From Methanothrix harundinacea 6Ac (GTDB taxonomy: Archaea > Halobacteriota > Methanosarcinia > Methanotrichales > Methanotrichaceae), in NCBI RefSeq assembly GCF_000235565.1, contig NC_017527.1, forward strand, positions 1,364,001-1,428,000: a stretch of 64,000 nt of DNA, given 5' to 3'. A model generated the notes under the pieces. It saw only the letters and a program-made list of their open reading frames with translations. It made no database searches and was not told where the DNA came from. The position numbers and the translations under genes were made by a program. Position 1 is the stretch's first letter. Each line of letters opens with the position of its first letter. Shown piece after piece: positions 1 through 64,000 of this stretch.

Positions 1-1
1 G

Positions 2-160
2 GAGCCCTTCCCCGAGCCGCCGATGGAGGTGGTGAAGCGGAGGGCGAGGCGGGCGATGGACGAGGCCTCCTCGGGAGACGCCGTCTTCGGCAATGGGGTA
101 TACCTCGACGCCTCGGCGTGGCTGGTGGCGGAGGCGGGAGATGGAGCCCCACGAACCTAG
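2..160 (+). CDS. C-terminal fragment of an unidentified protein
   Basis: An open frame enters from the left edge and ends at TAG 158-160, giving about 52 residues with a basic stretch (VVKRRARRAMDEA) and a hydrophobic segment near VYLDASAWLV. Codon use is GC3-rich like the neighbouring genes, which supports a real gene end. The family cannot be recognised from this tail. It lies on the same strand as the TPR gene that follows. Confidence 0.45.
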   Translation, partial: EPFPEPPMEVVKRRARRAMDEASSGDAVFGNGVYLDASAWLVAEAGDGAPRT

Positions 161-217
161 ATCGGAGGCTCCGGATGGTGGCGGGCGGCCGATAGCCCCG
201 TCGGGCGGGGAAAGAGG

Positions 218-230
218 CTTTTATAATATG
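218..230 (+). promoter_or_regulatory. TATA box for the TPR gene
   Basis: CTTTTATAATATG is an AT-rich island in GC-rich DNA about 85-95 bp before the TPR start, so transcription would begin near 250 and leave a leader of about 60 nt. Confidence 0.4.
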
Positions 231-313
231 GGTACAGACCGGATCTGTTTGAAGGATGCCGGAGGAGAAGTGGATGAGAAGGACTGAGGCAGGGCCACGG
301 AGGGGCGAGCAGG

Positions 314-1099
314 ATGGGAGAAGACAGGTTTGCTGAGGGCATCTTCCTGATGCACACGGACAGGTTCGAGGAGGCGGTGGAGTTCTTCAGGGAGATCGTC
401 GAGGCCGACCCCTCCGACGTCGAGGGGTGGTACAAGCTGGCGGTGGCGTACCTGGGGGCGGGGAGGCTCGATGAGGGGCGAGCCAGCGCCGAGCGGGCCT
501 TCGACCTCCGCCCCGAGGACCCGGAGATCCTCGACCTCCTCGGGGGGATATCCTCCCTCAAGAACGACGACGAGGGGGCCCTGGAGTACTTCGATAGGGC
601 GATCGCAGCGAAGCCCGACCACCTGCGGGGCTGGATCTCGAAGATCATGACCTTGCGGAACCTCGACCGGGTCGAGGAGGCGAAGGAGGCATATCGGCAG
701 GGCGTCGGCGTAGCCCTGACCCTCCGGGACCCCGAGGAGTGGAACGACCTGGCGGGGGCGATCTTCGACCGGGGGGACTGGCAGGCGACGATCGAGTTCC
801 TCGACTTCCTCCTGGATCTGGAGCCGGAGGAGCCGAGCTACAAGTTCAACAAGCTCGGCCCCCTCTCCAAGCTGAAGAGGTACGACGCCGTCGCCGAACT
901 CGCCGAGGAGCTCGTCGAGGCGATGCCCGACTTCGTCCCCGGCTGGATGGTGAGGGGGATCGCCCTCATCGGCCTGGAGAGGTACGATGAGGCGGTGGAG
1001 TCCTTCGACCGGGCGATCCTCCTGGACCCCACCGGCAATGAGGCTCGGGAGATGAAGAAGAGAACCCTGGAGTACCTTAAAGAGGCGAAAGGGGGGTGA
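314..1099 (+). CDS. TPR-repeat protein
   Basis: 261-residue soluble protein made almost wholly of tetratricopeptide helices. Typical repeat signatures such as GWYKLAVAYLGAGRLDEG, A-L-E-Y-F-D-R-A-I-A near residue 97 and YDEAVESFDRAILLDP near 225 recur roughly every 34 residues. Such repeats scaffold protein-protein contacts; the partner is unknown. No signal peptide or membrane segment is visible. The ATG is preceded by a weak purine-rich stretch (GGGGCGAGCAGG). It sits 64 bp upstream of uvrB on the same strand, but no shared function is implied. The family is clear; the role is not. Confidence 0.85.
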   Translation: MGEDRFAEGIFLMHTDRFEEAVEFFREIVEADPSDVEGWYKLAVAYLGAGRLDEGRASAERAFDLRPEDPEILDLLGGISSLKNDDEGALEYFDRAIAAKPDHLRGWISKIMTLRNLDRVEEAKEAYRQGVGVALTLRDPEEWNDLAGAIFDRGDWQATIEFLDFLLDLEPEEPSYKFNKLGPLSKLKRYDAVAELAEELVEAMPDFVPGWMVRGIALIGLERYDEAVESFDRAILLDPTGNEAREMKKRTLEYLKEAKGG

Positions 1100-1163
1100 G
1101 GCTGGGAGGCGGTAAACCCCTCCTTTCCACCTCTCCCCTGAAAGAATCTCCGACCCGGCAGCC

Positions 1164-3155
1164 ATGACGAGACAGGCTCAATCTTCTGATCCACCTACAA
1201 AGCCAGAGTTTGCCATCGCCTCCGACTTCGAGCCGAAGGGCTCCCAGCCCGAGGCGATCGATAAGCTCGTCAGCGGCCTCGAATCCGGCCAGCGCCTCCA
1301 GACCCTCCTCGGAGTCACAGGCTCGGGGAAGACCTACACCGTCGCCAAGGTCATCGACGCCGTCAAGAAGCCGACCCTGGTCATCGCCCATAACAAGACC
1401 CTGGCGGCCCAGCTCTATAACGAGTTCCGGGAGTTCTTCCCCGAGAACCGGGTCGAGTACTTCGTCTCCTATTACGACTACTACCAGCCCGAGTCCTACA
1501 TCCCCGCCAAAGACCAGTACATCGAGAAGGACTCCTCCATCAACCCCAAGATCGAGCAGATGCGGCTTGCGGCGACCGCCTCCCTCCTGTCGCGAAATGA
1601 CGTCATCGTCGTCGCCTCCGTCTCCTGCATCTACGGTTTGGGTAACCCCGAGAACTTCATGAAGATGGGCTTTGAGCTGAAGGTCGGCGACCGCGTATCC
1701 CGCCGGGAGATCCTGGAGCGGCTCGTAGCGAGCCAGTACGAGAGAAACGAGATGGAGCTTGCGCCGGGCCGGTTTCGGGCCAAGGGGGAGACGATCGACC
1801 TCGTCCCCGGCTACTTCAACAACATCCTCCGGATCGAGCTCTTCGGCGACGAGGTGGAGCGGATATCCGAGATCGACCGGCAGACCGGCGTCCGTCGCGA
1901 GGATATGAGGTACTTCTACGTCTACCCCGCGAGACACTACGTCATCCCCGAGGAGGAGCAGAAGGGCGCCATCGGGTCGATCCTGGCGGAGCTGGAGGAG
2001 AGGCTGCCGGATCTCGATATGCTCGAAGCCCACCGCCTCCAGCAGAGGACCCTCTACGACCTCGAGATGATCGAGGAGACCGGCAGCTGCAAGGGGATCG
2101 AGAACTACTCCCGCCACTTCGACGGCAGGCGGCCTGGGGAACCGCCCTACTGCCTCCTCGACTACTTCCCCGAGGACTTCCTCCTGGTCATCGACGAGAG
2201 CCACCAGACGATCCCCCAGCTCCGCGCCATGTACAAGGGCGACCGGTCCCGAAAGAAGAGCCTCGTCGACTACGGTTTTAGATTACCAAGCGCCTTCGAC
2301 AACCGGCCCCTGAGGTTCGAGGAGTTCGAGCGGTTCATGAGGAGCGTCATCTTCGTCTCGGCGACCCCCGGCCCCTACGAGCTGGAGCGGTCGGGCCAAG
2401 TGGTCGAGCAGATCATCCGGCCGACGGGGCTACTCGACCCCGTCGTCGAGGTCAGGCCCGCAGAGGGGCAGGTCCGGGACGTGATGCTGGAGATAGAACG
2501 GGTGGTCGCGGCTGGCGACCGGGCCCTGGTGACGACCCTGACGAAGAAGCTCGCCGAGGAGCTGACCGACTACCTTGCGAAGAACGGGATCCGGGCCCGC
2601 TACCTCCACTCTGAGATCCAGACGATCGAGAGGACCGAGATCATCCGCGAGCTCCGCCTGGGCAAGTTCGACGTCCTCGTCGGGATCAACCTCCTCCGGG
2701 AGGGGCTGGACATCCCCGAGGTGGGCTTCATCGGAATCCTCGACGCGGACAAGGAGGGCTTCCTCAGGGACGAAAGGAGCCTCATCCAGACCATCGGCCG
2801 GGCGTCGCGGAACGCGAGCTCCCGGGTCGTCCTCTACGCCGACAGGATGACCGACTCGGTCCGGGGCGCAGTCGCGAAGACCGAGGAGAGGCGGGCCCTC
2901 CAGATGCGGTATAACCAGGAGCACGGGATCGTCCCCCAGACGATCATAAAGCCGATCCGGGAGAAGGAGGTCGAGATCACCGAGACGAGGCATATACCAA
3001 AGTCGGATATCCCGAACGTGGTGATCGAGCTCGAAGCCGAGATGAGGGCGGCGGCTGACGCCCTCGACTTCGAGCGGGCTATTCAGCTGAGGGAGACGAT
3101 AAAGAAGCTGGAGAAGGAGAGTAAGGTTGGAGAAGAGGAGATGAAAGTGGCTTGA
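1164..3155 (+). CDS. uvrB: UvrABC excinuclease subunit B
   Basis: 663 residues, the normal length for UvrB, the helicase-like damage-verifying subunit of nucleotide excision repair. Visible motifs are Walker [11 protein letters not shown] near residue 50, the beta-hairpin sequence [12 protein letters not shown] near 105, the Walker B/DEAD-like VIDESHQT near 340, the helicase motif region QTIGRASRN, and a C-terminal UVR domain ([20 protein letters not shown]) that binds UvrC. UvrB is bacterial in origin and found in some mesophilic methanogens, so an ancient transfer is likely. uvrA and uvrC are not in the window. No clear ribosome site precedes the ATG. Confidence 0.97.
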
Positions 3156-3186
3156 GGGGAGCCTCCGCCTCTAGACTTTCCCCTCA
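3153..3186 (+). terminator. Stem-loop after uvrB
   Basis: TGAGGGGA (3153-3160, containing the uvrB stop) pairs perfectly with TCCCCTCA (3179-3186) around an 18-nt loop. It lies between convergent genes. There is no strong T-run, so it could be a 3'-end stabiliser rather than a terminator. Confidence 0.35.
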
Positions 3187-3211
3187 AATTCGATCCTGTT
3201 AACGCCCTCTA

Positions 3212-3526
3212 CTAAAGCTCGTAGAGGATCTTCATAGCCTTGGTGAAGGGGGGCATCCCCGACGTCAGAAGGACCACCCTCAGGACGTCGACGATCTCGT
3301 CTTTGGTGACCCCGAACTCCTTCTTCGCGCTCATCATCTGCTTCTTCGTCGCCCTCTCGTCGGAGGAGGCGGCGGCGATCCCCAGGGCGATCAGCTTCTG
3401 GGTTTTGTAGTCGAGAACCTTTCCCGTGTAAGTCGCCTCGTTCAGGCCGACGATCGCCTCGTAGAGGTCGGGGTAATCCTTCTTGACGCCGACCATCCCC
3501 TCGCCGAAGAAAACCTCTTCTTTCAT
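3212..3526 (-). CDS. Carboxymuconolactone decarboxylase / AhpD-like family protein
   Basis: 104-residue all-helical protein. The conserved core reads KTQKLIALGIAAASS, then the helix ATKKQMMSAKKEFGVTKDEI and a C-terminal VLRVVLLTSGMPPFTKAMKI, typical of the CMD fold. It lacks the CxxC of peroxidatic AhpD enzymes and has no cysteine at all, so a thiol peroxidase role is unlikely. An ideal ribosome site (GGAGG, 7 nt spacing) and an upstream TATA-like element support the ATG. The family is well supported; the substrate is unknown. Confidence 0.8.
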   Translation of the reverse strand: MKEEVFFGEGMVGVKKDYPDLYEAIVGLNEATYTGKVLDYKTQKLIALGIAAASSDERATKKQMMSAKKEFGVTKDEIVDVLRVVLLTSGMPPFTKAMKILYEL

Positions 3527-3555
3527 CTTTGAGCCTCCTTCATCATCTCTGCTCT

Positions 3556-3570
3556 CTTATATTTTATAGC
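3556..3570 (-). promoter_or_regulatory. TATA box for the CMD-family gene
   Basis: Read on the minus strand as GCTATAAAATATAAG, about 35-40 bp before the ATG, just upstream of a GGAGG ribosome site. Confidence 0.45.
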
Positions 3571-3634
3571 TTTCTCCGCCTCCTCCCGGCCTTCCAAAGC
3601 TCCCGGGTGGGGCGGCCGGGGGGGAGGATCGCCT

Positions 3635-5773
3635 TCAGAGCTCCTCCCCGCCCGGGAGTCCCCGGGAGGCTGGGGCCGCCTCGGCGGCGTCCTCGCCACC
3701 GGCTTTTGCCTTCCCTTCGCCCTCCATCTCTCTCTCCCTTTCGGCGGGGGCCTCCCGGTCCCTCAGGGGCCCCGACCCCGGCCGGGGGTACCTCATGGGG
3801 TCCCGGAAGATGTACCTCGTCTTGGCGATCTGCTCCGAGGTCCCGAGGAGGAGGAGGACGTCTCCGGCCTCGATCTCCGTCTCCCTGACGGGGTTCAGGA
3901 TGTTCCCCGAGTCCCGGAGGATTCCGATGACGTTCACCCCCAGCTTCTTTCGCAGCTCCAATTCCTCCAGGGCCTTCCCGGAGGCGGGGGCCTTCTCCTC
4001 CACCTTGACGGTTACGACCTCGACGTTGGGGAGGTACCGCCTCAGGTCCGAGATTTTCGACGGCTCGATCTCGGCGTTCAGGAACATTTCGTAGCCGAGG
4101 GACCGGACCTCCACGATCATCTTCTCGATCTCGGTCCTGGGGACGAGGTACTTGGCGAGGACCCGGGAGAAGATCCCCACCGAGGTCTCGAACTCCTCGG
4201 GGACGACCTCGTCCGCCCCCAGGTCGTAGAGGGGCGCCGCCTCGGCGAGGTGGCGGACCCGGGCCATGATGTACACCTTGGGGTTGATCCTCCTCGCCAG
4301 CTCGACGATCCTCCGGGTCGCCATCTCGTCGGAGACGGCGACGACGACGACCCTCGCCGTATCGACGTCGGCGTGCCGGAGGACGATCTCCTGGGTGGCA
4401 TCCCCGTAGTGGATCGGCACCCCGTTCGCCCTCTCCCCCCTCACCTTCTCCGGGTTCATCTCCAGGACCATGTAGGTGAGCTCTCCTACCCTCGCGGCCT
4501 TGGCCAGGGTCCTTCCGACGAAGCCGTAGCCGACGATCACCAGGTGGTTCTCCCTCTTCTCAGGGATCGCGGCGAAGGGGAGGCCCGACCTCAGCTTCTC
4601 CGGCATGGGGAGGCGATAAATGATCTCTGAGACCTTAGGCGAGGCGGCGATGACGAAGGGGGTTGCCGCCATCGTAAGAATCGAGACCGCCAGGAAGAGC
4701 TGGTACTCGCCCCGGCCCATGATCCCGGAGTCGAGGCCGGTCTTGGAGAGGATGAAGGAGAACTCCCCGATCTGGGCGAGGGCGAGCCCCGCCAGGACCC
4801 CCGTCCTGATGGGGTAGCCGAGGAGGACGGAGACCCCGCCGGCGACGGCGGCCTTCAACAGAACGACCCCCAGCGCCGCCCCCGCCACCAGCTCAAAACT
4901 CTCGAAGAAGAAGCCGACGTCCAGGAGCATCCCGATGGAGACGAAGAAGAAGCTGGTGAAGACGTCCTTGAAGGGGATGACGTTCCCCAGGGCATGATAG
5001 CTGTAATCCGACTCGGAGATGATCAGCCCCGCGAGGAACGCCCCCAGGGCAAGGGAGAGGCCGGCGGAGTAGGAGACCCAGGCGACGGCGAGGCAGATGA
5101 GGATCACCGTCAGGAGGAAGAGCTCGCTCGACCGGAGGCGGACGACCTGGTAGAGGAGGGCGGGGACCAAGAGCTTCGCGCTGACTATCACCAGGACGAC
5201 TATTCCAGCGCCCTTCGCCAGCATCATCAGGAGGGCCACCGATAGGCCCGTCGACTCCTCCGCCGCCAGGAGGGGGACGAAGAGCATCATGGGGACGACG
5301 GCTATGTCCTGGAATATCAGTATCCCCAGGGTGTTTCCGCCGTGGGGGGTGTCCACCTCGTCCCGATCCTGGAGGATCTTGAGGACCACCGCGGTGCTGC
5401 TGAGGGCGATGAGGAATCCGGCGAAGATCGATTCGTTGACGGGGAGCCCAAGTTCGATGCCGATGAGGGTGGTCGCAAGAAGGGTTATGGCGACCTGGAG
5501 GGGCCCCCCCACCAGGGCCGCCCTTCTGATCCGCAGGAGCCTCTCGAAGGAGAACTCGATGCCGATGGCGAAGAGGAGGAGGACGACCCCCACCTCGGAG
5601 AAGAACTCTATCTGCTCCACCTCGTGGACGAGCCGGAGGCCGTGGGGGCCGGCGACGATCCCCGTCACCAGGAACCCCACCACCACCGGGACCCGAAGCC
5701 TCGCCCCTACGAAGATGGCGATGATCGAGATGAGGAAGATGATTATGATGTCGTTGAGGATGGGTATGGGCAT
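3635..5773 (-). CDS. CPA2-family monovalent cation:proton antiporter with RCK domains
   Basis: 712-residue membrane protein. Residues 1-385 hold about 12 hydrophobic segments of a Na+/H+ or K+/H+ exchanger, with characteristic stretches such as VPVVVGFLVTGIVAGPHGL and LALAQIGEFSFILSKTGL. Residues about 410-530 form a Rossmann RCK_N (TrkA-N) domain with GYGFVGRTLAKAA, and about 550-650 an RCK_C domain that gates by ligand. The architecture is that of KefB/KefC-like proteins, so K+ or Na+ extrusion is likely. The last 60 residues are charged and low in complexity. It is monocistronic, converging on uvrB. Confidence 0.9.
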   Translation of the reverse strand: MPIPILNDIIIIFLISIIAIFVGARLRVPVVVGFLVTGIVAGPHGLRLVHEVEQIEFFSEVGVVLLLFAIGIEFSFERLLRIRRAALVGGPLQVAITLLATTLIGIELGLPVNESIFAGFLIALSSTAVVLKILQDRDEVDTPHGGNTLGILIFQDIAVVPMMLFVPLLAAEESTGLSVALLMMLAKGAGIVVLVIVSAKLLVPALLYQVVRLRSSELFLLTVILICLAVAWVSYSAGLSLALGAFLAGLIISESDYSYHALGNVIPFKDVFTSFFFVSIGMLLDVGFFFESFELVAGAALGVVLLKAAVAGGVSVLLGYPIRTGVLAGLALAQIGEFSFILSKTGLDSGIMGRGEYQLFLAVSILTMAATPFVIAASPKVSEIIYRLPMPEKLRSGLPFAAIPEKRENHLVIVGYGFVGRTLAKAARVGELTYMVLEMNPEKVRGERANGVPIHYGDATQEIVLRHADVDTARVVVVAVSDEMATRRIVELARRINPKVYIMARVRHLAEAAPLYDLGADEVVPEEFETSVGIFSRVLAKYLVPRTEIEKMIVEVRSLGYEMFLNAEIEPSKISDLRRYLPNVEVVTVKVEEKAPASGKALEELELRKKLGVNVIGILRDSGNILNPVRETEIEAGDVLLLLGTSEQIAKTRYIFRDPMRYPRPGSGPLRDREAPAEREREMEGEGKAKAGGEDAAEAAPASRGLPGGEEL

Positions 5774-5831
5774 CCTTCAGCCCATCATCATCATCCCCGT
5801 TAAAGCTTAGGGTCGGAGGATGGATGGGGAC

Positions 5832-5842
5832 GCATATAAGCC
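5832..5842 (-). promoter_or_regulatory. Possible TATA box for the antiporter gene
   Basis: Minus-strand GGCTTATATGC lies about 60-65 bp before the antiporter ATG. Confidence 0.35.
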
Positions 5843-5965
5843 GAAGAGAGAAGAAGTCAGGACCGAGGACGCCCCCCTCCAGGGAGGGCGCCACCGGGGC
5901 GGGGGACGGGGCCGCCGATAAGATCGATGGTCAGCGGCCGCCGTAACCCGATGTCGTCATCGAGA

Positions 5966-6079
5966 TTATACGCAGCCGTCGAGGAGCCTCTTTCTTCCAC
6001 CGCGCTTCTCGCTCGGCTTTATCGGGTCCACCTTTGCTACCTCTTCCTCTTTCTTCTCCTTCTTCTTCTCTTCCGCCAT
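5966..6079 (-). CDS. 37-residue Lys/Glu-rich small protein
   Basis: A short frame from ATG 6079 to TAA 5966 gives 37 residues: a charged head MAEEKKKEKKEEEVAKV, then DPIKPSEKRGGRKRLLDGCV with one cysteine near the end. The ribosome site AGAGGTGATTTCC directly before the ATG matches the archaeal anti-Shine-Dalgarno sequence almost perfectly, and an AT-rich TATA-like element (GTTTAATAAAC, about 6113-6123) lies upstream. The frame is short enough for automated callers to miss. No family was recognised. The basic tail could bind nucleic acid, but that is a guess. Confidence 0.6.
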   Translation of the reverse strand: MAEEKKKEKKEEEVAKVDPIKPSEKRGGRKRLLDGCV

Positions 6080-6304
6080 GGAAATCACCTCTGTCATTAA
6101 TTCGGCTGTACTCGTTTATTAAACTTTCCGATACCGTGGCCCTTCTTTCTCGATCCTGAGGTTGGGATCGTCTCAGGCCATCCCGAAAGGGCGATTCTGG
6201 GTTTTAAATCCTGCCTCTATTCCGGCGATGGGGAGAGATCTCATATCCGGCCTTGAGATCAATAAAAAAATTGGGTGATGTCACAGGGACTATCCAGGAG
6301 GGTC

Positions 6305-7474
6305 TCACTTCCCCAACAGGTCCTTCACCACGCAGGTCGGATCCTCGCCGCAGATGTCCCCGCAGTAGTACCGAGCCTTCTGTCGGCAGCCGCCGCAGAC
6401 GTCCAGGTACTCGCAGTCGCCGCAGGCCCCCGTGAGCTTCGACCTGATATCCCTCAGGGCCAGGAGCTCCGGGGACGGATCGTCCATCCAGATCTCCTTG
6501 AAGCTCCTCTCCCGGACGTTCCCGACGACCACCTCGGGCATGAAGTGGCAGGGGAGGACGTCCCCCCGATGGTTTATGTTGGCGACCTTCACCCCGGCGG
6601 TGCAGCCCCCGGAGTTCTTGAGGAGCTGGCGGACCCGCTCCCGCCTCTCCGGCTCGTCCTTCAGCATCTCCAGGAGGTACGCCCCGTCCATGGGGGAGTC
6701 GGTGGAGAGGATCTCGATCTCCCGGTCCTTCAGCTCGACGGCAGCCTCGGCGAGGAACCTGATGACGCTCCGCCTCTCCTCGGCGGAGACGTCCCGGTCG
6801 GAGATCTCCGCCCCCCTCCCCACGGGGACGAGGTGGTAGAGGCAGAACCTAGGGACCCCCAGCTCCAGGGCGAGGTCGAGGAGGGCGGGGACCTCGTGCC
6901 AGTTGTCCTTGGTGAGGGTGACCCTCAGGCCGGTCTTGAGGCCGGCTTCCCGGGCGTTTGCGAGCCCCTCGATCGCCCTATCGTAGGCGCCCTTCACGCC
7001 CCGGAATCTGTCGTGGGCCTCGGGCCTGCAGGAGTCGAGGGAGACCCCGACGTACCTCACCTCCGCCTCCCTGAGGAGGCGTGCCACCTCCGGGGTGATG
7101 AGGGTCCCGTTCGTCGAGATGACCGTCCGCAGGCCGACCTCTCTCGCATGAAATGCGTAGGCGTAGAAGTTTCTGCTCAGGAGGGGCTCCCCTCCGGTGA
7201 GGATCAGCATCGGTATCTTGAGGGCGGCGAGCTCGTCGATGAGCCTTATCCCCTCTTCGAGCTTCAGCTCCTCCGCCGCTGCCTCCGTAGCGTCGATGTA
7301 GCAGTGGTCACAATTGAGGTTGCAGTGGCGGGTGATGTTCCACATCACCACCGGCTTCTTCTCTCCCGAGAACCTGATCATCTCGTCGGGGACGGGCCCT
7401 TCCGCCCCTTCTGCTCTCCTGATGGAGTCCCAGACCGTCGCCTGGTCCGCCAGGGCCTTGGAGAATATTATCAT
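6305..7474 (-). CDS. Radical SAM/SPASM protein of the AhbC/AhbD haem-pathway type
   Basis: 389 residues. The radical SAM cluster motif is CNLNCDHC near residue 52, with the GGEP motif (LTGGEPLL) near 95. The C-terminal SPASM-like region is rich in cysteine (CGDCEYLDVCGGC, then CGDICGEDPTC), as in AhbC, AhbD and NirJ. AhbC removes acetate groups from didecarboxysirohaem and AhbD makes haem from coproporphyrin III. The gene overlaps the SUMT/HemD fusion by ATGA and carries a GGAGGAGAGG ribosome site, so a role in the alternative haem route is well supported by context. Motifs alone do not decide between AhbC and AhbD. Confidence 0.82.
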   Translation of the reverse strand: MIIFSKALADQATVWDSIRRAEGAEGPVPDEMIRFSGEKKPVVMWNITRHCNLNCDHCYIDATEAAAEELKLEEGIRLIDELAALKIPMLILTGGEPLLSRNFYAYAFHAREVGLRTVISTNGTLITPEVARLLREAEVRYVGVSLDSCRPEAHDRFRGVKGAYDRAIEGLANAREAGLKTGLRVTLTKDNWHEVPALLDLALELGVPRFCLYHLVPVGRGAEISDRDVSAEERRSVIRFLAEAAVELKDREIEILSTDSPMDGAYLLEMLKDEPERRERVRQLLKNSGGCTAGVKVANINHRGDVLPCHFMPEVVVGNVRERSFKEIWMDDPSPELLALRDIRSKLTGACGDCEYLDVCGGCRQKARYYCGDICGEDPTCVVKDLLGK

Positions 7475-8943
7475 CCTCTCCTCCTCAGCTCTTCCAGCAT
7501 GGCACCGAAGGTGTACCTATCCGGCATCACATCCACCCTCACCCCGAGTTCCTCCAGAGCCGACCTGGTGGGGGGGCCGATCGCCACCACCTTCGCCTCG
7601 GAGAGCCTCTCCCGGAGGCGGCCCTCGGCGTCGAGCTCCTTCGCCCTCGCGAGAAGGTTTCTGGCGGTGGAGCCGCTGGTGAAGGCGAAGACGTCCGGGG
7701 TCCCCCGGAGGATCAGCCAGTCGAGCCTGGAGTCGCCGGAGGGGGCGATGTCGTAGAGGTGGACCTCGTCCACCTCCACCCCCGCCTCTTCGAGGATCTC
7801 CACCAGCTCGGGGCTTCCCTTGGCGCTCCGGAGGAGGAGGACCTTCTTGAACCGGGGCGCGAGAGCGAGGGCGAGCCCCCGGGAGCTGAAGCTCTCGGGG
7901 ACGATGGACGCCGAGAGCCCCCGTTCCGCCAGAGCCTCCTCCGTCCGGGGTCCGATGGTGGCGAGGACCGACCTCCTCAGAAGGGCCGCGAGCCCCTCGT
8001 CCCGGAGGGCGATCTCCGCCCCGGTGGCGCTGGTGAAGACGACGCAGTCGGCCGCCTCGATCCTCTCGGGGAGGTCCTTAGGCAGGGGAAGCTCCAAGAA
8101 GGCTATGGAGGGGGCGAGGATCGGCCTGAAGCCGAGGGATATGGCGATCCTCTCGGACTCCTCCCCCCGGTTGTCCGGCCTCAGGATGGCGATCGTCGGC
8201 CGCCTCAGCTCCTCTGATAGGGCTACCACCTCCCCCACCACCAGGATCGCCGGGGCCTGGACGTCCTCCTCCTTCGCCCTCTCGACTACGTCTCCAAGGG
8301 TTCCGACGACGACCCTCTCCTCGGGGCTCCACCCCCTCTCGATGAGGGCGGCCGGGGTCTTTGGGTCGCGGCCACCCCGGAGGAGGGCGGAGACGTTCTC
8401 TGCGAGCCTCGATACCCCCATCAGGACGACGATGGTCCCGCCGACCCGGGCCAGGGCCTCCCAGTCCAGCTCCTCCTCCTTCCCCGGCTCCTCGTGGCCG
8501 GTGACGACGGTGAAGGCGGTGGCTACGCCCCGATGGGTGACGGGGATCCCCGCCCCCGCCGGGACGGATATCGCTGAGGTGACCCCCGGGACGACCTCGA
8601 AAGGCACCCTCGCCGCGGCGAGGGCTAGCCCCTCCTCCCCGCCCCTCCCGAAGACGAAGGGATCGCCCCCCTTCAGTCTGACGACGACCTTCCCCTCCCT
8701 CCCCTTCTCCACCAGGAGGGCATTGATCTCCTCCTGAGAGAGCTTGTGGCGGCCGGGGAGCTTTCCGACGTCGATCATCTCCGCCCCCTCCCCCGCCCAT
8801 CCGAGGATCTCGGAGGATAGGAGCCGGTCGAACAAGATCACATCGGCCTCTTCAAGGAGCCTCCTCGCCTTCAGCGTCAACAGCTCCGGGTCCCCGGGGC
8901 CGGCGCCGACGAGCCATACCTTACCGCATTCAGTCCGATCCAA
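7471..8943 (-). CDS. cobA-hemD: Uroporphyrinogen-III C-methyltransferase / uroporphyrinogen-III synthase fusion
   Basis: 490 residues in two domains. The first 245 or so are SUMT, with VWLVGAGPGDPELLTLKA at the start, VVRLKGGDPFVFGRGGEE near 107 and the SAM-site region VPFEVVPGVTSAISVPA. The remainder is HemD-like, with FTSATGAEIAL and a late VFAFTSGSTARNLL. It cyclises hydroxymethylbilane to uroporphyrinogen III and methylates it to precorrin-2, the entry to sirohaem, haem, F430 and B12. The start is TTG at 8943, behind GGTGAGG, overlapping the hemC end by 14 nt; no ATG or GTG would keep the N-terminal motif. Confidence 0.93.
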   Translation of the reverse strand: MDRTECGKVWLVGAGPGDPELLTLKARRLLEEADVILFDRLLSSEILGWAGEGAEMIDVGKLPGRHKLSQEEINALLVEKGREGKVVVRLKGGDPFVFGRGGEEGLALAAARVPFEVVPGVTSAISVPAGAGIPVTHRGVATAFTVVTGHEEPGKEEELDWEALARVGGTIVVLMGVSRLAENVSALLRGGRDPKTPAALIERGWSPEERVVVGTLGDVVERAKEEDVQAPAILVVGEVVALSEELRRPTIAILRPDNRGEESERIAISLGFRPILAPSIAFLELPLPKDLPERIEAADCVVFTSATGAEIALRDEGLAALLRRSVLATIGPRTEEALAERGLSASIVPESFSSRGLALALAPRFKKVLLLRSAKGSPELVEILEEAGVEVDEVHLYDIAPSGDSRLDWLILRGTPDVFAFTSGSTARNLLARAKELDAEGRLRERLSEAKVVAIGPPTRSALEELGVRVDVMPDRYTFGAMLEELRRRG

Positions 8944-9841
8944 CTTCCCTCACCGCCTCTTCTGCCAGATCCCGGCCGCCCATCGCCACCAGCCTTCGGG
9001 AGAGCTCCCTCGCCCCTTCCAGGTGGTCGGCGGCGGAGATCCGTCCCTCCGCCCTCACCGACCTCGCCCCATCCAGGGACAAGACCTCCGCCAGGACCGA
9101 GATCTCGTCCCCGGAGAGCCGGGCGAAGGCGGCCATGGGGACGACACAGGAGCCGCCTATCTCCTCCAGGAATACCCGCTCGCACTCCGCCTCCCTCCTC
9201 GTCGGGAGGTGGTCGATCCCACCGACGAGCTCCTCCGCCCACCCTTCCGTCGCCACCACGGCGATCGCCCCCTGGTTTGCGGAAGGTACGAACCTCTCGG
9301 GGTCCAGGACGGCGTAGTTGGGACTGTACCCCATCCTCTCGATCCCCGCCAGGGCGAGGACGATCGCCCGGTACCTCCCCTCCTCCAGCTTCCGGAGCCT
9401 CGTCTCCAGGTTTCCCCGGAGGGACTCGATGACGAGGTCGGGCCTCGCCCGCCGCAGCTGCGCCGCCCTCCTCATGCTGCAGGTCCCGACGACCGCCCCC
9501 TCCTCCAGCCCGTCGATGGAGACGCCGTCGTCGCTCACCAGGACGTCCAGGGGCGAGTCCCGGGGGAGGACGGCTCCGATGACGAGCCCCTCGGGCCTCT
9601 TGGAGGGGAGGTCCTTCATGCTGTGGACGGCGACGTCGATCTCCCCCGCCAGCATCAGGTCGTCGATCTCCTTGACGAAGAGCCCCCTCCCCGAGACCCG
9701 GTGGAGGGGGAGGTCCAGGACGTGGTCTCCCTTCGTCTTGACGACCTTCATCTCCGCCTCGATCCCCCTCGCCTCCAGGAGGGAGATGGCGGTCCTCGTC
9801 TGCCGCAGAGCGAGAGGGCTTCCGCGGCTTCCTACGATCAG
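8930..9841 (-). CDS. hemC: Hydroxymethylbilane synthase (porphobilinogen deaminase)
   Basis: Joins four porphobilinogens into hydroxymethylbilane. The conserved N-terminal segment [15 protein letters not shown] lies upstream of the first ATG (9751), so an ATG start would lose essential residues. The only in-frame candidate start is CTG at 9839-9841, which overlaps the hemL stop as CTGA, giving 303 residues, the normal length. The dipyrromethane cofactor cysteine is in [13 protein letters not shown]. Other motifs are HSMKDLPS and the hinge region [11 protein letters not shown]. Coupling to hemL and the downstream SUMT/HemD gene places it in a tetrapyrrole operon. The product is certain; the CTG start is inferred. 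Confidence 0.93.
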
Positions 9842-11106
9842 CCTAGCAGGTTTGACTTGTAAGCCTCCAGAGTCTCGTTTATGACGTCGTCGGTGTGGGC
9901 GGCGGATATGAAGTTCGTCTCATACTGGCTCGGCGGCAGAAATACCCCGGCCTTCAGCATCCTCCGGAAGAAGGCGAGGTATCCCGCCTTGTCGCACCTC
10001 AGCGCCTCAGCGTAGTTCTTTGGAGCGGCGCCGAAGAAGATCTTGAAGATGGAGGCCGTCCCCACCACCGAGTAGCTGAGGCCGAGGTCCTCAACGATCT
10101 GGGCGAGGGCCTTCCGGAGATCCTCCCCCACGGAGTCCAGCCTCTCCAGGGTCCTCTCCCCCTCCAGGACGTCGAGGGTCGCCATCCCGGCGGCTAGAGA
10201 GACGGGGCTGCCGTTGAAGGTCCCCGCCTGGTAGATCCCGCCGCTGGGGGCGACCATCTCCATCAGCTCACGCCTCCCGCCCACCACCCCGATGGGGAAG
10301 CCTCCGCCGATGATCTTCCCCAGGGTGGTCATGTCCGGGACGACGCCGTACCGGGCCTGGGCGCCTCCGAGGCTGAGCCGGAAACCGGTTATCACCTCGT
10401 CGAAGATGAGAAGTACGCCGTGCTCCTCTGTGAGCCTTCTCGCCCCCTCCAGGTACCCCGGCTCGGGGAGGACGGGGCCGATGTTTCCCAGGACCGGCTC
10501 CATGATCACCGCCGCCACCTCGCCGTCGAAGCCCGTCAGGGCCGCCTCCATCGCCCCAAGGTCGTTGTAGGGGACCTGGATGGTGTTCTTGGCCGTATCC
10601 TTCGGCACCCCCAGGGAGTCGGGAACCCCCAGGGTCGTCGCCCCGGACCCCGCCTTCACCAGGACGGCGTCGTGGGCGCCGTGGAACCCCCCCTCCACCT
10701 TGACGATCCTATCTCTGCCGGTGTAGCCCCGGGCGATCCTGAGGGCGGCCATCGTCGCCTCCGTCCCGGTGCTGACGAACCTGAGCATATCGATGCTGGG
10801 GTAGTGGCCGACGATCCTTTTTGCGAGGGAGACCTCCAGCTCCGAGGGGGTGCCGTAGAGCCAGCCTTGCTCCAGCTGTTTCACGACTCGCTCCATCACC
10901 AGGGGGTGCCTGTGGCCGAGGATCATGGGTCCGTAGGCGAGGCAGTAGTCGATGAGCCTTTGGCCTTCCTTCGTCCAGAGGTGAGGGCCCTCGGCCCTGG
11001 AGACGTAGAAGGGGTAGGGGGATATAGCCCGGACGGGGCTGCTGACGCCCCCCGGCATCAGCCGCTTGGCGACCTCGAAGAGCTGGCTAGAGGCATCAGA
11101 AGTCAT
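9838..11106 (-). CDS. hemL: Glutamate-1-semialdehyde 2,1-aminomutase
   Basis: 422 residues, standard for this PLP enzyme, which makes 5-aminolevulinate from glutamate-1-semialdehyde in the C5 pathway. The N-terminal [11 protein letters not shown], the central [11 protein letters not shown] and the PLP-lysine motif [13 protein letters not shown] are all present. It is the first gene of the hemL-hemC-cobA/hemD-radical SAM run. hemA and hemB are not in the window. Minus-strand TTCTATCTATAGCGG about 27 bp before the ATG could be a TATA box for a nearly leaderless mRNA. Confidence 0.95.
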
Positions 11107-11224
11107 GAACCATCCACCGGATTGATGGACCCGCTATAGATAGAAGAACCTTGCGATTAGATCGGATCCTCGTAATAAGATCTGATTATCCCTTATGGGA
11201 AAGAGTATAACAATCCGGGATATG

Positions 11225-12466
11225 TCAGGGCCTCGACGGATGGGCCGGGGCCGGGGGCCGGCCGAGCTCTTCCCAGGCCGCCTCCTCCGCCCTCCTCGCC
11301 ACCTCCCTCAGGGGAAGGCCGCTCTCTCGCGCGATCCGCCGGCAGTCGTCGTGCTCAGCCTTGATCCGGAGGATCTCCCCATCGATGAGGCTCACCTTCA
11401 ATCTCACCCTGAAAGGCCGGCCTTCTATCTCGAAGCCGACCTCCCTCTCTTCCCTCTCGGCGACGAACCGGTGGAGGGACGGAAAGACCCTGACCCCGAG
11501 GCTTCCCGTCTCCTTCATCACGATCCGGGCGAGCCGCTCTGCCTCCTCCTTCTTCGCCAGGACCTGGATGAGGCTTGCGGGCCTTCCCTTCTTCATCAGA
11601 GCCGGGACGATGGTGACGTCCAGGGCCCCCGCCTCCATCAGGATCTCTAAAAGGCCGCCCAGGACCTCCCCGGTGACGTCGTCGACGTTCGTCTCCAGCT
11701 GGACGACCCGGTCGTGGTGAGGATGGGGATGGCTTTCGCCAGGGCCCTTCGGTGCCGCCGGCTCACCGATGACGGTCCGCAGGAGGTTTGGGACCGCCAA
11801 ATCCTTCGATCCGGCTCCGTAGCCCGAGGCCCCGGCCCGGATCAGAGGATATTCGGCGGCGGCCTCGTCCGCGAACGCCGCCAGGATCGCCGCCCCCGTG
11901 GGGGTCAAGAGCTCCCCTTCGACGGGCCCGCCCCTCCAGAGGAGGGCCGACCCCTTCAGGATCTCCAGGGTCGCCGGCGCTGGGACCGGGAGGCGGCCGT
12001 GGGCGGCGACGACGGTTCCCGAGCCGACGGATATCGGGAGGACGACGACCCGATCGGCCCCCAGGCTCTCCCAGGCAGCGGCGCTTCCGGCGATGTCCGC
12101 GAGGGCGTCCAGGGCCCCGATCTCGTGGAACCGCACCTCCTCTCCGGAGACGCCGTGGACCCTCCCCTCCGCCTCGGCCAGGATCTCCATGATCTTCATC
12201 GAACGGTCGCGGGCCTGGGGGGCGAGGGCTGCCGCCGCCAGGACCGATCTCGCCTCCGCGAGGGTCCTGTACCTCTTCCCGCCGGCATGGATCCTCACCC
12301 TCGCGGCGGAGATGTGGTGCTTCTCCGCCCTGGAGATCTCAAGGGTGCAGCCGACCGACTCGACGGCTTTTCTTACCGCATCCGGGTCGGCCCCCAGGTC
12401 CAGGAGGGAGGCCATGATCATGTCGCCGGAGGCGCCCGAAGATGGGTCGAAGAGGAGGAGTCTCAT
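11225..12466 (-). CDS. larC: LarC-family nickel-insertion protein (pincer-nucleotide cofactor maturation)
   Basis: 413 residues. The start MRLLLFDPSSGASGDM and the block EVRFHEIGALDALADIAG are hallmarks of LarC (DUF111), the CTP-dependent nickel insertase of the lactate racemase cofactor. A His-rich stretch SHPHPHHDR near residue 245 suits metal handling. In some bacteria larC is read through a programmed frameshift; here one continuous frame covers both halves. No larA, larB or larE is nearby, so the client enzyme is unknown. A TATA box about 27 bp before the ATG suggests a leaderless transcript separate from the upstream formate-dehydrogenase-like genes. Confidence 0.88.
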   Translation of the reverse strand: MRLLLFDPSSGASGDMIMASLLDLGADPDAVRKAVESVGCTLEISRAEKHHISAARVRIHAGGKRYRTLAEARSVLAAAALAPQARDRSMKIMEILAEAEGRVHGVSGEEVRFHEIGALDALADIAGSAAAWESLGADRVVVLPISVGSGTVVAAHGRLPVPAPATLEILKGSALLWRGGPVEGELLTPTGAAILAAFADEAAAEYPLIRAGASGYGAGSKDLAVPNLLRTVIGEPAAPKGPGESHPHPHHDRVVQLETNVDDVTGEVLGGLLEILMEAGALDVTIVPALMKKGRPASLIQVLAKKEEAERLARIVMKETGSLGVRVFPSLHRFVAEREEREVGFEIEGRPFRVRLKVSLIDGEILRIKAEHDDCRRIARESGLPLREVARRAEEAAWEELGRPPAPAHPSRP

Positions 12467-12488
12467 GGGGTAGAGTAAGATGCCGCTT

Positions 12489-12500
12489 TTTTAAATATGA
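12489..12500 (-). promoter_or_regulatory. TATA box for larC
   Basis: Minus-strand TCATATTTAAAA, centred about 27-30 bp before the larC ATG, predicts transcription starting at or next to the start codon (leaderless). Confidence 0.5.
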
Positions 12501-12502
12501 TT

Positions 12503-12520
12503 GGTCCCCTGACGGGGACC
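12503..12520 (-). terminator. Hairpin between the NuoG/FdhA gene and larC
   Basis: GGTCCCC (12503-12509) and GGGGACC (12514-12520) form a perfect 7-bp stem with a 4-nt loop. It lies after the stop of the long fmd/fdh transcript and before the larC TATA box, a natural place for termination or mRNA end protection. Confidence 0.4.
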
Positions 12521-12530
12521 ATGGCAGAAG

Positions 12531-12558
12531 GGTCCCTTCCTCGTTTCACGAAGGGACC
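12531..12558 (-). terminator. Second hairpin spanning the NuoG/FdhA stop codon
   Basis: GGTCCCTTC (12531-12539) pairs perfectly with GAAGGGACC (12550-12558) around a 10-nt loop that contains the stop codon. It shares the GGTCCC...GGGACC core with the hairpin 11 bp away. Confidence 0.35.
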
Positions 12559-15302
12559 TTCTCTACGCGGATGGCGCAGGCCTTGTACTCCGGCGTCTTC
12601 GCTACAGGGTCCAGGGCGGCGTTGGTGAGGAGGTTCGTAAGAACGTTGGCGTAGTGGAAGGACAAGAAGGCGACGCCGCGGGACGACTTCTCGGTGACCC
12701 TCGCCTTCACCCTCACCTCGCCCCGCCTGGACCTGACGAGGACCGTCTCGCCGTCCTCGATTCCCAGATCCTCGGCGTCGGCGGGGCTGATCTCGATCGT
12801 CTCCTCCGGCCAGACCCACATTATCCCTTTTGAGCGGCGGGTCATGGAGCCGCAGTTGTAGTGCTCCCTTCTTCGGCCGGTGGTGAGGATCAACGGGTAG
12901 TCGGGATCGGTCTCCTCGGCGGGGGGCCTGTGCTCGACGGGGTTGAACTTTCCGAGCCCCCGGCTGAAGCAGCCGAGGTGCATCGTCTCCGTCCCCGGGT
13001 GGTCTATCGATGGGCAGGGCCACTGGAGGCCGAGGCCACCCAGCCGCGAGAAGCTCACTCCGGCGAAGATCGGCGCCAGAGACGATATCTCATCCATGAT
13101 CTCGGAGGGGTCGGCATAGCTCATGGGATAGCCCATCTTCTGGGCGATGAGGCAGATCGTCTCCCAGTTAGCAAGGCCACCGAGAGGGGGGATCGCCCGG
13201 TTCACCCGCTGGATCCTCCGCTCCCCATTGGTGAAGGTACCGTCGCACTCGGCGAAGCTTGCGGCCGGAAGGATGACGTCAGCGTACTTGGTCGTCTCGG
13301 TGGGAAATATCTCCTGGACGACGAGGAACTCCAGGGCCTCCAGGGAGGAGCGGACGCGGTTGGTATCGGGGTCGGTCTGGGCGGGGTCCTCCCCCAGGAT
13401 GTAGAGCCCCCGGATTCCCCTCCCCTCCGCCAGCCGCTCCAGCATCTCTGTAGAGGTGAGGCCGGGATCTGCCGGGAGCCGGACCCCCCAGGCCTCCTCG
13501 AACTTGGACCGAACCCTCGCGTCCGTCACCGGCTGATAGCCGACGTGGTTGTTGGGGAGGGCGCCCATGTCGCAGGCCCCCTGGACGTTGTTCTGACCCC
13601 GCAGCGGCATCACCCCCGTCGACCTGCGGCCGACGTTCCCCGTCAGCATGGCGAGGTTTCCCAGGGAGATGACGTTGGCGGTTCCAGTGACGTGCTCTGT
13701 CATCCCCAGGCTGTAGATGATCATCGCCTTCTCGGCGCTGGCGTAGAGGCGGGCGGCCTCGACGATATCGGCTGCTGGAACCCCGGTTATCTCGGCGGCC
13801 CTCTCGGGGGTATATCCATCGACCACCTTCCGGAACTCCTCGAACCCCTCGGTCCGGCTGGCGATGAACTCCCCATCCTCCAGCCCCTCCCGGAGGATGA
13901 CGTTCATCATCCCGTTGAGGAGGGCGATGTTGGTTCCAGGCCGCAGGTTGAGCCAGACCTTCGCCCTATCGACGAGCTCGATTTTGCGGGGGTCGGCGAC
14001 GATGATCTTTGTCCCCTTGTTGGCCGCCTTGATAACCTTCAGCCCCACAATGGGATGGGCCTCGGTGGTGTTGGAGCCGATGACGAAGAGGACGTCGGCG
14101 TCTTCGATCTGGTCGAAGGAGTTGGTGGCGGCACCGCTGCCGAAGCAGGCGGCAAGGCCGGTTACTGAAGGGGCGTGGCAGACCCGGGCGCAGTTGTCGA
14201 CGTTGTTGGTGCCGAAGACCGCCCGGGCGAGCTTCTGGACGAGGTAGTTCTCCTCATTGGTGCACCGGGATGAGGAGAGGGCTCCCAGGGAGTCGGGTCC
14301 GTATTCATCTCTGATCTCGGAGAACCTTCTCGCGACGAGGTCGAGGGCCTCCTCGAGGGTCGCCTCCTCGAATCGCCCATTTCGTCTTATCAGGGGGGTG
14401 GTGATGCGGTCGGGATGATGGACGATCTCGTCGAGGCCGAAGCGGCCTTTTACACACAACTGCCCCCGATTCACCGGTCCCTCGCGATCAGGAGCTATGG
14501 AGACTATCCTCTCGTCTTCGACCCCGAGCTTCATCCGGCAGCCGACGCCGCAGTAGGGGCAGACGGTGGAGATCGTTTTCTCCGGCCGCGCCCATTTATC
14601 GGACCGGACGGATAGGGCGCCGGTGGGGCAGACGTCGACACAAGCGCCGCAGAACTTGCAATCGGAGTCCAAAAGAGATGGGGGCCCTATCCAGTGCATG
14701 CGGTGAAAGTCGGGGTTGCTCTTGAGGACCCCCTCCCCCCGGATCTCCGAGCATACTCGGACGCAGCGGCTGCACATGATGCAGAGGTTGTAGTTCCGAT
14801 CGAAGAAGGGCTCTCTCAACACCGGCATATTCCTGAAGTGGAGCTGATATCTGACCTTCTCCAGGCCCACGAACTCCACCGCCTCCTGCAGCTCGCAGGA
14901 GCCATCCTGGGGGCAGAACTTGCAGCCCACAGTCACCGGAAACTTCCTCATGCACTCCCGCAGTTCGGTGCATTCGTTCTTTCGGTCGCAGAAGAGGCAG
15001 GAGGTGGGGTGGTTGGTGAGGGCCAGGAGCATCTCCAGGGTGTGCCTTCTCATCTCCTGCAGCTCCTCTGTCCGGGTCTTTACCACCATCCCCTCTTCGG
15101 CGAGGGTGTTGCAGGATGTGGGGTAGTGATCCAGGCCCTCTACTGCCACGATGCAGAGCTTGCAGGATCCTATGGGCTTCAAGTCGGGATGATGGCACAG
15201 CGCCGGCAGATAAGAGCCGGCTTTCCGGGCCGCATCGAGGATGGTAGCCCCTGAAAGGACCGTCACCTCTCGGCCGTCGATGGTAAGGGTTATCTCAGAC
15301 AT
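12546..15302 (-). CDS. NuoG-like iron-sulfur / FdhA-type molybdopterin oxidoreductase fusion
   Basis: 918 residues from ATG 15302 (MSEITLTIDG; a TTG 33 nt upstream is less likely). Domain order: [2Fe-2S] ferredoxin (CHHPDLKPIGSCKLC), His-Cys cluster motif HPTSCLFCDRKNEC, a second CKFCPQDGSC, two [4Fe-4S] motifs (CIMCSRCVRVC and CKFCGACVDVC), then FdhA with CPYCGVGC and the Mo/W ligand region CARVCHAPSV, where cysteine replaces the selenocysteine of E. coli FdhF. This is the layout of the alpha subunit of NAD(P)- or ferredoxin-linked formate dehydrogenases. No NuoE/NuoF or FdhB partner is encoded nearby. Formate oxidation or CO2 reduction is likely; the electron partner is inferred to be ferredoxin or FmdF. 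Confidence 0.88.
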   Translation of the reverse strand: MSEITLTIDGREVTVLSGATILDAARKAGSYLPALCHHPDLKPIGSCKLCIVAVEGLDHYPTSCNTLAEEGMVVKTRTEELQEMRRHTLEMLLALTNHPTSCLFCDRKNECTELRECMRKFPVTVGCKFCPQDGSCELQEAVEFVGLEKVRYQLHFRNMPVLREPFFDRNYNLCIMCSRCVRVCSEIRGEGVLKSNPDFHRMHWIGPPSLLDSDCKFCGACVDVCPTGALSVRSDKWARPEKTISTVCPYCGVGCRMKLGVEDERIVSIAPDREGPVNRGQLCVKGRFGLDEIVHHPDRITTPLIRRNGRFEEATLEEALDLVARRFSEIRDEYGPDSLGALSSSRCTNEENYLVQKLARAVFGTNNVDNCARVCHAPSVTGLAACFGSGAATNSFDQIEDADVLFVIGSNTTEAHPIVGLKVIKAANKGTKIIVADPRKIELVDRAKVWLNLRPGTNIALLNGMMNVILREGLEDGEFIASRTEGFEEFRKVVDGYTPERAAEITGVPAADIVEAARLYASAEKAMIIYSLGMTEHVTGTANVISLGNLAMLTGNVGRRSTGVMPLRGQNNVQGACDMGALPNNHVGYQPVTDARVRSKFEEAWGVRLPADPGLTSTEMLERLAEGRGIRGLYILGEDPAQTDPDTNRVRSSLEALEFLVVQEIFPTETTKYADVILPAASFAECDGTFTNGERRIQRVNRAIPPLGGLANWETICLIAQKMGYPMSYADPSEIMDEISSLAPIFAGVSFSRLGGLGLQWPCPSIDHPGTETMHLGCFSRGLGKFNPVEHRPPAEETDPDYPLILTTGRRREHYNCGSMTRRSKGIMWVWPEETIEISPADAEDLGIEDGETVLVRSRRGEVRVKARVTEKSSRGVAFLSFHYANVLTNLLTNAALDPVAKTPEYKACAIRVEKVPS

Positions 15303-15365
15303 CTTCTCAACCGCTCCTGAGAGGGGTGGTATCAATTTTAAGAGGAGGTTTCTGGATGAGGAAGG

Positions 15366-16148
15366 TCACTCTGAACAGACGCACCACCTCTCCAGGCCCA
15401 GGAGGCGGGCGGCCCCTGCTACGGTCGTCCCGTAGAAGACGACCCGGTTTTCCAACCGAAAAGCCAGCTCCAGAAGGGCGTCTATGGTGCCGTTTACGAG
15501 GGTGGTGCCTGTGATCAGAACCAGGGGGCACCTCTCAAAGAGGGGCTCAGGCAGGGCTCCGTCCAGGATTTTGACCCCCGAACGGGTCTCACCGGCACTG
15601 GCGAGGTCTGAGACCATCACCCTCTCGGGGCCGAAGACCTCGACGAGAGACGAGAGGATGGCGGGCTGGAGCCCCACCAGCCCCACCCCGCAAGGCCTCT
15701 CTCCCCTCAAGAGCTGGGCCAGGCTTTCGGCACATTCCCGGGGGCCGGCATCCCTGCAGTGGACCGTCCCCTCCACGAGGCCGCAATATCTCATGACGGC
15801 GTTGATCGTCGATACGAGGACCGCCCGCTCGAAGGTGTTATCCAGGGAGAGCTCCAGCACCCCCTCCAGGGTTCCGGCGAAGACGCCCCGGGCGGAGGTG
15901 AAGGCCTGGCCGCAGGATCCCCGATAATTCGCCTGCATCAGAACCTCCTTTCCCCTCAGGAGGGGGAAGTCGTCCATCTCGGGGTTTCCGATCGCTTCAG
16001 CGCTGCTGAGGGGCCGGGTCGCTACCACCTGGTCATCCAGCTCATCTCTCGGAACGTCCCTCTGGTCGCACCAGCGGTCCAGCTCGGAGATGAACCGCAA
16101 TCTTGCGACCTCTAATAGATCCGTCATCCCGGTATTTTCTCCCTTCAT
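15366..16148 (-). CDS. DUF364-like putative Rossmann protein
   Basis: About 260 residues. The C-terminal half has VGLVGLQPAILSSL, the acidic strand ending VMVSDLASAGE and VLITGTTLVNGTIDAL, as in the DUF364 family, whose members often sit with metal-cofactor genes and are suspected of metal chelation. The N-terminal half has YRGSCGQAFTSARG. ATG 16148 is preferred because GGAGTGAGGGCGAG lies at good spacing; GTG 16160 and ATG 16127 are alternatives. It sits between fdhD and the NuoG/FdhA fusion, so help in metal or molybdopterin maturation is plausible but unproven. Confidence 0.65.
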   Translation of the reverse strand: MKGENTGMTDLLEVARLRFISELDRWCDQRDVPRDELDDQVVATRPLSSAEAIGNPEMDDFPLLRGKEVLMQANYRGSCGQAFTSARGVFAGTLEGVLELSLDNTFERAVLVSTINAVMRYCGLVEGTVHCRDAGPRECAESLAQLLRGERPCGVGLVGLQPAILSSLVEVFGPERVMVSDLASAGETRSGVKILDGALPEPLFERCPLVLITGTTLVNGTIDALLELAFRLENRVVFYGTTVAGAARLLGLERWCVCSE

Positions 16149-16191
16149 TCTCGCCCTCACTCCTTAAATTCAAAATAGCTCGATGCCATCG

Positions 16192-16962
16192 TCATAATAT
16201 CCGCTCCTTGCCGGCGTAGACATAGAGATTTGGCCTCCGGGCGAAGGCGGCCAGGGTCATCCCCAACCTCTCGGCAAGCTCAATTCCGGCATTCAAGGGG
16301 CCTGCCCTGCTGACCAGGACGGGGATCCCGGCCATCCCCGCCTTGGAGACGATCGCCGATGAGAGCCTTCCCGTAGTTATAAGAACAGACCTCGACGGAT
16401 CGGCTCCCGCCATGAGGGCAGACCCGACGGCCTTGTCCACCGCCGAGGATCTGCTGACGTCCTCGCAGAATGAGCTTAAGGCGCCCTCCTCTCCGAGGAC
16501 CAGAGCTGAGTGGGTGCCCCCGGTCCTCCTCCAGACGAGAGCGGCGTCGTTGATCATGTCAAGGGCTTTAAAGACCACCTCGGGACGGATCCTCAGGTCT
16601 GAGGCCGTCGGACGAGCCTCCACCTTCATCCCGCCGCCTCTGCCCTCACAGAATATCTCTTTGCCAGCCACCCTCGCCGAGACGAGATCTTCGATCCCAC
16701 GGAGGTGGCCTTCGCAGAGGAGATGGCCGACGGCCAGCTCTTCAAGCTGGGAAGGGAGGCAGAAGAGCTCCGCCACCATCATGCCATCCAGGATCAGGGC
16801 AACCCTCTCCTCGATGGCGACGTCCACCTCCAGGCTCCGCCTCTCGGACCCCGATATCTCAGTGCACCTCACCGTCTGAAAGGCTCCGCCCCGATCGAGC
16901 CGCTCGCCCCTCCAGAACTCTTCCGCCTCCTCAACCCTCTCGACGTGCCAGCTCTCCTTCAT
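16192..16962 (-). CDS. fdhD: FdhD-family protein lacking the CxxC sulfur-transfer loop
   Basis: 256 residues. The FdhD signature blocks are present: RRTGGTHSALV near 155, EDVSRSSAVDKAVG near 180 (canonical EDVGRHNAVDK), ITTGRLSSAIVSKAGMAGIP near 208 and a late LAAFARRPNLYVYAG. In classical FdhD a CGxCG loop near residue 120 carries sulfur from IscS to the molybdopterin ligand; here that region reads GRGGGMKVEARPTASDL with no cysteine. It lies 10 bp after fdhA and ahead of another FdhA-like gene, so it should mature these enzymes, either by another chemistry or only as a cofactor carrier. Confidence 0.85.
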   Translation of the reverse strand: MKESWHVERVEEAEEFWRGERLDRGGAFQTVRCTEISGSERRSLEVDVAIEERVALILDGMMVAELFCLPSQLEELAVGHLLCEGHLRGIEDLVSARVAGKEIFCEGRGGGMKVEARPTASDLRIRPEVVFKALDMINDAALVWRRTGGTHSALVLGEEGALSSFCEDVSRSSAVDKAVGSALMAGADPSRSVLITTGRLSSAIVSKAGMAGIPVLVSRAGPLNAGIELAERLGMTLAAFARRPNLYVYAGKERIL

Positions 16963-16972
16963 CCCTCGGGCC

Positions 16973-19012
16973 TCAAGGCTTCACCGATATTCTGCAGGCG
17001 GCCATCTTATACTCCGGAATCTTGGCTATGGGGTCGAGGGCGTCGGAGGTGATGATGTTGGTCGCCTGCCAGTGGAAGGGCATGAAGACCATCCCCGGCT
17101 TCACTCTTTTCGTCACCCGGGCCCGGGCCTCGGCCTCACCCCGGACCGTCTCCACCTTGACCATATCACCTTCGCAGATCAAGAGCCTCGCTGCATCCTC
17201 TGGATTGATCTCGACGTAGAGCTCAGGGTCTCTATCCAGGAGGGAGGGGCTCCGCCTCGTCATGGAGCCGCTGTTGTAGTGGACCACGATCCTTCCAGTG
17301 GAGAGGAGGATCGGATACTCAGGGCTCGTCTCCTCGGCGGGGGGCCTGTTATCCGCGGAGGCGATATTCGCCCTGCTGCTGGGGGTGGAGAACCTCTCCT
17401 GATGGAGGATCTCAGTCCCGGGATGGCCCTCGTCGGGGCAGGGCCAGAGGAGGCCACCCACCTTCGAGATCCGCTCCCGGGTCATCCCCCCGTATTGTGG
17501 GACGTTCCTGTTGATCTCTTTGAGGACCTGATCGGCGCTCTCCCCCTTCAGGTCCAGACCCATCCTCTTCCCGATCTCATTTATGACCCAGAGCCCCTCC
17601 TTCGCCTCGCCGACGGGGGGGACGGCCTGGTCGATCCACTGGACCCGCCGCTCCATGGAGGTATAGCTTCCGTCCTTCTCCGCCCAGGCGGCCGCCGGCA
17701 GGACGAGATCGGCCATCCTGGCGGTGGCGGTCATGAAGATCTCCTGGACGACGAGAAAGTCGAGGTTATCGAGGGCGGCCTTCGTCTTGTTGATGTTGGC
17801 ATCGCAGGTGACGGGATCTTCTCCTATGATGTACATCGCCTTAATCTTCCCCTCCAGCGCCGCCTCCGTCATCTCTGTAGCTGTAAGCCCCGGCCCCAGG
17901 GGCAGGTCCTCTGCCTCCCAGGCAGCCTTGAAAAAGTCGATCGATTTGGGGTCTGATGCTCTCCTGTAGCCTGGATAAAACTCGGCCATGCCGCCCATAT
18001 CGCAATTTCCCTGGACGTTGTTCTGTCCGCGCATCGGCCAGACGCCAGCCCCCGGCCTTCCCATCTGGCCGGCGACCAGGGCGAGGGTGGCGCAGGTCTT
18101 CACGTTGTCGGTGCCACAGATGTGCTGGGTTATGCCCATGGAGTAGAGGAGAGAGGAAGCGGGGGACCGGGCATAGATCCGGGCGGCCTGGGCGATCTCT
18201 TCAGCGGGAACCCCCGTCATCTCGGAGGCCTTCGCCAGGGAATAGCCTCTGAGGCTGGCAGCGAGGATCTCAAAGCCCTCAGTCCTCTCTTCGATGAACC
18301 TCTCATCGGCGAGCTCCTCATCCACGATCACCTTCATCATCCCCCTCAAGAGGTCGATGTCGCTTCCAGGGTTGATCCGCAGGTGGAGGTCCGCCATCCA
18401 GGAGGTGGAGGTGATCCGAGGATCGGCGACGATAACCTTAGCTCCGCTCTCCTTCGCCTTCTCTACCCAGCGCGAGACGACGGGATGAGCCTCGGCGAAG
18501 TTTGTGCCTATGGCAAAGATGCAGCTTGAGTTTTTGAGGTCTCCGAGGTTGTTGGTCATGGCTCCCGTCCCCAGAACCGCGCCGAGGCCGACGACGGTAG
18601 GCGAATGGCAGAGGCGGGCGCAGTTGTCTACGTTGGGCGAGCCGAGGAGGCGGGCTAGTTTCTGCATCAGGTAGTTCTCTTCGTTGTTGCAGCGGGATGA
18701 GGCCAAAAAGCCCAGGGATTCCGGGCCGTGGTCCTGTGCGCTGCCGGCCAGGCCCCTTGCTGCCAGATCCAGGGCCTCCTCCCAGGAGATCCTCACAAAT
18801 TCGTCGCCATCCCTCTTCAGGGGATATTCGAGCCTGTCCCCGTTATTCAAGATCTCCAGGACGGCGTTGCCTTTGGGGCAGAGGGCTCCCTCACAGGCGG
18901 GGTGGCCTTTCATATACTCAACGCCCATGGCCTTGCCCCTCTCTACAACGAGGTAATAGCCGCAACCTACTGCACAGTAAGGGCAAAGAGATGGCACCAG
19001 TTTTGTAGACAA
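16973..19012 (-). CDS. fdhA: Formate dehydrogenase catalytic (alpha) subunit
   Basis: 679 residues, the size of archaeal F420-linked FdhA. One N-terminal [4Fe-4S] cluster (Cys 10, 13, 17 and 45 in CPYCAVGC...CPKG) is followed by the molybdopterin domains. Cys135 in CARLCHSPTV is the expected Mo/W ligand, with the adjacent catalytic His. The C-terminal dinucleotide-binding domain has STGRIVVHYNSGSMTRRS. The start is TTG behind GGAGGATAGG. There is no fdhB (F420-reducing subunit) or fdhC (formate carrier) beside it; instead it follows fmdB by 30 bp in the same direction, so it probably passes electrons to or from the Fmd complex. Confidence 0.92.
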   Translation of the reverse strand: MSTKLVPSLCPYCAVGCGYYLVVERGKAMGVEYMKGHPACEGALCPKGNAVLEILNNGDRLEYPLKRDGDEFVRISWEEALDLAARGLAGSAQDHGPESLGFLASSRCNNEENYLMQKLARLLGSPNVDNCARLCHSPTVVGLGAVLGTGAMTNNLGDLKNSSCIFAIGTNFAEAHPVVSRWVEKAKESGAKVIVADPRITSTSWMADLHLRINPGSDIDLLRGMMKVIVDEELADERFIEERTEGFEILAASLRGYSLAKASEMTGVPAEEIAQAARIYARSPASSLLYSMGITQHICGTDNVKTCATLALVAGQMGRPGAGVWPMRGQNNVQGNCDMGGMAEFYPGYRRASDPKSIDFFKAAWEAEDLPLGPGLTATEMTEAALEGKIKAMYIIGEDPVTCDANINKTKAALDNLDFLVVQEIFMTATARMADLVLPAAAWAEKDGSYTSMERRVQWIDQAVPPVGEAKEGLWVINEIGKRMGLDLKGESADQVLKEINRNVPQYGGMTRERISKVGGLLWPCPDEGHPGTEILHQERFSTPSSRANIASADNRPPAEETSPEYPILLSTGRIVVHYNSGSMTRRSPSLLDRDPELYVEINPEDAARLLICEGDMVKVETVRGEAEARARVTKRVKPGMVFMPFHWQATNIITSDALDPIAKIPEYKMAACRISVKP

Positions 19013-19042
19013 TTCCTATCCTCCTGAAGTGAGCGATTAGTC

Positions 19043-20368
19043 TTAGGGCAGGGATGAAGGCCTTCTGCCCTCTTTTACACGATCGAATATCTGCCTCAGG
19101 GTGTCTTCGTTGCTCCCGGTGAAGGAGAAGGGGGAGGTGGTGAAGGGGGTGAAGTACACCGGGACGTCGTCGAGGCGGTAGAAGGTCCCGTCGCACTCCA
19201 TGGCGTCGATCACTCCAGGCAGAACGACCTCGGAGATCATGGTGGTGGGACAGGGAGCGATATCGATACAGGCCACCGGGATCTCGGCTAGACGCTCCGC
19301 GCAAACCGCCGGAAAGTGGGAGACGAGGTCAGCGCAGACGACGAGGGCCGCATCTGCGTCCTTTTCTCTCAAAAGGTCCACGGCGGAGTACTCGCCAGGG
19401 TTGTATCGAGGGTAGCCCCGGGCGAAGTCCAGGGCGAAGGGGTAGCCGTAGAGGTAAGATGCCATCTGATTGAACCCGGCGACGTTGCAGTGGCCCCTCA
19501 GGGCACCGATGACGAACTTGGTGTGCCCGTTCAGCTCCTTGACCAGGTTGAAGGCGAGCTCGGCGTTCCGGTGCTTTCCGTAGGATGAGGCGATTCCCAG
19601 GCCGACGTAGATCGTGCCGAAGTTGCACCCCTTCATCATGTCCACCATCTCCTCCATTAAGGATATGGGAACGCCGGTCGTCTCCTCGACGGTTGGGTGA
19701 GGCCTTTTGCCGTGGAGAAGGGTGAGGAGGGCCGAGAGGAGCTCGTAATCGGAGTTGGGCTTCAGCTGGACGTGAAGGTCGGAGTTCTCGGCCGTAGGCG
19801 ACCTCCGGGGGTCGACGGTGATCACCGTCCGATCAAACCTCCCCCGGCGGGTCCAGTGCCCCCTCGGGTATATCGCATACCTGGACATGTGCCGGGGCAT
19901 CGACTCCAGGGGGTTGGAACCCCAGTATACGGCGAGGTCGCCTCTGATCTTGCTGTTTCCCGCCGTCGCCCCGACCCTTCCCGCTTCCTGGATCCCCATG
20001 GCCGTCGGGCCGTGGCATACTGTGGAGTTGGAGTCGACGGCGGCGCCGAGAAATTCGCCCAGGTGGAGGCCGACCTCCATCGCCTCGCAGCTGGTCTCGC
20101 TCCCCATGAAGATTAGGGGTCGTTTCGATTCGATCAGGATCTCGGCCGCCCTCTCGATCGCCTCAGCCCAGGGGACGGCCCTCTGCTCGCCGTCCACGGT
20201 CATCATAGGCTCTCGAATCCTGTGGGCGCTCACCAGCTCCTGGAACTTGGCGTTTCCCATCTTGCAGGCGTTCTTGACCGTCAGGCGATCCCCATCCAGC
20301 TCCACCTGGATGTCGTCGCAGGAGGCGCCGCAGACCGGACATATAACGTTCTTATAGACCACGTTCAC
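19043..20368 (-). CDS. fmdB: Formylmethanofuran dehydrogenase subunit B
   Basis: 441 residues. This is the Mo- or W-bis-pterin subunit that reduces CO2 to formate inside the Fmd/Fwd complex. An N-terminal [4Fe-4S] motif is CPVCGASCDD plus CKMG; the metal-ligand cysteine is in STVCHGPTAMG near residue 120 (selenocysteine in some methanogens). It starts with GTG overlapping the fmdD stop as GTGA, behind GAGGAGGGG. The gene order E-F-A-C-D-B matches the molybdenum-type fmd operon of Methanosarcina rather than fwdDBAC, but the metal cannot be read from sequence. Confidence 0.96.
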   Translation of the reverse strand: MNVVYKNVICPVCGASCDDIQVELDGDRLTVKNACKMGNAKFQELVSAHRIREPMMTVDGEQRAVPWAEAIERAAEILIESKRPLIFMGSETSCEAMEVGLHLGEFLGAAVDSNSTVCHGPTAMGIQEAGRVGATAGNSKIRGDLAVYWGSNPLESMPRHMSRYAIYPRGHWTRRGRFDRTVITVDPRRSPTAENSDLHVQLKPNSDYELLSALLTLLHGKRPHPTVEETTGVPISLMEEMVDMMKGCNFGTIYVGLGIASSYGKHRNAELAFNLVKELNGHTKFVIGALRGHCNVAGFNQMASYLYGYPFALDFARGYPRYNPGEYSAVDLLREKDADAALVVCADLVSHFPAVCAERLAEIPVACIDIAPCPTTMISEVVLPGVIDAMECDGTFYRLDDVPVYFTPFTTSPFSFTGSNEDTLRQIFDRVKEGRRPSSLP

Positions 20369-20757
20369 CCCCTCCTCATAATCATCTTTGTGATCTCCTT
20401 AGCGCTCAACACCTCATCCTCGGTGGGCTCGATCAACACCTGTGCCCCCTTGTAGAGGGGCGAGCCCGTCGAGAAGGTCTCGGGATCGACTACGACGTTC
20501 GCCCAGATCGCTCGCGGCATGAAGACCTGCCCCGGCGGGATAGACCCGTCCTCTCTGGCATGGACTGCCACGCTCCGGCTTCCATCCACCTCCGCGACCC
20601 TGACCCTATTGGGCCGCCCCAGGACCTCGAAGTCTGCGGGATTAATGGAGCATACGGCGCATTCCATCTTGTAGGCCTCGGTGAACTTGTCTCCGCCCTT
20701 GGCGAGCCTCCCCTCGTTTATGGTGCTCCCGCTGTTCAGCAGGACGACCAGGCTCAT
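20365..20757 (-). CDS. fmdD: Formylmethanofuran dehydrogenase subunit D
   Basis: 130 residues, equivalent to the C-terminal molydopterin-dinucleotide-binding domain of other Mo enzymes, encoded separately as is usual for this complex. The beta-barrel core includes ALWANVVVDPETF-like sequence near residue 95 and CAVCSINPADFEVLG near 38. It overlaps fmdC by ATGA upstream and fmdB by GTGA downstream, so the subunits are translationally coupled. Confidence 0.93.
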   Translation of the reverse strand: MSLVVLLNSGSTINEGRLAKGGDKFTEAYKMECAVCSINPADFEVLGRPNRVRVAEVDGSRSVAVHAREDGSIPPGQVFMPRAIWANVVVDPETFSTGSPLYKGAQVLIEPTEDEVLSAKEITKMIMRRG

Positions 20758-21578
20758 ATCATCGCCTCCCTGGCGTAGAGGACCCCCTTCGGGCTCTTGC
20801 TTATGGCGTAATCTCCGGTGAACTTTGCGAAAATCCCCTCGACCCTCCGGCCTCCGATCGTCGGGTCGACCTCGGAGCCCGCGGCAACAAAGCCGGGGGT
20901 GAACTGTTGGATCCTGCCTAGGACGACGATCGATCCCCCGACCATCTCGGCCCCGACTCCCCTGACAGCGTCTTTTCCCACCACGATCAGGCCGCCATTC
21001 TGCCGGATGCCGCAGAAGTTCTCAACGCTGCCTCCGACGACGATCTCGCCTCCGGCCATCCCCCCACCGAGCTGGCTTCTCGCATTCCCGCAGATGAGGA
21101 TCTTCCCGCCGGTCATGCCGCGCCAGCTGCCCCGGTAGGCAGAGCCCGCGTGATCTCCGACGTCTCCTCCGACCTCCAGGAGGCCTCCGGTCATGTTCAT
21201 CCCCGCCCAGGGGCCGGCGTTCCCCCTCACTCGGATCTCGCCTCCGGCCATCTCAGACCCGAGGTGCATCCCAGCCGAGCCGCGGATCTCGATCCTGCCG
21301 GAGGTCATCCTCTGGCCGATCCTCTTGACCCGTGACGCGTCGCCGTCGATCAGGATATCGACCGCCGATACCCCATCTACCGTCTTCTCATCCGTCACAT
21401 CAATATCAAAGAATTCCGAAATATGTGCCCCTCTCGGCCCCTGCCAGACCGCAAGTCTGCCGATCTCTCTCTCAGACCTTCCGGCGAAGATGTCCGGTGA
21501 GATCGACTCCGCCTCGATCATTATCTCGATCTCGCCCTTTGGGGAGAGCCTCACTTTCCTGGTCAGAACCATCACCAT
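20754..21578 (-). CDS. fmdC: Formylmethanofuran dehydrogenase subunit C
   Basis: 274 residues. Structural subunit with a right-handed beta-helix built from GxxGxxxG-like turns, seen here as MHLGSEMAGGEIRVRGNAG, WAGMNMTGGLLEVGGDVGDH, MTGGKILICGNARSQLGGG and MAGGEIVVGGSVENFCG. It resembles the C-terminal domain of glutamate synthase and holds the FmdA/FmdB pair in place. Its start overlaps the fmdA stop by a few bases. Confidence 0.95.
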   Translation of the reverse strand: MVMVLTRKVRLSPKGEIEIMIEAESISPDIFAGRSEREIGRLAVWQGPRGAHISEFFDIDVTDEKTVDGVSAVDILIDGDASRVKRIGQRMTSGRIEIRGSAGMHLGSEMAGGEIRVRGNAGPWAGMNMTGGLLEVGGDVGDHAGSAYRGSWRGMTGGKILICGNARSQLGGGMAGGEIVVGGSVENFCGIRQNGGLIVVGKDAVRGVGAEMVGGSIVVLGRIQQFTPGFVAAGSEVDPTIGGRRVEGIFAKFTGDYAISKSPKGVLYAREAMI

Positions 21579-23341
21579 CCCCCCTCAGCGCCGTTGACGA
21601 CGATCGCCTCCGGGTTCCTCAGATACTTGTCCGGCACCGGGTAGTTCGCAAAGCCGATGGTGTAGTACTTGAACCACTCACGAACGTCAGCCATCATATC
21701 TTTCGTAAGACTCTCGTCGACCTCGGGCTTGCAGTAGAACCTCCTCCCGTCGGGGATGTTGACGATCTCCCCGTCCCTGACGACGACCTTTCCGTCCTTT
21801 ATGGTTAGATCGGCCCGGCTGAAGGCCCTTATCACTTCATCGGAGTCGGCGGGGTTGAAATTCTCGGGGTCGATGTCGTAGACGGCGACGTCCCCGTCAG
21901 CCCCCGCCCCCAGGTGGCCCTTCCGATACGCCATGCCGATGGTCCTGGCAGCGTTGGCCCTGGTTAAGATGGCGATCTCAAAGAGGGTCATCTCCCTCTC
22001 GACCCCGCCGAGGCTGGACCGATCGTACCCCCACTTATGGCACTCGGCGGCGGTCGCATCCCTCGCCCGCCTCGACATCAGCCAGGCTATCACCTGGGGG
22101 TACTTGGTGAATACCCCGCCGTTGGGGTGGTCTGTCGTCATGATCGTCTTCCAGGGGTCGTCCACCATGAGGAGCATCTCCAGGCCTATCGCCCACTGGA
22201 TGGCGCTGATGGGGTTACCCTTCAGGTAGGTGAAGGGTAGTACCCCCGAGCCACACTCCAGCTCCACGTCGGTGTTCGACCACTTCTGCCCCCCGATCCC
22301 GGCGAGGACGTAGAGGTCGTGGATCGAGGGGCCGTCGCCGGTCATGCAGGTGGCTGGCCCAAAGGGGACTGCCCCGTTGTCGATCACCACGTGGTCGGCC
22401 TTGTTGACGTACCTGGCGAGACCTTCGGCCCCGGACTCGAAGTCCCTCCAGCTCGTGCCGCCGAAGGCGTTGAACTGGGCGTGGGCGAGGTAGACGCTCT
22501 GGGCTCGATGGGGGTCCATTTTCGTCTCGGCCCACTCTACCCCCATCTTCTGAACGGGGGCGAAGTCCGAGGGGATGGCGAGGGAGTCTTTTGTGATCTC
22601 GGCGTTTCCGGGGTGGCCGAGGTTGTTTGCGTGCAGGTGGAGCGAGATCGGCATCCCCAGCCTCTCGTTCACCTCGGCGAGGCCGTGGATCACCTCTCTT
22701 GCCGTCACCTCGAAGTGGATGTTCGGCTCGTCGAGGGAGTGGACATTTTTGCCCCAGCCCCAGTTCTCGACCCCAGCGGGGTTGACGCACTTGATCCCGT
22801 AGGCCTTGTGGGTCTTCATCATCCAGGCGACGTAGGCGGCGGCCTTTTCGATCTCTCCCTGGTGGAGGTAGCGCATCAAAAACCAGTTGTTTCCAAGGAC
22901 GAGGTAGGCTCCCATGTCGAGCATGGGGGTTGACCTCATCTCCTCGTGGGTGTGCCGGGCCTCCAGGGGAGGCATCGCCGCCTCAAAGACGGTGGTGTAG
23001 CCCATCGCCGAGTATTCGTACCCCTGCTTGTAGACGCTGGGAACGGTGTAGCCGGAGCCCGAGTGGGCGATCTCGGTCCTATGCCTCACGGAGCCGATGT
23101 GGTCTTCGGGGCGCATCAGCCTTCCGGCGTTCACCTTCGCTCCGGCGACGTGGGCGTGGGAGTCGACGCCCCCCGGCATCACCGTCTTTCCCCTGGCGTC
23201 GATAGTCTCCGCCCACGCGAGATCGGCTCCGGATAGGTCATTTACTACTTTTCCGTCCTTTATGAAGACGTCCATCACCTCGCCGTCGATCCCGTTGAGG
23301 GGGTCGAAGACGTGACCGTTCTTGATAAACATCGTCGGCAT
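21572..23341 (-). CDS. fmdA: Formylmethanofuran dehydrogenase subunit A
   Basis: 589 residues. Amidohydrolase-fold subunit that condenses formate made by FmdB with methanofuran to formylmethanofuran. Metal-site motifs are DSHAHVAG near residue 61, the probable carboxylated lysine in AYGIKCVNPAG near 182, and the late TTDHPNGG near 390. The N-terminal GHVFDPLNGIDGEVMDVFIK is typical of the family. The start overlaps the fmdF stop by one base (TGATG). Confidence 0.97.
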   Translation of the reverse strand: MPTMFIKNGHVFDPLNGIDGEVMDVFIKDGKVVNDLSGADLAWAETIDARGKTVMPGGVDSHAHVAGAKVNAGRLMRPEDHIGSVRHRTEIAHSGSGYTVPSVYKQGYEYSAMGYTTVFEAAMPPLEARHTHEEMRSTPMLDMGAYLVLGNNWFLMRYLHQGEIEKAAAYVAWMMKTHKAYGIKCVNPAGVENWGWGKNVHSLDEPNIHFEVTAREVIHGLAEVNERLGMPISLHLHANNLGHPGNAEITKDSLAIPSDFAPVQKMGVEWAETKMDPHRAQSVYLAHAQFNAFGGTSWRDFESGAEGLARYVNKADHVVIDNGAVPFGPATCMTGDGPSIHDLYVLAGIGGQKWSNTDVELECGSGVLPFTYLKGNPISAIQWAIGLEMLLMVDDPWKTIMTTDHPNGGVFTKYPQVIAWLMSRRARDATAAECHKWGYDRSSLGGVEREMTLFEIAILTRANAARTIGMAYRKGHLGAGADGDVAVYDIDPENFNPADSDEVIRAFSRADLTIKDGKVVVRDGEIVNIPDGRRFYCKPEVDESLTKDMMADVREWFKYYTIGFANYPVPDKYLRNPEAIVVNGAEGGW

Positions 23342-24369
23342 CAGACCACCTCCCTCTTCTCAAGCCATATCGCCTCCGTCGGGCAGATCAGGCTGCAGGT
23401 GGCGCAGGAGCCGCAGACATCCTGGTCGACCACCACGATCGCCCCGTTCTCCACCTCCAGGAGGGGCTTCTTCTCCAGCTCGTTGAGGTGGCCCGCTGCA
23501 AGATACGGGTCGGAGAGGGCGTTGACGGGACAGACGATGACGCAGTTTCCGCAGCCGAGGCAGGCGTCCCGGTCGGTCTTCAAGATGGAGGTGAGGGTCG
23601 GCCGGGGCGCGGCCTCGGAGAGCTTCTTCTCGAAGGCCTTCTTCCCCTTCATCTCCGGAACGATCGCCGTCTTTCTGACGGAGATCGCGGCCACCGGGCA
23701 GGCCTGGGCGCAGGCTCCACAGTAGATGCAGGCGTCCCTCCGGTGGGTCACCTTCTCCACGATCTCGCCCTGCCGCCAGGAGCGGTTGAAGAGGGCGTTG
23801 GCGGGACAGGTGTCGACGCAGGTTCTGCAGGCCTGGCAGATCTGATCGTCCCGGAAGAATTCTCCGGCGAAGGGCTTCTGAAAAGTGATGGCATCTTTCG
23901 GACAGACGGCGGCACACCAGCCACAGTGGACGCATCGATCGAGGTCTATCTGAATCTTTCCTTCCAGTCTCAAGCTGCCATCTTCGGCGAGCCGTCTATC
24001 CTCGAGCTCGATGCAGCCTTGGGGGCAGACCTCGGCGCAGAGGCCGCAGTGGACGCATCGTTCATTCACCAGGGTGGGACTAAGGGCGAAGTTGAGGTAG
24101 GAATCGTCCTTCTCCGCCTTGCCGGAAACTCTAACCTCCAGAGCCCCGGTAGGGCAGACCCGGGCGCATAAAGCACAGAAGACGCATCCCCCGCTATTTC
24201 GCTTCTCGAGGAACTCCTTATCGATCAGCCCCCGGGCGACGGCCCCCACAGAGCCTATCACCAGCTCTCCTTTGGGACATATCTGGACGCAGGTCCCGCA
24301 ACCTATGCACTTCTCGGGAAGATAGACCTGGGCCTTCTCCCCCCTCTCTTCCAGAAGCACCTCTCTCAT
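23341..24369 (-). CDS. fmdF: Polyferredoxin subunit of formylmethanofuran dehydrogenase
   Basis: 342 residues with eight complete CxxCxxCxxxC motifs (CIGCGTCVQIC, CVFCALCARVC, CVHCGLCAEVC, CVHCGWCAAVC, CQACRTCVDTC, CIYCGACAQAC, CLGCGNCVIVC, CGSCATCSLIC), so up to eight [4Fe-4S] clusters. In the known Fwd/Fmd structures this subunit wires the catalytic subunits to the external electron donor. In this operon it is the natural docking point for the two FdhA-type subunits encoded downstream. It overlaps fmdE by ATGA. Confidence 0.95.
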   Translation of the reverse strand: MREVLLEERGEKAQVYLPEKCIGCGTCVQICPKGELVIGSVGAVARGLIDKEFLEKRNSGGCVFCALCARVCPTGALEVRVSGKAEKDDSYLNFALSPTLVNERCVHCGLCAEVCPQGCIELEDRRLAEDGSLRLEGKIQIDLDRCVHCGWCAAVCPKDAITFQKPFAGEFFRDDQICQACRTCVDTCPANALFNRSWRQGEIVEKVTHRRDACIYCGACAQACPVAAISVRKTAIVPEMKGKKAFEKKLSEAAPRPTLTSILKTDRDACLGCGNCVIVCPVNALSDPYLAAGHLNELEKKPLLEVENGAIVVVDQDVCGSCATCSLICPTEAIWLEKREVV

Positions 24370-24977
24370 CTAATCCCCGCAGAACCGATCTCAATATTGC
24401 TCTTCGATCGTTGAGCGCAGCTTTTGCAGCTCCTCTCATCTCCCTGAAGGACGAAGCTCTCGCCGCAGGAGTTGCAGACGGCGATCCTCTTCTCCGGCTT
24501 TTCTAAAACCTCGAGGTCCACCATCCCCCAGGTGTAAACCGCCTCTTCGGCCCTGATCAGGTCCGAGATCGCCTCCTCATGAGGAACCTTATCGATCTTC
24601 ATCTGCCAGGAGTGAAGCCTCGGATAGGAGGCGGTCTTGGCCGGGTCGAGGACGGTCCTTTTGCCATTGACCCTCTCCGCACCTCGGGGAGCCCGCCTGG
24701 AGATCGTCGCCGCCATCTTCCCCAGGTTCTCGATTCTGAGCCCCTTATTTCCGATGGTGCAACCCCCCAGCACCTGAAAGGCGTCGGGCAGGCAGCTCGA
24801 AGTCTCGCAGGTGACAAAGAGCCTATCTCCTTCCGAAAATCCCAGCGTCCTTCGGGCTATGTCATAGATCTGGATGCCGACGAAGACGCCGGTGCTGAGG
24901 TAGCCGTGAAAGGGGACGACCCTCTCGATCTGCGAAAGGATCTCCGGGTCGGTTATCGATCTTATGACCTCCTCCAA
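24366..24977 (-). CDS. fmdE: FmdE-family protein (formylmethanofuran dehydrogenase subunit E)
   Basis: About 203 residues. The N-terminal FmdE domain has VPFHGYLSTGVFVG near 20, the cysteine-bearing CETSSCLPDAFQ and GGCTIGNKGLRI, and a C-terminal zinc ribbon (CNSCGESFVLQGDERSCKSC). No ATG is available at the 5' end: TTG 24977 follows GGGAGGAGG at 9-nt spacing and is chosen here; a second TTG at 25004 falls inside the promoter-proximal inverted repeat. It is the first gene of the operon. FmdE is not essential for catalysis in known complexes; metal or cofactor binding is suspected. Confidence 0.9.
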   Translation of the reverse strand: MEEVIRSITDPEILSQIERVVPFHGYLSTGVFVGIQIYDIARRTLGFSEGDRLFVTCETSSCLPDAFQVLGGCTIGNKGLRIENLGKMAATISRRAPRGAERVNGKRTVLDPAKTASYPRLHSWQMKIDKVPHEEAISDLIRAEEAVYTWGMVDLEVLEKPEKRIAVCNSCGESFVLQGDERSCKSCAQRSKSNIEIGSAGIR

Positions 24978-24997
24978 GGAAGAAAACCTCCTCCCTC

Positions 24998-25049
24998 CCT
25001 TCAAGTATCAGAAGGTTTAAGAAGGTTTGTATATTCGCTTACTTGAAGG
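24998..25049 (-). promoter_or_regulatory. Promoter and operator-like inverted repeat of the fmd operon
   Basis: A perfect 10-bp inverted repeat, CCTTCAAGTA (24998-25007) and TACTTGAAGG (25040-25049), brackets an AT-rich core with a TATA-like GAATATAC (minus strand, about 25029-25036) roughly 50 bp before the chosen fmdE start. The arm centres are 42 bp apart, four helical turns. Between them, AGAAGGTTTA and AGAAGGTTTG repeat in tandem (25010-25029). The arrangement suggests a dimeric or looping regulator binding over the promoter. Confidence 0.5.
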
Positions 25050-25400
25050 CGGATATGACGGCTTCTGCATTTACTGATGGCCAGGGGCAGGTCCTCTTCA
25101 GGATGGGATATCCGGGGGGTGATAACGCGGACCGTTCCGAGATCCTCATAGAAGGCAGGCAGGTGGATTCGATTGCTACGGTCCCGAATCCCTCAGCAGG
25201 AGAGGCTCTGGAAGAGGCTTCCACGGCCTTCAAGAAGCGGCCAGGTCCTTTCCATAATCGGTGAAGGGAAGACCGCCCAGATCTGGGACATCTCGGAGGC
25301 GACCGCCTCTGAGGATTGGCCCGTCTCCGATGGCTGCCATGATCTCCGGGAAGGCTCCTTTTTGCCATCGGACCTCCACCGGCTTTGTTCACCCGGAGGT
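25005..25400. other. Intergenic region upstream of the fmd operon
   Basis: Apart from the promoter and inverted repeat at its left end, this 396-bp stretch has no convincing gene. A plus-strand frame from ATG 25055 to TGA 25264 (69 residues, containing GYPGGDNADRSEILIEG) is divergent from fmdE and could be a short gene, but it has no ribosome site and no recognised family. Confidence 0.4.
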
Positions 25401-25970
25401 TCAACGGATCTCATTCAGAGGGAGAGCATCAAATCTCTCCACTATCCACCGGTTCCTCACCTCGGGGTGGAATATGATCCCGTAGACGGGCCTATCTGCG
25501 TGCTTGATGGCCTCCACCTCTCCGGGCCGCCCCGCCACCAGGTCGAAGCCCTGAGGCAGGGTAACGCCAAAGTTATGGAGGTGGTAGCCCTCGATCCGCC
25601 GGGGCGTCCCGAGGAGGGGGGTCTCCTCGACGATATCGATAGCTTCGAGGCCGATCTTCGGCTGGGGGACGACCTCGCCGCCGAAGAGGGCGGCTATGAC
25701 CTGCATCCCGGCACAGATCCCGAGGACGGGCTTATCGAGATCTCCGATCCAGGAGAACAGGTCTATCCTTCGAAGGTAGAGGTCGTCTTTGAGGGCGGTG
25801 CCGCAGAGGACGATCCGGTCGGCCCTCAGGATTTCGTCTTCGGTCACCTCGGTGAAGTGGACGACCTCAAACTCGGACCCGGCCCGGCTCACGATGCGGG
25901 CGATGGGATCGACGAACTCGCGCCTCGAGAGGGACCGGGGCCTGAAGCAGAGGTCGACGAGGAGGATCAC
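25401..25970 (-). CDS. Class I glutamine amidotransferase (GuaA N-domain-like)
   Basis: 189 residues. The nucleophile elbow GICAGMQ near residue 98 and the His-Glu pair in IFHPEVRN near 165 complete a Cys-His-Glu triad, so it should release ammonia from glutamine. It resembles archaeal stand-alone GMP synthase amidotransferase subunits in size but lacks their usual N-terminal GGP loop (here LCGTALKDD). It begins with GTG overlapping the stop of the diphthine-ammonia ligase gene as GTGA, so it may feed ammonia to that enzyme; this link is an inference. Confidence 0.8.
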   Translation of the reverse strand: MILLVDLCFRPRSLSRREFVDPIARIVSRAGSEFEVVHFTEVTEDEILRADRIVLCGTALKDDLYLRRIDLFSWIGDLDKPVLGICAGMQVIAALFGGEVVPQPKIGLEAIDIVEETPLLGTPRRIEGYHLHNFGVTLPQGFDLVAGRPGEVEAIKHADRPVYGIIFHPEVRNRWIVERFDALPLNEIR

Positions 25971-26647
25971 CTCTCCACCAGCCTCGCCTCTTTGATTATG
26001 AGACGTCCTCTATAATTATCGTACTCCTTCACCGCCTTCAGGACCTCGACCCGCCTCTTGAAGACGGGGCCGTCGAGGACTATCGTCTCGATCTCCCCCC
26101 CCTCCCCGGAGGGGTTGATGGCGTACCGGTCCCGGAGGTCTTCGAGCTTCTCGATCCGTGGACCGTCGATCCTGGCGCCGACGAAGGACTCGTCCAGGGG
26201 GTAGGCGAAGACCCCGGTGATGATCACCTCGAACCCCTCGGAGACGAGGAGGCGGAGGTACTCCAGCTGGTCGATCTGCCAGAGGGGGTTATAGCACCAG
26301 AGGTCCAGCTCCCGGCAGATCCGCTGGACCCGGGCCGCCTGGTAGACCGACTCGATCGCCCCGGTGACGATCCCTTCGACCCCGTATTCGTCCACCGCGG
26401 CGGCGATGGCGTCGGAGAGGTCGGAGAGCTCCGCTTCCTCTTCACCCGCCGTCGGCCAATTGAGCTGAGGGACTCCGACCGCCTCGGCTATGAGCCCCGC
26501 CCAGGCGATGTTGGGGGTGTGGAACATGTAGCTGTCGGGGTTTGCGGATACCATCGTTATGAGGCAGGCGACCGAATCGGTCTCCATCGCCCTCCTGCAT
26601 GCGTAGACCGAGTCCTTCCCTCCGGAGAATAGGACGCCCAGTATCAC
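25967..26647 (-). CDS. dph6: Diphthine-ammonia ligase (ATP-grasp-independent, PP-loop family)
   Basis: 226 residues. The N-terminal PP-loop SGGKDSVYA near residue 9 and the family blocks SYMFHTPN near 45, EGIVTGAIESVYQAARV near 103 and PLWQIDQLEYL near 136 match Dph6, which amidates diphthine on elongation factor 2 in the last step of diphthamide synthesis. The start is GTG 26647. Known Dph6 enzymes use free ammonium; the coupled downstream glutamine amidotransferase is therefore of interest. Confidence 0.88.
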   Translation of the reverse strand: MILGVLFSGGKDSVYACRRAMETDSVACLITMVSANPDSYMFHTPNIAWAGLIAEAVGVPQLNWPTAGEEEAELSDLSDAIAAAVDEYGVEGIVTGAIESVYQAARVQRICRELDLWCYNPLWQIDQLEYLRLLVSEGFEVIITGVFAYPLDESFVGARIDGPRIEKLEDLRDRYAINPSGEGGEIETIVLDGPVFKRRVEVLKAVKEYDNYRGRLIIKEARLVER

Positions 26648-27007
26648 ACCTCGATCTCGGCATAGCCTTTTAAAAAAGGTGTTGGTGACCGGGCGGCGGC
26701 ACCACTCTCAGGATTAATCATTTATATCAAAGCCCCTTCTAGTCGGGAGGCGATGCGGGGCCGGATCCTTGGATCATCTCCCCCCAAAGGTCGGTCGCGA
26801 GATCCGCGGCCCGGGGGAGAGGCGGCGGAGATTCGGCTGGAGGGAGCCGTTCTCGGAGGCGGATAATGAGCCATCGGCCTCGGAGCTCTGGCAAATGAGG
26901 TCGACCGCTCCCGGGGATGCGATGATTCGCCCCTCCACCGGGGTCTGACGATCAAGGAGGGCCGGTGGTAAGGGTGTCCACGAGCCCCAGCGCCAGGAAG
27001 GGTCTAT
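26648..27007. other. Long GC-rich leader or candidate structured RNA before the acyl-CoA synthetase gene
   Basis: A TATA box (TTTATATC, 26721-26728) is followed by about 280 nt without a convincing gene. Several strong pairings are visible: TCTCCCCC with GGGGGAGA enclosing GGTCGCG/CGCGGCC (about 26777-26820), CGGCT/AGCCG (about 26834-26849) and GAGGC/GCCTC (about 26856-26882). A 37-codon frame starts at ATG 26753, a few bases after the predicted transcription start, and ends at TAA 26866. Either a regulatory leader or an independent RNA is possible. Confidence 0.4.
26721..26728 (+). promoter_or_regulatory. TATA box for the leader and acyl-CoA synthetase
   Basis: TTTATATC in a locally AT-rich stretch; transcription is predicted near 26750. 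Confidence 0.5.
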
Positions 27008-28690
27008 ATGTCGTCATTGGTTTCCAGGTTCGTATCAGGGACGGAATTCGAGGCTTACGAAGAATTTAAAAATAATATGAAGATAAATGTGCCGGAGAGG
27101 TTCAACTTCGCCTTCGACGTGGTGGACGTCTACGCCGAAATGGCACCTGATAAAAAAGCCCTCGTCTGGTGCAACGACCGGGGCGACGAGCTTATCCTCA
27201 CCTTCGGGGAGCTGAAGCGGAGGAGCGACCAGGCGGCAAACTTATTTAAAAAGTGCGGCATAAGAAAGGGGGACTCGGTCATGCTGACCCTGAAGGGGCG
27301 GTACGACTTCTGGATATGCATGGTGGGGCTCCATAAGGTAGGGGCGGTGGCGATCCCGGCGACCCACATGTTGAGGGCGAAGGACATCGCCTATCGGATC
27401 AGCAAGGCGGACCTCAAGATGATCGTCTCCATCGCAGAGGACGGCGTCCCCGACGAGGTCGACGGAGCCTGCCGGGATCTCGAGGGGGCGAAGCCCGTCA
27501 GGGCCCTAGTCGGCGACGGCGTCGATAGGCCCGGCTGGCTCGACTTCCGCCGGGAGCTGGCGGCGGCTTCGCCGGAGTTTGAGCGGCCCCCGGGGCGAGA
27601 GGCGACGGAGAACGGGGACGTCCTCCTCGCCTACTTCACCTCCGGGACCACCGGCTACCCCAAGATGGTGAAGCACGACCAGACATATCCCCTGGGCCAC
27701 ATCCTGACGGCGAAGTTCTGGCAGAACGTCGTCGAGGACGGCCTCCACTACACCGTCGCCGACACCGGCTGGGCGAAGTGCGTCTGGGGCCAGATCTACG
27801 GCCAGTGGATCGCGGGCTCGGGGGTCTTCGCCTACGACTACGACAGGTTCGACGCCGGCAGGATGATGGAGATGGCGACCAAGCATGGTGTCACCACCTT
27901 CTGCGCCCCGCCGACGATCTATCGTTTCATGATCAAGGGGGATATGTCGAGGTACGACTTCTCCTCCCTCAAGTACGCCGTCACCGCCGGCGAGCCCCTC
28001 AACCCCACCGTCTACGACCTATTCTTCGAGGCGACGGGGCTGCGGCTGATGGAGGGGTACGGCCAGACGGAGACGGTCGTGGCCATCGCCAACTTTCCGA
28101 TGATGAACCCGAAGCCCGGATCGATGGGGAAGCCGTCGCCCGGTTACGACATAGTCCTCGTCGACAAGGACGACCGGATCTGCGATGTGGGGGAGGAGGG
28201 GGAGATCGTCATCAGGACCGACGAGGGAAAGCCCCCGGGGCTCTTTATCGACTACCACCTCGACCCCGATAGGATGAGAAACACCTGGCACGACGACTAC
28301 TATCATACCGGGGACACCGCCTGGATGGACGAGGACGGCTACCTCTGGTTCATCGGGAGGACCGACGACATGATCAAGAGCTCCGGCTATCGGGTCGGCC
28401 CCTTCGAGGTGGAGAACGCCCTCATGTCCCACCCGGCGGTGATGGAGTGCGCCGTCACCGGCGTCGCCGACCCCCTCCGGGGACAGGTGGTGAAGGCGAC
28501 GGTCGTCCTGACGAAGGGTCACACCCCATCGGAGGAGCTGGAGGTCGAGCTCCAAAACCACGTCAAGAAGGTGACCGCCCCCTACAAGTACCCTCGGATC
28601 ATAGAGTTCGTGGAGGCCCTCCCCAAGACGATCAGCGGCAAGATAAGAAGGATCGAGATCAGGGAGAGGGACGAGACGAGGGGCGGATGA
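27008..28690 (+). CDS. AMP-forming acyl-CoA synthetase (MACS-like)
   Basis: 560 residues of the adenylate-forming family. The phosphate loop [12 protein letters not shown] near residue 212, the YGQTE motif near 350, the hinge [18 protein letters not shown] near 437, [12 protein letters not shown] near 460 and the catalytic-lysine tail [10 protein letters not shown] near 543 are all intact. Length and motifs fit the medium-chain or branched acyl-CoA synthetases of methanogens (Methanosarcina acetivorans has a characterised homologue preferring 2-methylbutyrate) better than the 650-residue acetyl-CoA synthetase used for acetate. The substrate is not known here. The ATG has only a weak ribosome site (AGGAAGGG). 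Confidence 0.9.
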
Positions 28691-28752
28691 ATCCCCGATC
28701 GTTGAATGGGGCCCATTAGGGGATGGCGGCGCAATCCAGGGAGGCGCAGGAT

Positions 28753-29733
28753 ATGGCATACCAGGTGAAGCTGATATCGAAGGAGGAGAAGGGGGACCTG
28801 GCGGAGCGGTACGGTCTCCAGGTGAGGTATGAGGTGAAGTCGGAGATCTATGGCTGCTGCATCAAGCTGCTCACTGGATCGGAGGAGGTGAGGGACCGGT
28901 GGGAAGAGAACTTCTACAACATATCCCAGAACATAAGGTCCCACGCGAGGCTATACGTCGTCAGCGACCCCGAGATGGGGGAGGACCGGGTCTTCTACGA
29001 CCCCCAGTCCAAGACCGCCTTCCTCGTCAACGTCACCTACTACGGCTGGATCAAGTCCCTGGCCCTCAGCGCCGCCGGGGACGTCCTGGAGGACCAGCAC
29101 GGGATCTACTCCGTCCACGGCGCCTGCCTCGACCTCCGGGGCCGCGGGATCTGCCTCCTGGGCGGGTCGGGGGCGGGAAAGACGACCCACACCTACGGCC
29201 TCCTGAGGAGGCCCGAGACCCGGGTCGTCTCCGACGACTGGTTCTTCGCCCGGATCTACGGCGACGACGTCCTGGCCTTTGGCTCGGAGAAGAACTTCTA
29301 CATCAGGGCGGAGCTCTCGGAGATCTGGAGGGAGTTTGGCGGGCTCATCGAGAAGGCAGAGTTCGATGAGGAGGGGAGGGGGGTCGTCGACCTCCGTCTC
29401 GCCATCGGCAAGGGCAGGATCCTCCCCCTCACCACCCTCTCGGCGGTGATAATCCTGAAGCGCGACCCCGAGGATGAGGTGATAAAGAGGAGGCTCTCCC
29501 CCGGTGAGGCCCTCTCGATCCTGGAGGAGAACGGCTACTATAACCCCCACCTCCTGGTGAAGGACGAGTTCAAGGGGGCCCTCCGGAGCGGATTCTTCCG
29601 GGAGCTCTTCACGAGGGTCCCCGTCTTCATGGTCAACACCGTCAGGACCCCCGAGGAGAGCCAGAGGGCGATTGGAGATCTGATATCCGAAGCCCTCCGG
29701 CAGGAGGGCGGCCTCATGGGAGGGGAGCGGTGA
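28753..29733 (+). CDS. HprK-like P-loop kinase-fold protein
   Basis: 326 residues. The Walker A motif GGSGAGKTTHTYG lies near residue 140, followed by VVSDDWFFARI, which resembles the catalytic Asp region of HPr kinase/phosphorylase and PEP carboxykinase-like ATPases. The N-terminal 120 residues form an alpha/beta domain of no known family. Archaea generally lack the PTS protein HPr, so the substrate must be something else. ATG 28753 has GGGAGG at 9-nt spacing and is preferred over ATG 28723. It follows the acyl-CoA synthetase by about 60 bp and may be co-transcribed. Confidence 0.75.
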   Translation: MAYQVKLISKEEKGDLAERYGLQVRYEVKSEIYGCCIKLLTGSEEVRDRWEENFYNISQNIRSHARLYVVSDPEMGEDRVFYDPQSKTAFLVNVTYYGWIKSLALSAAGDVLEDQHGIYSVHGACLDLRGRGICLLGGSGAGKTTHTYGLLRRPETRVVSDDWFFARIYGDDVLAFGSEKNFYIRAELSEIWREFGGLIEKAEFDEEGRGVVDLRLAIGKGRILPLTTLSAVIILKRDPEDEVIKRRLSPGEALSILEENGYYNPHLLVKDEFKGALRSGFFRELFTRVPVFMVNTVRTPEESQRAIGDLISEALRQEGGLMGGER

Positions 29734-29790
29734 TCAGATCCGGAGGATCGGGCGGAGGTCTATCTATCCCCCAATACGGCCTTTGGCCGG

Positions 29791-30132
29791 CTAGGGCCTG
29801 ACGTAGGCCCACCCTTCCGACTGCCTCTTCACCAGCTCCCCCGTCCCCGTGGGGACGACCTCGGCGACGGCCATCACCTCCTCCTCTCCGATCCCCATGG
29901 CTCGGAGGGTCCTGGAGCAGACGGCGAACCGGACTCCCCGGGCGGCCAGCTCTTCGACCCTCTCGCCGAGGGGGGAGGCCTTGAGGAGGGCGGCCACCCC
30001 CTCGGAGTTGGCCAGGATCTCCGCCTCCACCAGATCGTCCCCCAGATCTGCCAGGAGGTTATTTACGTTGTTCAGGGCAAGGCTCGCCCGATCCTTCTCT
30101 GCAAGATGTAAGATGGCTCGATACCTCTTCAA
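29791..30132 (-). CDS. DsrE-family sulfur-relay-like protein
   Basis: 113 residues with the DsrE/DsrF-like fold: RYRAILHLAEKD start, central NVNNLLADLGDDLVEAEILAN, VRFAVCSRTLRAMG with a single cysteine near residue 73, and GTGELVKRQSEGWAYVRP at the end. Family members handle persulfide sulfur or are simply small ligand-binding proteins. The start is TTG 30132 with GTGAGGAG at suitable spacing. It stands alone, convergent with the HprK-like gene. Confidence 0.8.
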   Translation of the reverse strand: MKRYRAILHLAEKDRASLALNNVNNLLADLGDDLVEAEILANSEGVAALLKASPLGERVEELAARGVRFAVCSRTLRAMGIGEEEVMAVAEVVPTGTGELVKRQSEGWAYVRP

Positions 30133-30503
30133 GGCTGACTCCTCACCGACTCTTTTCTCCTGACTATGGAAGTAATCCTTATTCTAGCCTCCCCCTAAAC
30201 CACCTCAAGACGGGAGCCCCGGGACGACGACCCTTTGAGGTGATGTATGGGGGCCTCGAAGATGGTCTTGGAGCTGGTCAGGATGAAAAAGGAAAAAAAT
30301 GGAGGGAGGTATAGGAGGGAGGACTGGCAGCCGACAACTGCCGTATCCTACTACGTCATTTGTCTTATTTAAGGGCTTCGGTCCCCGGGACGAGGGCTCC
30401 AGTCTCTGGCAATGCGGCCGATCAAGACGGATGAAGGTCGGGGCCTTCCCCATCTCCTCCGGGACCGACAGTTTGATCTCTCCATCAATTCACAGCCCCT
30501 CCG
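30133..30503. other. Intergenic region
   Basis: This 371-bp divergent gap contains no supported gene. A CTTATTTAAGG element near 30364-30374 could be a TATA box for the HAD gene to the right, giving a leader of about 110 nt. Short frames here lack ribosome sites. Confidence 0.4.
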
Positions 30504-31319
30504 ATGTCCGGAGATCTGGCGGTGATATTCGACGTTGCTGGCACCATGCTGGAGATGTACCGGGTGGCGAAGGAGATCTCCCAGGAGGGGCTCTTGGAGG
30601 GGATCGTCACAATGGAGCTGGTGATGGAGGGGGGTAGGAGGGCCCTGGTGATCCCCCAGCTCCATCCCGAGGAGGTCCTGGGGGCGCCGCCCCAGATGCC
30701 CCTCGCTGTCTTCTTCCGGGGGAGGGAGAGGAATGTAAAGGTGAGCTGCTCCAGGCTTCCCGTTTCCGATGAGGAGGCTCTCTCGGTCCTCCTCCGCTCC
30801 GGGGCGGAGGTGGCGAACCTTCAGGAGACCCTGGCCGCGGTCTCCGCCAGATGCCCCGATTTCTACTGCACTGCGGGGCTGATTGTGGACGTCGAGGCGG
30901 GGGTGGTGACCCACTCCGTCAGCACCGGAGGTAGGCCCTTTCCTGCCCTGGAGGAGGCATTGGCGGAGCTGGAGGGGATGGGGGCCGATATCTACGTCGC
31001 CTCCGGCGACAGCATGCGGAGCCTCTCGGTCCTCACCAGGTGCCGGGGGATAAAGAGGGAGCGGATATACCCCGCCTCCAAGCCCCGCCGCAAAGAGGAG
31101 ATCGTCGAGGGGCTGAAGGACGATTATAAGCTGGTCGTCATGGTGGGAGACGGCCTCAACGATCGGTACGCCCTGAAGGCGGCAGACCTGGGGGTCCTGA
31201 CGGTCCAGCAGGAGAGCCGCCCGCCTAAGGAGCTGATGGAGGCGGCGGACGAGGTGATCGACGACATCGGGAAGCTTCCGGGGCTGGTGAGGGAGAGGCT
31301 CTCGAGGACGGTGGGATAG
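30504..31319 (+). CDS. HAD-superfamily protein with a P-type-ATPase-like active site
   Basis: 271 residues. HAD motif I reads FDVAGTMLE: the nucleophile Asp is present but the acid/base Asp two residues on is Ala, as P-type ATPases replace it with Thr. Motif II is YVASGDSMRS near 165 and motif III/IV is VVMVGDGLNDRYALKAADLG near 208, with Lys in ASKPRRKEE. So an aspartyl-phosphate could form but turn over slowly. There is no membrane domain, and residues 20-140 form a cap of unknown type. No ribosome site precedes the ATG. Confidence 0.75.
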   Translation: MSGDLAVIFDVAGTMLEMYRVAKEISQEGLLEGIVTMELVMEGGRRALVIPQLHPEEVLGAPPQMPLAVFFRGRERNVKVSCSRLPVSDEEALSVLLRSGAEVANLQETLAAVSARCPDFYCTAGLIVDVEAGVVTHSVSTGGRPFPALEEALAELEGMGADIYVASGDSMRSLSVLTRCRGIKRERIYPASKPRRKEEIVEGLKDDYKLVVMVGDGLNDRYALKAADLGVLTVQQESRPPKELMEAADEVIDDIGKLPGLVRERLSRTVG

Positions 31320-31444
31320 AAGCCCCGGGGGCCCATCCCATCGGCCTCCATCCTCTTCCGGAGATCGGCAATCATCCCGTACATTGACAATATTGTGGTC
31401 CGATGAATAGGCTGGAAGAATCTCATCCCCAATATTAAAGAAAG

Positions 31445-31456
31445 CTATTTATACTT
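31445..31456 (+). promoter_or_regulatory. TATA box for the coiled-coil wHTH gene
   Basis: CTATTTATACTT, about 95 bp before the ATG, in an AT-rich promoter region; a leader of about 70 nt is expected. Confidence 0.45.
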
Positions 31457-31547
31457 GGATTGTGACCACGTTACCTTAAAGTATTTTCGACGCCTCAGGA
31501 GAGGGGGACTAGATTGAGAACAAGATGTACGGGGAGATATAAGGGGA

Positions 31548-32117
31548 ATGGAAGTAATGTTTGAAGAACTTTTGGAAGTTTACAAAAACAAAGTGTCAGA
31601 CAGTGAGCGGGAGCTGGAAGAGAACCGGGCTATGATGGGCCTCATTCTGGCGGTGGAGAACATCTCCAACATGCTGACCGCAAAGCAGCAGGACGTCGAT
31701 CTCCTGGGGAGGCTCATCGACCAGGTGGACCACCTCTCAAAGGAGGTGGCAGATCTCAAAAGCCAGATGAAGACCAGACATGCGAAGTCCTCCGTCGGCA
31801 GGGCTCCCAAGGTCTCCGAAGGAAACGCCCTCGACGGCCACACCGAGACCCTGATAGACCTTTTGAGGGAGCGGCCCGGGAGGTACACCACCAGTGAGCT
31901 GGTGGAGATGCTCGGCCTGAATAAGACGACGGTGATAACGGTGATGAAGCGGGCTGTGGATATGGACCCAGCCCACGTCAAGCTCACCCAGGGAAAGAGG
32001 AGGAAGCTCTACCTCTCCTACATCCCCGAGGACGATGAGCCGGGGGAGAGGAGGGAGGCGGAGTCCCCCACCGAAGAGGAGGACCGGGTCCGCCTCGAGC
32101 TGATGTCCATGACCTGA
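31548..32117 (+). CDS. Coiled-coil winged-helix DNA-binding protein
   Basis: 189 residues. The N-terminal half is a long heptad-rich helix (DLLGRLIDQVDHLSKEVADL) that should dimerise. Residues about 100-150 form a winged helix with TETLIDLLRERPGRYTTSE, LVEMLGLNKTTVITVMKRA and the wing LTQGKRRKLYLS. The C-terminus is acidic and disordered. A transcription regulator is the natural reading; its targets are unknown. AAGGGG precedes the ATG. It is transcribed alone from a clear TATA promoter. Confidence 0.75.
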   Translation: MEVMFEELLEVYKNKVSDSERELEENRAMMGLILAVENISNMLTAKQQDVDLLGRLIDQVDHLSKEVADLKSQMKTRHAKSSVGRAPKVSEGNALDGHTETLIDLLRERPGRYTTSELVEMLGLNKTTVITVMKRAVDMDPAHVKLTQGKRRKLYLSYIPEDDEPGERREAESPTEEEDRVRLELMSMT

Positions 32118-32433
32118 AGCCCCCTTGCGACCTTCCGACCTGGCATCTCCATCGCCCTCGACGAGGGTAAAAACCCCTCTCTACCGGTTGAGCCGCCTGC
32201 TCCCTTCCCTTATCAAGGTCTCCCCTCATCGCCTCCCTCCGAGGAGGATTCATGGGTGGAGAGGCTCTCCCTCCCGCGGCGGCGACGATGGGGAGGGGCC
32301 TGCAGCATCTCCCTTCTCCCATCTCTTCTTGTCGCCCCCGGGAGTCTGCCTCCCCTCCTTCGATGGGATAGTTTCTTAGTTCTCGACCGGTCCCTTGAAG
32401 AGGGATGAAGGATCACCTCAGATTCCAGGAGGG
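32118..32433. other. Intergenic region
   Basis: No gene is supported in these 316 bp. A short GAGGG/CCCTC stem near 32163-32180 following the regulator gene could mark a transcript end. The rest is GC-rich and without a clear TATA box. Confidence 0.35.
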
Positions 32434-33207
32434 ATGGGAACGATCGATGCTGAGGCCTTTCTGATCGACCTGGACGGGGTCCTCTACGTGGACAAGACCC
32501 CCATCCCCGGGGCTAAAGAGGCCCTCGCCCAGCTGGAGGAGAGGGGGTATCGCCGCAGGTTCGTCTCCAACACCACCTCGAAGTCCAGAAGGGGGCTGGC
32601 GGGCTTCCTCGGAGCCCTCGGGTTTGAGATCTCCGCCGAGGAGATCTTCACCCCCGCCGTCGCCGCCGCCGGGCGGCTCCGGTCTCGGAATGAGCGGTGC
32701 TTCCTCGTTGCGGGGCCGAGCCTCCGGGAGGATTTCGATGAGGCCGGGGTCGGCGTAGCCGAGGAGGGGGTGGATTGCGTGGTGGTGGGGGACGCCGAGG
32801 CGGATTTCACCTACGACCGGCTGAACCGGGCCTTCCGGATGGTGATGGAGGGGTCCCGGATCATCGCCCTCGAGAAGGACAGGTACTGGATGGGGGCTGG
32901 CGGCCTCACCCTCGCTGCGGGCCCCTTCGTCGCCGCCCTGGAGTACGCCTCGGGGAGAAAGGCGGAGTTGGTGGGGAAGCCCTCCCCCGATTTCTTCGCC
33001 CTCGCCCTCCGGGACCTGGGCGCCTCCCCCGAAGAGGCGGCGATGATCGGCGACGACATAAACTCCGACGTCGGCGGGGCAAAGAACGTCGGGATGAAGG
33101 GGATTTTGGTGAGGACTGGAAAGTACCGGGAGGAGGCGGTGGCTCCCTCGGGGATCTCTCCCGACCTGATCCTGGGCTCGATCGCGGAGCTCGGGGACCA
33201 TCTATGA
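32434..33207 (+). CDS. HAD-IIA (NagD-like) phosphatase
   Basis: 257 residues from ATG 32434. Motif I is LIDLDGVLYVDKTPIPGA, motif II RRFVSNTTSKSRRGLAGF, and the late block GKPSPDFFALALRDL plus MIGDDINSDVGGAKNVGMKG gives motifs III and IV, with the C2-type cap between. Relatives dephosphorylate sugar phosphates, 4-nitrophenyl phosphate or pyrophosphate analogues. An upstream TTG (32395) extends the frame but adds no conserved residues. It ends in an ATGA overlap with the next gene. Confidence 0.88.
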   Translation: MGTIDAEAFLIDLDGVLYVDKTPIPGAKEALAQLEERGYRRRFVSNTTSKSRRGLAGFLGALGFEISAEEIFTPAVAAAGRLRSRNERCFLVAGPSLREDFDEAGVGVAEEGVDCVVVGDAEADFTYDRLNRAFRMVMEGSRIIALEKDRYWMGAGGLTLAAGPFVAALEYASGRKAELVGKPSPDFFALALRDLGASPEEAAMIGDDINSDVGGAKNVGMKGILVRTGKYREEAVAPSGISPDLILGSIAELGDHL

Positions 33208-33767
33208 GGCGGATCTCGGCGGCGGAGGGCGGGGCCTGGCCCCTCCCCGGAGTCGAGAGGCTGGTCCCGGCCCCGGGGTCGCCGGGCTCCTTCTGGGAGG
33301 ATCGGGGAGACCGGCGCCACTGCGGCGTCGACCTCTACGCTCCGGCCGGGTCAAAGGTCGCCTCCATCGGCGAGGCGACCGTCCTGGAGGTGGGGCCCTT
33401 CACCAACCCCCGGTCCGTCCCCTACTGGAACGAGACCCTCTACCTCCTCGTCGAGGACGAGGGGGGCCGTTTCTTCAAGCTGGCGGAGCTCGCCAGTGCA
33501 GAGGTGAGGGTCGGCGACCGCATAGAATCAGGCCAGATCCTGGGGCGGGTGGGATCGGTGCTGAACCCCATGAAGATCGACGATCGAGCCCCCGCCTACA
33601 TAAGAGGACTGGAGGACCGGGGGAGGACGGCCATGCTCCACCTGGAGCTCTATGCATCGCGGCCGGAATCCTCGGAGAGGTACCGGGGAGGAAACTGGTT
33701 TGGTCCCGGAAGGCCCCGGGGGCTCCTCGACCCCACCGACCTCCTCATCGCCTCCTCCAGAGGATGA
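33204..33767 (+). CDS. M23/LytM-like domain protein with altered metal site
   Basis: 187 residues. The segment RRHCGVDLYAPAGSKVASIG matches the HxxxD metal motif of M23 peptidases, followed by the lipoyl-like beta strands ending VGDRIESGQILGRVGSV. The second zinc motif, normally HxH, reads LHLELY, so one ligand is missing and peptidase activity is doubtful. There is no signal peptide, which also argues against a wall hydrolase. It begins at ATG 33204 inside the HAD phosphatase stop (ATGA), so the two are made together. Confidence 0.65.
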   Translation: MRRISAAEGGAWPLPGVERLVPAPGSPGSFWEDRGDRRHCGVDLYAPAGSKVASIGEATVLEVGPFTNPRSVPYWNETLYLLVEDEGGRFFKLAELASAEVRVGDRIESGQILGRVGSVLNPMKIDDRAPAYIRGLEDRGRTAMLHLELYASRPESSERYRGGNWFGPGRPRGLLDPTDLLIASSRG

Positions 33768-33814
33768 GATGAGATAGGAGGGGATGGCCGGCGGGCTCTC
33801 CCTGGGATCAGCCT

Positions 33815-34414
33815 TCAGTCGAGGAGGACGAGGCCGAAGAGGGCGACCCCCTTCGAGTAGGAGTCGAGGACCGCAAGGTCGCATCCTGCCCGCTCCAGGG
33901 TGGCGAAGACGTCGATCCCGGAGGCCTCCATGGAGGGGCGGACCTTGTTCTTGTGCCTGCAGCTCCTGACTTCGGTGAGATCGATAGCTCCCTCCCTCTC
34001 CTCGGGGATGCAGGTCTCGCAGAAGGTGCAGGGAAGGGCGTTGAACCCGAAGGCCTTGTAGTAGCCTGCGAGGAAGGCGGACCTCTCCAGCTGGAATATC
34101 GTCTCGTGGACGGCGTTGATCGACCCCCAGAGGTGGTGGTGGAGGCGTTGGGGCGGGAAGGCGGGGTCCGCCACCGCCTCAAACCTGGCTATGACCCCGA
34201 CTCTGTACTCCTCCAGCACCCGTTGGGTCTCCTCCGGCGTCGGCGAGTAGGGGGGGCATCCCAGGTGCCTTCCGTAGGCCTGGCAGCCGTACCTGCACTT
34301 CAGCCTAACCCAGTTCGCCACCACCACGTCCCCCGCGGATATCTCTCTGAGGTCGGGGTGGACCTCCTGCAGTCTGCTGAAGAGAGCCGCTATGCTGATC
34401 TTCTTAACAGCCAT
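33815..34414 (-). CDS. DUF2284 predicted metal-binding protein
   Basis: 199 residues. The family's cysteine pattern is clear: LKCRYGCQAYGRHLGCPPYS near residue 40 and CTFCETCIP near 135, with CRHKNK after it, suggesting an iron-sulfur or zinc site. The function is unknown; members are common in methanogens and anaerobes. The ATG overlaps the stop of the upstream secreted-protein gene (TAATG), so translation may be coupled. Confidence 0.82.
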   Translation of the reverse strand: MAVKKISIAALFSRLQEVHPDLREISAGDVVVANWVRLKCRYGCQAYGRHLGCPPYSPTPEETQRVLEEYRVGVIARFEAVADPAFPPQRLHHHLWGSINAVHETIFQLERSAFLAGYYKAFGFNALPCTFCETCIPEEREGAIDLTEVRSCRHKNKVRPSMEASGIDVFATLERAGCDLAVLDSYSKGVALFGLVLLD

Positions 34415-34830
34415 TAGGAGTACCACGGGGGCAATGGAAGGCCCAGGAAGCCGACCCAGCCGTCGGAGGTATGATTATATCTTATCATCTGGCTCAGAAG
34501 AGTCGTCTGAACCTTTCCCGTAAGCTGGGCCTCGATCCATGGGTCGTCAGAATGACCGCTGCTGCCGTAGGTGCCGGGGTACAGGTAATCCACGGCGTTC
34601 GACGATTGATTGACCTTCTCCAGGGTTCCGTTGGCGATGGTCATCCAACGGGGCGTTCCGCCCCAGCTCCATAGGCCGTCCTTTTCGTCGGTAGCCGCCG
34701 TGGGCTGGTACGGGAGGTTCTTCAGCCATGCCGCCCCGAAATCTCCTCCGACGCTCACCGGCTCCGCGCCTATGGCGGCGAAGCTGAGAGCGACGAGGGC
34801 CAGAAATGCCAATATGCTAACCGTTCTCAT
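34414..34830 (-). CDS. Small secreted protein of unknown function
   Basis: 138 residues from ATG 34830. The N-terminal MRTVSILAFLALVALSFA followed by AIGAEP is a good signal peptide. The mature part is rich in Trp, Tyr and small polar residues (WSWGGTPRWMTIANGT, YLYPGTYGSSGHSDDPW) and ends LGLPLPPWYS, with two N-glycosylation sequons. There are no cysteines and no recognised domain. A TATA box about 25 bp upstream predicts a leaderless mRNA, which decides this start over a frame extension five codons longer. Confidence 0.65.
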   Translation of the reverse strand: MRTVSILAFLALVALSFAAIGAEPVSVGGDFGAAWLKNLPYQPTAATDEKDGLWSWGGTPRWMTIANGTLEKVNQSSNAVDYLYPGTYGSSGHSDDPWIEAQLTGKVQTTLLSQMIRYNHTSDGWVGFLGLPLPPWYS

Positions 34831-34851
34831 AAATAAACCCCACAATACCCT

Positions 34852-34861
34852 TTATATCGGC
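34852..34861 (-). promoter_or_regulatory. TATA box for the secreted-protein gene
   Basis: Minus-strand CCGATATAAA; its distance of about 25 bp to ATG 34830 fits a leaderless transcript. Confidence 0.5.
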
Positions 34862-34942
34862 TTTTCGGCGCCCCATCGATAAAAGCCTTACGAGATGGAT
34901 CGGGGGCTTCGACCCTTCCCGCCGTCCGAATAAGACCCCGTC

Positions 34943-35458
34943 TCATTCGATCTTTCTAGCCGCCACCTCGATGGCCCGGACGAGGCTCTCCCTTGGGATT
35001 ATCGTCGCCACGGGGATCGATAGGAGCTTCTCCACCGTCGGGCTGACGATTGGAGCACAGACGAGGGCGGCGGCCCCGTCCCTCTCGGCCCGGACGGCGG
35101 CGACGATCGCCTCCTCGATGTTCGTCGCCGAGTACTCCCGGAGGACGAGGAGGCGATCGCCGATCCTCGTCCTCTTCTCCTTGATCTCGTCGAGGACCGG
35201 CCTGGCGGCGATGACGGCTATGAAGCCGGTCTCGGCCCCTTCGAGATCCCTGATCGTCTTCACTATCTGTCGGAGGGTGGTGATGTTCGGCTCCCGGTGG
35301 CCGGACATGATCTTGTAGAGGGTGGACTGGGGTATCGAGGAGACGGCGCTGAACTCCCGGGCGGAGAGCCCCAGCTCCGCCAGGACCTCCTTCATAGCCT
35401 CCCGGAGCTTCTCGTCGGAGGCGAAGGCCGCCCTCATCAACTTCTCGGCGTATGTCAT
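34943..35458 (-). CDS. XRE-type helix-turn-helix regulator with C-terminal sensor-like domain
   Basis: 171 residues. The HTH occupies about residues 20-72 (LSAREFSAVSSIPQSTLYKI, SGHREPNITTLRQIVKTI). The C-terminal part (TGFIAVIAARPVLDEIKEK, AAVRAERDGAAALVCAPIV, IPVATIIPRESLVRAIEVA) has the alternating strand/helix pattern of the PrpR N-terminal sensor fold. It is divergent from the NitT/TauT-like transporter genes, about 100 bp away, and may control them. Confidence 0.78.
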   Translation of the reverse strand: MTYAEKLMRAAFASDEKLREAMKEVLAELGLSAREFSAVSSIPQSTLYKIMSGHREPNITTLRQIVKTIRDLEGAETGFIAVIAARPVLDEIKEKRTRIGDRLLVLREYSATNIEEAIVAAVRAERDGAAALVCAPIVSPTVEKLLSIPVATIIPRESLVRAIEVAARKIE

Positions 35459-35522
35459 CTAATTGTAGAATAATTTCTAAATATTAGTACTTTTGGGATG
35501 AAATATCGGCCATGCCGGAAAA

Positions 35523-35534
35523 TGCTATATATTT
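35523..35534 (+). promoter_or_regulatory. TATA box for the ABC transporter pair
   Basis: TGCTATATATTT, about 35 bp before the TTG start of the substrate-binding protein; GGTGATG lies just before the start. Confidence 0.5.
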
Positions 35535-35564
35535 ACCCCCTCCTCCCTCCTCTGGTGATGACCT

Positions 35565-36557
35565 TTGAGGAGAGATCTTATTCTCGCAGCCCTGGCGGTG
35601 GGCCTCGTCGCCCTCATCGCCCTCGGCTGCCTAGGCACCGATTCGGATAAGGCAAAGATTACGACTTTGCGGATCGGCTACCAGCCCAGCACCCATCAGG
35701 TCGCTGAGATGGTGGCGATGGAGGAGGGATGGTGGCTTGCGGACCTGAAGCCCTTCGGGATCGAGGAGGTGAAGGACTTCGAGTTCCCCTCAGGCCCTCC
35801 TGAGATGCAGGCGATGCTCGGAGGAAGCCTGGACATAGCCTACGTAGGCGCCGCCCCGCCCATCAGCGCCATAGCCCAGGGGCTCGACGCCAAGATCGTC
35901 GCCGCCGTCCAGAAGAACGGGTCTGACCTGGTGGTGAGGCCTGAGGTGGCGTACGATGGTCCGAAGTCCCTGGTCGGTCGGACGGTCGCCACCTTCCCGC
36001 CGGGGTCGATCCAGGATACCGTCTTCAGGAAATGGCTCCTGGATAACGGGGTCGATCCAGACGGACTGGACATAAAGTCGATGGACCCTGGGGCCGCCGT
36101 CACCGCCATCTCGGCTAAAAGGGTCGACGCCGTCTTCCTCCCCCACCCTGCGCCCTCGATCATCGAGCTGGCCGGCAATGGCAAAGCCGTCGTTGCCTCG
36201 GGAGAGATGTGGCCCGACCACGCCTGCTGTTGCCTCGTCGTCAGCGGCAAATTGATGAGGGAGGAGCCGGAGCTGGTGGAGCAGATCATCAAAACCCACA
36301 TCAGGGCCACGGAGTTCATCAACGAGAACCCCGAGAGGGCTGCTGCGATATACACCGCCAAGACCAATCAGAACCTGACGGTGATAGAGCACTCCATCAG
36401 GAGCTGGGACGGAGCCTGGATCAGCGATCCTCACCAGATCATCCCGTCGGTGACGGAGTTTGCCCGGGTCAACTACGAGCTGGGCTACACCGGGGGCAAG
36501 CTCCTCGGTGTGGACGACCTCTTCGACACCACCTTCTACGACCGGGTGGCGAGCTGA
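35565..36557 (+). CDS. NitT/TauT-like ABC transporter substrate-binding lipoprotein
   Basis: 330 residues. The lipoprotein signal peptide is AVGLVALIALGCLGTD, with the lipobox cysteine near residue 23. The mature fold starts LRIGYQPSTHQVAEMVAMEE and has GSLDIAYVGAAPPISAIAQG, typical of nitrate/sulfonate/taurine-type binders; a CCCLVV run near 220 is unusual. The ligand is unknown. The start is TTG directly behind GGTGATG. The permease follows by 9 bp, and the divergent XRE regulator is the likely controller. Confidence 0.87.
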   Translation: MRRDLILAALAVGLVALIALGCLGTDSDKAKITTLRIGYQPSTHQVAEMVAMEEGWWLADLKPFGIEEVKDFEFPSGPPEMQAMLGGSLDIAYVGAAPPISAIAQGLDAKIVAAVQKNGSDLVVRPEVAYDGPKSLVGRTVATFPPGSIQDTVFRKWLLDNGVDPDGLDIKSMDPGAAVTAISAKRVDAVFLPHPAPSIIELAGNGKAVVASGEMWPDHACCCLVVSGKLMREEPELVEQIIKTHIRATEFINENPERAAAIYTAKTNQNLTVIEHSIRSWDGAWISDPHQIIPSVTEFARVNYELGYTGGKLLGVDDLFDTTFYDRVAS

Positions 36558-36566
36558 GGAGGAGAG

Positions 36567-37409
36567 ATGGGACGATTGGCACCTGGTAGGAGAGAGGATG
36601 TGGATAGATCGGATTCGCCCCTGGTTGAGAGGGTGAGGGATGGGATCGCAGATCACGGGGTTGAAGCCCTATCGGTGATGGGGCTCATCGTCGTCTGGCA
36701 GCTTTTGGCCGCCGCCATAGCAAACCCCCTCAAGCTCCCGAGCTTCTTCCAGGTAGTCGACGCCCTCCTCCGCCAGTGGGAGACGATCCTCTGGGTGGAC
36801 CTCCGGGTGAGCCTCATTCACTTCTCCATGGGGATGGCGGCTGGGCTTCTGGTGGCGCTCCCCATAGGGATGGCCATGGGATGGTCCCGGGTCGCCGACC
36901 GGGTCTTCGACCCCATCGTCGAGCTGATCCGGCCGATCCCGCCCCTCGCCTGGATCCCCTTTGCCATCATCTGGTTCGGCCTGACGCCCCAGGCGGCGGG
37001 GTTCATAGTCTTCGTGGGGGCGGTCTTCCCGATCCTGATCAACTCCTACGTCGGCTTTAGAAGCGTCCCCAGGATCTACGTCGAGTCGGCGATGGTCCTG
37101 GGGGCTACCCGGAACCGGGACCTCATCAGGTACGTCGCCATCCCCTCGGCCCTGCCGTCGATAGCAGCCGGCATCAGGATCGCCATGGGGATCGCCTGGA
37201 TGTGCATCGTCGCCGCCGAGATGTTCGGGGCTTCGACGAGGAGCGGCCTCGGCTACCGGCTCTGGGACTACTACTCCCTCCACATGATGGATCTGGTATT
37301 CCTCTACATGATCGTCCTCGGCCTTTTGGGCCTCCTCATCGATCGGACCTTCAGGTTCGTCGTCCAGGAGAGGCTCCTCCGCTGGCAGGAGGGGCTCCGG
37401 CAGAACTGA
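36567..37409 (+). CDS. NitT/TauT-like ABC transporter permease
   Basis: 280 residues with six predicted membrane helices (for example LSVMGLIVVWQLLAAAIA and MDLVFLYMIVLGLLGLLID) and the EAA-like coupling loop ESAMVLGATRNRDLIRYVAI near residue 180. It pairs with the binding protein upstream. GGAGGAGAG precedes the ATG. No ATPase gene follows: the next genes are a YbjQ-type protein and an EF-Tu-like protein, so the energising subunit must be elsewhere. Confidence 0.9.
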   Translation: MGRLAPGRREDVDRSDSPLVERVRDGIADHGVEALSVMGLIVVWQLLAAAIANPLKLPSFFQVVDALLRQWETILWVDLRVSLIHFSMGMAAGLLVALPIGMAMGWSRVADRVFDPIVELIRPIPPLAWIPFAIIWFGLTPQAAGFIVFVGAVFPILINSYVGFRSVPRIYVESAMVLGATRNRDLIRYVAIPSALPSIAAGIRIAMGIAWMCIVAAEMFGASTRSGLGYRLWDYYSLHMMDLVFLYMIVLGLLGLLIDRTFRFVVQERLLRWQEGLRQN

Positions 37410-37535
37410 GGGGAGGGTCCGATCCCTCCCCCCTTCAGCCCTTTTTTTATACCATACCTCGATAGAGCCCTCGAAGGGGGATGATCCCGGCCTCCATCGT
37501 CAGGATGATTAACAACGAGGTAGTCAGGGGATGTC

Positions 37536-37856
37536 ATGTTGATATCAACCACCCCCAGCGTAGATGGCAAGCGAGTTGTCAAGTACTTCGGCATCGTCAG
37601 CGGCGAGGCGATCCTCGGCGCCAACATCTTCAAGGACCTCTTCGCCGGGATCAGGGACATCGTCGGCGGAAGGTCCGGGGCTTATGAGAAGGAGCTCCGG
37701 CGGGCGAAGGAGATCGCCCTCTCGGAGATGGAGGAGGAGGCGGCGAGGCTCGGCGCCAACGCCGTCCTCTCCGTAGACCTCGACTATGAGACCCTCGGCC
37801 AGAACGGCGGGATGCTGATGGTCTCCGCCAGCGGGACCGCCGTCCTGGTGGAGTGA
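37536..37856 (+). CDS. YbjQ/UPF0145-family protein
   Basis: 106 residues. The family core is [19 protein letters not shown], a helix [20 protein letters not shown], and [16 protein letters not shown] with a final [14 protein letters not shown]. Members form pentamers and were once proposed to bind heavy metals; the role is unknown. ATG 37536 follows AGGGGATG. Confidence 0.85.
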
Positions 37857-37863
37857 GCCGCCT

Positions 37864-38832
37864 TTAAGGAAGCTCCAGGATCCCGGCGATCCGGAGCTTG
37901 CTCCCCTCCAGCGGGCAGATGACGGCCCGGTCGCCGGGCCGGTATACCAGGGGCTTCTCCAGCTCCAGCTTCAGAAGGGGCCTCCTCCAGTCCTCCCCCG
38001 CCTCGACGGAGGCCACCCTCGCCGGGAGGAACTGCATCCAGTGGCCGATGTGAAGGACCATCCCCTCCTTGAGGGGGGCGGGCCAGTAGCGGATCAGCTC
38101 GGCCCTGGCGGATAGGCTCGATTCCGATCTGAGGGCCTCGTCGCTGGCGAGGACGTCGCCCCGGTCCAGCTCATCGGCCTCTATGTTCTTGAGGGCGATC
38201 CCCGCCCTGTCGCCGGCCCGGGCCCAGTCGAAGTCGTCGTCGTGCTTCTGGATCGACCGGACCTGAGCGGTCCTATCGCCCGGGAGGACCCGGAGGGTCT
38301 CGTGCTTTCTGATGACCCCCTCGGCCATGGTGCCGAGGACGACGGTCCCTATCCCCCGGACGTTGAAGAAGTGGTCGACGGGGATCGCGCCCCCCCGCTC
38401 CTCCGGGGACGGGGTAGCCTCCTGGAGCTTGTCCGCCTCGTCGAGGAGCCTCTCCCGGAGGGCGATGGGGTCGTCATCGATCTGCTCGTACTCCGCCAGG
38501 ACCGTCCCCTTGATGACGGGGTTGACCCTCCCCGGGTCGAGGTAGTTTCGGAGGATGATGTACCCCTCCCTTATCCCGAGGGCCTGGAGCATGATTACGC
38601 CCTCGCCGAAGGCGGCGTCGATCGCATCGACGACTAGAACCGCTTTTTTGGCGAGGGATGCCGCAAAGAAGAGGGGGGCGAGCCTTTCGGGGTAGCGCGT
38701 CGGCTCGACGATGGTGACGGTGCTCTCGCCCCGCTTCAGGTTGTAGAAGGTGATGTCGGTGGAGGTTCCCTTCTTCCCGACCTCTTTGGCGTAGCCCTGG
38801 GGACCGAGGATCGCCACGTTCAGATTTGCCAT
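37864..38832 (-). CDS. EF-Tu/SelB-like translation-factor paralogue without a P-loop
   Basis: 322 residues from ATG 38832 (MANLNVAILGPQ). The later beta-barrel domains are well kept: VDHFFNVRGIGTVVLGTMAE near residue 155, LRVLPGDRTAQVRSIQKHDD, AGIALKNIEADELDRGDVLA. The N-terminal G domain is altered: the Walker A site reads GPQGYAKEVGKKGTSTD rather than GxxxxGKS/T, and no NKxD is evident (RNYLDPGRVNP instead). GTP binding is therefore doubtful. Such EF-1A-like paralogues occur in methanogens and have no defined role. It follows thrS on the same strand. Confidence 0.75.
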   Translation of the reverse strand: MANLNVAILGPQGYAKEVGKKGTSTDITFYNLKRGESTVTIVEPTRYPERLAPLFFAASLAKKAVLVVDAIDAAFGEGVIMLQALGIREGYIILRNYLDPGRVNPVIKGTVLAEYEQIDDDPIALRERLLDEADKLQEATPSPEERGGAIPVDHFFNVRGIGTVVLGTMAEGVIRKHETLRVLPGDRTAQVRSIQKHDDDFDWARAGDRAGIALKNIEADELDRGDVLASDEALRSESSLSARAELIRYWPAPLKEGMVLHIGHWMQFLPARVASVEAGEDWRRPLLKLELEKPLVYRPGDRAVICPLEGSKLRIAGILELP

Positions 38833-38923
38833 AGATCGCCCGAAATATGCTGGATGATAATAGGCTTTGCGGTGGGTTCCAGGAGACCCCCCGGCCGAAG
38901 GCCCCTCTTCCTTCAGAGGAGGA

Positions 38924-38938
38924 GGGTGGGTGGGGGGG
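38924..38938 (+). other. Potential G-quadruplex sequence
   Basis: GGGTGGGTGGGGGGG satisfies four G3 runs with single-base loops. It lies between thrS and the EF-Tu-like gene on the strand opposite to both transcripts. Confidence 0.3.
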
Positions 38939-39009
38939 TCGAGGCCTCCGATTTCAGGCCAGAACCTTTTGAGAGATTCTAGAGGAGGAGGGCGGGGCCC
39001 CACCACCCT

Positions 39010-40932
39010 TCAGATGAACCGGGGCCTCTCCGAGAGCTTCACCGGGAGGGGTAGCCTCTTGGTGGGCTTTCCCGCCGTCTCGGCCGCAATCCTCGCCCGG
39101 AGGTCGTCGATGGTCATCTCGACTTTGAAAGGCTTCTTCGGCTCCGACTCGGCCCGAACGGTGACCGCGAGCCTTCCCGACTCGAGTTCATCGTCTCCGA
39201 TGACGACGACGTAGGGCACCCACTCCCGGCCCGCGTCCCGGATCTTCTTTCCGACGGTCTCGTCCCGGTCGTCGACGTCCGTCCTGAAGCCTATCGCCCC
39301 AGCGACCTCTTCGGCCCGGGGCTGGTGGCGCTCCGCCACGGGGATCACCCTCACCTGGGTCGGCGATAGCCAGGTCGCCAGCATCGGGACCTTCCCCTCG
39401 GTGGAGACCCGATGGGCCTTCTCCAGGAGGGCGTACATCAGCCGCTCGATGGCTCCGGAGGGGGAGCAGTGGAGGATGATCGGCCGCCGGAGGGCGCCCT
39501 CGGGATCGGTGTAGTCGATCTCGTAACGGTCGGCGTTCTCGACGTCGATCTGGACCGTCGAGAGGGCGGAGGCCTTGTCGAGGGCGTCGACGAAGTTGAA
39601 CTCGAACTTGAGGACGAAGTAGAAGAACCGCTCCTCCCACATCTCGATGAGGACGGGCTTGTTTACGATCCCGACGAGCCCCTCGACGAACTCCCGGTTC
39701 TCCTCGTAGAACTCCTTTGTGAACCTGATCGCCACCTCGTAGTCGTCGAGGTCGAGGCCCGCCTCTTTGAGGACCGAGATCGAGGTCCGATACTGATTCT
39801 CAAACTCTCGGGTCGCTTCCGCCATGTCGGCGCAGAGGGTGTGCATGTCGGGCATGGTGAAGGCCCGGAGCCGCCGGAGGCCCACCAGCTCTCCGCGCTG
39901 CTCCCGCCGGAAGGAGTAGCGGGTCATCTCGATCATCTTGAGGGGGAGGGACCTGTAGGAGAGGGTCATGTCGTGGCTCATCAGAAACTGGCCGAAGCAG
40001 GCGGCAAACCGAAGGAAGAAGCTCCTCTTCTCTGCCTCGATGGAGTACTGCCTCGCCGGGAACCTGTCCAGGTACTTCTTGAGGGTGGGGTGGAACATGT
40101 CGTACATGATGGGGGTCTCCACCTCCATCGCCCCCATCTCCGCCGCCCTCTCCAGGACGTAAGACTCCAGAAGGGACTTGACGAGCCTCCCCTTGGGGTA
40201 GTACCTCATGTTCCCCGAGTCGGAGCCGGGCTCGTAGTCGACCAGTTCGAGCCGTCTCATCAGCTCCACGTGGGGCGGGACGGCCTCGACGGCCCTGCTC
40301 TTGGATATCTCGTAGTTGACGAACTTCTTCAGGTTCTCATGTCCCGAGAAGTCGAAATTATCGGGCTCGAAGATCTTCCCGCCAGGGGTCATTACCCTCC
40401 AGATGGAGACGGCCTTCTCCTCGGCCTTGAGCGCCTCCGAGACGACCTCCTCCCTCTCCTGGGGCCTAGCTCCCACGGCGGTCCCCGGCGGCGCCGCGCC
40501 GCTGGCCCCTTCGCCGATCCTGATGGACCGGGATAGCTCCGAGAGGGGATGGCCCTTGCAGCTGAGCCTGAAGGCCTTGTACCAGCCGAAGGGCGCCCTC
40601 GCCACCTCGCGATCCTGCCGGAGGGCTTCCTCCAGCCCCCGGAGGACCTCGACGGCGGCCTTGGGGGCGGAGAGCTGGGAGCTGAGGTGGGCGTAGGGGT
40701 AGAGCATGATCCTCTCCGCCTTGACCTGTTCAGCGACGGAGGCGATCTCCTTTGCGCCCGCGGCGATCGCCGCCGGGATATCGATCTCGTCCATCTTCTC
40801 GACGGCGATGAAGGCGCAGAGGGCCTCCTCCAGCCGTCCCGACTTCTCCCTCTCTTCCACCTTCTCGGCGACGGGGGTCGGCCTCTTCGCCTCAAACTCT
40901 ATGTAATCGGAATGGATCAACAGCAGCTGCAA
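39010..40932 (-). CDS. thrS: Threonyl-tRNA synthetase, archaeal type
   Basis: 640 residues. The N-terminus [16 protein letters not shown] begins the archaeal editing domain (about residues 1-145), which resembles D-aminoacyl-tRNA deacylase. The class II core has [39 protein letters not shown] (motif 2 region) and the late motif 3 region [20 protein letters not shown]. The C-terminal anticodon-binding domain starts near 530. The start is TTG with GAAGGTGG upstream; no other start keeps the conserved beginning. Confidence 0.96.
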
Positions 40933-41081
40933 CGAGAACCACCTTCGTTCAGCCAGCTACAGAAGGGGCCATCTAGTTCAACCTTTCGACAGGGGTTGGA
41001 GAGATGAGGTAAGTTATCCAGTGAGGGCAAATTGGACAAGGTGCTCGCCCCCTTAACCAGCTTTGAACCTGATCCGTTCTT

Positions 41082-42173
41082 TCAGACGGCAGGCACCCCG
41101 ATCGAACCGAAGATTTCATCAGGTTCTCCTCCTGTGCAGGAGTAGTTCTCGCAGCGGCCTATCAGCGGAAATCGGTCCTCTCCACCCTCGAAGCGGTGAG
41201 GTGAATCCCCGATTCCATCGCCTTCGGCGTCGTGTCCGGAGTAAACTGACCAGAAGTTTCCAAGGTAGGCCGTGAAGTTATTTCCCCCATATCTGTAGAC
41301 TATCGGCTCGGGAGAATGCCAGAAGGATGTTGAATTCCTCGAAAAGGGGTCATTCTTGTTCTCATCGAAGTTGTTCAAGTAGATCAAATTGCCGCTGGAA
41401 TGATATATCTTGAGCCCCGAATCTGCGTTGTCGGTCAGGTTGTTCTGCACAATCTTATTTTTATTGGATCTAAATAGGGCAATGCTGCAACCCTCCGGCC
41501 CTCCCGTGGCGGTGTTACCTTTAACAAAGTTGCAGTTGCTGGAATCAAGGTAGATGCCCCTCCCCAACCATGAGCGGTCTTGGGCGACGTTTCCGACTAT
41601 GACGTTGTTGTCTGACTCCAGAAGATGGATGCCATTTCCACCCCATCCGCCCCTTAAGCAGTTGTCTTTGAGTATGTTGTTCTCACAGATGTTGAAGAAA
41701 ACGGCCGTCCCCATAAAACCGCTGCATTCGACATGGTTCTGGGATATGTTGTTCTCTTTTGACCGTGTCAGACAAATCCCAAATCCAGAGTTGCGGATTA
41801 CGTTCTCCCGGATTATGTTCCCGTCAGAGATCACATCTATTCCAAGATCCGTCAACCTGAACCCCTCAAAAGTTATCCCGTCTTCGATCAAGGTTATTGC
41901 GCCGTAGCTTCCATCTGACAACAAGAGCGGTTTCCCTTCGCCGGAATCTACGCCCCGCAAAGTGAGCCGCTTGTCGATGACGAGATCTTCGTTATAGGTG
42001 CCGCTCATCACTTCTATGACGTCTCCAGGCAGAGCCTCGCGAATAGCGGCCTGGATGTTCTCCCCCGGCCCGACGGTGATGTTCGCTGCCCCAGCCAATC
42101 CGAAGAGATATAAAATAACCGCCAATACGCCCAGAAGGGCAAAGGTTATTGGATGATGCATACTGATCTTCAT
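41082..42173 (-). CDS. Secreted NosD-like right-handed beta-helix protein
   Basis: 363 residues. A signal peptide (FALLGVLAVILYLFGLAGA) is followed by ITVGPGENIQAAIREALPGD, which begins a pectate-lyase-like helix. Rungs repeat about every 23 residues with Asn ladders, such as GITFEGFRLTDLGIDVISDG, NNISQNHVECSGFMGTAVFF and NNVIVGNVAQDRSWLGRGIY, as in NosD periplasmic copper-binding or carbohydrate-binding proteins. It is likely exported to the cell surface. A TATA box about 25 bp upstream predicts a leaderless mRNA. Enzymatic activity cannot be judged. Confidence 0.83.
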   Translation of the reverse strand: MKISMHHPITFALLGVLAVILYLFGLAGAANITVGPGENIQAAIREALPGDVIEVMSGTYNEDLVIDKRLTLRGVDSGEGKPLLLSDGSYGAITLIEDGITFEGFRLTDLGIDVISDGNIIRENVIRNSGFGICLTRSKENNISQNHVECSGFMGTAVFFNICENNILKDNCLRGGWGGNGIHLLESDNNVIVGNVAQDRSWLGRGIYLDSSNCNFVKGNTATGGPEGCSIALFRSNKNKIVQNNLTDNADSGLKIYHSSGNLIYLNNFDENKNDPFSRNSTSFWHSPEPIVYRYGGNNFTAYLGNFWSVYSGHDAEGDGIGDSPHRFEGGEDRFPLIGRCENYSCTGGEPDEIFGSIGVPAV

Positions 42174-42190
42174 TCAGATCAGCTTTCCAT

Positions 42191-42202
42191 TGTTATATAG
42201 TT
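42191..42202 (-). promoter_or_regulatory. TATA box for the NosD-like gene
   Basis: Minus-strand AACTATATAACA, about 23-25 bp before ATG 42173, as for a leaderless gene. Confidence 0.5.
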
Positions 42203-42428
42203 AAAATTTACGCTGTAAAGGAACGTTCAACGTTTTAAGGATTCGATAAATCCAATTTAAAGCTATCTTTATTTCAACTATATTTTAATGACTTAAACAC
42301 ATAGATATGTATGATCAAAGCTCCTCGTCCTCCCGATTTGAGCTACATGATGTATCAACTCCCCAAGAATCAGATGGCAGAAATCCGGGCAATTTTATGA
42401 GGGGTAGCCAAAAAGGAAGGTGGGAGCC

Positions 42429-42450
42429 GCCCCGATATTCGTTTCGGGGC
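42429..42450 (-). terminator. Stem-loop after the Cys-rich secreted protein
   Basis: GCCCCGA (42429-42435) pairs perfectly with TCGGGGC (42444-42450) over an 8-nt loop, about 20 bp past the stop codon. The equivalent place in the second copy is degenerate. Confidence 0.4.
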
Positions 42451-42469
42451 AGCTTAACGAGTCCTTAAT

Positions 42470-43315
42470 TTAGATGCAGGGCAGCCAGTCGACCTTGACT
42501 TCGCCGCAGGTTCCGTTGCCCCAGAGCTGGATGAACTTCTCGATGGAGAAGACGCCCGTCAGATCCTCGACGGAGCGGCCCCACTCGTAGTGCCTCCCCT
42601 TGCAGTTGACGCTGACGTCCTTGGAGAGCCAGCCGATGTGGGCGACGCCGATGACGTTGGAGTTGAAGTTCGCCTCCAGGGCTCCGGTGCAGTCGCCGCA
42701 GCCGTAGCAGCCGTCCTCGCCACAGTATGGCACCCCATTTGTGGGGTCAGAGTTCAATACCCTCCCCCTCCACCAAGGCCATATACCACAGTCGCGCCTG
42801 GTCTTCACCTCGGTGTTCTTCTGGAGGTGCTCGGCGTGGGTGTACATCTCGACGACTACGGCTCCGATGTAGTAGTTCTGGACGCAGAGCTTCTCGATCC
42901 ACTTCTGGTCGTAGGTGCCGGTCTGGTAGCTGACAGGCATGTACTCAAACTCGGCCTCCTTGTTGAAGTTGATGTAGTCGACGCAGCAGCAGGGATCGTT
43001 CCACCCCTCGATGATGCAGGGGTCGGGTCGACAGGCCCAATAGGGGTTTCCGCACGGGCAGTCCCAGCAGCACCAGGGTCCGAAGGGGTCCCTCTCGGCC
43101 TCGATCTCGGTCCTCTCGGTGATGACGTTTCCGCTTCCAGACTCCTTCTCGACCAGCTTGTTTCCGTTGAGGCCGGGCTGGGTCTGGATTATGGTCTCTA
43201 CGTTCTTGTAGCCAACGCCCTTGATGTTGGCCTTCTCGTACATGTAGTTGGCAGCGCCTGCCATGCCGACAACCGCCATGCAGAGGAGGAGCAGTACCGC
43301 TAGTTTTCTCTTCAA
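42470..43315 (-). CDS. Cys-rich secreted protein, intact copy
   Basis: 281 residues. Signal peptide KLAVLLLLCMAVVGMAGAA, then YMYEKANIKGVGYKNVETII. The mature part has cysteine clusters WCCWDCPCGNPYWACRPDPC near 83, NDPCCCVDYINF near 107 and YCGEDGCYGCGDCTGAL near 197, spaced like a disulfide- or metal-rich surface protein. No family was recognised. The start is TTG behind GGAGGGATTAA, with a TATA box about 30 bp upstream. A near-identical second copy lies about 1.25 kb upstream on the same strand. An envelope or extracellular role is inferred from the signal peptide only. Confidence 0.75.
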   Translation of the reverse strand: MKRKLAVLLLLCMAVVGMAGAANYMYEKANIKGVGYKNVETIIQTQPGLNGNKLVEKESGSGNVITERTEIEAERDPFGPWCCWDCPCGNPYWACRPDPCIIEGWNDPCCCVDYINFNKEAEFEYMPVSYQTGTYDQKWIEKLCVQNYYIGAVVVEMYTHAEHLQKNTEVKTRRDCGIWPWWRGRVLNSDPTNGVPYCGEDGCYGCGDCTGALEANFNSNVIGVAHIGWLSKDVSVNCKGRHYEWGRSVEDLTGVFSIEKFIQLWGNGTCGEVKVDWLPCI

Positions 43316-43724
43316 TTAATCCCTCCAAAAAACTCTCAGAGATCTCAATATAAATAGATTAACATCATGGAATTTTCGCATTGGGGATCGAACATATAAT
43401 TTTATCAAGATATGATCATCGCTTATAAAGTCTCGATGCTAACGATAATCAGTCAGTAAATACAATAACTTATAATAAAATTATCTCAACTGCCGGATGT
43501 ATCGCGATTGATCGGCGCAGAATAACTGGATATGTTTGTGGTGCAGCATGATGAAAACCAATACCCCTCAGCCCAAAGTCTTTTGTAGACCACAGATATG
43601 CCAAAGTTTTGCGCGACGGCTGGATCGGCCGGACGATCTGCTTTAACTATATCGATCGGTCAAAATAAAGAGGTGGGTGGCCGCCCCGGTCGGCTATCGA
43701 GGCAGCCTAACGAGTTCTTCGAAT
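43316..43724. other. AT-rich spacer between the duplicated genes
   Basis: About 400 bp that hold the promoter of the intact copy at the left end. The rest is AT-rich with no supported gene. At the right end (from about 43677) begins the sequence homologous to the downstream flank of the first copy. Confidence 0.4.
43346..43357 (-). promoter_or_regulatory. TATA box for the intact Cys-rich gene
   Basis: Minus-strand CTATTTATATTG, about 35 bp before the TTG start; GGAGGG follows it. Confidence 0.45.
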
Positions 43725-44616
43725 TCAGATGCAGGGCAGCCAGTCGACCCTGACTTCGCCGCAGGTTCCGTTGCCCCAGAGCTGGATGAACTTCTCGATG
43801 GAGAAGACGCCCGTCAGGTCCTCGACGGAGCGGCCCCACTCGTAGTGCCTCCCCTTGCAGTTGACGCTGACGTCCTTGGATAGCCAGCCGATGTGGGCGA
43901 CGCCGATGACGTTGGAGTTGAAGTTCGCCTCCAGGGCTCCGGTGCAGTCGCCGCAGCCGTAGCAGCCGTCAGCGCCGCAGTATGCTATATGATTTATTCT
44001 CGCCTTGAGGCTCCGGAGGCAGTGGAGGCAGTGGAGGGTCCGGAGGCAGTGGAGGCAGTGGAGGCTGCGGAGGCAGAGGAAGCCACGAGTTGCAATCGCG
44101 CCTGGTCTTCACCTCGGTGTTCTTCTGGAGGTGCTCGGCATGGGTATACATCTCGACGACTACGGCTCCGATGTAGTAGTTCTGGACGCAGAGCTTCTCG
44201 ATCCACTTCTGGTCGTAGGTGCCGGTCTGGTAGCTGACAGGCATGTACTCAAACTCGGCCTCCTTGTTGAAGTTGATGTAGTCGACGCAGCAGCAGGGAT
44301 CGTTCCAGCCCTCGATGATGCATTCGCCAGGTGGACAGGCAAAATAGTCAGATCCACACTCGTCCCAGCAACACCATGGTCCGAAGGGGTCCCTCTCGGC
44401 CTCGATCTCGGTCCTCTCGGTGATGACGTTTCCGCTTCCAGACTCCTTCTCGACCAGCTTGTTTCCGTTGAGGCCGGGCTGGGTCTGGATTATGGTCTCT
44501 ACGTTCTTGTAGCCAACGCCCTTGACGTTGGCCTTCTCGTACATGTAGTTGGCAGCGCCTGCCATGCCGACAACCGCCATGCAGAGGAGGAGCAGTACCG
44601 CTAGTTCTCTCTTCAA
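43725..44616 (-). pseudogene. Cys-rich secreted protein, frame-disrupted second copy
   Basis: The signal peptide and the first 175 or so residues nearly match the intact copy, including NDPCCCVDYINF. After RRDCNSW the sequence becomes a proline repeat (LPPLPPDPPLPPLPPEP) encoded by tandem 9-bp units, and the frame then stops at 43969. The remaining conserved tail (YCGADGCYGCGDC through VDWLPCI, stop TGA 43725) is intact but in another frame. Ribosome site and TATA box match the first copy. Either the gene is dead or it makes a shorter 215-residue protein with a proline tail. Confidence 0.7.
44008..44083. repeat. Tandem 9-bp repeat (plus strand GGAGGCAGT)
   Basis: Imperfect units of GGAGGCAGT interspersed with GGGTCCGGA run for about 76 bp inside the disrupted Cys-rich gene. 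In the coding direction they encode Leu-Pro-Pro. The intact copy lacks this block and has a Trp/Arg-rich linker instead. Confidence 0.7.
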
Positions 44617-44929
44617 TCAATTCCTCCAATCGTTCCTGCTGATGAAGAATATAAAAACTTTTACCTAGCCTCCTCAATTTTGATCGGAGCTTGAGTTGGG
44701 GCATCTTCGTTATGCCCCCAAATTATCCTCGCCTCAGAAGTCTGCCACGGCCTCGAAAAGCATTAAATTAAAAAATATAACTTTATAATATATATTTATC
44801 CGGAAGCTCTTCCGCCATAAGAAGGCCGAATGAATGTAAGAATTTACAAAACTTCCTACGACAAAAGAAACTGAAATAGTATCGGGTCTCCTCTCGACCC
44901 TTTAACTCGGTGGAATATCTGCGCGACGA
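44617..44929. other. Intergenic region
   Basis: This 313-bp AT-rich stretch carries the promoter of the second Cys-rich copy at its left end. No gene, hairpin or repeat of note was seen in the remainder. Confidence 0.4.
44647..44658 (-). promoter_or_regulatory. TATA box for the second Cys-rich copy
   Basis: Minus-strand GTTTTTATATTC, about 35 bp before its TTG start. Confidence 0.4.
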
Positions 44930-45400
44930 CTATAGCGACCTCCTCATGATGATCGCCCCCTCGCCGTCGGGGTAGTAGTTCTTGGCGGTGGTGAAGATCT
45001 CAAACCCCAGGTCGACGTAAAGCCCCTGGGCCCGCTTGTTCGTCGCCCTCACCTCCAGGATGACATCGACGACCCCGAGCCTCCGGAAGATCTCCAGAAG
45101 CTCCATCAAGAGGCGTCTGCCGACCCCCCGCCCCCGGTATCCGGACCTCACCGCTATCCAGAAGACCCTCCCCTCCAGGGGCGACTGCCTGAACCCCAGG
45201 ACCATCCCTACGATCCTGCCGCCCTCCTCCGCCACCAGGAAGGATGTGGGGTAGTTCTCGTAGAAGTAGGTGAGAAGGTACGGGTCGTGCCCTCCCCCCG
45301 CCTCGGCGTCCAAGGCGACCGCCTCGGAGTAGTCGGGAGGCTCAAACCTCCTGATCTTTACTCCGCCCTTTATCTTCCCACCAACTTCCATCTCTTTCAT
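44930..45400 (-). CDS. GNAT-family N-acetyltransferase (RimI-like)
   Basis: 156 residues from ATG 45400. The acetyl-CoA loop VRSGYRGRGVGRRLLMELLE near residue 95 and the following VILEVRATNKRAQGLYVDLG are typical of RimI/Ard1-like protein acetyltransferases; FLVAEEGGRIVGMVLGF forms the central strands. A TATA-like GATAAAAATAGC lies about 35 bp upstream. An upstream TTG (45427) would add nine residues without conserved sequence. The substrate is unknown; N-terminal protein acetylation is likely for this family. Confidence 0.87.
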   Translation of the reverse strand: MKEMEVGGKIKGGVKIRRFEPPDYSEAVALDAEAGGGHDPYLLTYFYENYPTSFLVAEEGGRIVGMVLGFRQSPLEGRVFWIAVRSGYRGRGVGRRLLMELLEIFRRLGVVDVILEVRATNKRAQGLYVDLGFEIFTTAKNYYPDGEGAIIMRRSL

Positions 45401-45571
45401 ACCGGGCAACTCAGCCCTGGGCCTCAAGATAAAAATAGCTTACCGACGGGGAGGTTTTTATCCCATCCGGTGATGGTTGGACGGAGAGGCGATCCTGGAG
45501 GCGGCCGCCTCCTCTCGCCGATATGGAGCCCTCCGGGAAGGGATCGGGGGCTATTGGGAGACGGTGTCGAT

Positions 45572-46243
45572 ATGAACCTGGATGCGGGTCTTGGGATTCT
45601 GGCGGTTCTGATCCTCACCTTCGGTCAGGGAGAGGCGGCTCTCTCACCGGGGCTGGAGGCCGTCAGCTTCAACGGCACCACCTACCTCCTCGCGAAGTCC
45701 GAGGCGGAGGTGATCGTCCCCGCAAACGGCAGCAGCTTCAACTTCACCCTTCCCATCAGGGCTGATATCAGGCTCTTCAACTCCTCGGGGGGGGAGGTTC
45801 CCGCGGAGACGAGGGTCGATTTCTGGCGGGGGTACTACAACTATCAGGTCGTCGCCGGGGAGGAGGTGGACGGGCACCTAAACTACACCCTCCCCATCGC
45901 AGACCAGAGGTTCGTCGTCCTCGCCGAGGAGGGCTCCAGCGTCCGGGTCGTCCTTCCCCCGGGGTACGCCACCGGCGATCGGCTCCTGGGGAGGGCTAGG
46001 CCCACCCCCGACCGAATAGAGTCCCTGGATAACAGGACGGTCCTCATCTGGCCGGTCCTCGAAGGGAGGGTGATCGACGTCAGCTTCTATGCGGAGGATG
46101 CGCCCCGGGCCTTCAGGCTCTTCCTCCTTCTCCTCGCCTTCCTTGCCGGGGTCCTCGCCCTGGAGCATCGGGCGAGCATGAGGAGGCTCAGGTCCATCAG
46201 GCGGGACGCAGATGAGGATCTCGAAGGCCGGGGCCGGGCCTAG
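45572..46243 (+). CDS. Secreted, C-terminally membrane-anchored protein
   Basis: 223 residues from ATG 45572. An N-terminal hydrophobic stretch (GLGILAVLILTFG) acts as a signal, a beta-rich domain with several N-glycosylation sequons (FNGTTY, NGSSFNFT, LNYTLP) follows, and a transmembrane helix FRLFLLLLAFLAGVLALEH near residue 185 precedes a basic cytoplasmic tail. It resembles archaeal DUF5803-type proteins, but this is tentative. The start could lie further upstream in the same frame; no ribosome site decides it. Confidence 0.65.
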   Translation: MNLDAGLGILAVLILTFGQGEAALSPGLEAVSFNGTTYLLAKSEAEVIVPANGSSFNFTLPIRADIRLFNSSGGEVPAETRVDFWRGYYNYQVVAGEEVDGHLNYTLPIADQRFVVLAEEGSSVRVVLPPGYATGDRLLGRARPTPDRIESLDNRTVLIWPVLEGRVIDVSFYAEDAPRAFRLFLLLLAFLAGVLALEHRASMRRLRSIRRDADEDLEGRGRA

Positions 46244-46985
46244 GCCTAAAAGCCCCCGGATCGAGGTCAGATCTAAGTATCAGGGGATTATCCCCCTCAC
46301 CATGGTGCCGGAAGAGATCGGGAAGGGCGTATACGTGGTGGGGGGTCCGGGGATATCCCATCCCGCGGACTGCTCCGTCTACCTCGTCGATGCAGGATCG
46401 GAGCTGGTGATGATCGACGCTGGAGCAGGCCCCGGGGCGGAGGCGATCCTGAGAAATGTCCGGTCCCTCGGCTTTGACCCCTCCCGGATCGGTTACCTCA
46501 TCGCCACTCACTGCCACATCGACCACATCGGAGGGATAGCCAGGATCCGGGATGAGACGGGATGCCTGGTGATCTGCTCCGAAGCAGATCGGGAAGGGAT
46601 CGAGCTCGGGGAGCCGAGGCTCACCGCCGCCGACCTATACGGAATCGAGTACTGGCCCGTCCGGGTCGACCTCCCCCTCGATGGGGAGGAGGAGGACCTG
46701 AGGCTGGGGGAGCGGGAGTTTCGGATCATCGCCATCCCCGGCCATACCCCTGGGAGCATCGCCGTCGTCGTCGACCTGGAGGGGCTGAGGTTCCTCTTCG
46801 GCCAGGACGTCCACGGCCCCTTCAGCGACGCCTGGGGATCGGACGTTTCCCGGTGGAGGAGGTCGATGGAGCGGCTCCTCGATCTGGAGGCGGACCTCCT
46901 CTGCGAGGGGCACGCCGGGGTCTTCAGGGGCCCGGAGGTGAGAATCTACATCCAGTCCCAGTTGAGACGATATCGGCACCTCTGA
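46212..46985 (+). CDS. Metallo-beta-lactamase-fold hydrolase
   Basis: 257 residues, or 227 if it starts at ATG 46302 (MVPEEIGKGVYVVGG), which is closer to the usual family beginning. The metal motif ATHCHIDHIGG near residue 100, IAIPGHTPGSIAVVVD near 178, GQDVHGPF near 199 and LLCEGHAGVF near 235 supply the complete binuclear zinc set of glyoxalase-II-like enzymes. The longer start overlaps the upstream gene by 32 bp. The substrate is unknown. Confidence 0.85.
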   Translation: MRISKAGAGPRPKSPRIEVRSKYQGIIPLTMVPEEIGKGVYVVGGPGISHPADCSVYLVDAGSELVMIDAGAGPGAEAILRNVRSLGFDPSRIGYLIATHCHIDHIGGIARIRDETGCLVICSEADREGIELGEPRLTAADLYGIEYWPVRVDLPLDGEEEDLRLGEREFRIIAIPGHTPGSIAVVVDLEGLRFLFGQDVHGPFSDAWGSDVSRWRRSMERLLDLEADLLCEGHAGVFRGPEVRIYIQSQLRRYRHL

Positions 46986-47030
46986 GCGGGATCGGAGAAA
47001 AACGAGCGGCGAGAACGGCGGATGCCAGAT

Positions 47031-48026
47031 TCAGAGGCCGGCCCTGAAGGTGGCCGGATCCCCCTCCTCGACGGAGATAACCCTGTCGAGGAACCTGGAC
47101 GCGGTCCAGATGTTCGTCGAGGCGTGGCTCGTCACCTCCGGGGCTGTGTAGGATCCGCCCGCCAGGGCGAGGTAGGGGACGAGCTGGTCGGCGAGGTGGC
47201 GGTCGACGGCGGCCTTCGAAGCCAGCTGTGCCACCAGCTCCTCCGCCGCCAGGGAGCCTACCCTCTCCGCCGGAAGGCCCCGCTCCCCCAGGGCGCTACC
47301 TCCCTTCCACCCCGACCAGAGGGTGATACCGCTCCCGGTGGACGGGAGAGCCCTCGCCTCGGCGGCGATCTCGGCGTCAAAACCCGCCCGCCTCAGAACC
47401 CCGATCGCCGCCTCCGCCTGCCTCCGGACGACGTGCTCGGGGAGGTTCGACGAGTGGGACACGCCCTCCACCGCCCCTGCCACTGGGGCGGAGAGGTCGG
47501 CCCTCACCAGCTCCCCGGGGACCGTCTCCAGGGTGACCAACCCGCCGCCCCGGGGAAAGTATCCCCGCCGCTCCACCGTCAACCTCGCCCGGACTCCGAA
47601 CGAGGCGAAGGCGGGGAGAGCGACCCTGGAGAGGTGGTCGATGGTAGGAGACCACCTGACGTCGGTCCCCCCCCGGACGGTCAGGGTCGCGGGCCCGTCG
47701 GCCCTGGCCAGGGCTGGGAGGAGGCAGTGGATGAGAAGGGAGACGCTTCCGGCGGTGCCGATCTCAAAGTCGTAGACCCCACCCCGGACCCTGCCGGGCG
47801 AGAAGAGAACCTCCCGGGAGCCGGGCCTCACCCCCTCCGTCCTGGCGTCCGAGATCTTGGCCAGGGCGGATATCGCCGTCGAGTGCTGGGGGGAGAGCCC
47901 CGGATTGGGCCTCATCTCCCGGATCCTCGTGATCCGGACCGGTTCGCCGGTGACCGCCGAGAGGGCCACCGCCGTTCTGACGATCTGGCCCCCCCCCTCC
48001 CCGGAGGAGCCGTTGATATCGATCAT
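47031..48026 (-). CDS. rtcA: RNA 3'-terminal phosphate cyclase
   Basis: 331 residues. Family signatures [20 protein letters not shown] at the start, [16 protein letters not shown] near 38, the glycine-rich GFDAEI region and the late [19 protein letters not shown], which holds the histidine adenylated by ATP. It converts RNA 3'-phosphates to 2',3'-cyclic ends for repair or ligation. The ATG overlaps the rpoL stop (ATGA), tying it to the RNA-handling operon. Confidence 0.94.
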
Positions 48027-48298
48027 CCGACCGCGGATCTGAACTCCTCTTCGAACTCCTCAACCATCCCGGCGATCCTGGAGGCGACCTCGTTCAGGAG
48101 GAGGACGGGGTCGACGTCCCTGGTCCTAAGCCGGAAGATGGGGTTTGTCATCATCGGAAACTTGGCGTCGTAGGTGGCGATGAGGACGCGGTCGTCCTCC
48201 AGAAGCTCCGTCCTGAGGAGGTTCAGGAGGGTGTGGCTCTCCCCAAAGAACTCCAGATGGAGCTCGTCATCGGTCTTCTTCAGGACCTTTACGTTCAT
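48023..48298 (-). CDS. rpoL: DNA-directed RNA polymerase subunit L (Rpo11)
   Basis: 91 residues. [20 protein letters not shown], then [13 protein letters not shown] and the C-terminal [20 protein letters not shown] match Rpo11, which dimerises with Rpo3 to nucleate RNA polymerase assembly. The ATG overlaps the csl4 stop and its own stop overlaps rtcA, both as ATGA. Confidence 0.95.
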
Positions 48299-48858
48299 CT
48301 GATCACCCCCGTCCCGAAATCGGTGCTGAGCTTCCTCGACTCCACCTGCTCGCATTCGGGGCAGACGAGCCGCTTCCCGTCGAGCTTCAGGGGGGAGGCG
48401 CACCTTCCGCAGTACGCCTTGACGACCCCCAGGTCCTCGTCGACGATGGAGAGGCCGATGGTGGGGGTGGCGTCGATGATCTTCGCCTTGACGATGTCCC
48501 GGAGGCCCAGGACCTGGCGGATCTCCTTGACGTAAGAGCTCTTGACCCTGGATATGTGGAGGAGGGCCTCGGTGTTGAATATCGGCCTCGCCTCGCACCC
48601 CCGCTTGAAGGCGAGGCGGAGGATCGCTAGGCTGTCTTTGAGGTCGGTGATCTGGCCCACCACCACGTCCCCGTTCTTCAGCTTCACCGGGGCGTTGGCC
48701 AGGGGATGGACCTTCGCGGACCTCCTCCCGGCGTCGACCTCCAGAACCCCCGTGCTCGAGGAGAGGAGGTGCCCCCCTCGGAGGTAGGTCCCTTCGCCGG
48801 GAGAAAACTCCTCTGAAGCCCCGACGACGTCGCCGGGGATGACGATATTCGATGGCAT
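48295..48858 (-). CDS. csl4: Exosome RNA-binding subunit Csl4
   Basis: 187 residues from ATG 48858, with AGGTGAAC upstream. The N-terminal domain has MPSNIVIPGDVVGASEEF, the central S1 fold runs KNGDVVVGQITDL to DIVKAKIIDATP, and the C-terminal zinc ribbon is CGRCASPLKLDGKRLVCPEC. Csl4 caps the archaeal exosome and recruits RNA and DnaG. An upstream TTG six codons earlier lies inside the preceding methylase gene and is less likely. Confidence 0.94.
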   Translation of the reverse strand: MPSNIVIPGDVVGASEEFSPGEGTYLRGGHLLSSSTGVLEVDAGRRSAKVHPLANAPVKLKNGDVVVGQITDLKDSLAILRLAFKRGCEARPIFNTEALLHISRVKSSYVKEIRQVLGLRDIVKAKIIDATPTIGLSIVDEDLGVVKAYCGRCASPLKLDGKRLVCPECEQVESRKLSTDFGTGVIR

Positions 48859-48866
48859 CTTTCTGT

Positions 48867-49460
48867 TCACCTGCAAGATATCCGATACAGCTCTACTTCA
48901 ATGACCTTGACCCCTCGGGTGTGGAATTTATAGGTCCTTCTCAGGGGAAAGGGGATCTTCTGGACCTCTTCGACCTTACAGGGTTCTACGAACCGTCTAA
49001 TGAACCCTTCGCTCCCAGCATTGTGGATCGAGTATACGACCTCGGCCGTCTCCACCGCCTTGCGGAGGAAGGCCCGGTCCCCCAGGCTCCCCCTCTGGGC
49101 CCCGAAGGGGGGGTTCATGACGACGGTGGAGACGCCCTTGAGGGCGACCGTCGCCACGTCCCCCCTGACGAACTGGACGTCGGCCCCCAGGCGGAGGGCG
49201 TTCTCCCTCGCGATCCTGAGGGGCGAGGGGTCCAGCTCGACCCCGACGGCTCTCCCGCCGAGGAGGGCGGCGCCTATCGCCAGGACCCCGGTTCCGCACC
49301 CCAGGTCGCAGACGGTCCCCTCCAGGTCCCCCCGGAGGAGGGCGGAGTAGAGGAGTTCCGAGGCGACGGTTGAGGGGGTCTGGTACTGCTCCAGGCTGGT
49401 TTCAGGGGAGCTGAACCCCTCCAGCCCCTCCAGGATCATCTCCAGCTTTCTTTTCTTCAT
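48867..49460 (-). CDS. METTL5-like RNA N6-adenine methyltransferase
   Basis: 197 residues from ATG 49460. The start MKKRKLEMILEGLEGF and EQYQTPSTVASELL are typical of the archaeal relatives of METTL5. The SAM loop is VCDLGCGTGVLAIGA near residue 52, and the catalytic NPPFG lies near 117. METTL5 makes m6A in the decoding region of small-subunit rRNA, so ribosome modification is the likely role. It is the first gene of the csl4-rpoL-rtcA group, only 8 bp from csl4. Confidence 0.9.
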   Translation of the reverse strand: MKKRKLEMILEGLEGFSSPETSLEQYQTPSTVASELLYSALLRGDLEGTVCDLGCGTGVLAIGAALLGGRAVGVELDPSPLRIARENALRLGADVQFVRGDVATVALKGVSTVVMNPPFGAQRGSLGDRAFLRKAVETAEVVYSIHNAGSEGFIRRFVEPCKVEEVQKIPFPLRRTYKFHTRGVKVIEVELYRISCR

Positions 49461-49540
49461 GGTCTCTCGGGAGGTCAGGCGGAAGAGAGCCAAAACCCCA
49501 AAAAGGGCGGGCCTTCGTCTCCCCTCTCTCGGCTCCGGCC

Positions 49541-51898
49541 CTATATCAAGTAGTGGGTCAGGTCCAGGAGGATGAAGAGGAAGAGGGCGGCGGCGAGGAG
49601 CCTGAGCCCTCTCAGAGCCAGGCCCCTGAGGAGGGGCCTGTAAGACCACCTCTGGAGCCTCGGCGTCTTCACCTCTCCCCGGCGGAAGGCGAGGTCTCCG
49701 AGGTCTCGGCCGACTCCGATGGCGAATCTGGCGAGGAACCTTAGGGGATCTCTGCCATGGGCCCCAAAGGCGGGAAGGTCATTGCAGCCCCCTTTAGTCA
49801 GCGACTCCTCGGCTGATGGGTGAGCAACGGGGATCGGCGGGGCGGCACCCTGCCCCTCCCCTCCATCTCTGGATCCCACATCCGATTCTCCGGGCGAAGG
49901 GGGGCGGTTTCTCGCAACTTCTGTCAGCCCCAGGGGTTCAGCTCCCCTCTCCTTCGAAGGCCCCCCCTTAAAGGAGAGGACCTCCTCGATGGGGCGGATC
50001 AGGGGAGGGGGTCGGGGACCGGACCCCTCTGGAGGCCGGATGGGATAGGATGGCTCGTCGCCGGCGGCCATCTTCCCATCGGCCTGAAGGAGGGTCCTCG
50101 GCTTCTGCCTGCCGAGGGGGGTCTCCTCGATCAGGTTCATCGACTCGTTCCAGGTCCTCACCGTATCGAGGAGGGACGCCTCCGTCAGAGCCGCCCGGGT
50201 GAGGACCCGGCCCATGAGGAGGAGGGTTCGCTGATAATCCTCCAGGAGGAGGCCCTGTCCGTCCCTTCCGCTCCCTGCGGCCTCCTCAAGCCTCGATGCC
50301 ATCATCCGGGCCTCCCGGATCTGGAAGGGGCTTATCATCCCGAGGTCGGGGGCGGCGAGCTCAAAGGCGCTCTCCGCCCGCTTGAGGTACGCCATCGTCT
50401 CCGAGAGGTCCGCCGGAGGCTCGCCCTTGAGGATAGAGGCGATGAACCTCCCCAGGGTCTTGAAGGCGGGGAGGAGCTGCCCGCAAGCCTCCTTGCAGCC
50501 CCGCCCCGCCGAGCCGAGCTGAAGGATCGCCTGGGTGAAGTGCTCGGTGGAGTCGGAGGCGACGTCGGAGAGCTTCCAGGGCTCCTCTTTTATCAGGGTC
50601 AGCCGCCAAGTCTCCTTCATCCCCATCATGCTCCGCCGCAGAGCCTCGACGGCGGGCCTCTCGGAGGAGTCCTCTGCCCGGGAGAGGGCGGAGTTGAGGG
50701 CCGCCACCCCCTCCTCCGCGAGCTTCACCCCCATCTCCGGCTCCGTCTCCATCTCCAGGATGACGAAGGTGGAGGCTAGCCTCGCGATCCCCGCGTCCAC
50801 CCCCAGGTCGGGGAGGGCCACCCCCGGGGTCCCGGCGAGCTCATCGAGGCACTCCGCCGCCCCGGCGTAGTATGATGACGCCTCGATGAAGAGCTCGGCC
50901 GCTTCCGGGCCATCCTCGTCGCCGCCGATGGTGTGGAGGGCCTGCTGGTGGAGGTCCCGACCACGGATCGCCCGGACGGCAGAGAGCCATGATACGGCGT
51001 TCGCCCGGACGGGCTGCATGTTCTTTCGGATGAGGTCCAGGCTCGTCTCCAGGTGGTCGGCGGCGAGGTCGAGGTCTCCCCGGTCGAGGTGGAGCCTCCC
51101 GAGGTTTGCGAGGACGACCCCGGCGTTGTGGCGCTGGCCGATCTCCTCGAAGATCTCCATGCTCCTGTTGTAGTAGCCGATGGCGACGTCTCTCTTCTCG
51201 ATCTCGGCGTTGACCCGCCCCATCCGGTTGAGGATCCAGGCGACCTGCCTCTGATCCCCGAGCTGCTCGAAGTCGGCGAGGCTCTTCTCGTACTCCTGGA
51301 GGGCGAGGTCATACTCTCCCATCTCGGCGTGGATCCTGCCGATGCTCCCCGTCATCTGGGCGACGCCGGACTCGTCCTCGAGCTCCCTGAAGATCTCCAG
51401 GCTCTTGCGGCAGCTATCGAGGGCCTCGTCGTAGCTCTCGCTGCTCCGGTAGGCGGACCCCATGTTTCCGAGGACCTGGGCGAGGCTGCCGGAGTCCCCC
51501 TGGGACGAGAACCCCTCCGCCGCCTTCTCGTAGTAGTGGAGGGCGCGGCCGAGGTAGCCCTGGCGGGCGTGGACCTGGCCCAGGTTGTTGTAGAGGACGC
51601 TCCTGACGTGCTGATCCGTCGTCTGGGATAGGGCCTTGTTGTAGCACCGGGCGGCGATCCCCAGGTGGCCCGCCAGCCTGCAGATGTCTCCGAGCCTCTT
51701 TATGTCGTAGATGTCCGAGAGGCAGGTCAACAGCCTCGTGCAGATATTCTCGTCGATCTGCCCCTCCTCGAAGCTCTCCAGGAGGGCGGCCACCAGATCA
51801 GCACAATCTCCACTTATCGATTTTGGATCAATAGGGCGGGAGAACCCCCCCCTCATGTAGGACTCGAATATCTCCTGGAGGACGACGAGCTGATCCAT
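49541..51898 (-). CDS. Large TPR protein with C-terminal membrane anchor
   Basis: 785 residues. Residues about 60-310 hold at least six TPRs (for example YNNLGQVHARQGYLGRALHY, VLGNMGSAYRSSESYDEALD, MTGSIGRIHAEMGEYDLALQ). A helical region follows (to about 600), then a Pro/Gly/Glu-rich linker and a single C-terminal hydrophobic helix (LLAAALFLFILLDLTHYLI), so the protein should be tail-anchored with the TPRs in the cytoplasm. No catalytic domain is seen. The gene is transcribed alone. Confidence 0.8.
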   Translation of the reverse strand: MDQLVVLQEIFESYMRGGFSRPIDPKSISGDCADLVAALLESFEEGQIDENICTRLLTCLSDIYDIKRLGDICRLAGHLGIAARCYNKALSQTTDQHVRSVLYNNLGQVHARQGYLGRALHYYEKAAEGFSSQGDSGSLAQVLGNMGSAYRSSESYDEALDSCRKSLEIFRELEDESGVAQMTGSIGRIHAEMGEYDLALQEYEKSLADFEQLGDQRQVAWILNRMGRVNAEIEKRDVAIGYYNRSMEIFEEIGQRHNAGVVLANLGRLHLDRGDLDLAADHLETSLDLIRKNMQPVRANAVSWLSAVRAIRGRDLHQQALHTIGGDEDGPEAAELFIEASSYYAGAAECLDELAGTPGVALPDLGVDAGIARLASTFVILEMETEPEMGVKLAEEGVAALNSALSRAEDSSERPAVEALRRSMMGMKETWRLTLIKEEPWKLSDVASDSTEHFTQAILQLGSAGRGCKEACGQLLPAFKTLGRFIASILKGEPPADLSETMAYLKRAESAFELAAPDLGMISPFQIREARMMASRLEEAAGSGRDGQGLLLEDYQRTLLLMGRVLTRAALTEASLLDTVRTWNESMNLIEETPLGRQKPRTLLQADGKMAAGDEPSYPIRPPEGSGPRPPPLIRPIEEVLSFKGGPSKERGAEPLGLTEVARNRPPSPGESDVGSRDGGEGQGAAPPIPVAHPSAEESLTKGGCNDLPAFGAHGRDPLRFLARFAIGVGRDLGDLAFRRGEVKTPRLQRWSYRPLLRGLALRGLRLLAAALFLFILLDLTHYLI

Positions 51899-52212
51899 CG
51901 GCTATCCATCGACTTTTATCTTTAAGTAGTTTCTGCGGGAATATTATACTCAGGATATATTGAGCCGCAACCCTCGGAGCGGATCGAAGCGATGGGGGTC
52001 CCGTTGAAACGAGGATCACTCTCGGGATCGGTTATCCTAGTCTCGGGGATATCCCCGGCGAAAAGGAGGGTTATGAAGATCGATCTGATACGCCGAGGCC
52101 TGGGGCGGCCCTCCCTCCCCCGAGGCGGAGGACCGGCCGTCGGAGAGCCGCCTTCCGCCTTGCCTTCGGGGAAGGGCGGATGGGGGATGGGCGGCAAAGG
52201 AAGGTGGCTGAT
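51899..52212. other. Divergent intergenic region
   Basis: The 314 bp carry AT-rich elements near 51915-51927 (minus-strand promoter for the TPR gene) and GGAATATTATACTC near 51939-51952 (possible plus-strand promoter for threonine dehydratase, leaving a leader of about 240 nt). No gene is supported. Confidence 0.4.
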
Positions 52213-53439
52213 ATGAAAGGGGGAATAGGCGTGATAGAGCTCGATGAGATCAGGGAGGCTGCGCGGCTGCTGGAGGGGAGGGTGATCCGGACCCCTCTCG
52301 TCCGGTCGGATACCTTCTCGAGGATGGCGGGAGCAGAGGTGCACCTGAAGCTGGAGAGCCTCCAGGCCGGCGGCTCCTTCAAGGTGAGGGGGGCCGCCTA
52401 CAAGCTCCTCAAGAGGCGGGAGGAGATCGGCCCCCTGGGGGTCGTAGCCGCCTCTGCCGGAAACCACGCCCAGGGGGTCGCTTTGGCGGCCAGGGCCGCA
52501 GCCATCCCGGCGACGATAGTGATGCCGGTCTGGGCCTCGATGGGAAAGCAGGAGGCGACGAAGAGCTACGGGGCGGAGGTGATCCTAGCCGGCGATAGCC
52601 TAGCCGAGAGCATATCGATAGCAAGAGAGATGGCAGAGGAGGGCCGGCCCTTCATCCACCCCTACGACGACCCGGATATAATCGCCGGCCAGGGGACCAT
52701 TGGCCTCGAGATTCTGGAGGACCTCCCGGACCCGGATCTGATCGTCGTCCCCGTCGGCGGAGGGGGGCTCATCGGCGGCATCGCCTCGGCGATAAAGGCA
52801 GTAAGGCCCGAGACGGAGATCGTGGGGGTTCAGGCCGCCGCCTGTCCCTCGGCCCTCGAAGCCCTCCGGTCCGGCGAGAGGGTCACCGTCGAGGCGAAGA
52901 GGTCGATAGCCGACGGGATCTCGGTGAGGCAGGTCGGCGAGGCGAACTTCCCCCTGATCCGGGAGCTGCTCTCCGGAGTGGTCCTGGTGGAGGAGGGGGA
53001 GATCGCCTCGGCGGTCCTGGCCCTCCTGGAAAGGAAGAAGGTCCTGGCGGAGGGGGCGGGGGCTGCTCCCCTGGCCGCCCTCCTCGCCTCGAAGCTCGCC
53101 TTCCCGATGGGGTGTAAGGTCGTCCTGGTGATCAGCGGCGGAAACCTGGACCCTCCCCTCATGGAGAGGGTGGTCAGGCAGGGGCTCTTGAAGGAGGGGA
53201 GGATCATGAGGTTCTCGGCCTGCATCGAGGACGTTCCCGGCAGCCTCGCCCGCCTCCTCAGCCTGGTGGCGGAGAAGGGCGGAAACGTCCTGCACATCCA
53301 TCACGCCAGGGGTGGAGAAGAGATCTCCTCATTCAAGACGAGGGTCGACCTGGAGGTGGAGACCCGGGGGCGCGGCATGATCGAGGAGATCAAGGTGGCG
53401 CTGGGAGAGGCAGGCTATGAGGTATTAGTCAGGGAGTGA
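52213..53439 (+). CDS. ilvA: Threonine ammonia-lyase (threonine dehydratase)
   Basis: 408 residues from ATG 52213, which has AGGTGGCTGAT just upstream. The PLP lysine lies in LQAGGSFKVRGAAYKLL near residue 53, the substrate loop is VAASAGNHAQGVALAARA and the phosphate-binding glycines are VPVGGGGLIGGIASAI near 180. A C-terminal ACT-like domain (SACIEDVPGSLARLLSLVAE to the end) suggests allosteric control. It makes 2-oxobutyrate from threonine for isoleucine synthesis, although methanogens often also use the citramalate route. Confidence 0.92.
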   Translation: MKGGIGVIELDEIREAARLLEGRVIRTPLVRSDTFSRMAGAEVHLKLESLQAGGSFKVRGAAYKLLKRREEIGPLGVVAASAGNHAQGVALAARAAAIPATIVMPVWASMGKQEATKSYGAEVILAGDSLAESISIAREMAEEGRPFIHPYDDPDIIAGQGTIGLEILEDLPDPDLIVVPVGGGGLIGGIASAIKAVRPETEIVGVQAAACPSALEALRSGERVTVEAKRSIADGISVRQVGEANFPLIRELLSGVVLVEEGEIASAVLALLERKKVLAEGAGAAPLAALLASKLAFPMGCKVVLVISGGNLDPPLMERVVRQGLLKEGRIMRFSACIEDVPGSLARLLSLVAEKGGNVLHIHHARGGEEISSFKTRVDLEVETRGRGMIEEIKVALGEAGYEVLVRE

Positions 53440-53472
53440 ATGGTTTCCTTCATATTGGGCCTCCGGGCGCCA

Positions 53473-55884
53473 TCACTCCGATCCGATAGCTTCGACGGGG
53501 TCGAGGCCGGAGGCCCTGATCGCCGGGTAGAGCCCCGCGAGGAAGTTGAGGGCCAGGGCGAAGAGGATGGAGTAGAGGACCAGATCCGGCCCCAGGTCGA
53601 AGGAGAGGGGGACGCCGCCGAAGCCGGAGGGGCCGAAGGTGGCGATCAGATCTCCGGCCAAAAGGCCGAAGAGGGCCCCGAGGACGCCGCCGGGGAGGGC
53701 GAGGAGGAGGTTCTCCAGGAGGAATATCTTCAGGATCGAGGCCCTATCGGCGCCCATCGCCATCAGGATCCCGACCTCCCGGGTCCTACGGCTTATGATC
53801 ATGATGGTGGTGTTGGCGATGACGAAGGCGGAGATGGCGAGGATCATGGAGTAGAAGATCAGGTTTATCCTCGACTGGGTCCCGACGAACCTCGCGATCT
53901 CCCGGCTGTACTCCTGCCAGGAGCTCGTCCTCCGGTGGAGGCTCCGCTCCAGGGCGGCGGCGGCGGCCGGCGCCTCCTCGAACTCCGATAGCCGGACCCC
54001 GATCTCGGAGACTACGTCCCCCTCCCCCACCAGGTCCTGGGCTGTCTTGAGGTGGAGGTAGACGAGGCTCTCGTCCTTCACCGTCCCCTTCTCCACCAGC
54101 CCCGCCACCTTCAGCCTCACCGTCCGGTCCTGGAGGACGAGGTCGAAGCTCTCCCCCGGCCGGATCTCCAGCTTCTCGGCGAGCTTCACCCCCAGGAAGG
54201 CCGACCTCCGCTTGAAGTTCAGCTCGGAGAAGTTCCCGGAGAGGGCTGAGGCCTGGACCCCCATCAGGAGGTCCTCGGGGCCGGGATCTACGCCGACGAA
54301 CTCGACCCCCTCGACGTTATCCCTGTGGCGGGCAGCCCCCTGGCCGACGAGCCTCGCGGAGACGGCGACGACCCCAGGGTGCTCCCAGACCCGCTCCGAG
54401 AGGGTCCTGTAGAGGCGGAGGTGGTCCTCTCCCCTTCCCGGCTGGACGTAAAGGTGAGGGTTCTTCTCGATGGTGTTCGCCACGATCTGGGTCCTCACCC
54501 CCTCGGTGAGGCCGATGGACATGATGATCACCCCTACGGCGACCCCCACCGACAGGAGGGTGAAGGCCGTCCCCCTCCGGTTGGAGAGGATGTGGCGGAC
54601 CGCCACGGCGGCCTCAAACCTGAGGGCCAGGCAGCGGCAAGCGAACGCCTCCTCGACGAAGGTCGGCCTCCAGAGCCCCCGCCCCTTCATCCCCGATTCG
54701 GAGCCCTTGAGGGCCTCGACGGGGTCGAGGCTCGCGGCCCGGAGGGCGGGGTAGGCCCCGGCGAGGAGGCTGAGGCCTAGGGCGAAAAGGACGTAGGTGG
54801 GAAAGTCCTTCGGGTCGATCACCAGGGGGATGGAGCTGAGCTCTCTCCCTCCCGCCGTCACCTCGAACCTGAAGCTTCCGAGGGCGAGGATCCCCAGGAG
54901 CCCCAGGCCGGAGCCGATGATGCCGCCGAGGAGGCCGAGGATCCCGCTCTCGTAGATGAAGATCCTGAGGATCCTCCCCCGGTCCGCCCCCAGGGCCAGG
55001 AGCATCCCCATCTCCCGGACCTTCTCCAGGACGAGCATGTTCATGATGGCGGCGATCCCGAAGGCGGCGATGATCATGACGAAGAAGATGGAGAGGGACC
55101 TCCAGAAGCCGCCGACGTTGATCGACCGGAGGATCTCGGGGTTGTTCTCCTGCCAGCTGGCGGCGTTGTAGCCGAGGAGGTCGATGGCGGCCGCCACCTC
55201 CTCAGCTTCGCGGATATCGTCGAGGCGGAGCTCGACCGAGGTGACGACGTCCCCCTCCCCGAGGAACTCCCGGGCGGTCCTGAGGGAGACGTAGGCGATC
55301 CTCTCGTCCAGGGGGGTTCCGGTATCGAAGATCCCGACCAGCTCCAGGTCCGTCGTCCTGGCCCGGGGGAAGCTCACCACCATCCGGTCCCCGACCTTCA
55401 GCCCCAGCTCGTCAGCGAGCTTGAAGCCCATCACCACCTTCTTCCCGTCCAGGATCTCGGAGAACTCCCCCGCGACGATCGAGGAGCTGATCTTGTAGAT
55501 GGCGTCTTCTTCGGCGGGATCGATCCCCCGGAGGAGGGCGTTTCTCCTCTTCTCCTTGAAGGAGACCGTTGCCTGGGTCGAGAGGGCCGCCGAGGCGGAG
55601 CTCACCCCCTCGATGGCGGAGGCCCTCGCCAGGAGCCCCCGGTAGAGGTGGATGTACTTCTCCCCCTCCGCCGGAGAGATCCGGACGTGGGGGAGCTTCT
55701 CCTCGACGATCCCGGTGAGGAGCTCCTGGGAGCCGTTCCCCAGGGAGGTGAAGAGGAGGGAGATCGAGACGGCCAGGGCGACAGCCGTCACCGATAGAAT
55801 CGTCTGGCGCCGGCGGGATACGACGTGCCTCACGGCGACGAATAGCTCAAAGCTGGGGGAGAGAGGTGACAAGCAAGAGACCAT
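53473..55884 (-). CDS. Tandem-duplicated FtsX/MacB-type ABC permease
   Basis: 803 residues made of two similar halves of about 400, each with an N-terminal membrane helix after a VAVRH motif (FVAVRHVVSRRRQTILSVTA; AAVAVRHILSNRRGTAFTLL), an extracytoplasmic domain, and three FtsX helices ending YPALRAASLDPVEAL or YPAIRASGLDPVEAI. Eight membrane helices in all. Family members export lipoproteins, peptides or drugs, or transmit mechanical signals, using a LolD/MacB-like ATPase; none is encoded next to it. Most archaeal relatives are single 400-residue units, so this is a fused pair. Confidence 0.85.
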   Translation of the reverse strand: MVSCLSPLSPSFELFVAVRHVVSRRRQTILSVTAVALAVSISLLFTSLGNGSQELLTGIVEEKLPHVRISPAEGEKYIHLYRGLLARASAIEGVSSASAALSTQATVSFKEKRRNALLRGIDPAEEDAIYKISSSIVAGEFSEILDGKKVVMGFKLADELGLKVGDRMVVSFPRARTTDLELVGIFDTGTPLDERIAYVSLRTAREFLGEGDVVTSVELRLDDIREAEEVAAAIDLLGYNAASWQENNPEILRSINVGGFWRSLSIFFVMIIAAFGIAAIMNMLVLEKVREMGMLLALGADRGRILRIFIYESGILGLLGGIIGSGLGLLGILALGSFRFEVTAGGRELSSIPLVIDPKDFPTYVLFALGLSLLAGAYPALRAASLDPVEALKGSESGMKGRGLWRPTFVEEAFACRCLALRFEAAVAVRHILSNRRGTAFTLLSVGVAVGVIIMSIGLTEGVRTQIVANTIEKNPHLYVQPGRGEDHLRLYRTLSERVWEHPGVVAVSARLVGQGAARHRDNVEGVEFVGVDPGPEDLLMGVQASALSGNFSELNFKRRSAFLGVKLAEKLEIRPGESFDLVLQDRTVRLKVAGLVEKGTVKDESLVYLHLKTAQDLVGEGDVVSEIGVRLSEFEEAPAAAAALERSLHRRTSSWQEYSREIARFVGTQSRINLIFYSMILAISAFVIANTTIMIISRRTREVGILMAMGADRASILKIFLLENLLLALPGGVLGALFGLLAGDLIATFGPSGFGGVPLSFDLGPDLVLYSILFALALNFLAGLYPAIRASGLDPVEAIGSE

Positions 55885-56160
55885 ATCTGCTCTGCGGGTT
55901 TAAAGCCGTTCTCGCCCCTGGGGAGGGGGTAGAATGCTGGACGAGGGCCTGGGGGCCGACGGAGGGGGCAGGCGAATGAGGTAAGATGCCTTCTTGCGGT
56001 GGAGAAGACGAAGAGGACGCGAACGAAGAAGACGGCCAGGAGGTCGAGGACGGAGAGAGGAACATTTGAACTGCGGAATATTTAACTCCTGCGACGACAC
56101 CCCGGCAACAGCACCACAATTATCACCGATGGCGTAGATATCAGCAGGCGGGATCTTGAG

Positions 56161-56460
56161 ATGCATCACGAGAAACTGACATATAAGGGCGGGGAGGCGG
56201 ACGGCTACGTCGTTCCCCTCGGCCCCGCAAACCTCGTCTTTGTGGTGGGGGCGAGGGGGATGATCGGCTGCGGCGCCTTCGACGTCGCCGCCCTGGAGAG
56301 GTTTCGCTACCCTGCGGCGAAGGTGAAGCCGACCCGGGGCCCCTCCATCGCCGACCTCGAGGACCTCCTGGCCGGGGAGGTGAAGGACGCGAACGCCGCC
56401 GCCGCCAGCCTAGGGGTCGCCGTCGGGATGAGCGGGAAGGAGGCCCTAGACCTCCTCTGA
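56161..56460 (+). CDS. DUF1805 family protein
   Basis: 99 residues. The family pattern ADGYVVPLGPANLVFVVGAR near residue 14, MIGCGAFDVAALERF near 34 and the tail ASLGVAVGMSGKEALDLL match DUF1805 (YunC-like) proteins, small trimeric-type proteins of unknown function frequent in methanogens. The ATG lacks a strong ribosome site, and an AT-rich GGAATATTTAAC lies about 85 bp upstream. It is followed by degenerate sequence. Confidence 0.82.
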   Translation: MHHEKLTYKGGEADGYVVPLGPANLVFVVGARGMIGCGAFDVAALERFRYPAAKVKPTRGPSIADLEDLLAGEVKDANAAAASLGVAVGMSGKEALDLL

Positions 56461-56529
56461 CCCCCTCCTCGATAAGGCCAGGGGCTGGATCTCCTAGGGC
56501 CGTCTCCGCGTCCATGGCCGCCGGAGCTG

Positions 56530-56588
56530 GCAATGGCAATGGCAATGGCTTCGATAACGTCCTTAAGCTGCTCCTTTTTGTCTCTCAC
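56530..56588 (-). pseudogene. HEPN-domain remnant
   Basis: A frame begins with GTG overlapping the MNT stop as GTGA and reads MRDKKEQLKDVIEA, a typical HEPN N-terminus. It then runs into a GCCATT hexamer repeat and loses all similarity. Only the first 14 or so codons of the usual HEPN toxin partner survive. Confidence 0.5.
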
Positions 56589-57060
56589 AGCGGCACAGCC
56601 TCCCAAAGGACGCGCTCTTTGATACGCGGCTTGATGCCGCGTTCGCTTACCACATCTACCTTGCACCCAAGCAGCTCCTGCAAATCCAGCCAGAGCCCGG
56701 CTTGGTCCAGAAGGCTGCGCCCAGCCTATACCTCCACCAGAAGGTCGATGTCGCTCATCTCATCATCCTCCCCTCTGGCAACAGAGCCGAAGACGCGCAC
56801 GTTGCGTGCACCGTCTTTTGCGGCGATGCGCAAGATCTCCTCCAGATCGGCCAGGACCGACGTCAACCAGAAGATCGATGTCGCTCTCCTCCCCTGCCTC
56901 ACCACGGCTCCCGGAGCCGAAGATCCTGACATTGGTTGCTCCGTGCCTGGCTGCAATCTCGAGAAGCTCATCCCTCTTGGATTTTAACAGGCGCTCGATC
57001 TCCCCGATCTTCTTGTCGACCTTTGCGCCGCGAGCTTCGTCCGTTTTGTAGACCCCGGCA
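56585..57060 (-). pseudogene. Rearranged MNT nucleotidyltransferase (antitoxin-type) with amber stop
   Basis: Two overlapping copies of the MNT N-terminal block are visible. The first ([40 protein letters not shown]) breaks at a frame change near VGPGRS. The second ([39 protein letters not shown]) is interrupted by TAG (56726-56728) and then continues in frame as [40 protein letters not shown]. The catalytic GS-x9-DxD motif is kept in both. Unequal recombination between two MNT genes followed by a nonsense change explains this. It is unlikely to make a full protein. Confidence 0.7.
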
Positions 57061-57250
57061 CAATATGAGAAGTCGAAGGCATATATATCCCTCTGAAGTT
57101 ACGGCCAGAAAACCACCATTTCGTCGTTTTCCCTCCCACGGCCTAACTTCACTTTGGAGCGATCGCCCGGGCGGCGCGGCCCTGGGGCGCTGCCAACCCC
57201 CCACGGGCGGCGCCGATGCGAGCCCGGCCGGAGGGCGCGCCTCGATCTCC

Positions 57251-58471
57251 TCACCTGATCAGCTTGCGGGCGAGGACGACGACGAAGAGGGCGAGGAAGA
57301 GATATCCGAGGACGCTCTCCATCATCACGGCGTATTTCCAGACGCCGACGGGCGAGAGGCCCACGGGTGTGCCTCCCGCAAAAGAGAGGGAGCTGAAGTA
57401 CAGGCACTCCCAGAAAGAGGGCGCGGTCTCGGCATACGCCGAGGAGAAGAGCATGGTGCTGTTATTCAGGGATATCATGGTGATTTCATGAGGGGATGAT
57501 TTCGTGATTCCGTCGAAGATGTGGTAGAGGAATGTTAGGCCGAAGATTGAACCGAAGATCCAGGCGAGCGGGAATCTCAGACGCACGCCGTATCCGCAAG
57601 ATGCATAGGACACAAAATCATATAATTTAGACCAATTAGACCGCTTCTCCGTTGAAACATCGTTACTATTTCGTCTCCACTCTCTATAGTCATAATAACA
57701 ATCATCGGCATTGTCAAATTGCTCCAGATTCTTGAAACTTCTAACCAATAATAGATATGTAGCCCCATCACAATCAATTTTGTCTTTTATCTGTCTCCAT
57801 TCAACATTGAATCTTGAGAATATCGCCTCCTTTAAATAAACAGGTTTATTAAAAGTAGTTTTTGTATAATTTGCATCCCCTCCGAAATTTACGCCAACAA
57901 AATAAACACTTTTACAAAATATTGCATAATTAAATGTAGCATCTCGCTTAAAATAGGCACCATTAAAGGAAGGCTCGCTTTTAAACTCGGCTAAATCGAA
58001 ACTAGCATTTTTCTCAAAATTTACAGCTTCAAAGCTTGGTCCTCTATAAAATACTGTACCACCGAAATTTGCGTTTCCAATAAAATGAGATTCTAGAAAG
58101 TTCGAATCTCTACAGAAAACGGAATTCACAAAGCTACCCACTTAATTAAAAGTGGTCCCTCTGAAATTTATTATTTTATTAAATATGGAATTATTGAAAA
58201 TTACAAACCCTTGGATCTCTGAATATTTAATTTCTATTGAAGATTTAACTACTACTTTTTCTCTTTTTGCAATTTGGTTTAACCTATTATCGCAATCTAT
58301 AGATTCTCCTCGCCCAATCTTTGGCAAGTTAATTTTAGTTAAATCAATATCTCCCTTAATCACCCTGTTCTCGATCTCGACGTCCTCGCCCTTCTCGATC
58401 ATCCGCAGGATCTCTTTGGCCTGGACCACCCACCGTCCCTCTGAGTCCCTCTCCTCTATCGTTCCTACCAC
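57251..58471 (-). pseudogene. Pentapeptide-repeat ion-channel gene split by an in-frame stop
   Basis: Frames 58471-58142 and 58141-57251 are contiguous in one reading frame, separated only by TAA (58142-58144) inside the pentapeptide repeats (INFRGTTFN, stop, VGSFVNSVFCRDSNF). Without it the protein would be about 406 residues: a soluble head (WVVQAKEILRMIEKGEDVEI), repeats of the A(N/D)FxX type (NANFGGTVFYRGPSFEAVNF), then two membrane helices flanking a channel-like pore (AGGTPVGLSPVG). The pore lacks the classic GYG. A second GTG right after the stop could restart translation. The repeat region is AT-rich, unlike both ends. Confidence 0.7.
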
Positions 58472-58498
58472 CCCAAGCTACCTTAAGTTCGCGCGCCA

Positions 58499-58509
58499 GT
58501 TATATCTCC
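58499..58509 (-). promoter_or_regulatory. TATA box for the split channel gene
   Basis: Minus-strand GGAGATATAAC, about 30-35 bp before the GTG at 58471. Confidence 0.35.
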
Positions 58510-58576
58510 ATTTCTCCGGCCGCAGCCCTCGGGAGGAGCCCCGCCCGCCTTGCGCCGGCCGGGAGGGGCTAAAGGT

Positions 58577-58586
58577 GATATATATC
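58577..58586 (+). promoter_or_regulatory. TATA box for pgk
   Basis: GATATATATC lies about 50-55 bp before the pgk start, with the ribosome site GGAGGGAG in the short leader. Confidence 0.5.
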
Positions 58587-58635
58587 TTGAATGAACCCCT
58601 AGCATAGTAAAAATCCCCCTGAAGGAGGGAGTCCG

Positions 58636-59853
58636 TTGAAGGATTATCTCACGCTAGACGATTTCCCCATCAAGAACCAGCGGATCCTGGTGAGGGTCGA
58701 CCTGAACGCCCCCATGGACCCGAACGGAAAGATCCTCGACGACAAGAGGTTTCGAAGCCACATCCCGACCTTGCGCGACCTGGAGGAGGCCCGGGTCGTC
58801 CTGATGGCCCACCAGAGCCGGGCGGGAAAGAAGGACTTCACCACCCTGGAGGCCCACGCCAAAAGGCTCAGCCAGCTCCTCCGCCGCGAGGTCGGCTACG
58901 TCGACGACATCTTCGGCTCCCACGCCCGGGAGGCGATCAAGGCGATGAGGGCCGGGGACGTCCTCCTCCTGGAGAACACCCGCTTCTACTCCGAGGAGAA
59001 CATCAGCCGATCTCCGGAGGAGCACTCGAAGAGCCACATGGTCCGGAAGCTGTCGCCGTTATTCGACCTCTTCGTAAACGACGCCTTCGCCGTCTCCCAT
59101 CGGTCTCATCTATCCGTCGTCGGGTTCACAGAGTTTCTCCCCAGCGCCGCCGGGAGGCTGATGGAGAAGGAGATCGACTCCCTCGACAAGGGGGTCCGCG
59201 GGAACGAGCACCCCTCAATCTTCGTCCTCGGCGGCACCAAGGCCGACGACTCCATCAAGGTGATCCAGAACGTCTTCCAGAGGGGGGGGGTCGATCAGGT
59301 CCTGGTCAGCGGGGTCGTCGCCACCGTCTTCCAGATGGCGGCGGGGGTCAACGTCGGCAATAAAAACCGCGAGTTCGTGGCGGGGCTCGACTACGCCGAC
59401 CAGGTCGCCATCGCCAAAGATCTCCTGGAGAAGAACCCCGGCAAGATCGTCGTACCCACTGACGTCGCCCTGGAGAGGGACGGCGAGAGGCTGGACGTCG
59501 CCATGGATAAGGTTCCGGAGGACCTTCTGATCGCCGACATTGGCCTGGAGACGATCGTCGACTTCTCCAAGAGGATCCGAGAGGCTAAGATCGTTGTCCT
59601 CAACGGCACCGCCGGGATCTTCGAGAACGAGAAGTTCGCCCTGGGGACGACGGAGATCCTGAAGGCCGCCACGGAGTCGGCCTTCTCCATCGCCGGGGGC
59701 GGGCACACCAGCGCCGCCATCGAGGAGCTGGGGCTCGAGTCCAAGTTCTCCCACGTCAGCACCGGCGGCGGAGCCTCCATAAGCTACCTCTCCGGCGACC
59801 TCCTCCCCGGGATCGAGGCGCTGAAGAGGGCAGCCCAGCGGTGGAGGAAGTGA
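58636..59853 (+). CDS. pgk: Phosphoglycerate kinase
   Basis: 405 residues, archaeal length. RVDLNAPMD near residue 21 and the conserved LLLENTRFYSEE near 114, the mid-protein IFVLGGTKADDSIKVIQNVF, and the C-terminal nucleotide loop FSIAGGGHTSAAIEELGLES and STGGGASISYLSGD are all intact. It transfers phosphate between 1,3-bisphosphoglycerate and ADP, here mainly for gluconeogenesis. The start is TTG behind GAAGGAGGGAG with its own TATA box. Confidence 0.96.
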   Translation: MKDYLTLDDFPIKNQRILVRVDLNAPMDPNGKILDDKRFRSHIPTLRDLEEARVVLMAHQSRAGKKDFTTLEAHAKRLSQLLRREVGYVDDIFGSHAREAIKAMRAGDVLLLENTRFYSEENISRSPEEHSKSHMVRKLSPLFDLFVNDAFAVSHRSHLSVVGFTEFLPSAAGRLMEKEIDSLDKGVRGNEHPSIFVLGGTKADDSIKVIQNVFQRGGVDQVLVSGVVATVFQMAAGVNVGNKNREFVAGLDYADQVAIAKDLLEKNPGKIVVPTDVALERDGERLDVAMDKVPEDLLIADIGLETIVDFSKRIREAKIVVLNGTAGIFENEKFALGTTEILKAATESAFSIAGGGHTSAAIEELGLESKFSHVSTGGGASISYLSGDLLPGIEALKRAAQRWRK

Positions 59854-59928
59854 TCCGGGGCCCTGCCATATAGGGACGAAAACGGGGCGGAAGATGGCCG
59901 CCTCTGAAGAACCGGCTCCAAGAACAGC

Positions 59929-60864
59929 TCAAGGGGATGGATCGCCACCCCGGGGGGGGCGCCTCCCCTCCAGGGCCTCCAGGACTCTCCTCCTTCCCTC
60001 GGCGAGGATCTCCTTCGGCTTCCCCCCAGGCGCCTCCAGGGCGGCGGCCCCCCGATGGCCTCCCCCGCCACCCCCGGAGGCCTCCCCCAGATCCCCGAGG
60101 ATCGCCGAGAGGTCGAGGCCGGCGAGGACGGCGCTCCTCCTTGCCCGGCCGCTGATCCTGCAGAGGTCGCCGTGGACCCCGCCGACGAGGGCGACGTCCG
60201 CCCCGATCTCGACGAGGGTCATCGCACTGGACCCCTCGAAGGCCCCCACCTCCGAGGAGACGACGATCCAGTCCTCCGTCCACTCGATCTCCGCCCGGGA
60301 GGCTGCCCGCAAGGCGGCGATCCTCCTGGAGGTGTCCGTGGGGACCCGGGAGAGGACCTCCAGGGCCTCGGAGTAATCGAGTTCTGCCCTCTCCAGGATC
60401 TCGGCCACCGTCCGGAAGGAGGAGGCTTGGGCGTGCTTGAACCTCCCCGTATCGGTGATGATCCCCACCAGGAGGGCCAGGGCCGCCTCCCGGCTCGGCA
60501 CGATTCCGCTCCTCGCCAGAATCTCCCAGACGATCTCGGCGGTGGAGTCGGCGGGCCTCTGGAGGTGGAAGGCTGCCCCCTCCAGGAGGTCTCCCTCCCG
60601 GTGATGGTCTATGACGGCGTAATCCTTGAGGCGGATGCCGCCTACCTGAAGCCCTACAGCGGTGTCGACGACCACCACCAGGTCGTACTCCTCCACCGGC
60701 GGGTCGATCAGGATCTCGGCGCCTATAGCCTCCAGGAGGCTCGCCCCGGTCCTGCTCACCCCCTCCACCGCCCCCAGGTCCCCCCCGAAGGCCTCCTGGA
60801 GGGCGAAGGCTGCCCCCAAAGCATCGGGGTCGGCGTTCTTGTGGCAGAGGTAGAGGACCCTCAA
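59929..60864 (-). CDS. DHH-family phosphoesterase
   Basis: 311 residues. Metal motifs LCHKNADPDALGAAFAL near residue 6, VVVVDTAVG near 64 and the DHH signature VIDHHREGDL near 84 place it with RecJ/NrnA-like phosphoesterases; a DHHA1-like C-terminal part has GHRGAAALEAPGG near 279. Possible substrates are oligoribonucleotides, cyclic dinucleotide products or pAp. The start is TTG 60864; a G-run and GGAGG precede it. It is convergent with pgk. Confidence 0.88.
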   Translation of the reverse strand: MRVLYLCHKNADPDALGAAFALQEAFGGDLGAVEGVSRTGASLLEAIGAEILIDPPVEEYDLVVVVDTAVGLQVGGIRLKDYAVIDHHREGDLLEGAAFHLQRPADSTAEIVWEILARSGIVPSREAALALLVGIITDTGRFKHAQASSFRTVAEILERAELDYSEALEVLSRVPTDTSRRIAALRAASRAEIEWTEDWIVVSSEVGAFEGSSAMTLVEIGADVALVGGVHGDLCRISGRARRSAVLAGLDLSAILGDLGEASGGGGGGHRGAAALEAPGGKPKEILAEGRRRVLEALEGRRPPRGGDPSP

Positions 60865-61102
60865 CCCCCCCCCTGATCCTCCTCCCGAACTCTTCCTCTT
60901 GAATCTCCATCCAGGGAGGCTCTCGGCACGATGGTAGAAAAAGCTGTTTCCGGCATCGTCGAGAGGGGGGACTGATGGGCGCCGTCAAAGCCCCCGCCTT
61001 CCGGGCCCGCGCCATCCCCACTCGAAAGCCTTTTCCCGTCGGGAAGATCTTATCGGATCTCATGACCGCTCCCGGCGCGAGGCGAGGGACTGGAGGGATT
61101 CG

Positions 61103-62431
61103 ATGCAGATCTTCATCACCGGAGCTGGCGATGTCGGGTACCACCTGGCCCGCGAGCTATCTCAGGATTACGACGTCACAGTGATAGATCAGAAGAGCAG
61201 AGCCTGCGAGCGGCTGGAGGAGATCGACGTCCGAGTCCTCCAGGGGAACGCCGCCAACGCCCAGCTCCTGGTGGAGGCGGGGATCGAGGATGCGGACATC
61301 GTCGTCGCCGTCACCGGCAACGACGAGGTGAACATGATCACCTGCATTTCGGCAAGCCACCTGGGGGTCGAGAGGACGATAGCCAGGGTCAGCAACTCCG
61401 ATTACATCGACCAGCCGATGAAGGACCGAAAGAATATCGGAATCGGCCTCATGATCTGTCCTGAGCTGGTGATGGCGGAGCGGATCGTAAAAGAGCTCTA
61501 CTTTCCTTCCATGGTCGAGCGTCGGAGGCTCGCCGGGGGTAAGGCGGAGCTGATCGAGCTTGCCGTCGGCGAGGAAGTGCCCCTGGCAGGACCGATCTCA
61601 AAGATCGATCTCCCCGAGAACTGCAGGATCGCCGCCATCAAGAGAGGCGAGGAGATCCTCATCGCTCGGAAGGAGGAGTCGATCAGGGCGGGGGACCGGC
61701 TGATCCTCACCTGCGAGGCGAAGTCGGTGCCTAAGCTGAGGAAGATCATCCACGAGGATACCGCTTCTCACAAGGTGATGATCGTCGGTGGCGGCGTCGT
61801 CGGATTCTACCTCGCCAAGTGGCTGGAGAAGATGGACTTCGACCTGAAGCTGGTGGAGATCGACAACGATCGGTGCCAGGAGCTGGCGGAGGAGCTCCCC
61901 GACACCCTGATCCTCAACGGCGACGGGACCGACATATCCCTCATCAAGGCCGAGAACGTCGGGTCCATGGACGCCGTCTTCTCCGTCACAGGCTTCGACG
62001 AGAAGAACCTCCTCTGCTCCCTCTTGGCCAAACAGCTCGGCGCAGATAAGATCGTCGCGAGGGTGGACAGGTCCGACTACATCGACCTCTTCGAGATGGT
62101 GGGGGTGGACCACGCCATCAGCCCCGGGAGGGTGACCGTCGACGCCGTCCTGAAGCTGATCCGGGGTGGGGATGAGGCCATCTCTTCAGGCAAGGAGGAG
62201 GCAGAGATCTTGGAGCTCCGGGCCGAGAAGGAGGCGAAGATCCTGGGGAAGAACGCCGCGGAGAAGATGCCGAAAGGGGCGATCCTCGGAACGATCATGC
62301 GGGGGAGCCAGCCGATCATCCCCACCCTGGATACGGAGGTGAAGGAGGGGGACAGGATCTTCGTCCTGGCCCTCCCCAAGGCATCCCCGAAGGTGAAGGC
62401 CCTCTTCTCCGGCGAGCGGCGCGGATCTTGA
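61103..62431 (+). CDS. trkA: Trk potassium-uptake regulatory subunit TrkA
   Basis: 442 residues in two RCK halves. The first Rossmann start is IFITGAGDVGYHLARELS and the second VMIVGGGVVGFYLAKWLEKM near residue 222; each is followed by a TrkA-C domain (AVGEEVPLAGPISKIDLPEN; ILELRAEKEAKILGKNAAEK). TrkA binds NAD(H) or ATP and gates the TrkH/TrkG channel. No trkH is in the window. GGAGGGATTCG precedes the ATG. Confidence 0.94.
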   Translation: MQIFITGAGDVGYHLARELSQDYDVTVIDQKSRACERLEEIDVRVLQGNAANAQLLVEAGIEDADIVVAVTGNDEVNMITCISASHLGVERTIARVSNSDYIDQPMKDRKNIGIGLMICPELVMAERIVKELYFPSMVERRRLAGGKAELIELAVGEEVPLAGPISKIDLPENCRIAAIKRGEEILIARKEESIRAGDRLILTCEAKSVPKLRKIIHEDTASHKVMIVGGGVVGFYLAKWLEKMDFDLKLVEIDNDRCQELAEELPDTLILNGDGTDISLIKAENVGSMDAVFSVTGFDEKNLLCSLLAKQLGADKIVARVDRSDYIDLFEMVGVDHAISPGRVTVDAVLKLIRGGDEAISSGKEEAEILELRAEKEAKILGKNAAEKMPKGAILGTIMRGSQPIIPTLDTEVKEGDRIFVLALPKASPKVKALFSGERRGS

Positions 62432-62444
62432 GGAGGGAGATCCC

Positions 62445-63059
62445 CTAAGGCGCTCCTCCCTCTGCCATCCCTCTTCCTCTCCGAAGGTCGGCGATGAAGG
62501 CCTCCCGGAGGTTTCCATTTCTGAGGACGGCGGCGGGATGGAAGGTGACGAGGAACCGGCCCCTGATGACCCGGCCCCGGAGCTCTCCGATCCCCTCCAC
62601 GTCTAGGACGGCCCTCGCCGCCGCATTCCCCATCAGGATGACGGTCCTGGGCTGGAGCAGTTCGATCTGGGCGTCGAGGTAGATCCGGCAGGCCTCCACC
62701 TCCTTCCTCTTCGGCCTCCTGTTCTCGGGGGGCCGGCACTTGACGACGTTGGTTATGAAGACCCGGGACCTTTCGATCCCCGCCTCCTCCAGGCAGCGGT
62801 CGAGGACCGACCCCGCCCTCCCGACGAAGGGTCTCCCTGTCCTGTCCTCCTCCCTCCCCGGCCCCTCCCCAACGAGGAGGATCTCGGCCCTCGCCGGCCC
62901 CTCCCCCGGGACGGCCTTCGTCCTTCCTTCGGCGAGGGGGCAGCGGCGGCACGATCCGATCTCCTCGGCGAGGGATCGGAGGGGATCTTCGACCGCCGGG
63001 GATCCGCCTGACCCAGTTCTCTCTTCGATGGTCATGCTGAACGAAACGTTCTTATTCAT
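62445..63059 (-). CDS. udg: Uracil-DNA glycosylase, family 4
   Basis: 204 residues. The water-activating motif GEGPGREEDRTGRPFVGRAG lies near residue 57 and the DNA-binding motif FHPAAVLRN near 175. Four cysteines suited to the [4Fe-4S] cluster are in CRRCPLAEGRT, NVVKCRPPENR and VEACRIYL. It removes uracil made by cytosine deamination. A start eight codons downstream (MTIEERTGSGG) is also possible. It is divergent from the small gene at 63093, with a gap of only 33 bp. Confidence 0.93.
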   Translation of the reverse strand: MNKNVSFSMTIEERTGSGGSPAVEDPLRSLAEEIGSCRRCPLAEGRTKAVPGEGPARAEILLVGEGPGREEDRTGRPFVGRAGSVLDRCLEEAGIERSRVFITNVVKCRPPENRRPKRKEVEACRIYLDAQIELLQPRTVILMGNAAARAVLDVEGIGELRGRVIRGRFLVTFHPAAVLRNGNLREAFIADLRRGRGMAEGGAP

Positions 63060-63092
63060 TTAAGCCAGAAACGCCTCTCCAAGGTGGTTAGA

Positions 63093-63326
63093 ATGGTAGA
63101 ATGGACCGGAAGCCTCAGAAAGTTCGACGACTTGTATTACACCATCGAGAGGATCGTCTACGGCAGGGGTCAGCTCTCCGGGTTCACCTCGGAAGATATC
63201 TACGAGAACCTCCGGGACAAGTCCTTCTTCAAGAGCCCCCAGGATCTCCACAAGTTCCTGATCGAGAACGACAAAAAGTACAAGGTCAGAGCCCTGGAGA
63301 CCGGCGGCTGGGAGCGGTACTGGTAA
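63093..63326 (+). CDS. Small conserved-looking protein
   Basis: 77 residues from ATG 63093, which follows AAGGTGG at good spacing (GTG 63084 overlaps that site). Sequence features are MVEWTGSLRKFDDLYYTIER, YGRGQLSGFTSEDIYENLRD and HKFLIENDKKYKVRALETGG, helical with a Trp/Tyr-rich end. No domain was recognised, but the start site and codon use indicate a real gene. Confidence 0.65.
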   Translation: MVEWTGSLRKFDDLYYTIERIVYGRGQLSGFTSEDIYENLRDKSFFKSPQDLHKFLIENDKKYKVRALETGGWERYW

Positions 63327-63329
63327 GGG

Positions 63330-64000
63330 TCACTTCTCGCCGAAGTATATATTTTCGTCGTCGGTGCCCAGCTGAGAGAACTTCCCCGTAGCCAGGATCT
63401 TGTAGGTGTACTTGAGGGGGGCCACCCTCGTCCCCGGCCCCACCACCGACTCCTGGGGTAGGATCACGTTCTCTCCCACCACCGGGATCTTCCCGGTCCT
63501 GTTAAAGGGCTGGTCGGCGTCGAGGACGCATTTGGTCCCGATGGTGGAGTGCCTCCCGACGATCGCCCTGTTCAGGTACGATCCCCTCTTTATCGAGGAG
63601 AAGCTCATCACCATGCTCCCTTTTATCACCGACCCCCTCTCGATGAGGCTCGTATGCCCGATGTGGGAGTCCTCGATGACCACCCCCTTCTCGATGCTGC
63701 AGTTCCTACCAATGAAGACCTTCCCCCGGAGCTCGATATCCCCGGAGTCGAGGTATCTTCCTATCCTCTTCAGGGTCTTGGGGTTGATCCACTGGCCGGG
63801 GCGGTACTCGTTCCTGAAGGCGTAGTGCTCTACCTTTCCGCCGAGAAAGTCCATAGCTGCCGAAAGGAGCCGTTCTGGGGTGCCGATGTCGATCCAGTAT
63901 CCCTTCACCGGATAGCCGAAGACCGGATATCCGTGCTCTGTCAGGTAGGGTATGAGGTCACCACCGATGTCCCGGGCCGAGTCCCCCATATCGGCGAGGA
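63330..64000 (-). CDS. Sugar-phosphate nucleotidyltransferase, C-terminal part (runs off the window)
   Basis: About 223 residues of the 3' end. The remaining catalytic-domain part includes GDLIPYLTEHGYPVFGYPVK and GYWIDIGTPERLLSAAMDFL, typical of glucose-1-phosphate or mannose-1-phosphate nucleotidyltransferases. After it a left-handed beta-helix of hexapeptides follows (VFIGRNCSIEKGVVIEDSHI, SVIKGSMVMSFSSIKRGSYL). The product is an NDP-sugar for glycan or envelope synthesis; the exact nucleotide and sugar cannot be told without the N-terminus. Confidence 0.85.
   Translation of the reverse strand, partial: LADMGDSARDIGGDLIPYLTEHGYPVFGYPVKGYWIDIGTPERLLSAAMDFLGGKVEHYAFRNEYRPGQWINPKTLKRIGRYLDSGDIELRGKVFIGRNCSIEKGVVIEDSHIGHTSLIERGSVIKGSMVMSFSSIKRGSYLNRAIVGRHSTIGTKCVLDADQPFNRTGKIPVVGENVILPQESVVGPGTRVAPLKYTYKILATGKFSQLGTDDENIYFGEK

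Follow-up and report, generated by a model that had tools for sequence, protein, structure and literature searches.

Supercomplexes of formate dehydrogenase (Fdh), Hdr and formylmethanofuran dehydrogenase (Fwd or Fmd) are known in hydrogenotrophic methanogens (PMC12350162; PMC12054007). In that of Methanospirillum hungatei (PDB 7bkb; PMC12350162), FdhAB is joined via MvhD and HdrA, HdrA contacts FmdF, and electrons from Fdh reach Fmd via FmdF. Methanothrix, a major acetate-using methane producer, raises the question of whether Fdh and Fwd can be linked without FdhB and Hdr: in Methanothrix (Methanosaeta) harundinacea 6Ac (genome size 2,571,034 bp) a run of fwd genes continues into genes for two FdhA-type subunits. 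Expression of both Fmd and FdhA is reported to be significant in direct electron transfer, and expression data have led to the proposal that Fmd and Fdh interact in this species (PMC12072023). Monomeric FdhA has been noted in Methanothrix (PMC6687939), and a passage of the same source cites old reports of some Methanothrix species that cleave formate but form no methane from it. The genome paper (PMC3349665) does not use the word 'formate' in its main text, and we found no publication describing a conserved operon of this kind, which is weak evidence because most subscription journals lay outside the search. We analysed a stretch of 64,000 nucleotides containing the locus (C2:1364001-1428000, hereafter the window) and compared the locus with its counterparts in Methanotrichaceae and other methanogens.

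Gene content of the operon

All genes of the operon lie on the minus strand, in the order fwdE-F-A-C-D-B, fdhA (here fdhA1), fdhD, a DUF364 gene and a NuoG/FdhA fusion:

24366..25004, minus: fwdE/fmdE (PF02663); an ATG start at 24977 is likelier
23341..24369, minus: fwdF, polyferredoxin with eight 4Fe-4S motifs, the sole FwdF of the genome
21572..23341, minus: fwdA (TIGR03121, above cut-off)
20754..21578, minus: fwdC (TIGR03122, above cut-off)
20365..20757, minus: fwdD, molybdopterin dinucleotide-binding subunit (profile match)
19043..20368, minus: fwdB/fmdB (TIGR03129), with catalytic Cys (TVCHGP); closest to the FmdB-like chain 9sw6_J
16973..19012, minus: fdhA1, formate dehydrogenase alpha subunit of 679 aa (TIGR01591), one 4Fe-4S cluster, without a local beta or HycB partner
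16192..16962, minus: fdhD, sulfurtransferase that matures formate dehydrogenase; the genome has two such genes
15366..16160, minus: DUF364 protein (PF04016), single copy, recurrently adjoining fdhA1
12546..15302, minus: NuoG-N/FdhA fusion (FdsA-like) of 918 aa, with 2Fe-2S, several 4Fe-4S domains and a full FdhA domain
12502..12521, minus: terminator-like hairpin 3' of the fusion, ahead of larC

This gene set, its positions and its single strand had been described in an earlier note made from the sequence, and every gene was found where it had been placed. The start/stop overlaps described there for fmdE to fmdB are likewise present: neighbours overlap by a few bases, with 4-bp overlaps up to fwdB, and from fwdB onward the gaps measure 30, 10, 31 and 63 bp (before fdhA1, fdhD, DUF364 and the fusion, respectively). 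The start codon of fdhA1 is TTG, with AGGAGG just upstream within the 30-bp gap, and the fusion has 918 aa from its ATG or 929 aa if an upstream TTG is used. The hairpin at 12502..12521 is the probable end of the operon, although shuffled sequence contains terminator-like sites just as often. One transcript may span the whole operon. The genome paper names six of these genes fwd (Mhar_1283-1288) in the agreeing order fwdB-D-C-A-F-E, and reports that they are transcribed on acetate (PMC3349665); by this match of gene order, fdhA1 should correspond to Mhar_1282 and the fusion to Mhar_1279. Another operon of the strain encodes a further FwdC, Mhar_0373, against which the same study raised an antibody.

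The fwd genes encode an Fwd/Fmd enzyme, as FwdA, FwdB and FwdC score above the curated cut-offs of their profiles and FwdD is matched below its exception-level cut-off, so that all four subunits are represented, and FwdB keeps the catalytic Cys. FwdB reaches 635 bits against the FmdB-like chain 9sw6_J and 394 against the tungsten FwdB 5t5i, which makes the 'fmd' naming of the earlier note fair. Eight CxxCxxCxxxC motifs can be counted in FwdF, as had been claimed, and the genome holds no second FwdF gene. A similar arrangement, fmdEFACDB, has been pointed out in Methanosarcina (PMC3349665), but the Methanosarcinaceae loci examined lack the fdhA1-fdhD-DUF364 extension, and their FdhA genes closest to FdhA1 sit in CooS-HycB clusters.

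FdhA1 and its linkage to fwd

The two FdhA proteins of the operon score 880 and 813 (812.6) bits against TIGR01591 (cut-off 666), and both retain the Cys-His pair, the RGQNNVQG sequence and the 4Fe-4S motif. The closest PDB relatives of FdhA1 are F420-dependent FdhA, HDCR FdhF and M. hungatei FdhA. It aligns over nearly its full length with FdhF-type enzymes (E. coli FDH-H, 1aa6; HDCR FdhF, 7qv7), which are, like FdhA1, stand-alone FdhA proteins with one 4Fe-4S cluster. Unlike FdhF/HycB systems, the fdhA1 operon has no HycB gene, and FwdF is its sole ferredoxin-like protein. The FrhB/FdhB C-domain gene of an F420-dependent FdhAB is absent as well, and there is no hdr or mvhD gene in the operon from which the HdrABC/MvhD bridge of the M. 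hungatei supercomplex could be built. FdhA, FwdB and FwdF of that supercomplex are homologous to proteins of the window, whereas FdhA1 belongs to another FdhA clade than the FdhAB of Methanotrichaceae.

All the orthologues of fdhA1 that we found (66-91% identity) come from Methanotrichaceae. Linkage was taken to mean fwdF/A/C/D/B no more than 5 kb away on the same strand; among the 33 loci surveyed, fdhA1 is linked in 15, and in three more fwdE alone lies directly upstream. Four loci that extend 4 kb or more to either side are unlinked (L122, L125, L126, L128), L126 coming from a complete genome, putatively of M. soehngenii GP6; at L113 the neighbour is limited to a Cys-less FwdB-like gene, and ten other loci meet a contig end on one or both sides. 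The linkage takes two forms, which together span five genera: fwdFACDB-fdhA1-fdhD-DUF364 in the window, L107-L110 and L166, and (fwdE)-fdhA1-(fdhD)-fwdFACDB in L112, L114, L115, L120, L123 and L124, with fragments of the latter in L129, L134 and L137. A split fdhA1 copy in one MAG (L032 and L075) likewise runs on into fwdF. Wherever linked, fdhA1 is on the same strand, often 40-160 bp from fwdB, fwdE or fwdF. The comparison across Methanotrichaceae that the earlier note had proposed thus finds the association conserved beyond chance, and the fdhA1-fwd linkage is more than a local accident. FdhA1 is not essential for Fwd, given the unlinked loci and a genome, putatively of M. thermoacetophila (G046), in which fdhA1 was not found.

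A tree built from 93 FdhA domains (quick method, SH-aLRT support) places FdhA1 in a monophyletic clade (SH-aLRT 100) confined to Methanotrichaceae, and this is the sole clade attached to full fwd operons. Its neighbours are a CooS-linked clade, which also includes Methanosarcinaceae, and a glutamate-synthase-linked clade; in both, genes for HycB-like proteins and small ferredoxins lie alongside. Twelve fixed residue differences separate FdhA1 from these sister clades, none of which falls within residues 1-100, the Fe-S cluster domain. As this domain is unchanged relative to relatives accompanied by HycB, a ferredoxin-type partner is to be expected for FdhA1 too; and since the operon holds no HycB, this partner is likely to be either FwdF or a HycB borrowed from elsewhere. 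The claim that FwdF is a plausible electron partner of the 679-aa FdhA therefore fits the habits of the sister clades, while the search for changed residues on a FwdF-docking face, which yielded no change in the Fe-S domain, neither supports nor excludes that partnership.

A borrowed HycB is central to the most serious alternative, in which fdhA1, fdhD and DUF364 would be clustered with fwd for a shared supply of molybdo/tungstopterin and for co-regulation, FdhA1 being a separate soluble formate dehydrogenase served by a ferredoxin or HycB encoded elsewhere. Under it one would read the joint travel of fdhD and DUF364 with fdhA1, the unlinked fdhA1 copies, and the HycB-like proteins of the CooS and glutamate-synthase loci, which FdhA1 could use with its unaltered Fe-S domain. 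The DUF364 protein is presumed to be a metal or cofactor accessory; its predicted structure gave no function, as the model is poor (mean pLDDT 53) and the best fold match (3l5o, E 0.008) is itself another DUF364 protein. Yet the linkage is limited to the FdhA1 clade, other FdhA genes with equal cofactor needs being unlinked, and it outlasts rearrangement with strand and close spacing preserved. We regard this alternative as possible but unlikely. Conservation in two gene orders speaks rather for a functional Fdh-Fwd link without FdhB, as the earlier note had suggested, and the fwd-fdhA1 operon may represent a variant of the known Fdh-Fwd electron link that dispenses with FdhB and Hdr, with docking, electron flow and activity predicted from gene content.

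The fusion and the other formate dehydrogenases

The earlier note had let both FdhA proteins of the operon dock on FwdF and serve different donors. Different donors for the two forms are in themselves plausible, but one Fwd-centred complex of both is improbable in our judgement. It is true that fdhA1 and the fusion share the same one-strand run in the window and in four further genomes of the genus, where the fusion follows DUF364, and that active-site motifs are retained in both. But the fusion is absent after DUF364 in the L166 operon, and in other genera it is found with NfnB/NfnA and an FNT carrier (L143, L153), with NfnB (L144) or alone (L142, L151). At L141, putatively of M. soehngenii, an orthologue of the window fusion (79%) stands with HdrA-MvhD, a polyferredoxin, HdrC and HdrB. 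An fdhA-hdrABC-ferredoxin cluster, MCON_3277-83, has been reported in M. soehngenii (PMC7382037); its gene content matches L141, which we infer to be the same cluster, so that the fusion is joined there to HdrA-MvhD, polyferredoxin and HdrBC and not to Fwd as in the window. Furthermore, the closest solved relative of the fusion is FdsA (6tg9_A; residues 13-924 in the 929-aa numbering, 790 bits), which in the NAD-dependent formate dehydrogenase of Rhodobacter capsulatus resembles it over the full length. FdsB and FdsG are absent beside the M. harundinacea fusion, the window operon having no such diaphorase gene, while relatives of the fusion have an NfnA-type reductase. Its absence from L166, its kinship with FdsA and its Nfn or HdrABC settings argue against docking of the fusion on Fwd. 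It probably works apart from Fwd as an enzyme served by a reductase of its own, and we view it as a formate dehydrogenase module that can be exchanged between settings rather than as a constant component of Fwd.

The two FdhA-type subunits of the operon belong to a larger set, as the genome encodes seven full FdhA proteins, one FdhAB pair and one FNT formate carrier:

C2:342154-344947 (L014): FdhA-FdhB
L015: second NuoG/FdhA-type fusion with NfnA, divergent NfnB and the FNT formate carrier (C2:731679-732410)
L016: FdhA with a three-gene archaeal glutamate synthase and ferredoxins
L017: FdhA flanked by HycB-like proteins and CooS
L018: FdhA with a sulfhydrogenase-gamma-like flavoprotein

The operon thus lacks FdhB and a formate carrier, as had been stated, but the genome has both. 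An fdhB expressed elsewhere as obligate partner of both operon FdhA proteins had been named as grounds for abandoning the link to Fwd; an fdhB does exist, but it is no orphan and adjoins its own fdhA, the product of which belongs to a different clade (46% identical to FdhA1), and two further FrhB-domain genes lie remote from any fdh gene, so we do not adopt this partnership as the simplest reading. A route through hydrogenase was dropped as well: the genome contains no [NiFe] hydrogenase, the lone match being a Fpo/Nuo CD-like subunit of 571 aa. In relatives, pairing of Cys-less FwdB-like proteins with Fdh as a Fhc-like formyl hydrolase was set aside as a main idea, since these genes mostly do not adjoin fdh. 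Several of them adjoin Tfx-type regulators or molybdate-type transport genes.

Proposed electron exchange between FdhA1 and Fwd

Formate as the substrate of FdhA1 is predicted from its sequence, with some reserve, because the fixed substitutions include several close to the active-site motif (e.g. M327 adjoining R328). That FdhA1 has drifted to another role, for example as a structural or altered-substrate molybdoenzyme, is nevertheless very improbable: these substitutions, the non-catalytic FwdB-like genes that do lie near fdh genes in this class, and the FdhA/FwdB homologues without catalytic function known from other methane-metabolising archaea (PMC12054007) would agree with it, but the Cys-His pair, RGQNNVQG and the 4Fe-4S motif are intact and the score is well over the TIGR01591 equivalog cut-off.

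We favour, with slightly better than even confidence, a direct exchange of electrons between a FwdF-bearing Fwd and a dedicated FdhA1, which would link the formyl-methanofuran, ferredoxin and formate pools. The ancestors of FdhA1 would have been FdhA proteins whose electrons go to small ferredoxins of the HycB type. In the Methanotrichaceae lineage its operon partner is the eight-cluster FwdF, the protein on which FdhA1 may dock and with which it most likely trades electrons. Neither F420 nor FdhB nor Hdr would be needed for the pair to join CO2/formyl-methanofuran, ferredoxin and free formate. In cells growing on acetate, low-potential electrons from formyl-methanofuran in the methyl-oxidation shunt could exit as formate, and during CO2 reduction with electrons taken up from a partner, Fwd could draw on formate or ferredoxin.

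Either direction of flow is conceivable. The CO2/formyl-methanofuran couple is more negative than the CO2/formate couple. By these potentials, electrons from formyl-methanofuran should readily make formate, whereas formate-driven CO2 fixation on methanofuran would need a push. Flow from formyl-methanofuran to formate suits the methyl-oxidation shunt that has been proposed for cells grown on acetate (PMC3349665).

The other formate dehydrogenases of the genome would pass formate to F420, NAD(P)H or glutamate synthase, and formate could thereby act as an internal electron currency in a hydrogenase-free cell. A broader proposal, still more tentative than the shared-supply alternative above, is that formate replaces H2 as the currency of Methanotrichaceae, a FdhA1-Fwd complex free of Hdr and FdhB interconverting formyl-methanofuran, ferredoxin electrons and free formate. 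It would share one pool with formate dehydrogenases that drain or replenish it and would each be tied to their own module: F420 (FdhB), NAD(P)H (Nfn-type), glutamate synthase, CO dehydrogenase or, in M. soehngenii, Hdr.

The conserved operon suggests that hydrogenase-free Methanotrichaceae may exchange electrons with Fwd through formate. Its formate dehydrogenase offers a concrete candidate protein pair for the splitting of formate and for the electron route to CO2 in direct electron transfer (PMC12072023). If true, the Fdh-Fwd link would extend from hydrogenotrophic to hydrogenase-free acetoclastic methanogens.

FwdB-like genes and the catalytic cysteine

Methanothrix, along with eight genomes of the Methanosarcinaceae, contains stand-alone FwdB-like genes that have kept the 4Fe-4S motif and are missing the catalytic Cys (TVCHGP in the window FwdB; coordinates count within each compared locus):

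L113:7310-8626, (-), Cys-less stand-alone FwdB-like gene
L144:11663-12976, (-), the same
L231:2421-3713, (+), the same
L164:11041-12336, (-), the same
L173:11110-12399, (-), the same
L225-L230, further such genes

Two of the Methanothrix genes are adjoined by Tfx-family regulators, one of them also by a molybdate-type binding protein gene. At least two Methanosarcinaceae genes lie close to a molybdate-type transport operon and two are immediately followed downstream by fdhAB. These genes possibly encode a molybdenum-related, non-catalytic FwdB.

A third FwdB-like gene of the strain's own genome (C2:2474601-2475800; L224:8599-9816), which scores below the family cut-off, is likewise without the catalytic Cys. 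An FwdD-like gene and a ferredoxin-domain gene neighbour it, and an ornithine carbamoyltransferase-like gene adjoins the region.

A single MAG, placed within class Methanosarcinia in the same family as the presumed Methanosarcina genomes, has a complete fwdFACDB run whose FwdB carries Tyr at the expected Cys position (SIYHGP; L232:57-1304, (-)); this Tyr may be genuine or a sequencing error.

Genes downstream of the fusion

9838-12466, (-), larC and hemL, 3' of the NuoG/FdhA fusion gene in the window

Both genes also lie 3' of the fusion in three relatives (L107-L109), and this conserved neighbourhood reaches past the probable terminator of the window operon.

FdhA in other clusters

L016:6949-13545, FdhA, HycB-like ferredoxins and glutamate synthase (also L168, L169, L125, L128)
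L017:6206-11703, CooS-HycB-FdhA-HycB-ferredoxin (also L130, L131, L160-L163, L165)

The linkage of FdhA to three-gene archaeal glutamate synthase and HycB-like ferredoxins, present in five genomes of the genus, points to possible formate-driven glutamate synthesis; the CooS clusters, common to Methanotrichaceae and Methanosarcinaceae, represent a possible CO-to-formate module.

Follow-up and report, generated by a model that had tools for sequence, protein, structure and literature searches.

A class I glutamine amidotransferase accompanying one clade of archaeal Dph6, with recurrent loss of its nucleophile

The nitrogen source of diphthamide was left open when the diphthine-ammonia ligase Dph6 was identified, and the papers of 2012 and 2013, in their available portions, point only to AsnB and RidA (YjgF) domains. 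Known Dph6 enzymes use free ammonium, as the original prediction for the present locus had stated and as the accessible part of PMC5354562 bears out. The closest described systems in Archaea are the AsnB-Dph6 fusions of Methanosarcinaceae (PMC3541065), in which a glutaminase-bearing domain is joined to archaeal Dph6 as a proposed ammonia source. The available text of that paper proposes AsnB and RidA domains as nitrogen sources, and a class I glutamine amidotransferase (GATase) is not named in it. In the AsnB-Dph6 proteins, the partner is N-terminal and consists of a class II GATase together with a second PP-loop domain, whereas the family described here has only a class I GATase, free-standing or fused C-terminally, together with a Dph6 of a different clade. 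In the open-licence literature we found no paper linking a class I GATase to Dph6; class II AsnB-Dph6 proteins being already in print, a diphthamide synthetase with a subunit of the class I GATase kind is apparently unreported there.

Three further systems offer comparisons. The archaeal two-subunit GMP synthetase (GuaA subunits A and B) also has a class I GATase and a PP-loop ATP pyrophosphatase encoded by separate genes, and the fold of the GATase studied here is closest to GuaA subunit A. However, its synthetase and substrate are different; our GATase falls well short of the GuaA cut-off and has a CGTALxD motif instead of GGP, and the synthetase gene comes first. GatD/MurT of Gram-positive bacteria, likened by description only from partly available sources, is an amidotransferase encoded by two genes that acts on a macromolecule, although with another ligase fold and another substrate (cell-wall lipid II). 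Finally, carbamoyl-phosphate synthetase 1 (PMC4655335, as far as its text was available) retains a class I GATase domain with ammonia as substrate: in the human enzyme the GATase cysteine is replaced by Ser294 and free ammonia is taken, the same replacement as in Methanoculleus (see below). Its synthetase is unrelated, and in the present family the loss is repeated, which makes sister lineages with and without the cysteine comparable.

The gene pair of Methanothrix harundinacea

The window, i.e., the whole stretch of 64,000 nucleotides of Methanothrix harundinacea 6Ac that was analysed, carries on its (-) strand a Dph6 gene (25967..26647, 226 amino acids, GTG start) and, downstream on the same strand, the gene of a class I GATase subunit (25401..25970, stop codon included; 189 amino acids, GTG start). 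The Dph6 stop and the GATase start overlap as GTGA (25967..25970, (-) strand, read from the DNA), an arrangement which suggests that the two genes are translationally coupled. Dph6 reached 277.6 bits with the archaeal equivalog model TIGR03679 (cut-off 197.3) and 219.9 bits with PF01902 (cut-off 23.2), and its closest solved structures are PF0828 (3rjz) and PH1257 (2d13), with an E-value of 1.8e-50. It has the PP-loop SGGKDS and all the residues predicted to face EF-2 in the available text of PMC3541065 (S39, Y40, E73, Y102, Q103, A148, E182, E185, and E187).

The GATase was recognized by PF00117 with 74.1 bits (cut-off 22.8). The codon of its nucleophile Cys86, within GICAGMQ, lies at 25713..25715 and the codons His168-Pro169-Glu170, within FHPEV, at 25461..25469, both on the (-) strand and read from the DNA; the Cys86-His168-Glu170 triad is intact and aligns with the motifs of GuaA subunit A. 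In the alignment with the latter, a family-specific CGTALKD motif (residues 56-62; 25785..25805, (-) strand) takes the place of a GGP stretch. The AlphaFold model of this GATase has a mean pLDDT of 96.5 and a pTM of 0.93. Open reading frames, profile scores, and DNA thus agree on the GTGA-overlapping pair of a Dph6 and a class I GATase with a complete Cys-His-Glu triad that had been originally predicted.

The source genome (2.57 Mb, two contigs) contains 10 matches to PF00117. The window GATase is not the only GuaA-type subunit among them, a situation that would have told against the original prediction: a true GuaA subunit A of 181 amino acids is located at C2:360708, with 263.1 bits against a cut-off of 198 (NF001975, NCBIfam), and the GuaA synthetase domain PF00958 at C2:368836, apart from the window pair. 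GMP synthesis therefore needs no Dph6-linked GATase. With the same model the window GATase obtained 75.6 bits, below the equivalog cut-off, and this score together with the real GuaA subunits elsewhere in the genome rules out that it is GuaA. More broadly, it is hardly credible that this protein is the archaeal GuaA subunit A, or some other known GATase subunit, that merely adjoins Dph6. Its closest solved relatives are indeed GuaA subunit A proteins, but every family member in our sample adjoins Dph6 or is fused to it (see below), and this explanation already fails on the existence of the separate GuaA subunits. Judging from their open reading frames and motifs, the other PF00117 matches include CarA, PyrG, TrpG, HisH, PurQ, and one GATase of unknown role.

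The genome encodes Dph2 and Dph5, and the paired Dph6 is its only Dph6 over the TIGR03679 cut-off. A second Dph6-like protein (G000:C2:762583-763221) is below every curated cut-off that it matched (114.9 against 197.3 bits for TIGR03679), and comparable below-cut-off paralogues occur in other carriers of the GATase, e.g., G171, G275, and G013. Downstream of the pair and on the same strand, the window contains at 20754-25004 an FmdE-like gene, a polyferredoxin, an amidohydrolase, and a weak GXGXG match, presumably a formylmethanofuran dehydrogenase gene cluster. An AMP-binding acyl-CoA synthetase-like gene (27008-28690) adjoins the gene of a P-loop protein (28723-29733) with a sub-threshold match to the HPr-kinase C-terminal domain (27.1 against 33.3 bits).

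Distribution, linkage, and fusion

We searched 294 genomes of the phylum with the window GATase and retained as members the matches with an E-value of 3.4e-18 or better, a line drawn by score before the GuaA-like matches start and borne out by linkage. The family was present in 54 genomes, each of which has, upstream of the GATase on the same contig and strand, a Dph6 that passes the cut-off, with a 4-nt overlap in 41. Gly57, Thr58, and Asp62 were invariant in these 54 carriers and Cys56 was found in 53. A scan of named genomes returned 80 loci, of which 72 were true members (at least 95 bits with the family HMM); Dph6 shared the strand or the reading frame of the GATase in 72/72, and 55 of the 72 showed the 4-nt overlap, as counted from the listing. 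The loci of the other eight GATases, which scored 58 to 87 bits, had no Dph6. Linkage in 54/54 and 72/72 cases rules out chance adjacency.

By record titles, which can be wrong for MAGs, the members belong to Methanotrichaceae, Methanomicrobiales, Archaeoglobaceae, and several DPANN groups, as well as to Bathyarchaeota, Theionarchaea, Thermoplasmata, and one Thermoprotei MAG. The GATase was recovered in 32 of 35 Methanoculleus genomes. Absence of the pairing in close relatives, which would also have spoken against the original prediction, was not what we observed: the GATase is present in 43 of the 50 genomes of the source organism's family (Methanotrichaceae) and Dph6 is beside it in 30/30 fetched loci, these being the best-scoring ones and not including the genus g2 with its cysteine-less copies. 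In G004 (L081:1696-2943), a gap of 1243 nt corresponds to an insertion, directly at the GATase start, that parts Dph6 from the GATase; judging from its motifs, it probably carries a TnpB-type transposase gene. The GATase of G327 is in two distant pieces, either through an assembly fault or through a rearrangement.

The original prediction had proposed to look for the same pair or a fusion in other archaea, and both were found. Nine of the 72 named members are single-frame fusions, with Dph6 first and the GATase second, seven of them in Methanothrix or Methanotrichaceae MAGs and two in Methanomicrobium (one being M. mobile BP); fused loci also accounted for 8 of the 30 best-scoring Methanotrichaceae loci. 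The two fusion-bearing lineages sit apart on both the Dph6 and the GATase trees, and the fusion therefore probably arose at least twice. One fusion (L107) was folded from a 64-row subset of the alignment, a 116-row version (A2) having been dropped since the first part was misplaced in all 55 GATase-only rows. The model had a mean pLDDT of 93.8 and a pTM of 0.91, and it was mainly the linker (around residues 230-250) that scored low; given domain sizes of some 225 and 185 residues, a pTM this high would imply that the domains, and with them the interface, are confidently placed. With Foldseek and VIA-align, the first domain corresponded to PF0828 (3rk1, Z 33.6), and for the second the counterpart was GuaA subunit A (2a9v, Z 24.8). 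Among the structure-search matches listed there was no single solved structure covering both domains, which excludes nothing.

Types of Dph6 and their partners

A first Dph6 tree covered 41 of 63 non-carrier genomes with Dph6 and the same number, 41, of the 72 named carriers; the last one added 8 more of the 63 non-carriers, plus G340, G356, and G357. The trees after the first were thinned to rows with less than 80% identity. In one of these, of 102 rows, GATase-linked, AsnB-linked, and stand-alone Dph6 required two changes, the minimum for three groups (shuffled mean 29.4), with SH-aLRT supports of 84 for the GATase side, 99 for AsnB, and 96 for the stand-alone group. Six families (f1, f3, f6, f13, f22, and f23) contain both stand-alone and GATase-linked Dph6, and a Dph6 of the stand-alone type is not accompanied by the GATase. 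The presence of the GATase tracks the type of Dph6 and not the species.

Eight further genomes without a full-length GATase match, from Methanoculleus and the source family, provided a fresh test. Two (G356 and G357) had a stand-alone Dph6 and in five (G303, G309, G310, G343, and G345) no Dph6 passed the cut-off. G340 truly departs from the pattern: it encodes a Dph6 of the GATase type but lacks the GATase. Just after the Dph6 stop of this genome (L304), a short segment is similar to the C-terminus of the GATase, so that the gene looks to have been deleted there. Elsewhere, G110 has a stand-alone Dph6 and G115 has neither GATase nor Dph6. Together with G303, G309, and G310, the latter is one of the Methanoculleus or Methanothrix-family genomes without a Dph6 over the cut-off; Dph2 and Dph5 are nevertheless present in it, so that either the modification of EF-2 could end at diphthine or the assembly lacks a contig.

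AsnB-linked Dph6 was found 11 times, in Methanosarcinaceae (our family f2, identified as such from the available text of PMC3541065) and two other families, with nine fusions and two adjacent pairs overlapping at the Dph6 start, in agreement with what that paper had described. The window Dph6 belongs to another clade than these proteins, and an HMM of the AsnB fusion gave no match of at least 40 bits in the 54 carrier stretches, the window stretch included. In three AsnB-linked cases (L232, L242, and L226) the class II nucleophile Cys2 seems to be missing, if the starts are right, a parallel to the class I losses described below. Around position 84 of Dph6 (window numbering), GATase- and AsnB-linked proteins have residues in common and 27 of 30 stand-alone rows have gaps; at position 150, 82 of 95 GATase-linked proteins have Pro, and all AsnB-linked and stand-alone rows have Gly. 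Judging from the alignment, these may be docking or channel features.

The pair could in principle amidate a substrate other than the diphthine of EF-2, which we regard as very improbable. The wider Dph6 (DUF71) family has other assigned roles, such as B12 salvage (available part of PMC3541065), and the below-cut-off paralogue of the source genome could be seen in the same light; but it is the paired Dph6 that is well over the cut-off, alone in its genome, where Dph2 and Dph5 are present. Moreover, the predicted EF-2-facing residues are largely conserved among GATase-linked Dph6: Y102, Q103, E182, E185, and E187 are invariant in 95/95, with variation at Y40 (kept in 70/95), E73 (81/95), and A148 (52/95; window numbering).

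Loss of the nucleophile and the proposed role of the GATase

The GATase nucleophile was compared in 123 members, three of 126 rows having been left out (two short, one below 100 bits). It was Cys in 100, Ser in 20, Gly in two, and Ala in one, i.e., the cysteine was missing in 23/123. The GATase tree required four changes of the nucleophile, at least three of them forced by well-supported branches, in Methanoculleus, a Methanothrix genus (g2), M. mobile, and one MAG. In the 54 carriers of the phylum, the triad His was present in 46 and the Glu in 53 (the remaining one being a gap). The nucleophile was unreadable in one of 30 loci from Methanoculleus and in one of 30 from Methanotrichaceae. All 29 readable Methanoculleus loci had Ser, with the His mostly kept; in g2, 5/5 carriers had Ser or Ala and had also lost His168; M. 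mobile has Gly, whereas its sister MAG keeps Cys.

The cysteine-less genes are intact and still in place. Their median dN/dS, from simple Nei-Gojobori counts with few pairs in some groups, was 0.32 in Methanoculleus and 0.28 in g2, against 0.12-0.33 in the groups with Cys (Dph6 of the same genomes: 0.06-0.17). They are under purifying selection, and the idea that they are pseudogenes is not supported by these values. With the nucleophile missing in 23/123 members, the retention of the subunit in those lineages must have a reason other than glutamine hydrolysis. This repeated inactivation with retention is the part of our results that a specialist would not expect. One may speculate that free ammonium at Methanoculleus sites relaxed the need for glutamine.

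We consider it highly probable, from sequence comparisons, that the window pair is a two-subunit, glutamine-dependent diphthamide synthetase and that cysteine-less lineages keep the GATase as a structural or ammonia-admitting subunit. The GATase would hydrolyse glutamine at Cys86 with His168 and Glu170, as its triad indicates, and would pass the ammonia to Dph6; the latter would use ATP to adenylate the diphthine carboxylate on EF-2 and then amidate it, a reaction established in print for Dph6. The GATase presumably derives from a GuaA-subunit-A-like ancestor, given their similarity, and, as synteny, fusion, and tree show, it is now dedicated to one Dph6 subfamily. Where the nucleophile is missing, it would be retained probably as a structural or ammonia-admitting part of an ammonium-dependent enzyme, comparable to carbamoyl-phosphate synthetase 1. 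The original prediction of a glutamine-dependent two-subunit synthetase is thus supported for the window pair but would not extend to every member, the nucleophile being Ser, Ala, or Gly in several lineages. Some further observations count against our explanation: G340 has a GATase-type Dph6 alone, so the partner can be dispensable, and for the yeast Dph6 the use of ammonium in the absence of any GATase has been reported (accessible part of PMC5354562).

The same losses could mean that in all lineages the GATase serves Dph6 chiefly as a structural or allosteric subunit, with ammonium as the real nitrogen source and the triad a relic in many lineages. The repeated loss of the nucleophile from a gene kept in place, the purifying selection on the cysteine-less copies, and the fact that Dph6 elsewhere works on ammonium (PMC5354562, as available) would all fit. 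We nevertheless hold it unlikely: Cys is kept in 100/123 members, from DPANN lineages to Archaeoglobaceae, and so are His and Glu, which is hard to explain without catalysis. We thus retain a glutamine-dependent enzyme as the preferred reading for the window pair. For the family at large, the balance tips slightly toward a scheme in which archaeal Dph6 acquired two unrelated nitrogen-delivery subunits, a class I GATase and a class II AsnB-like protein, with several switches from glutamine to ammonium in class I, where the subunit was kept as a needed scaffold.

For the question of the nitrogen source of diphthamide, a class I GATase that follows a single Dph6 clade and is naturally fused to it in some genomes offers a tractable enzyme pair. 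The repeated cysteine losses provide ready test pairs, such as M. mobile with Gly and its sister with Cys, for how a glutamine-dependent enzyme turns ammonia-dependent. If our reading is true, these archaea would provide a series of natural replicates of the transition seen in carbamoyl-phosphate synthetase 1, in an enzyme that modifies a protein.
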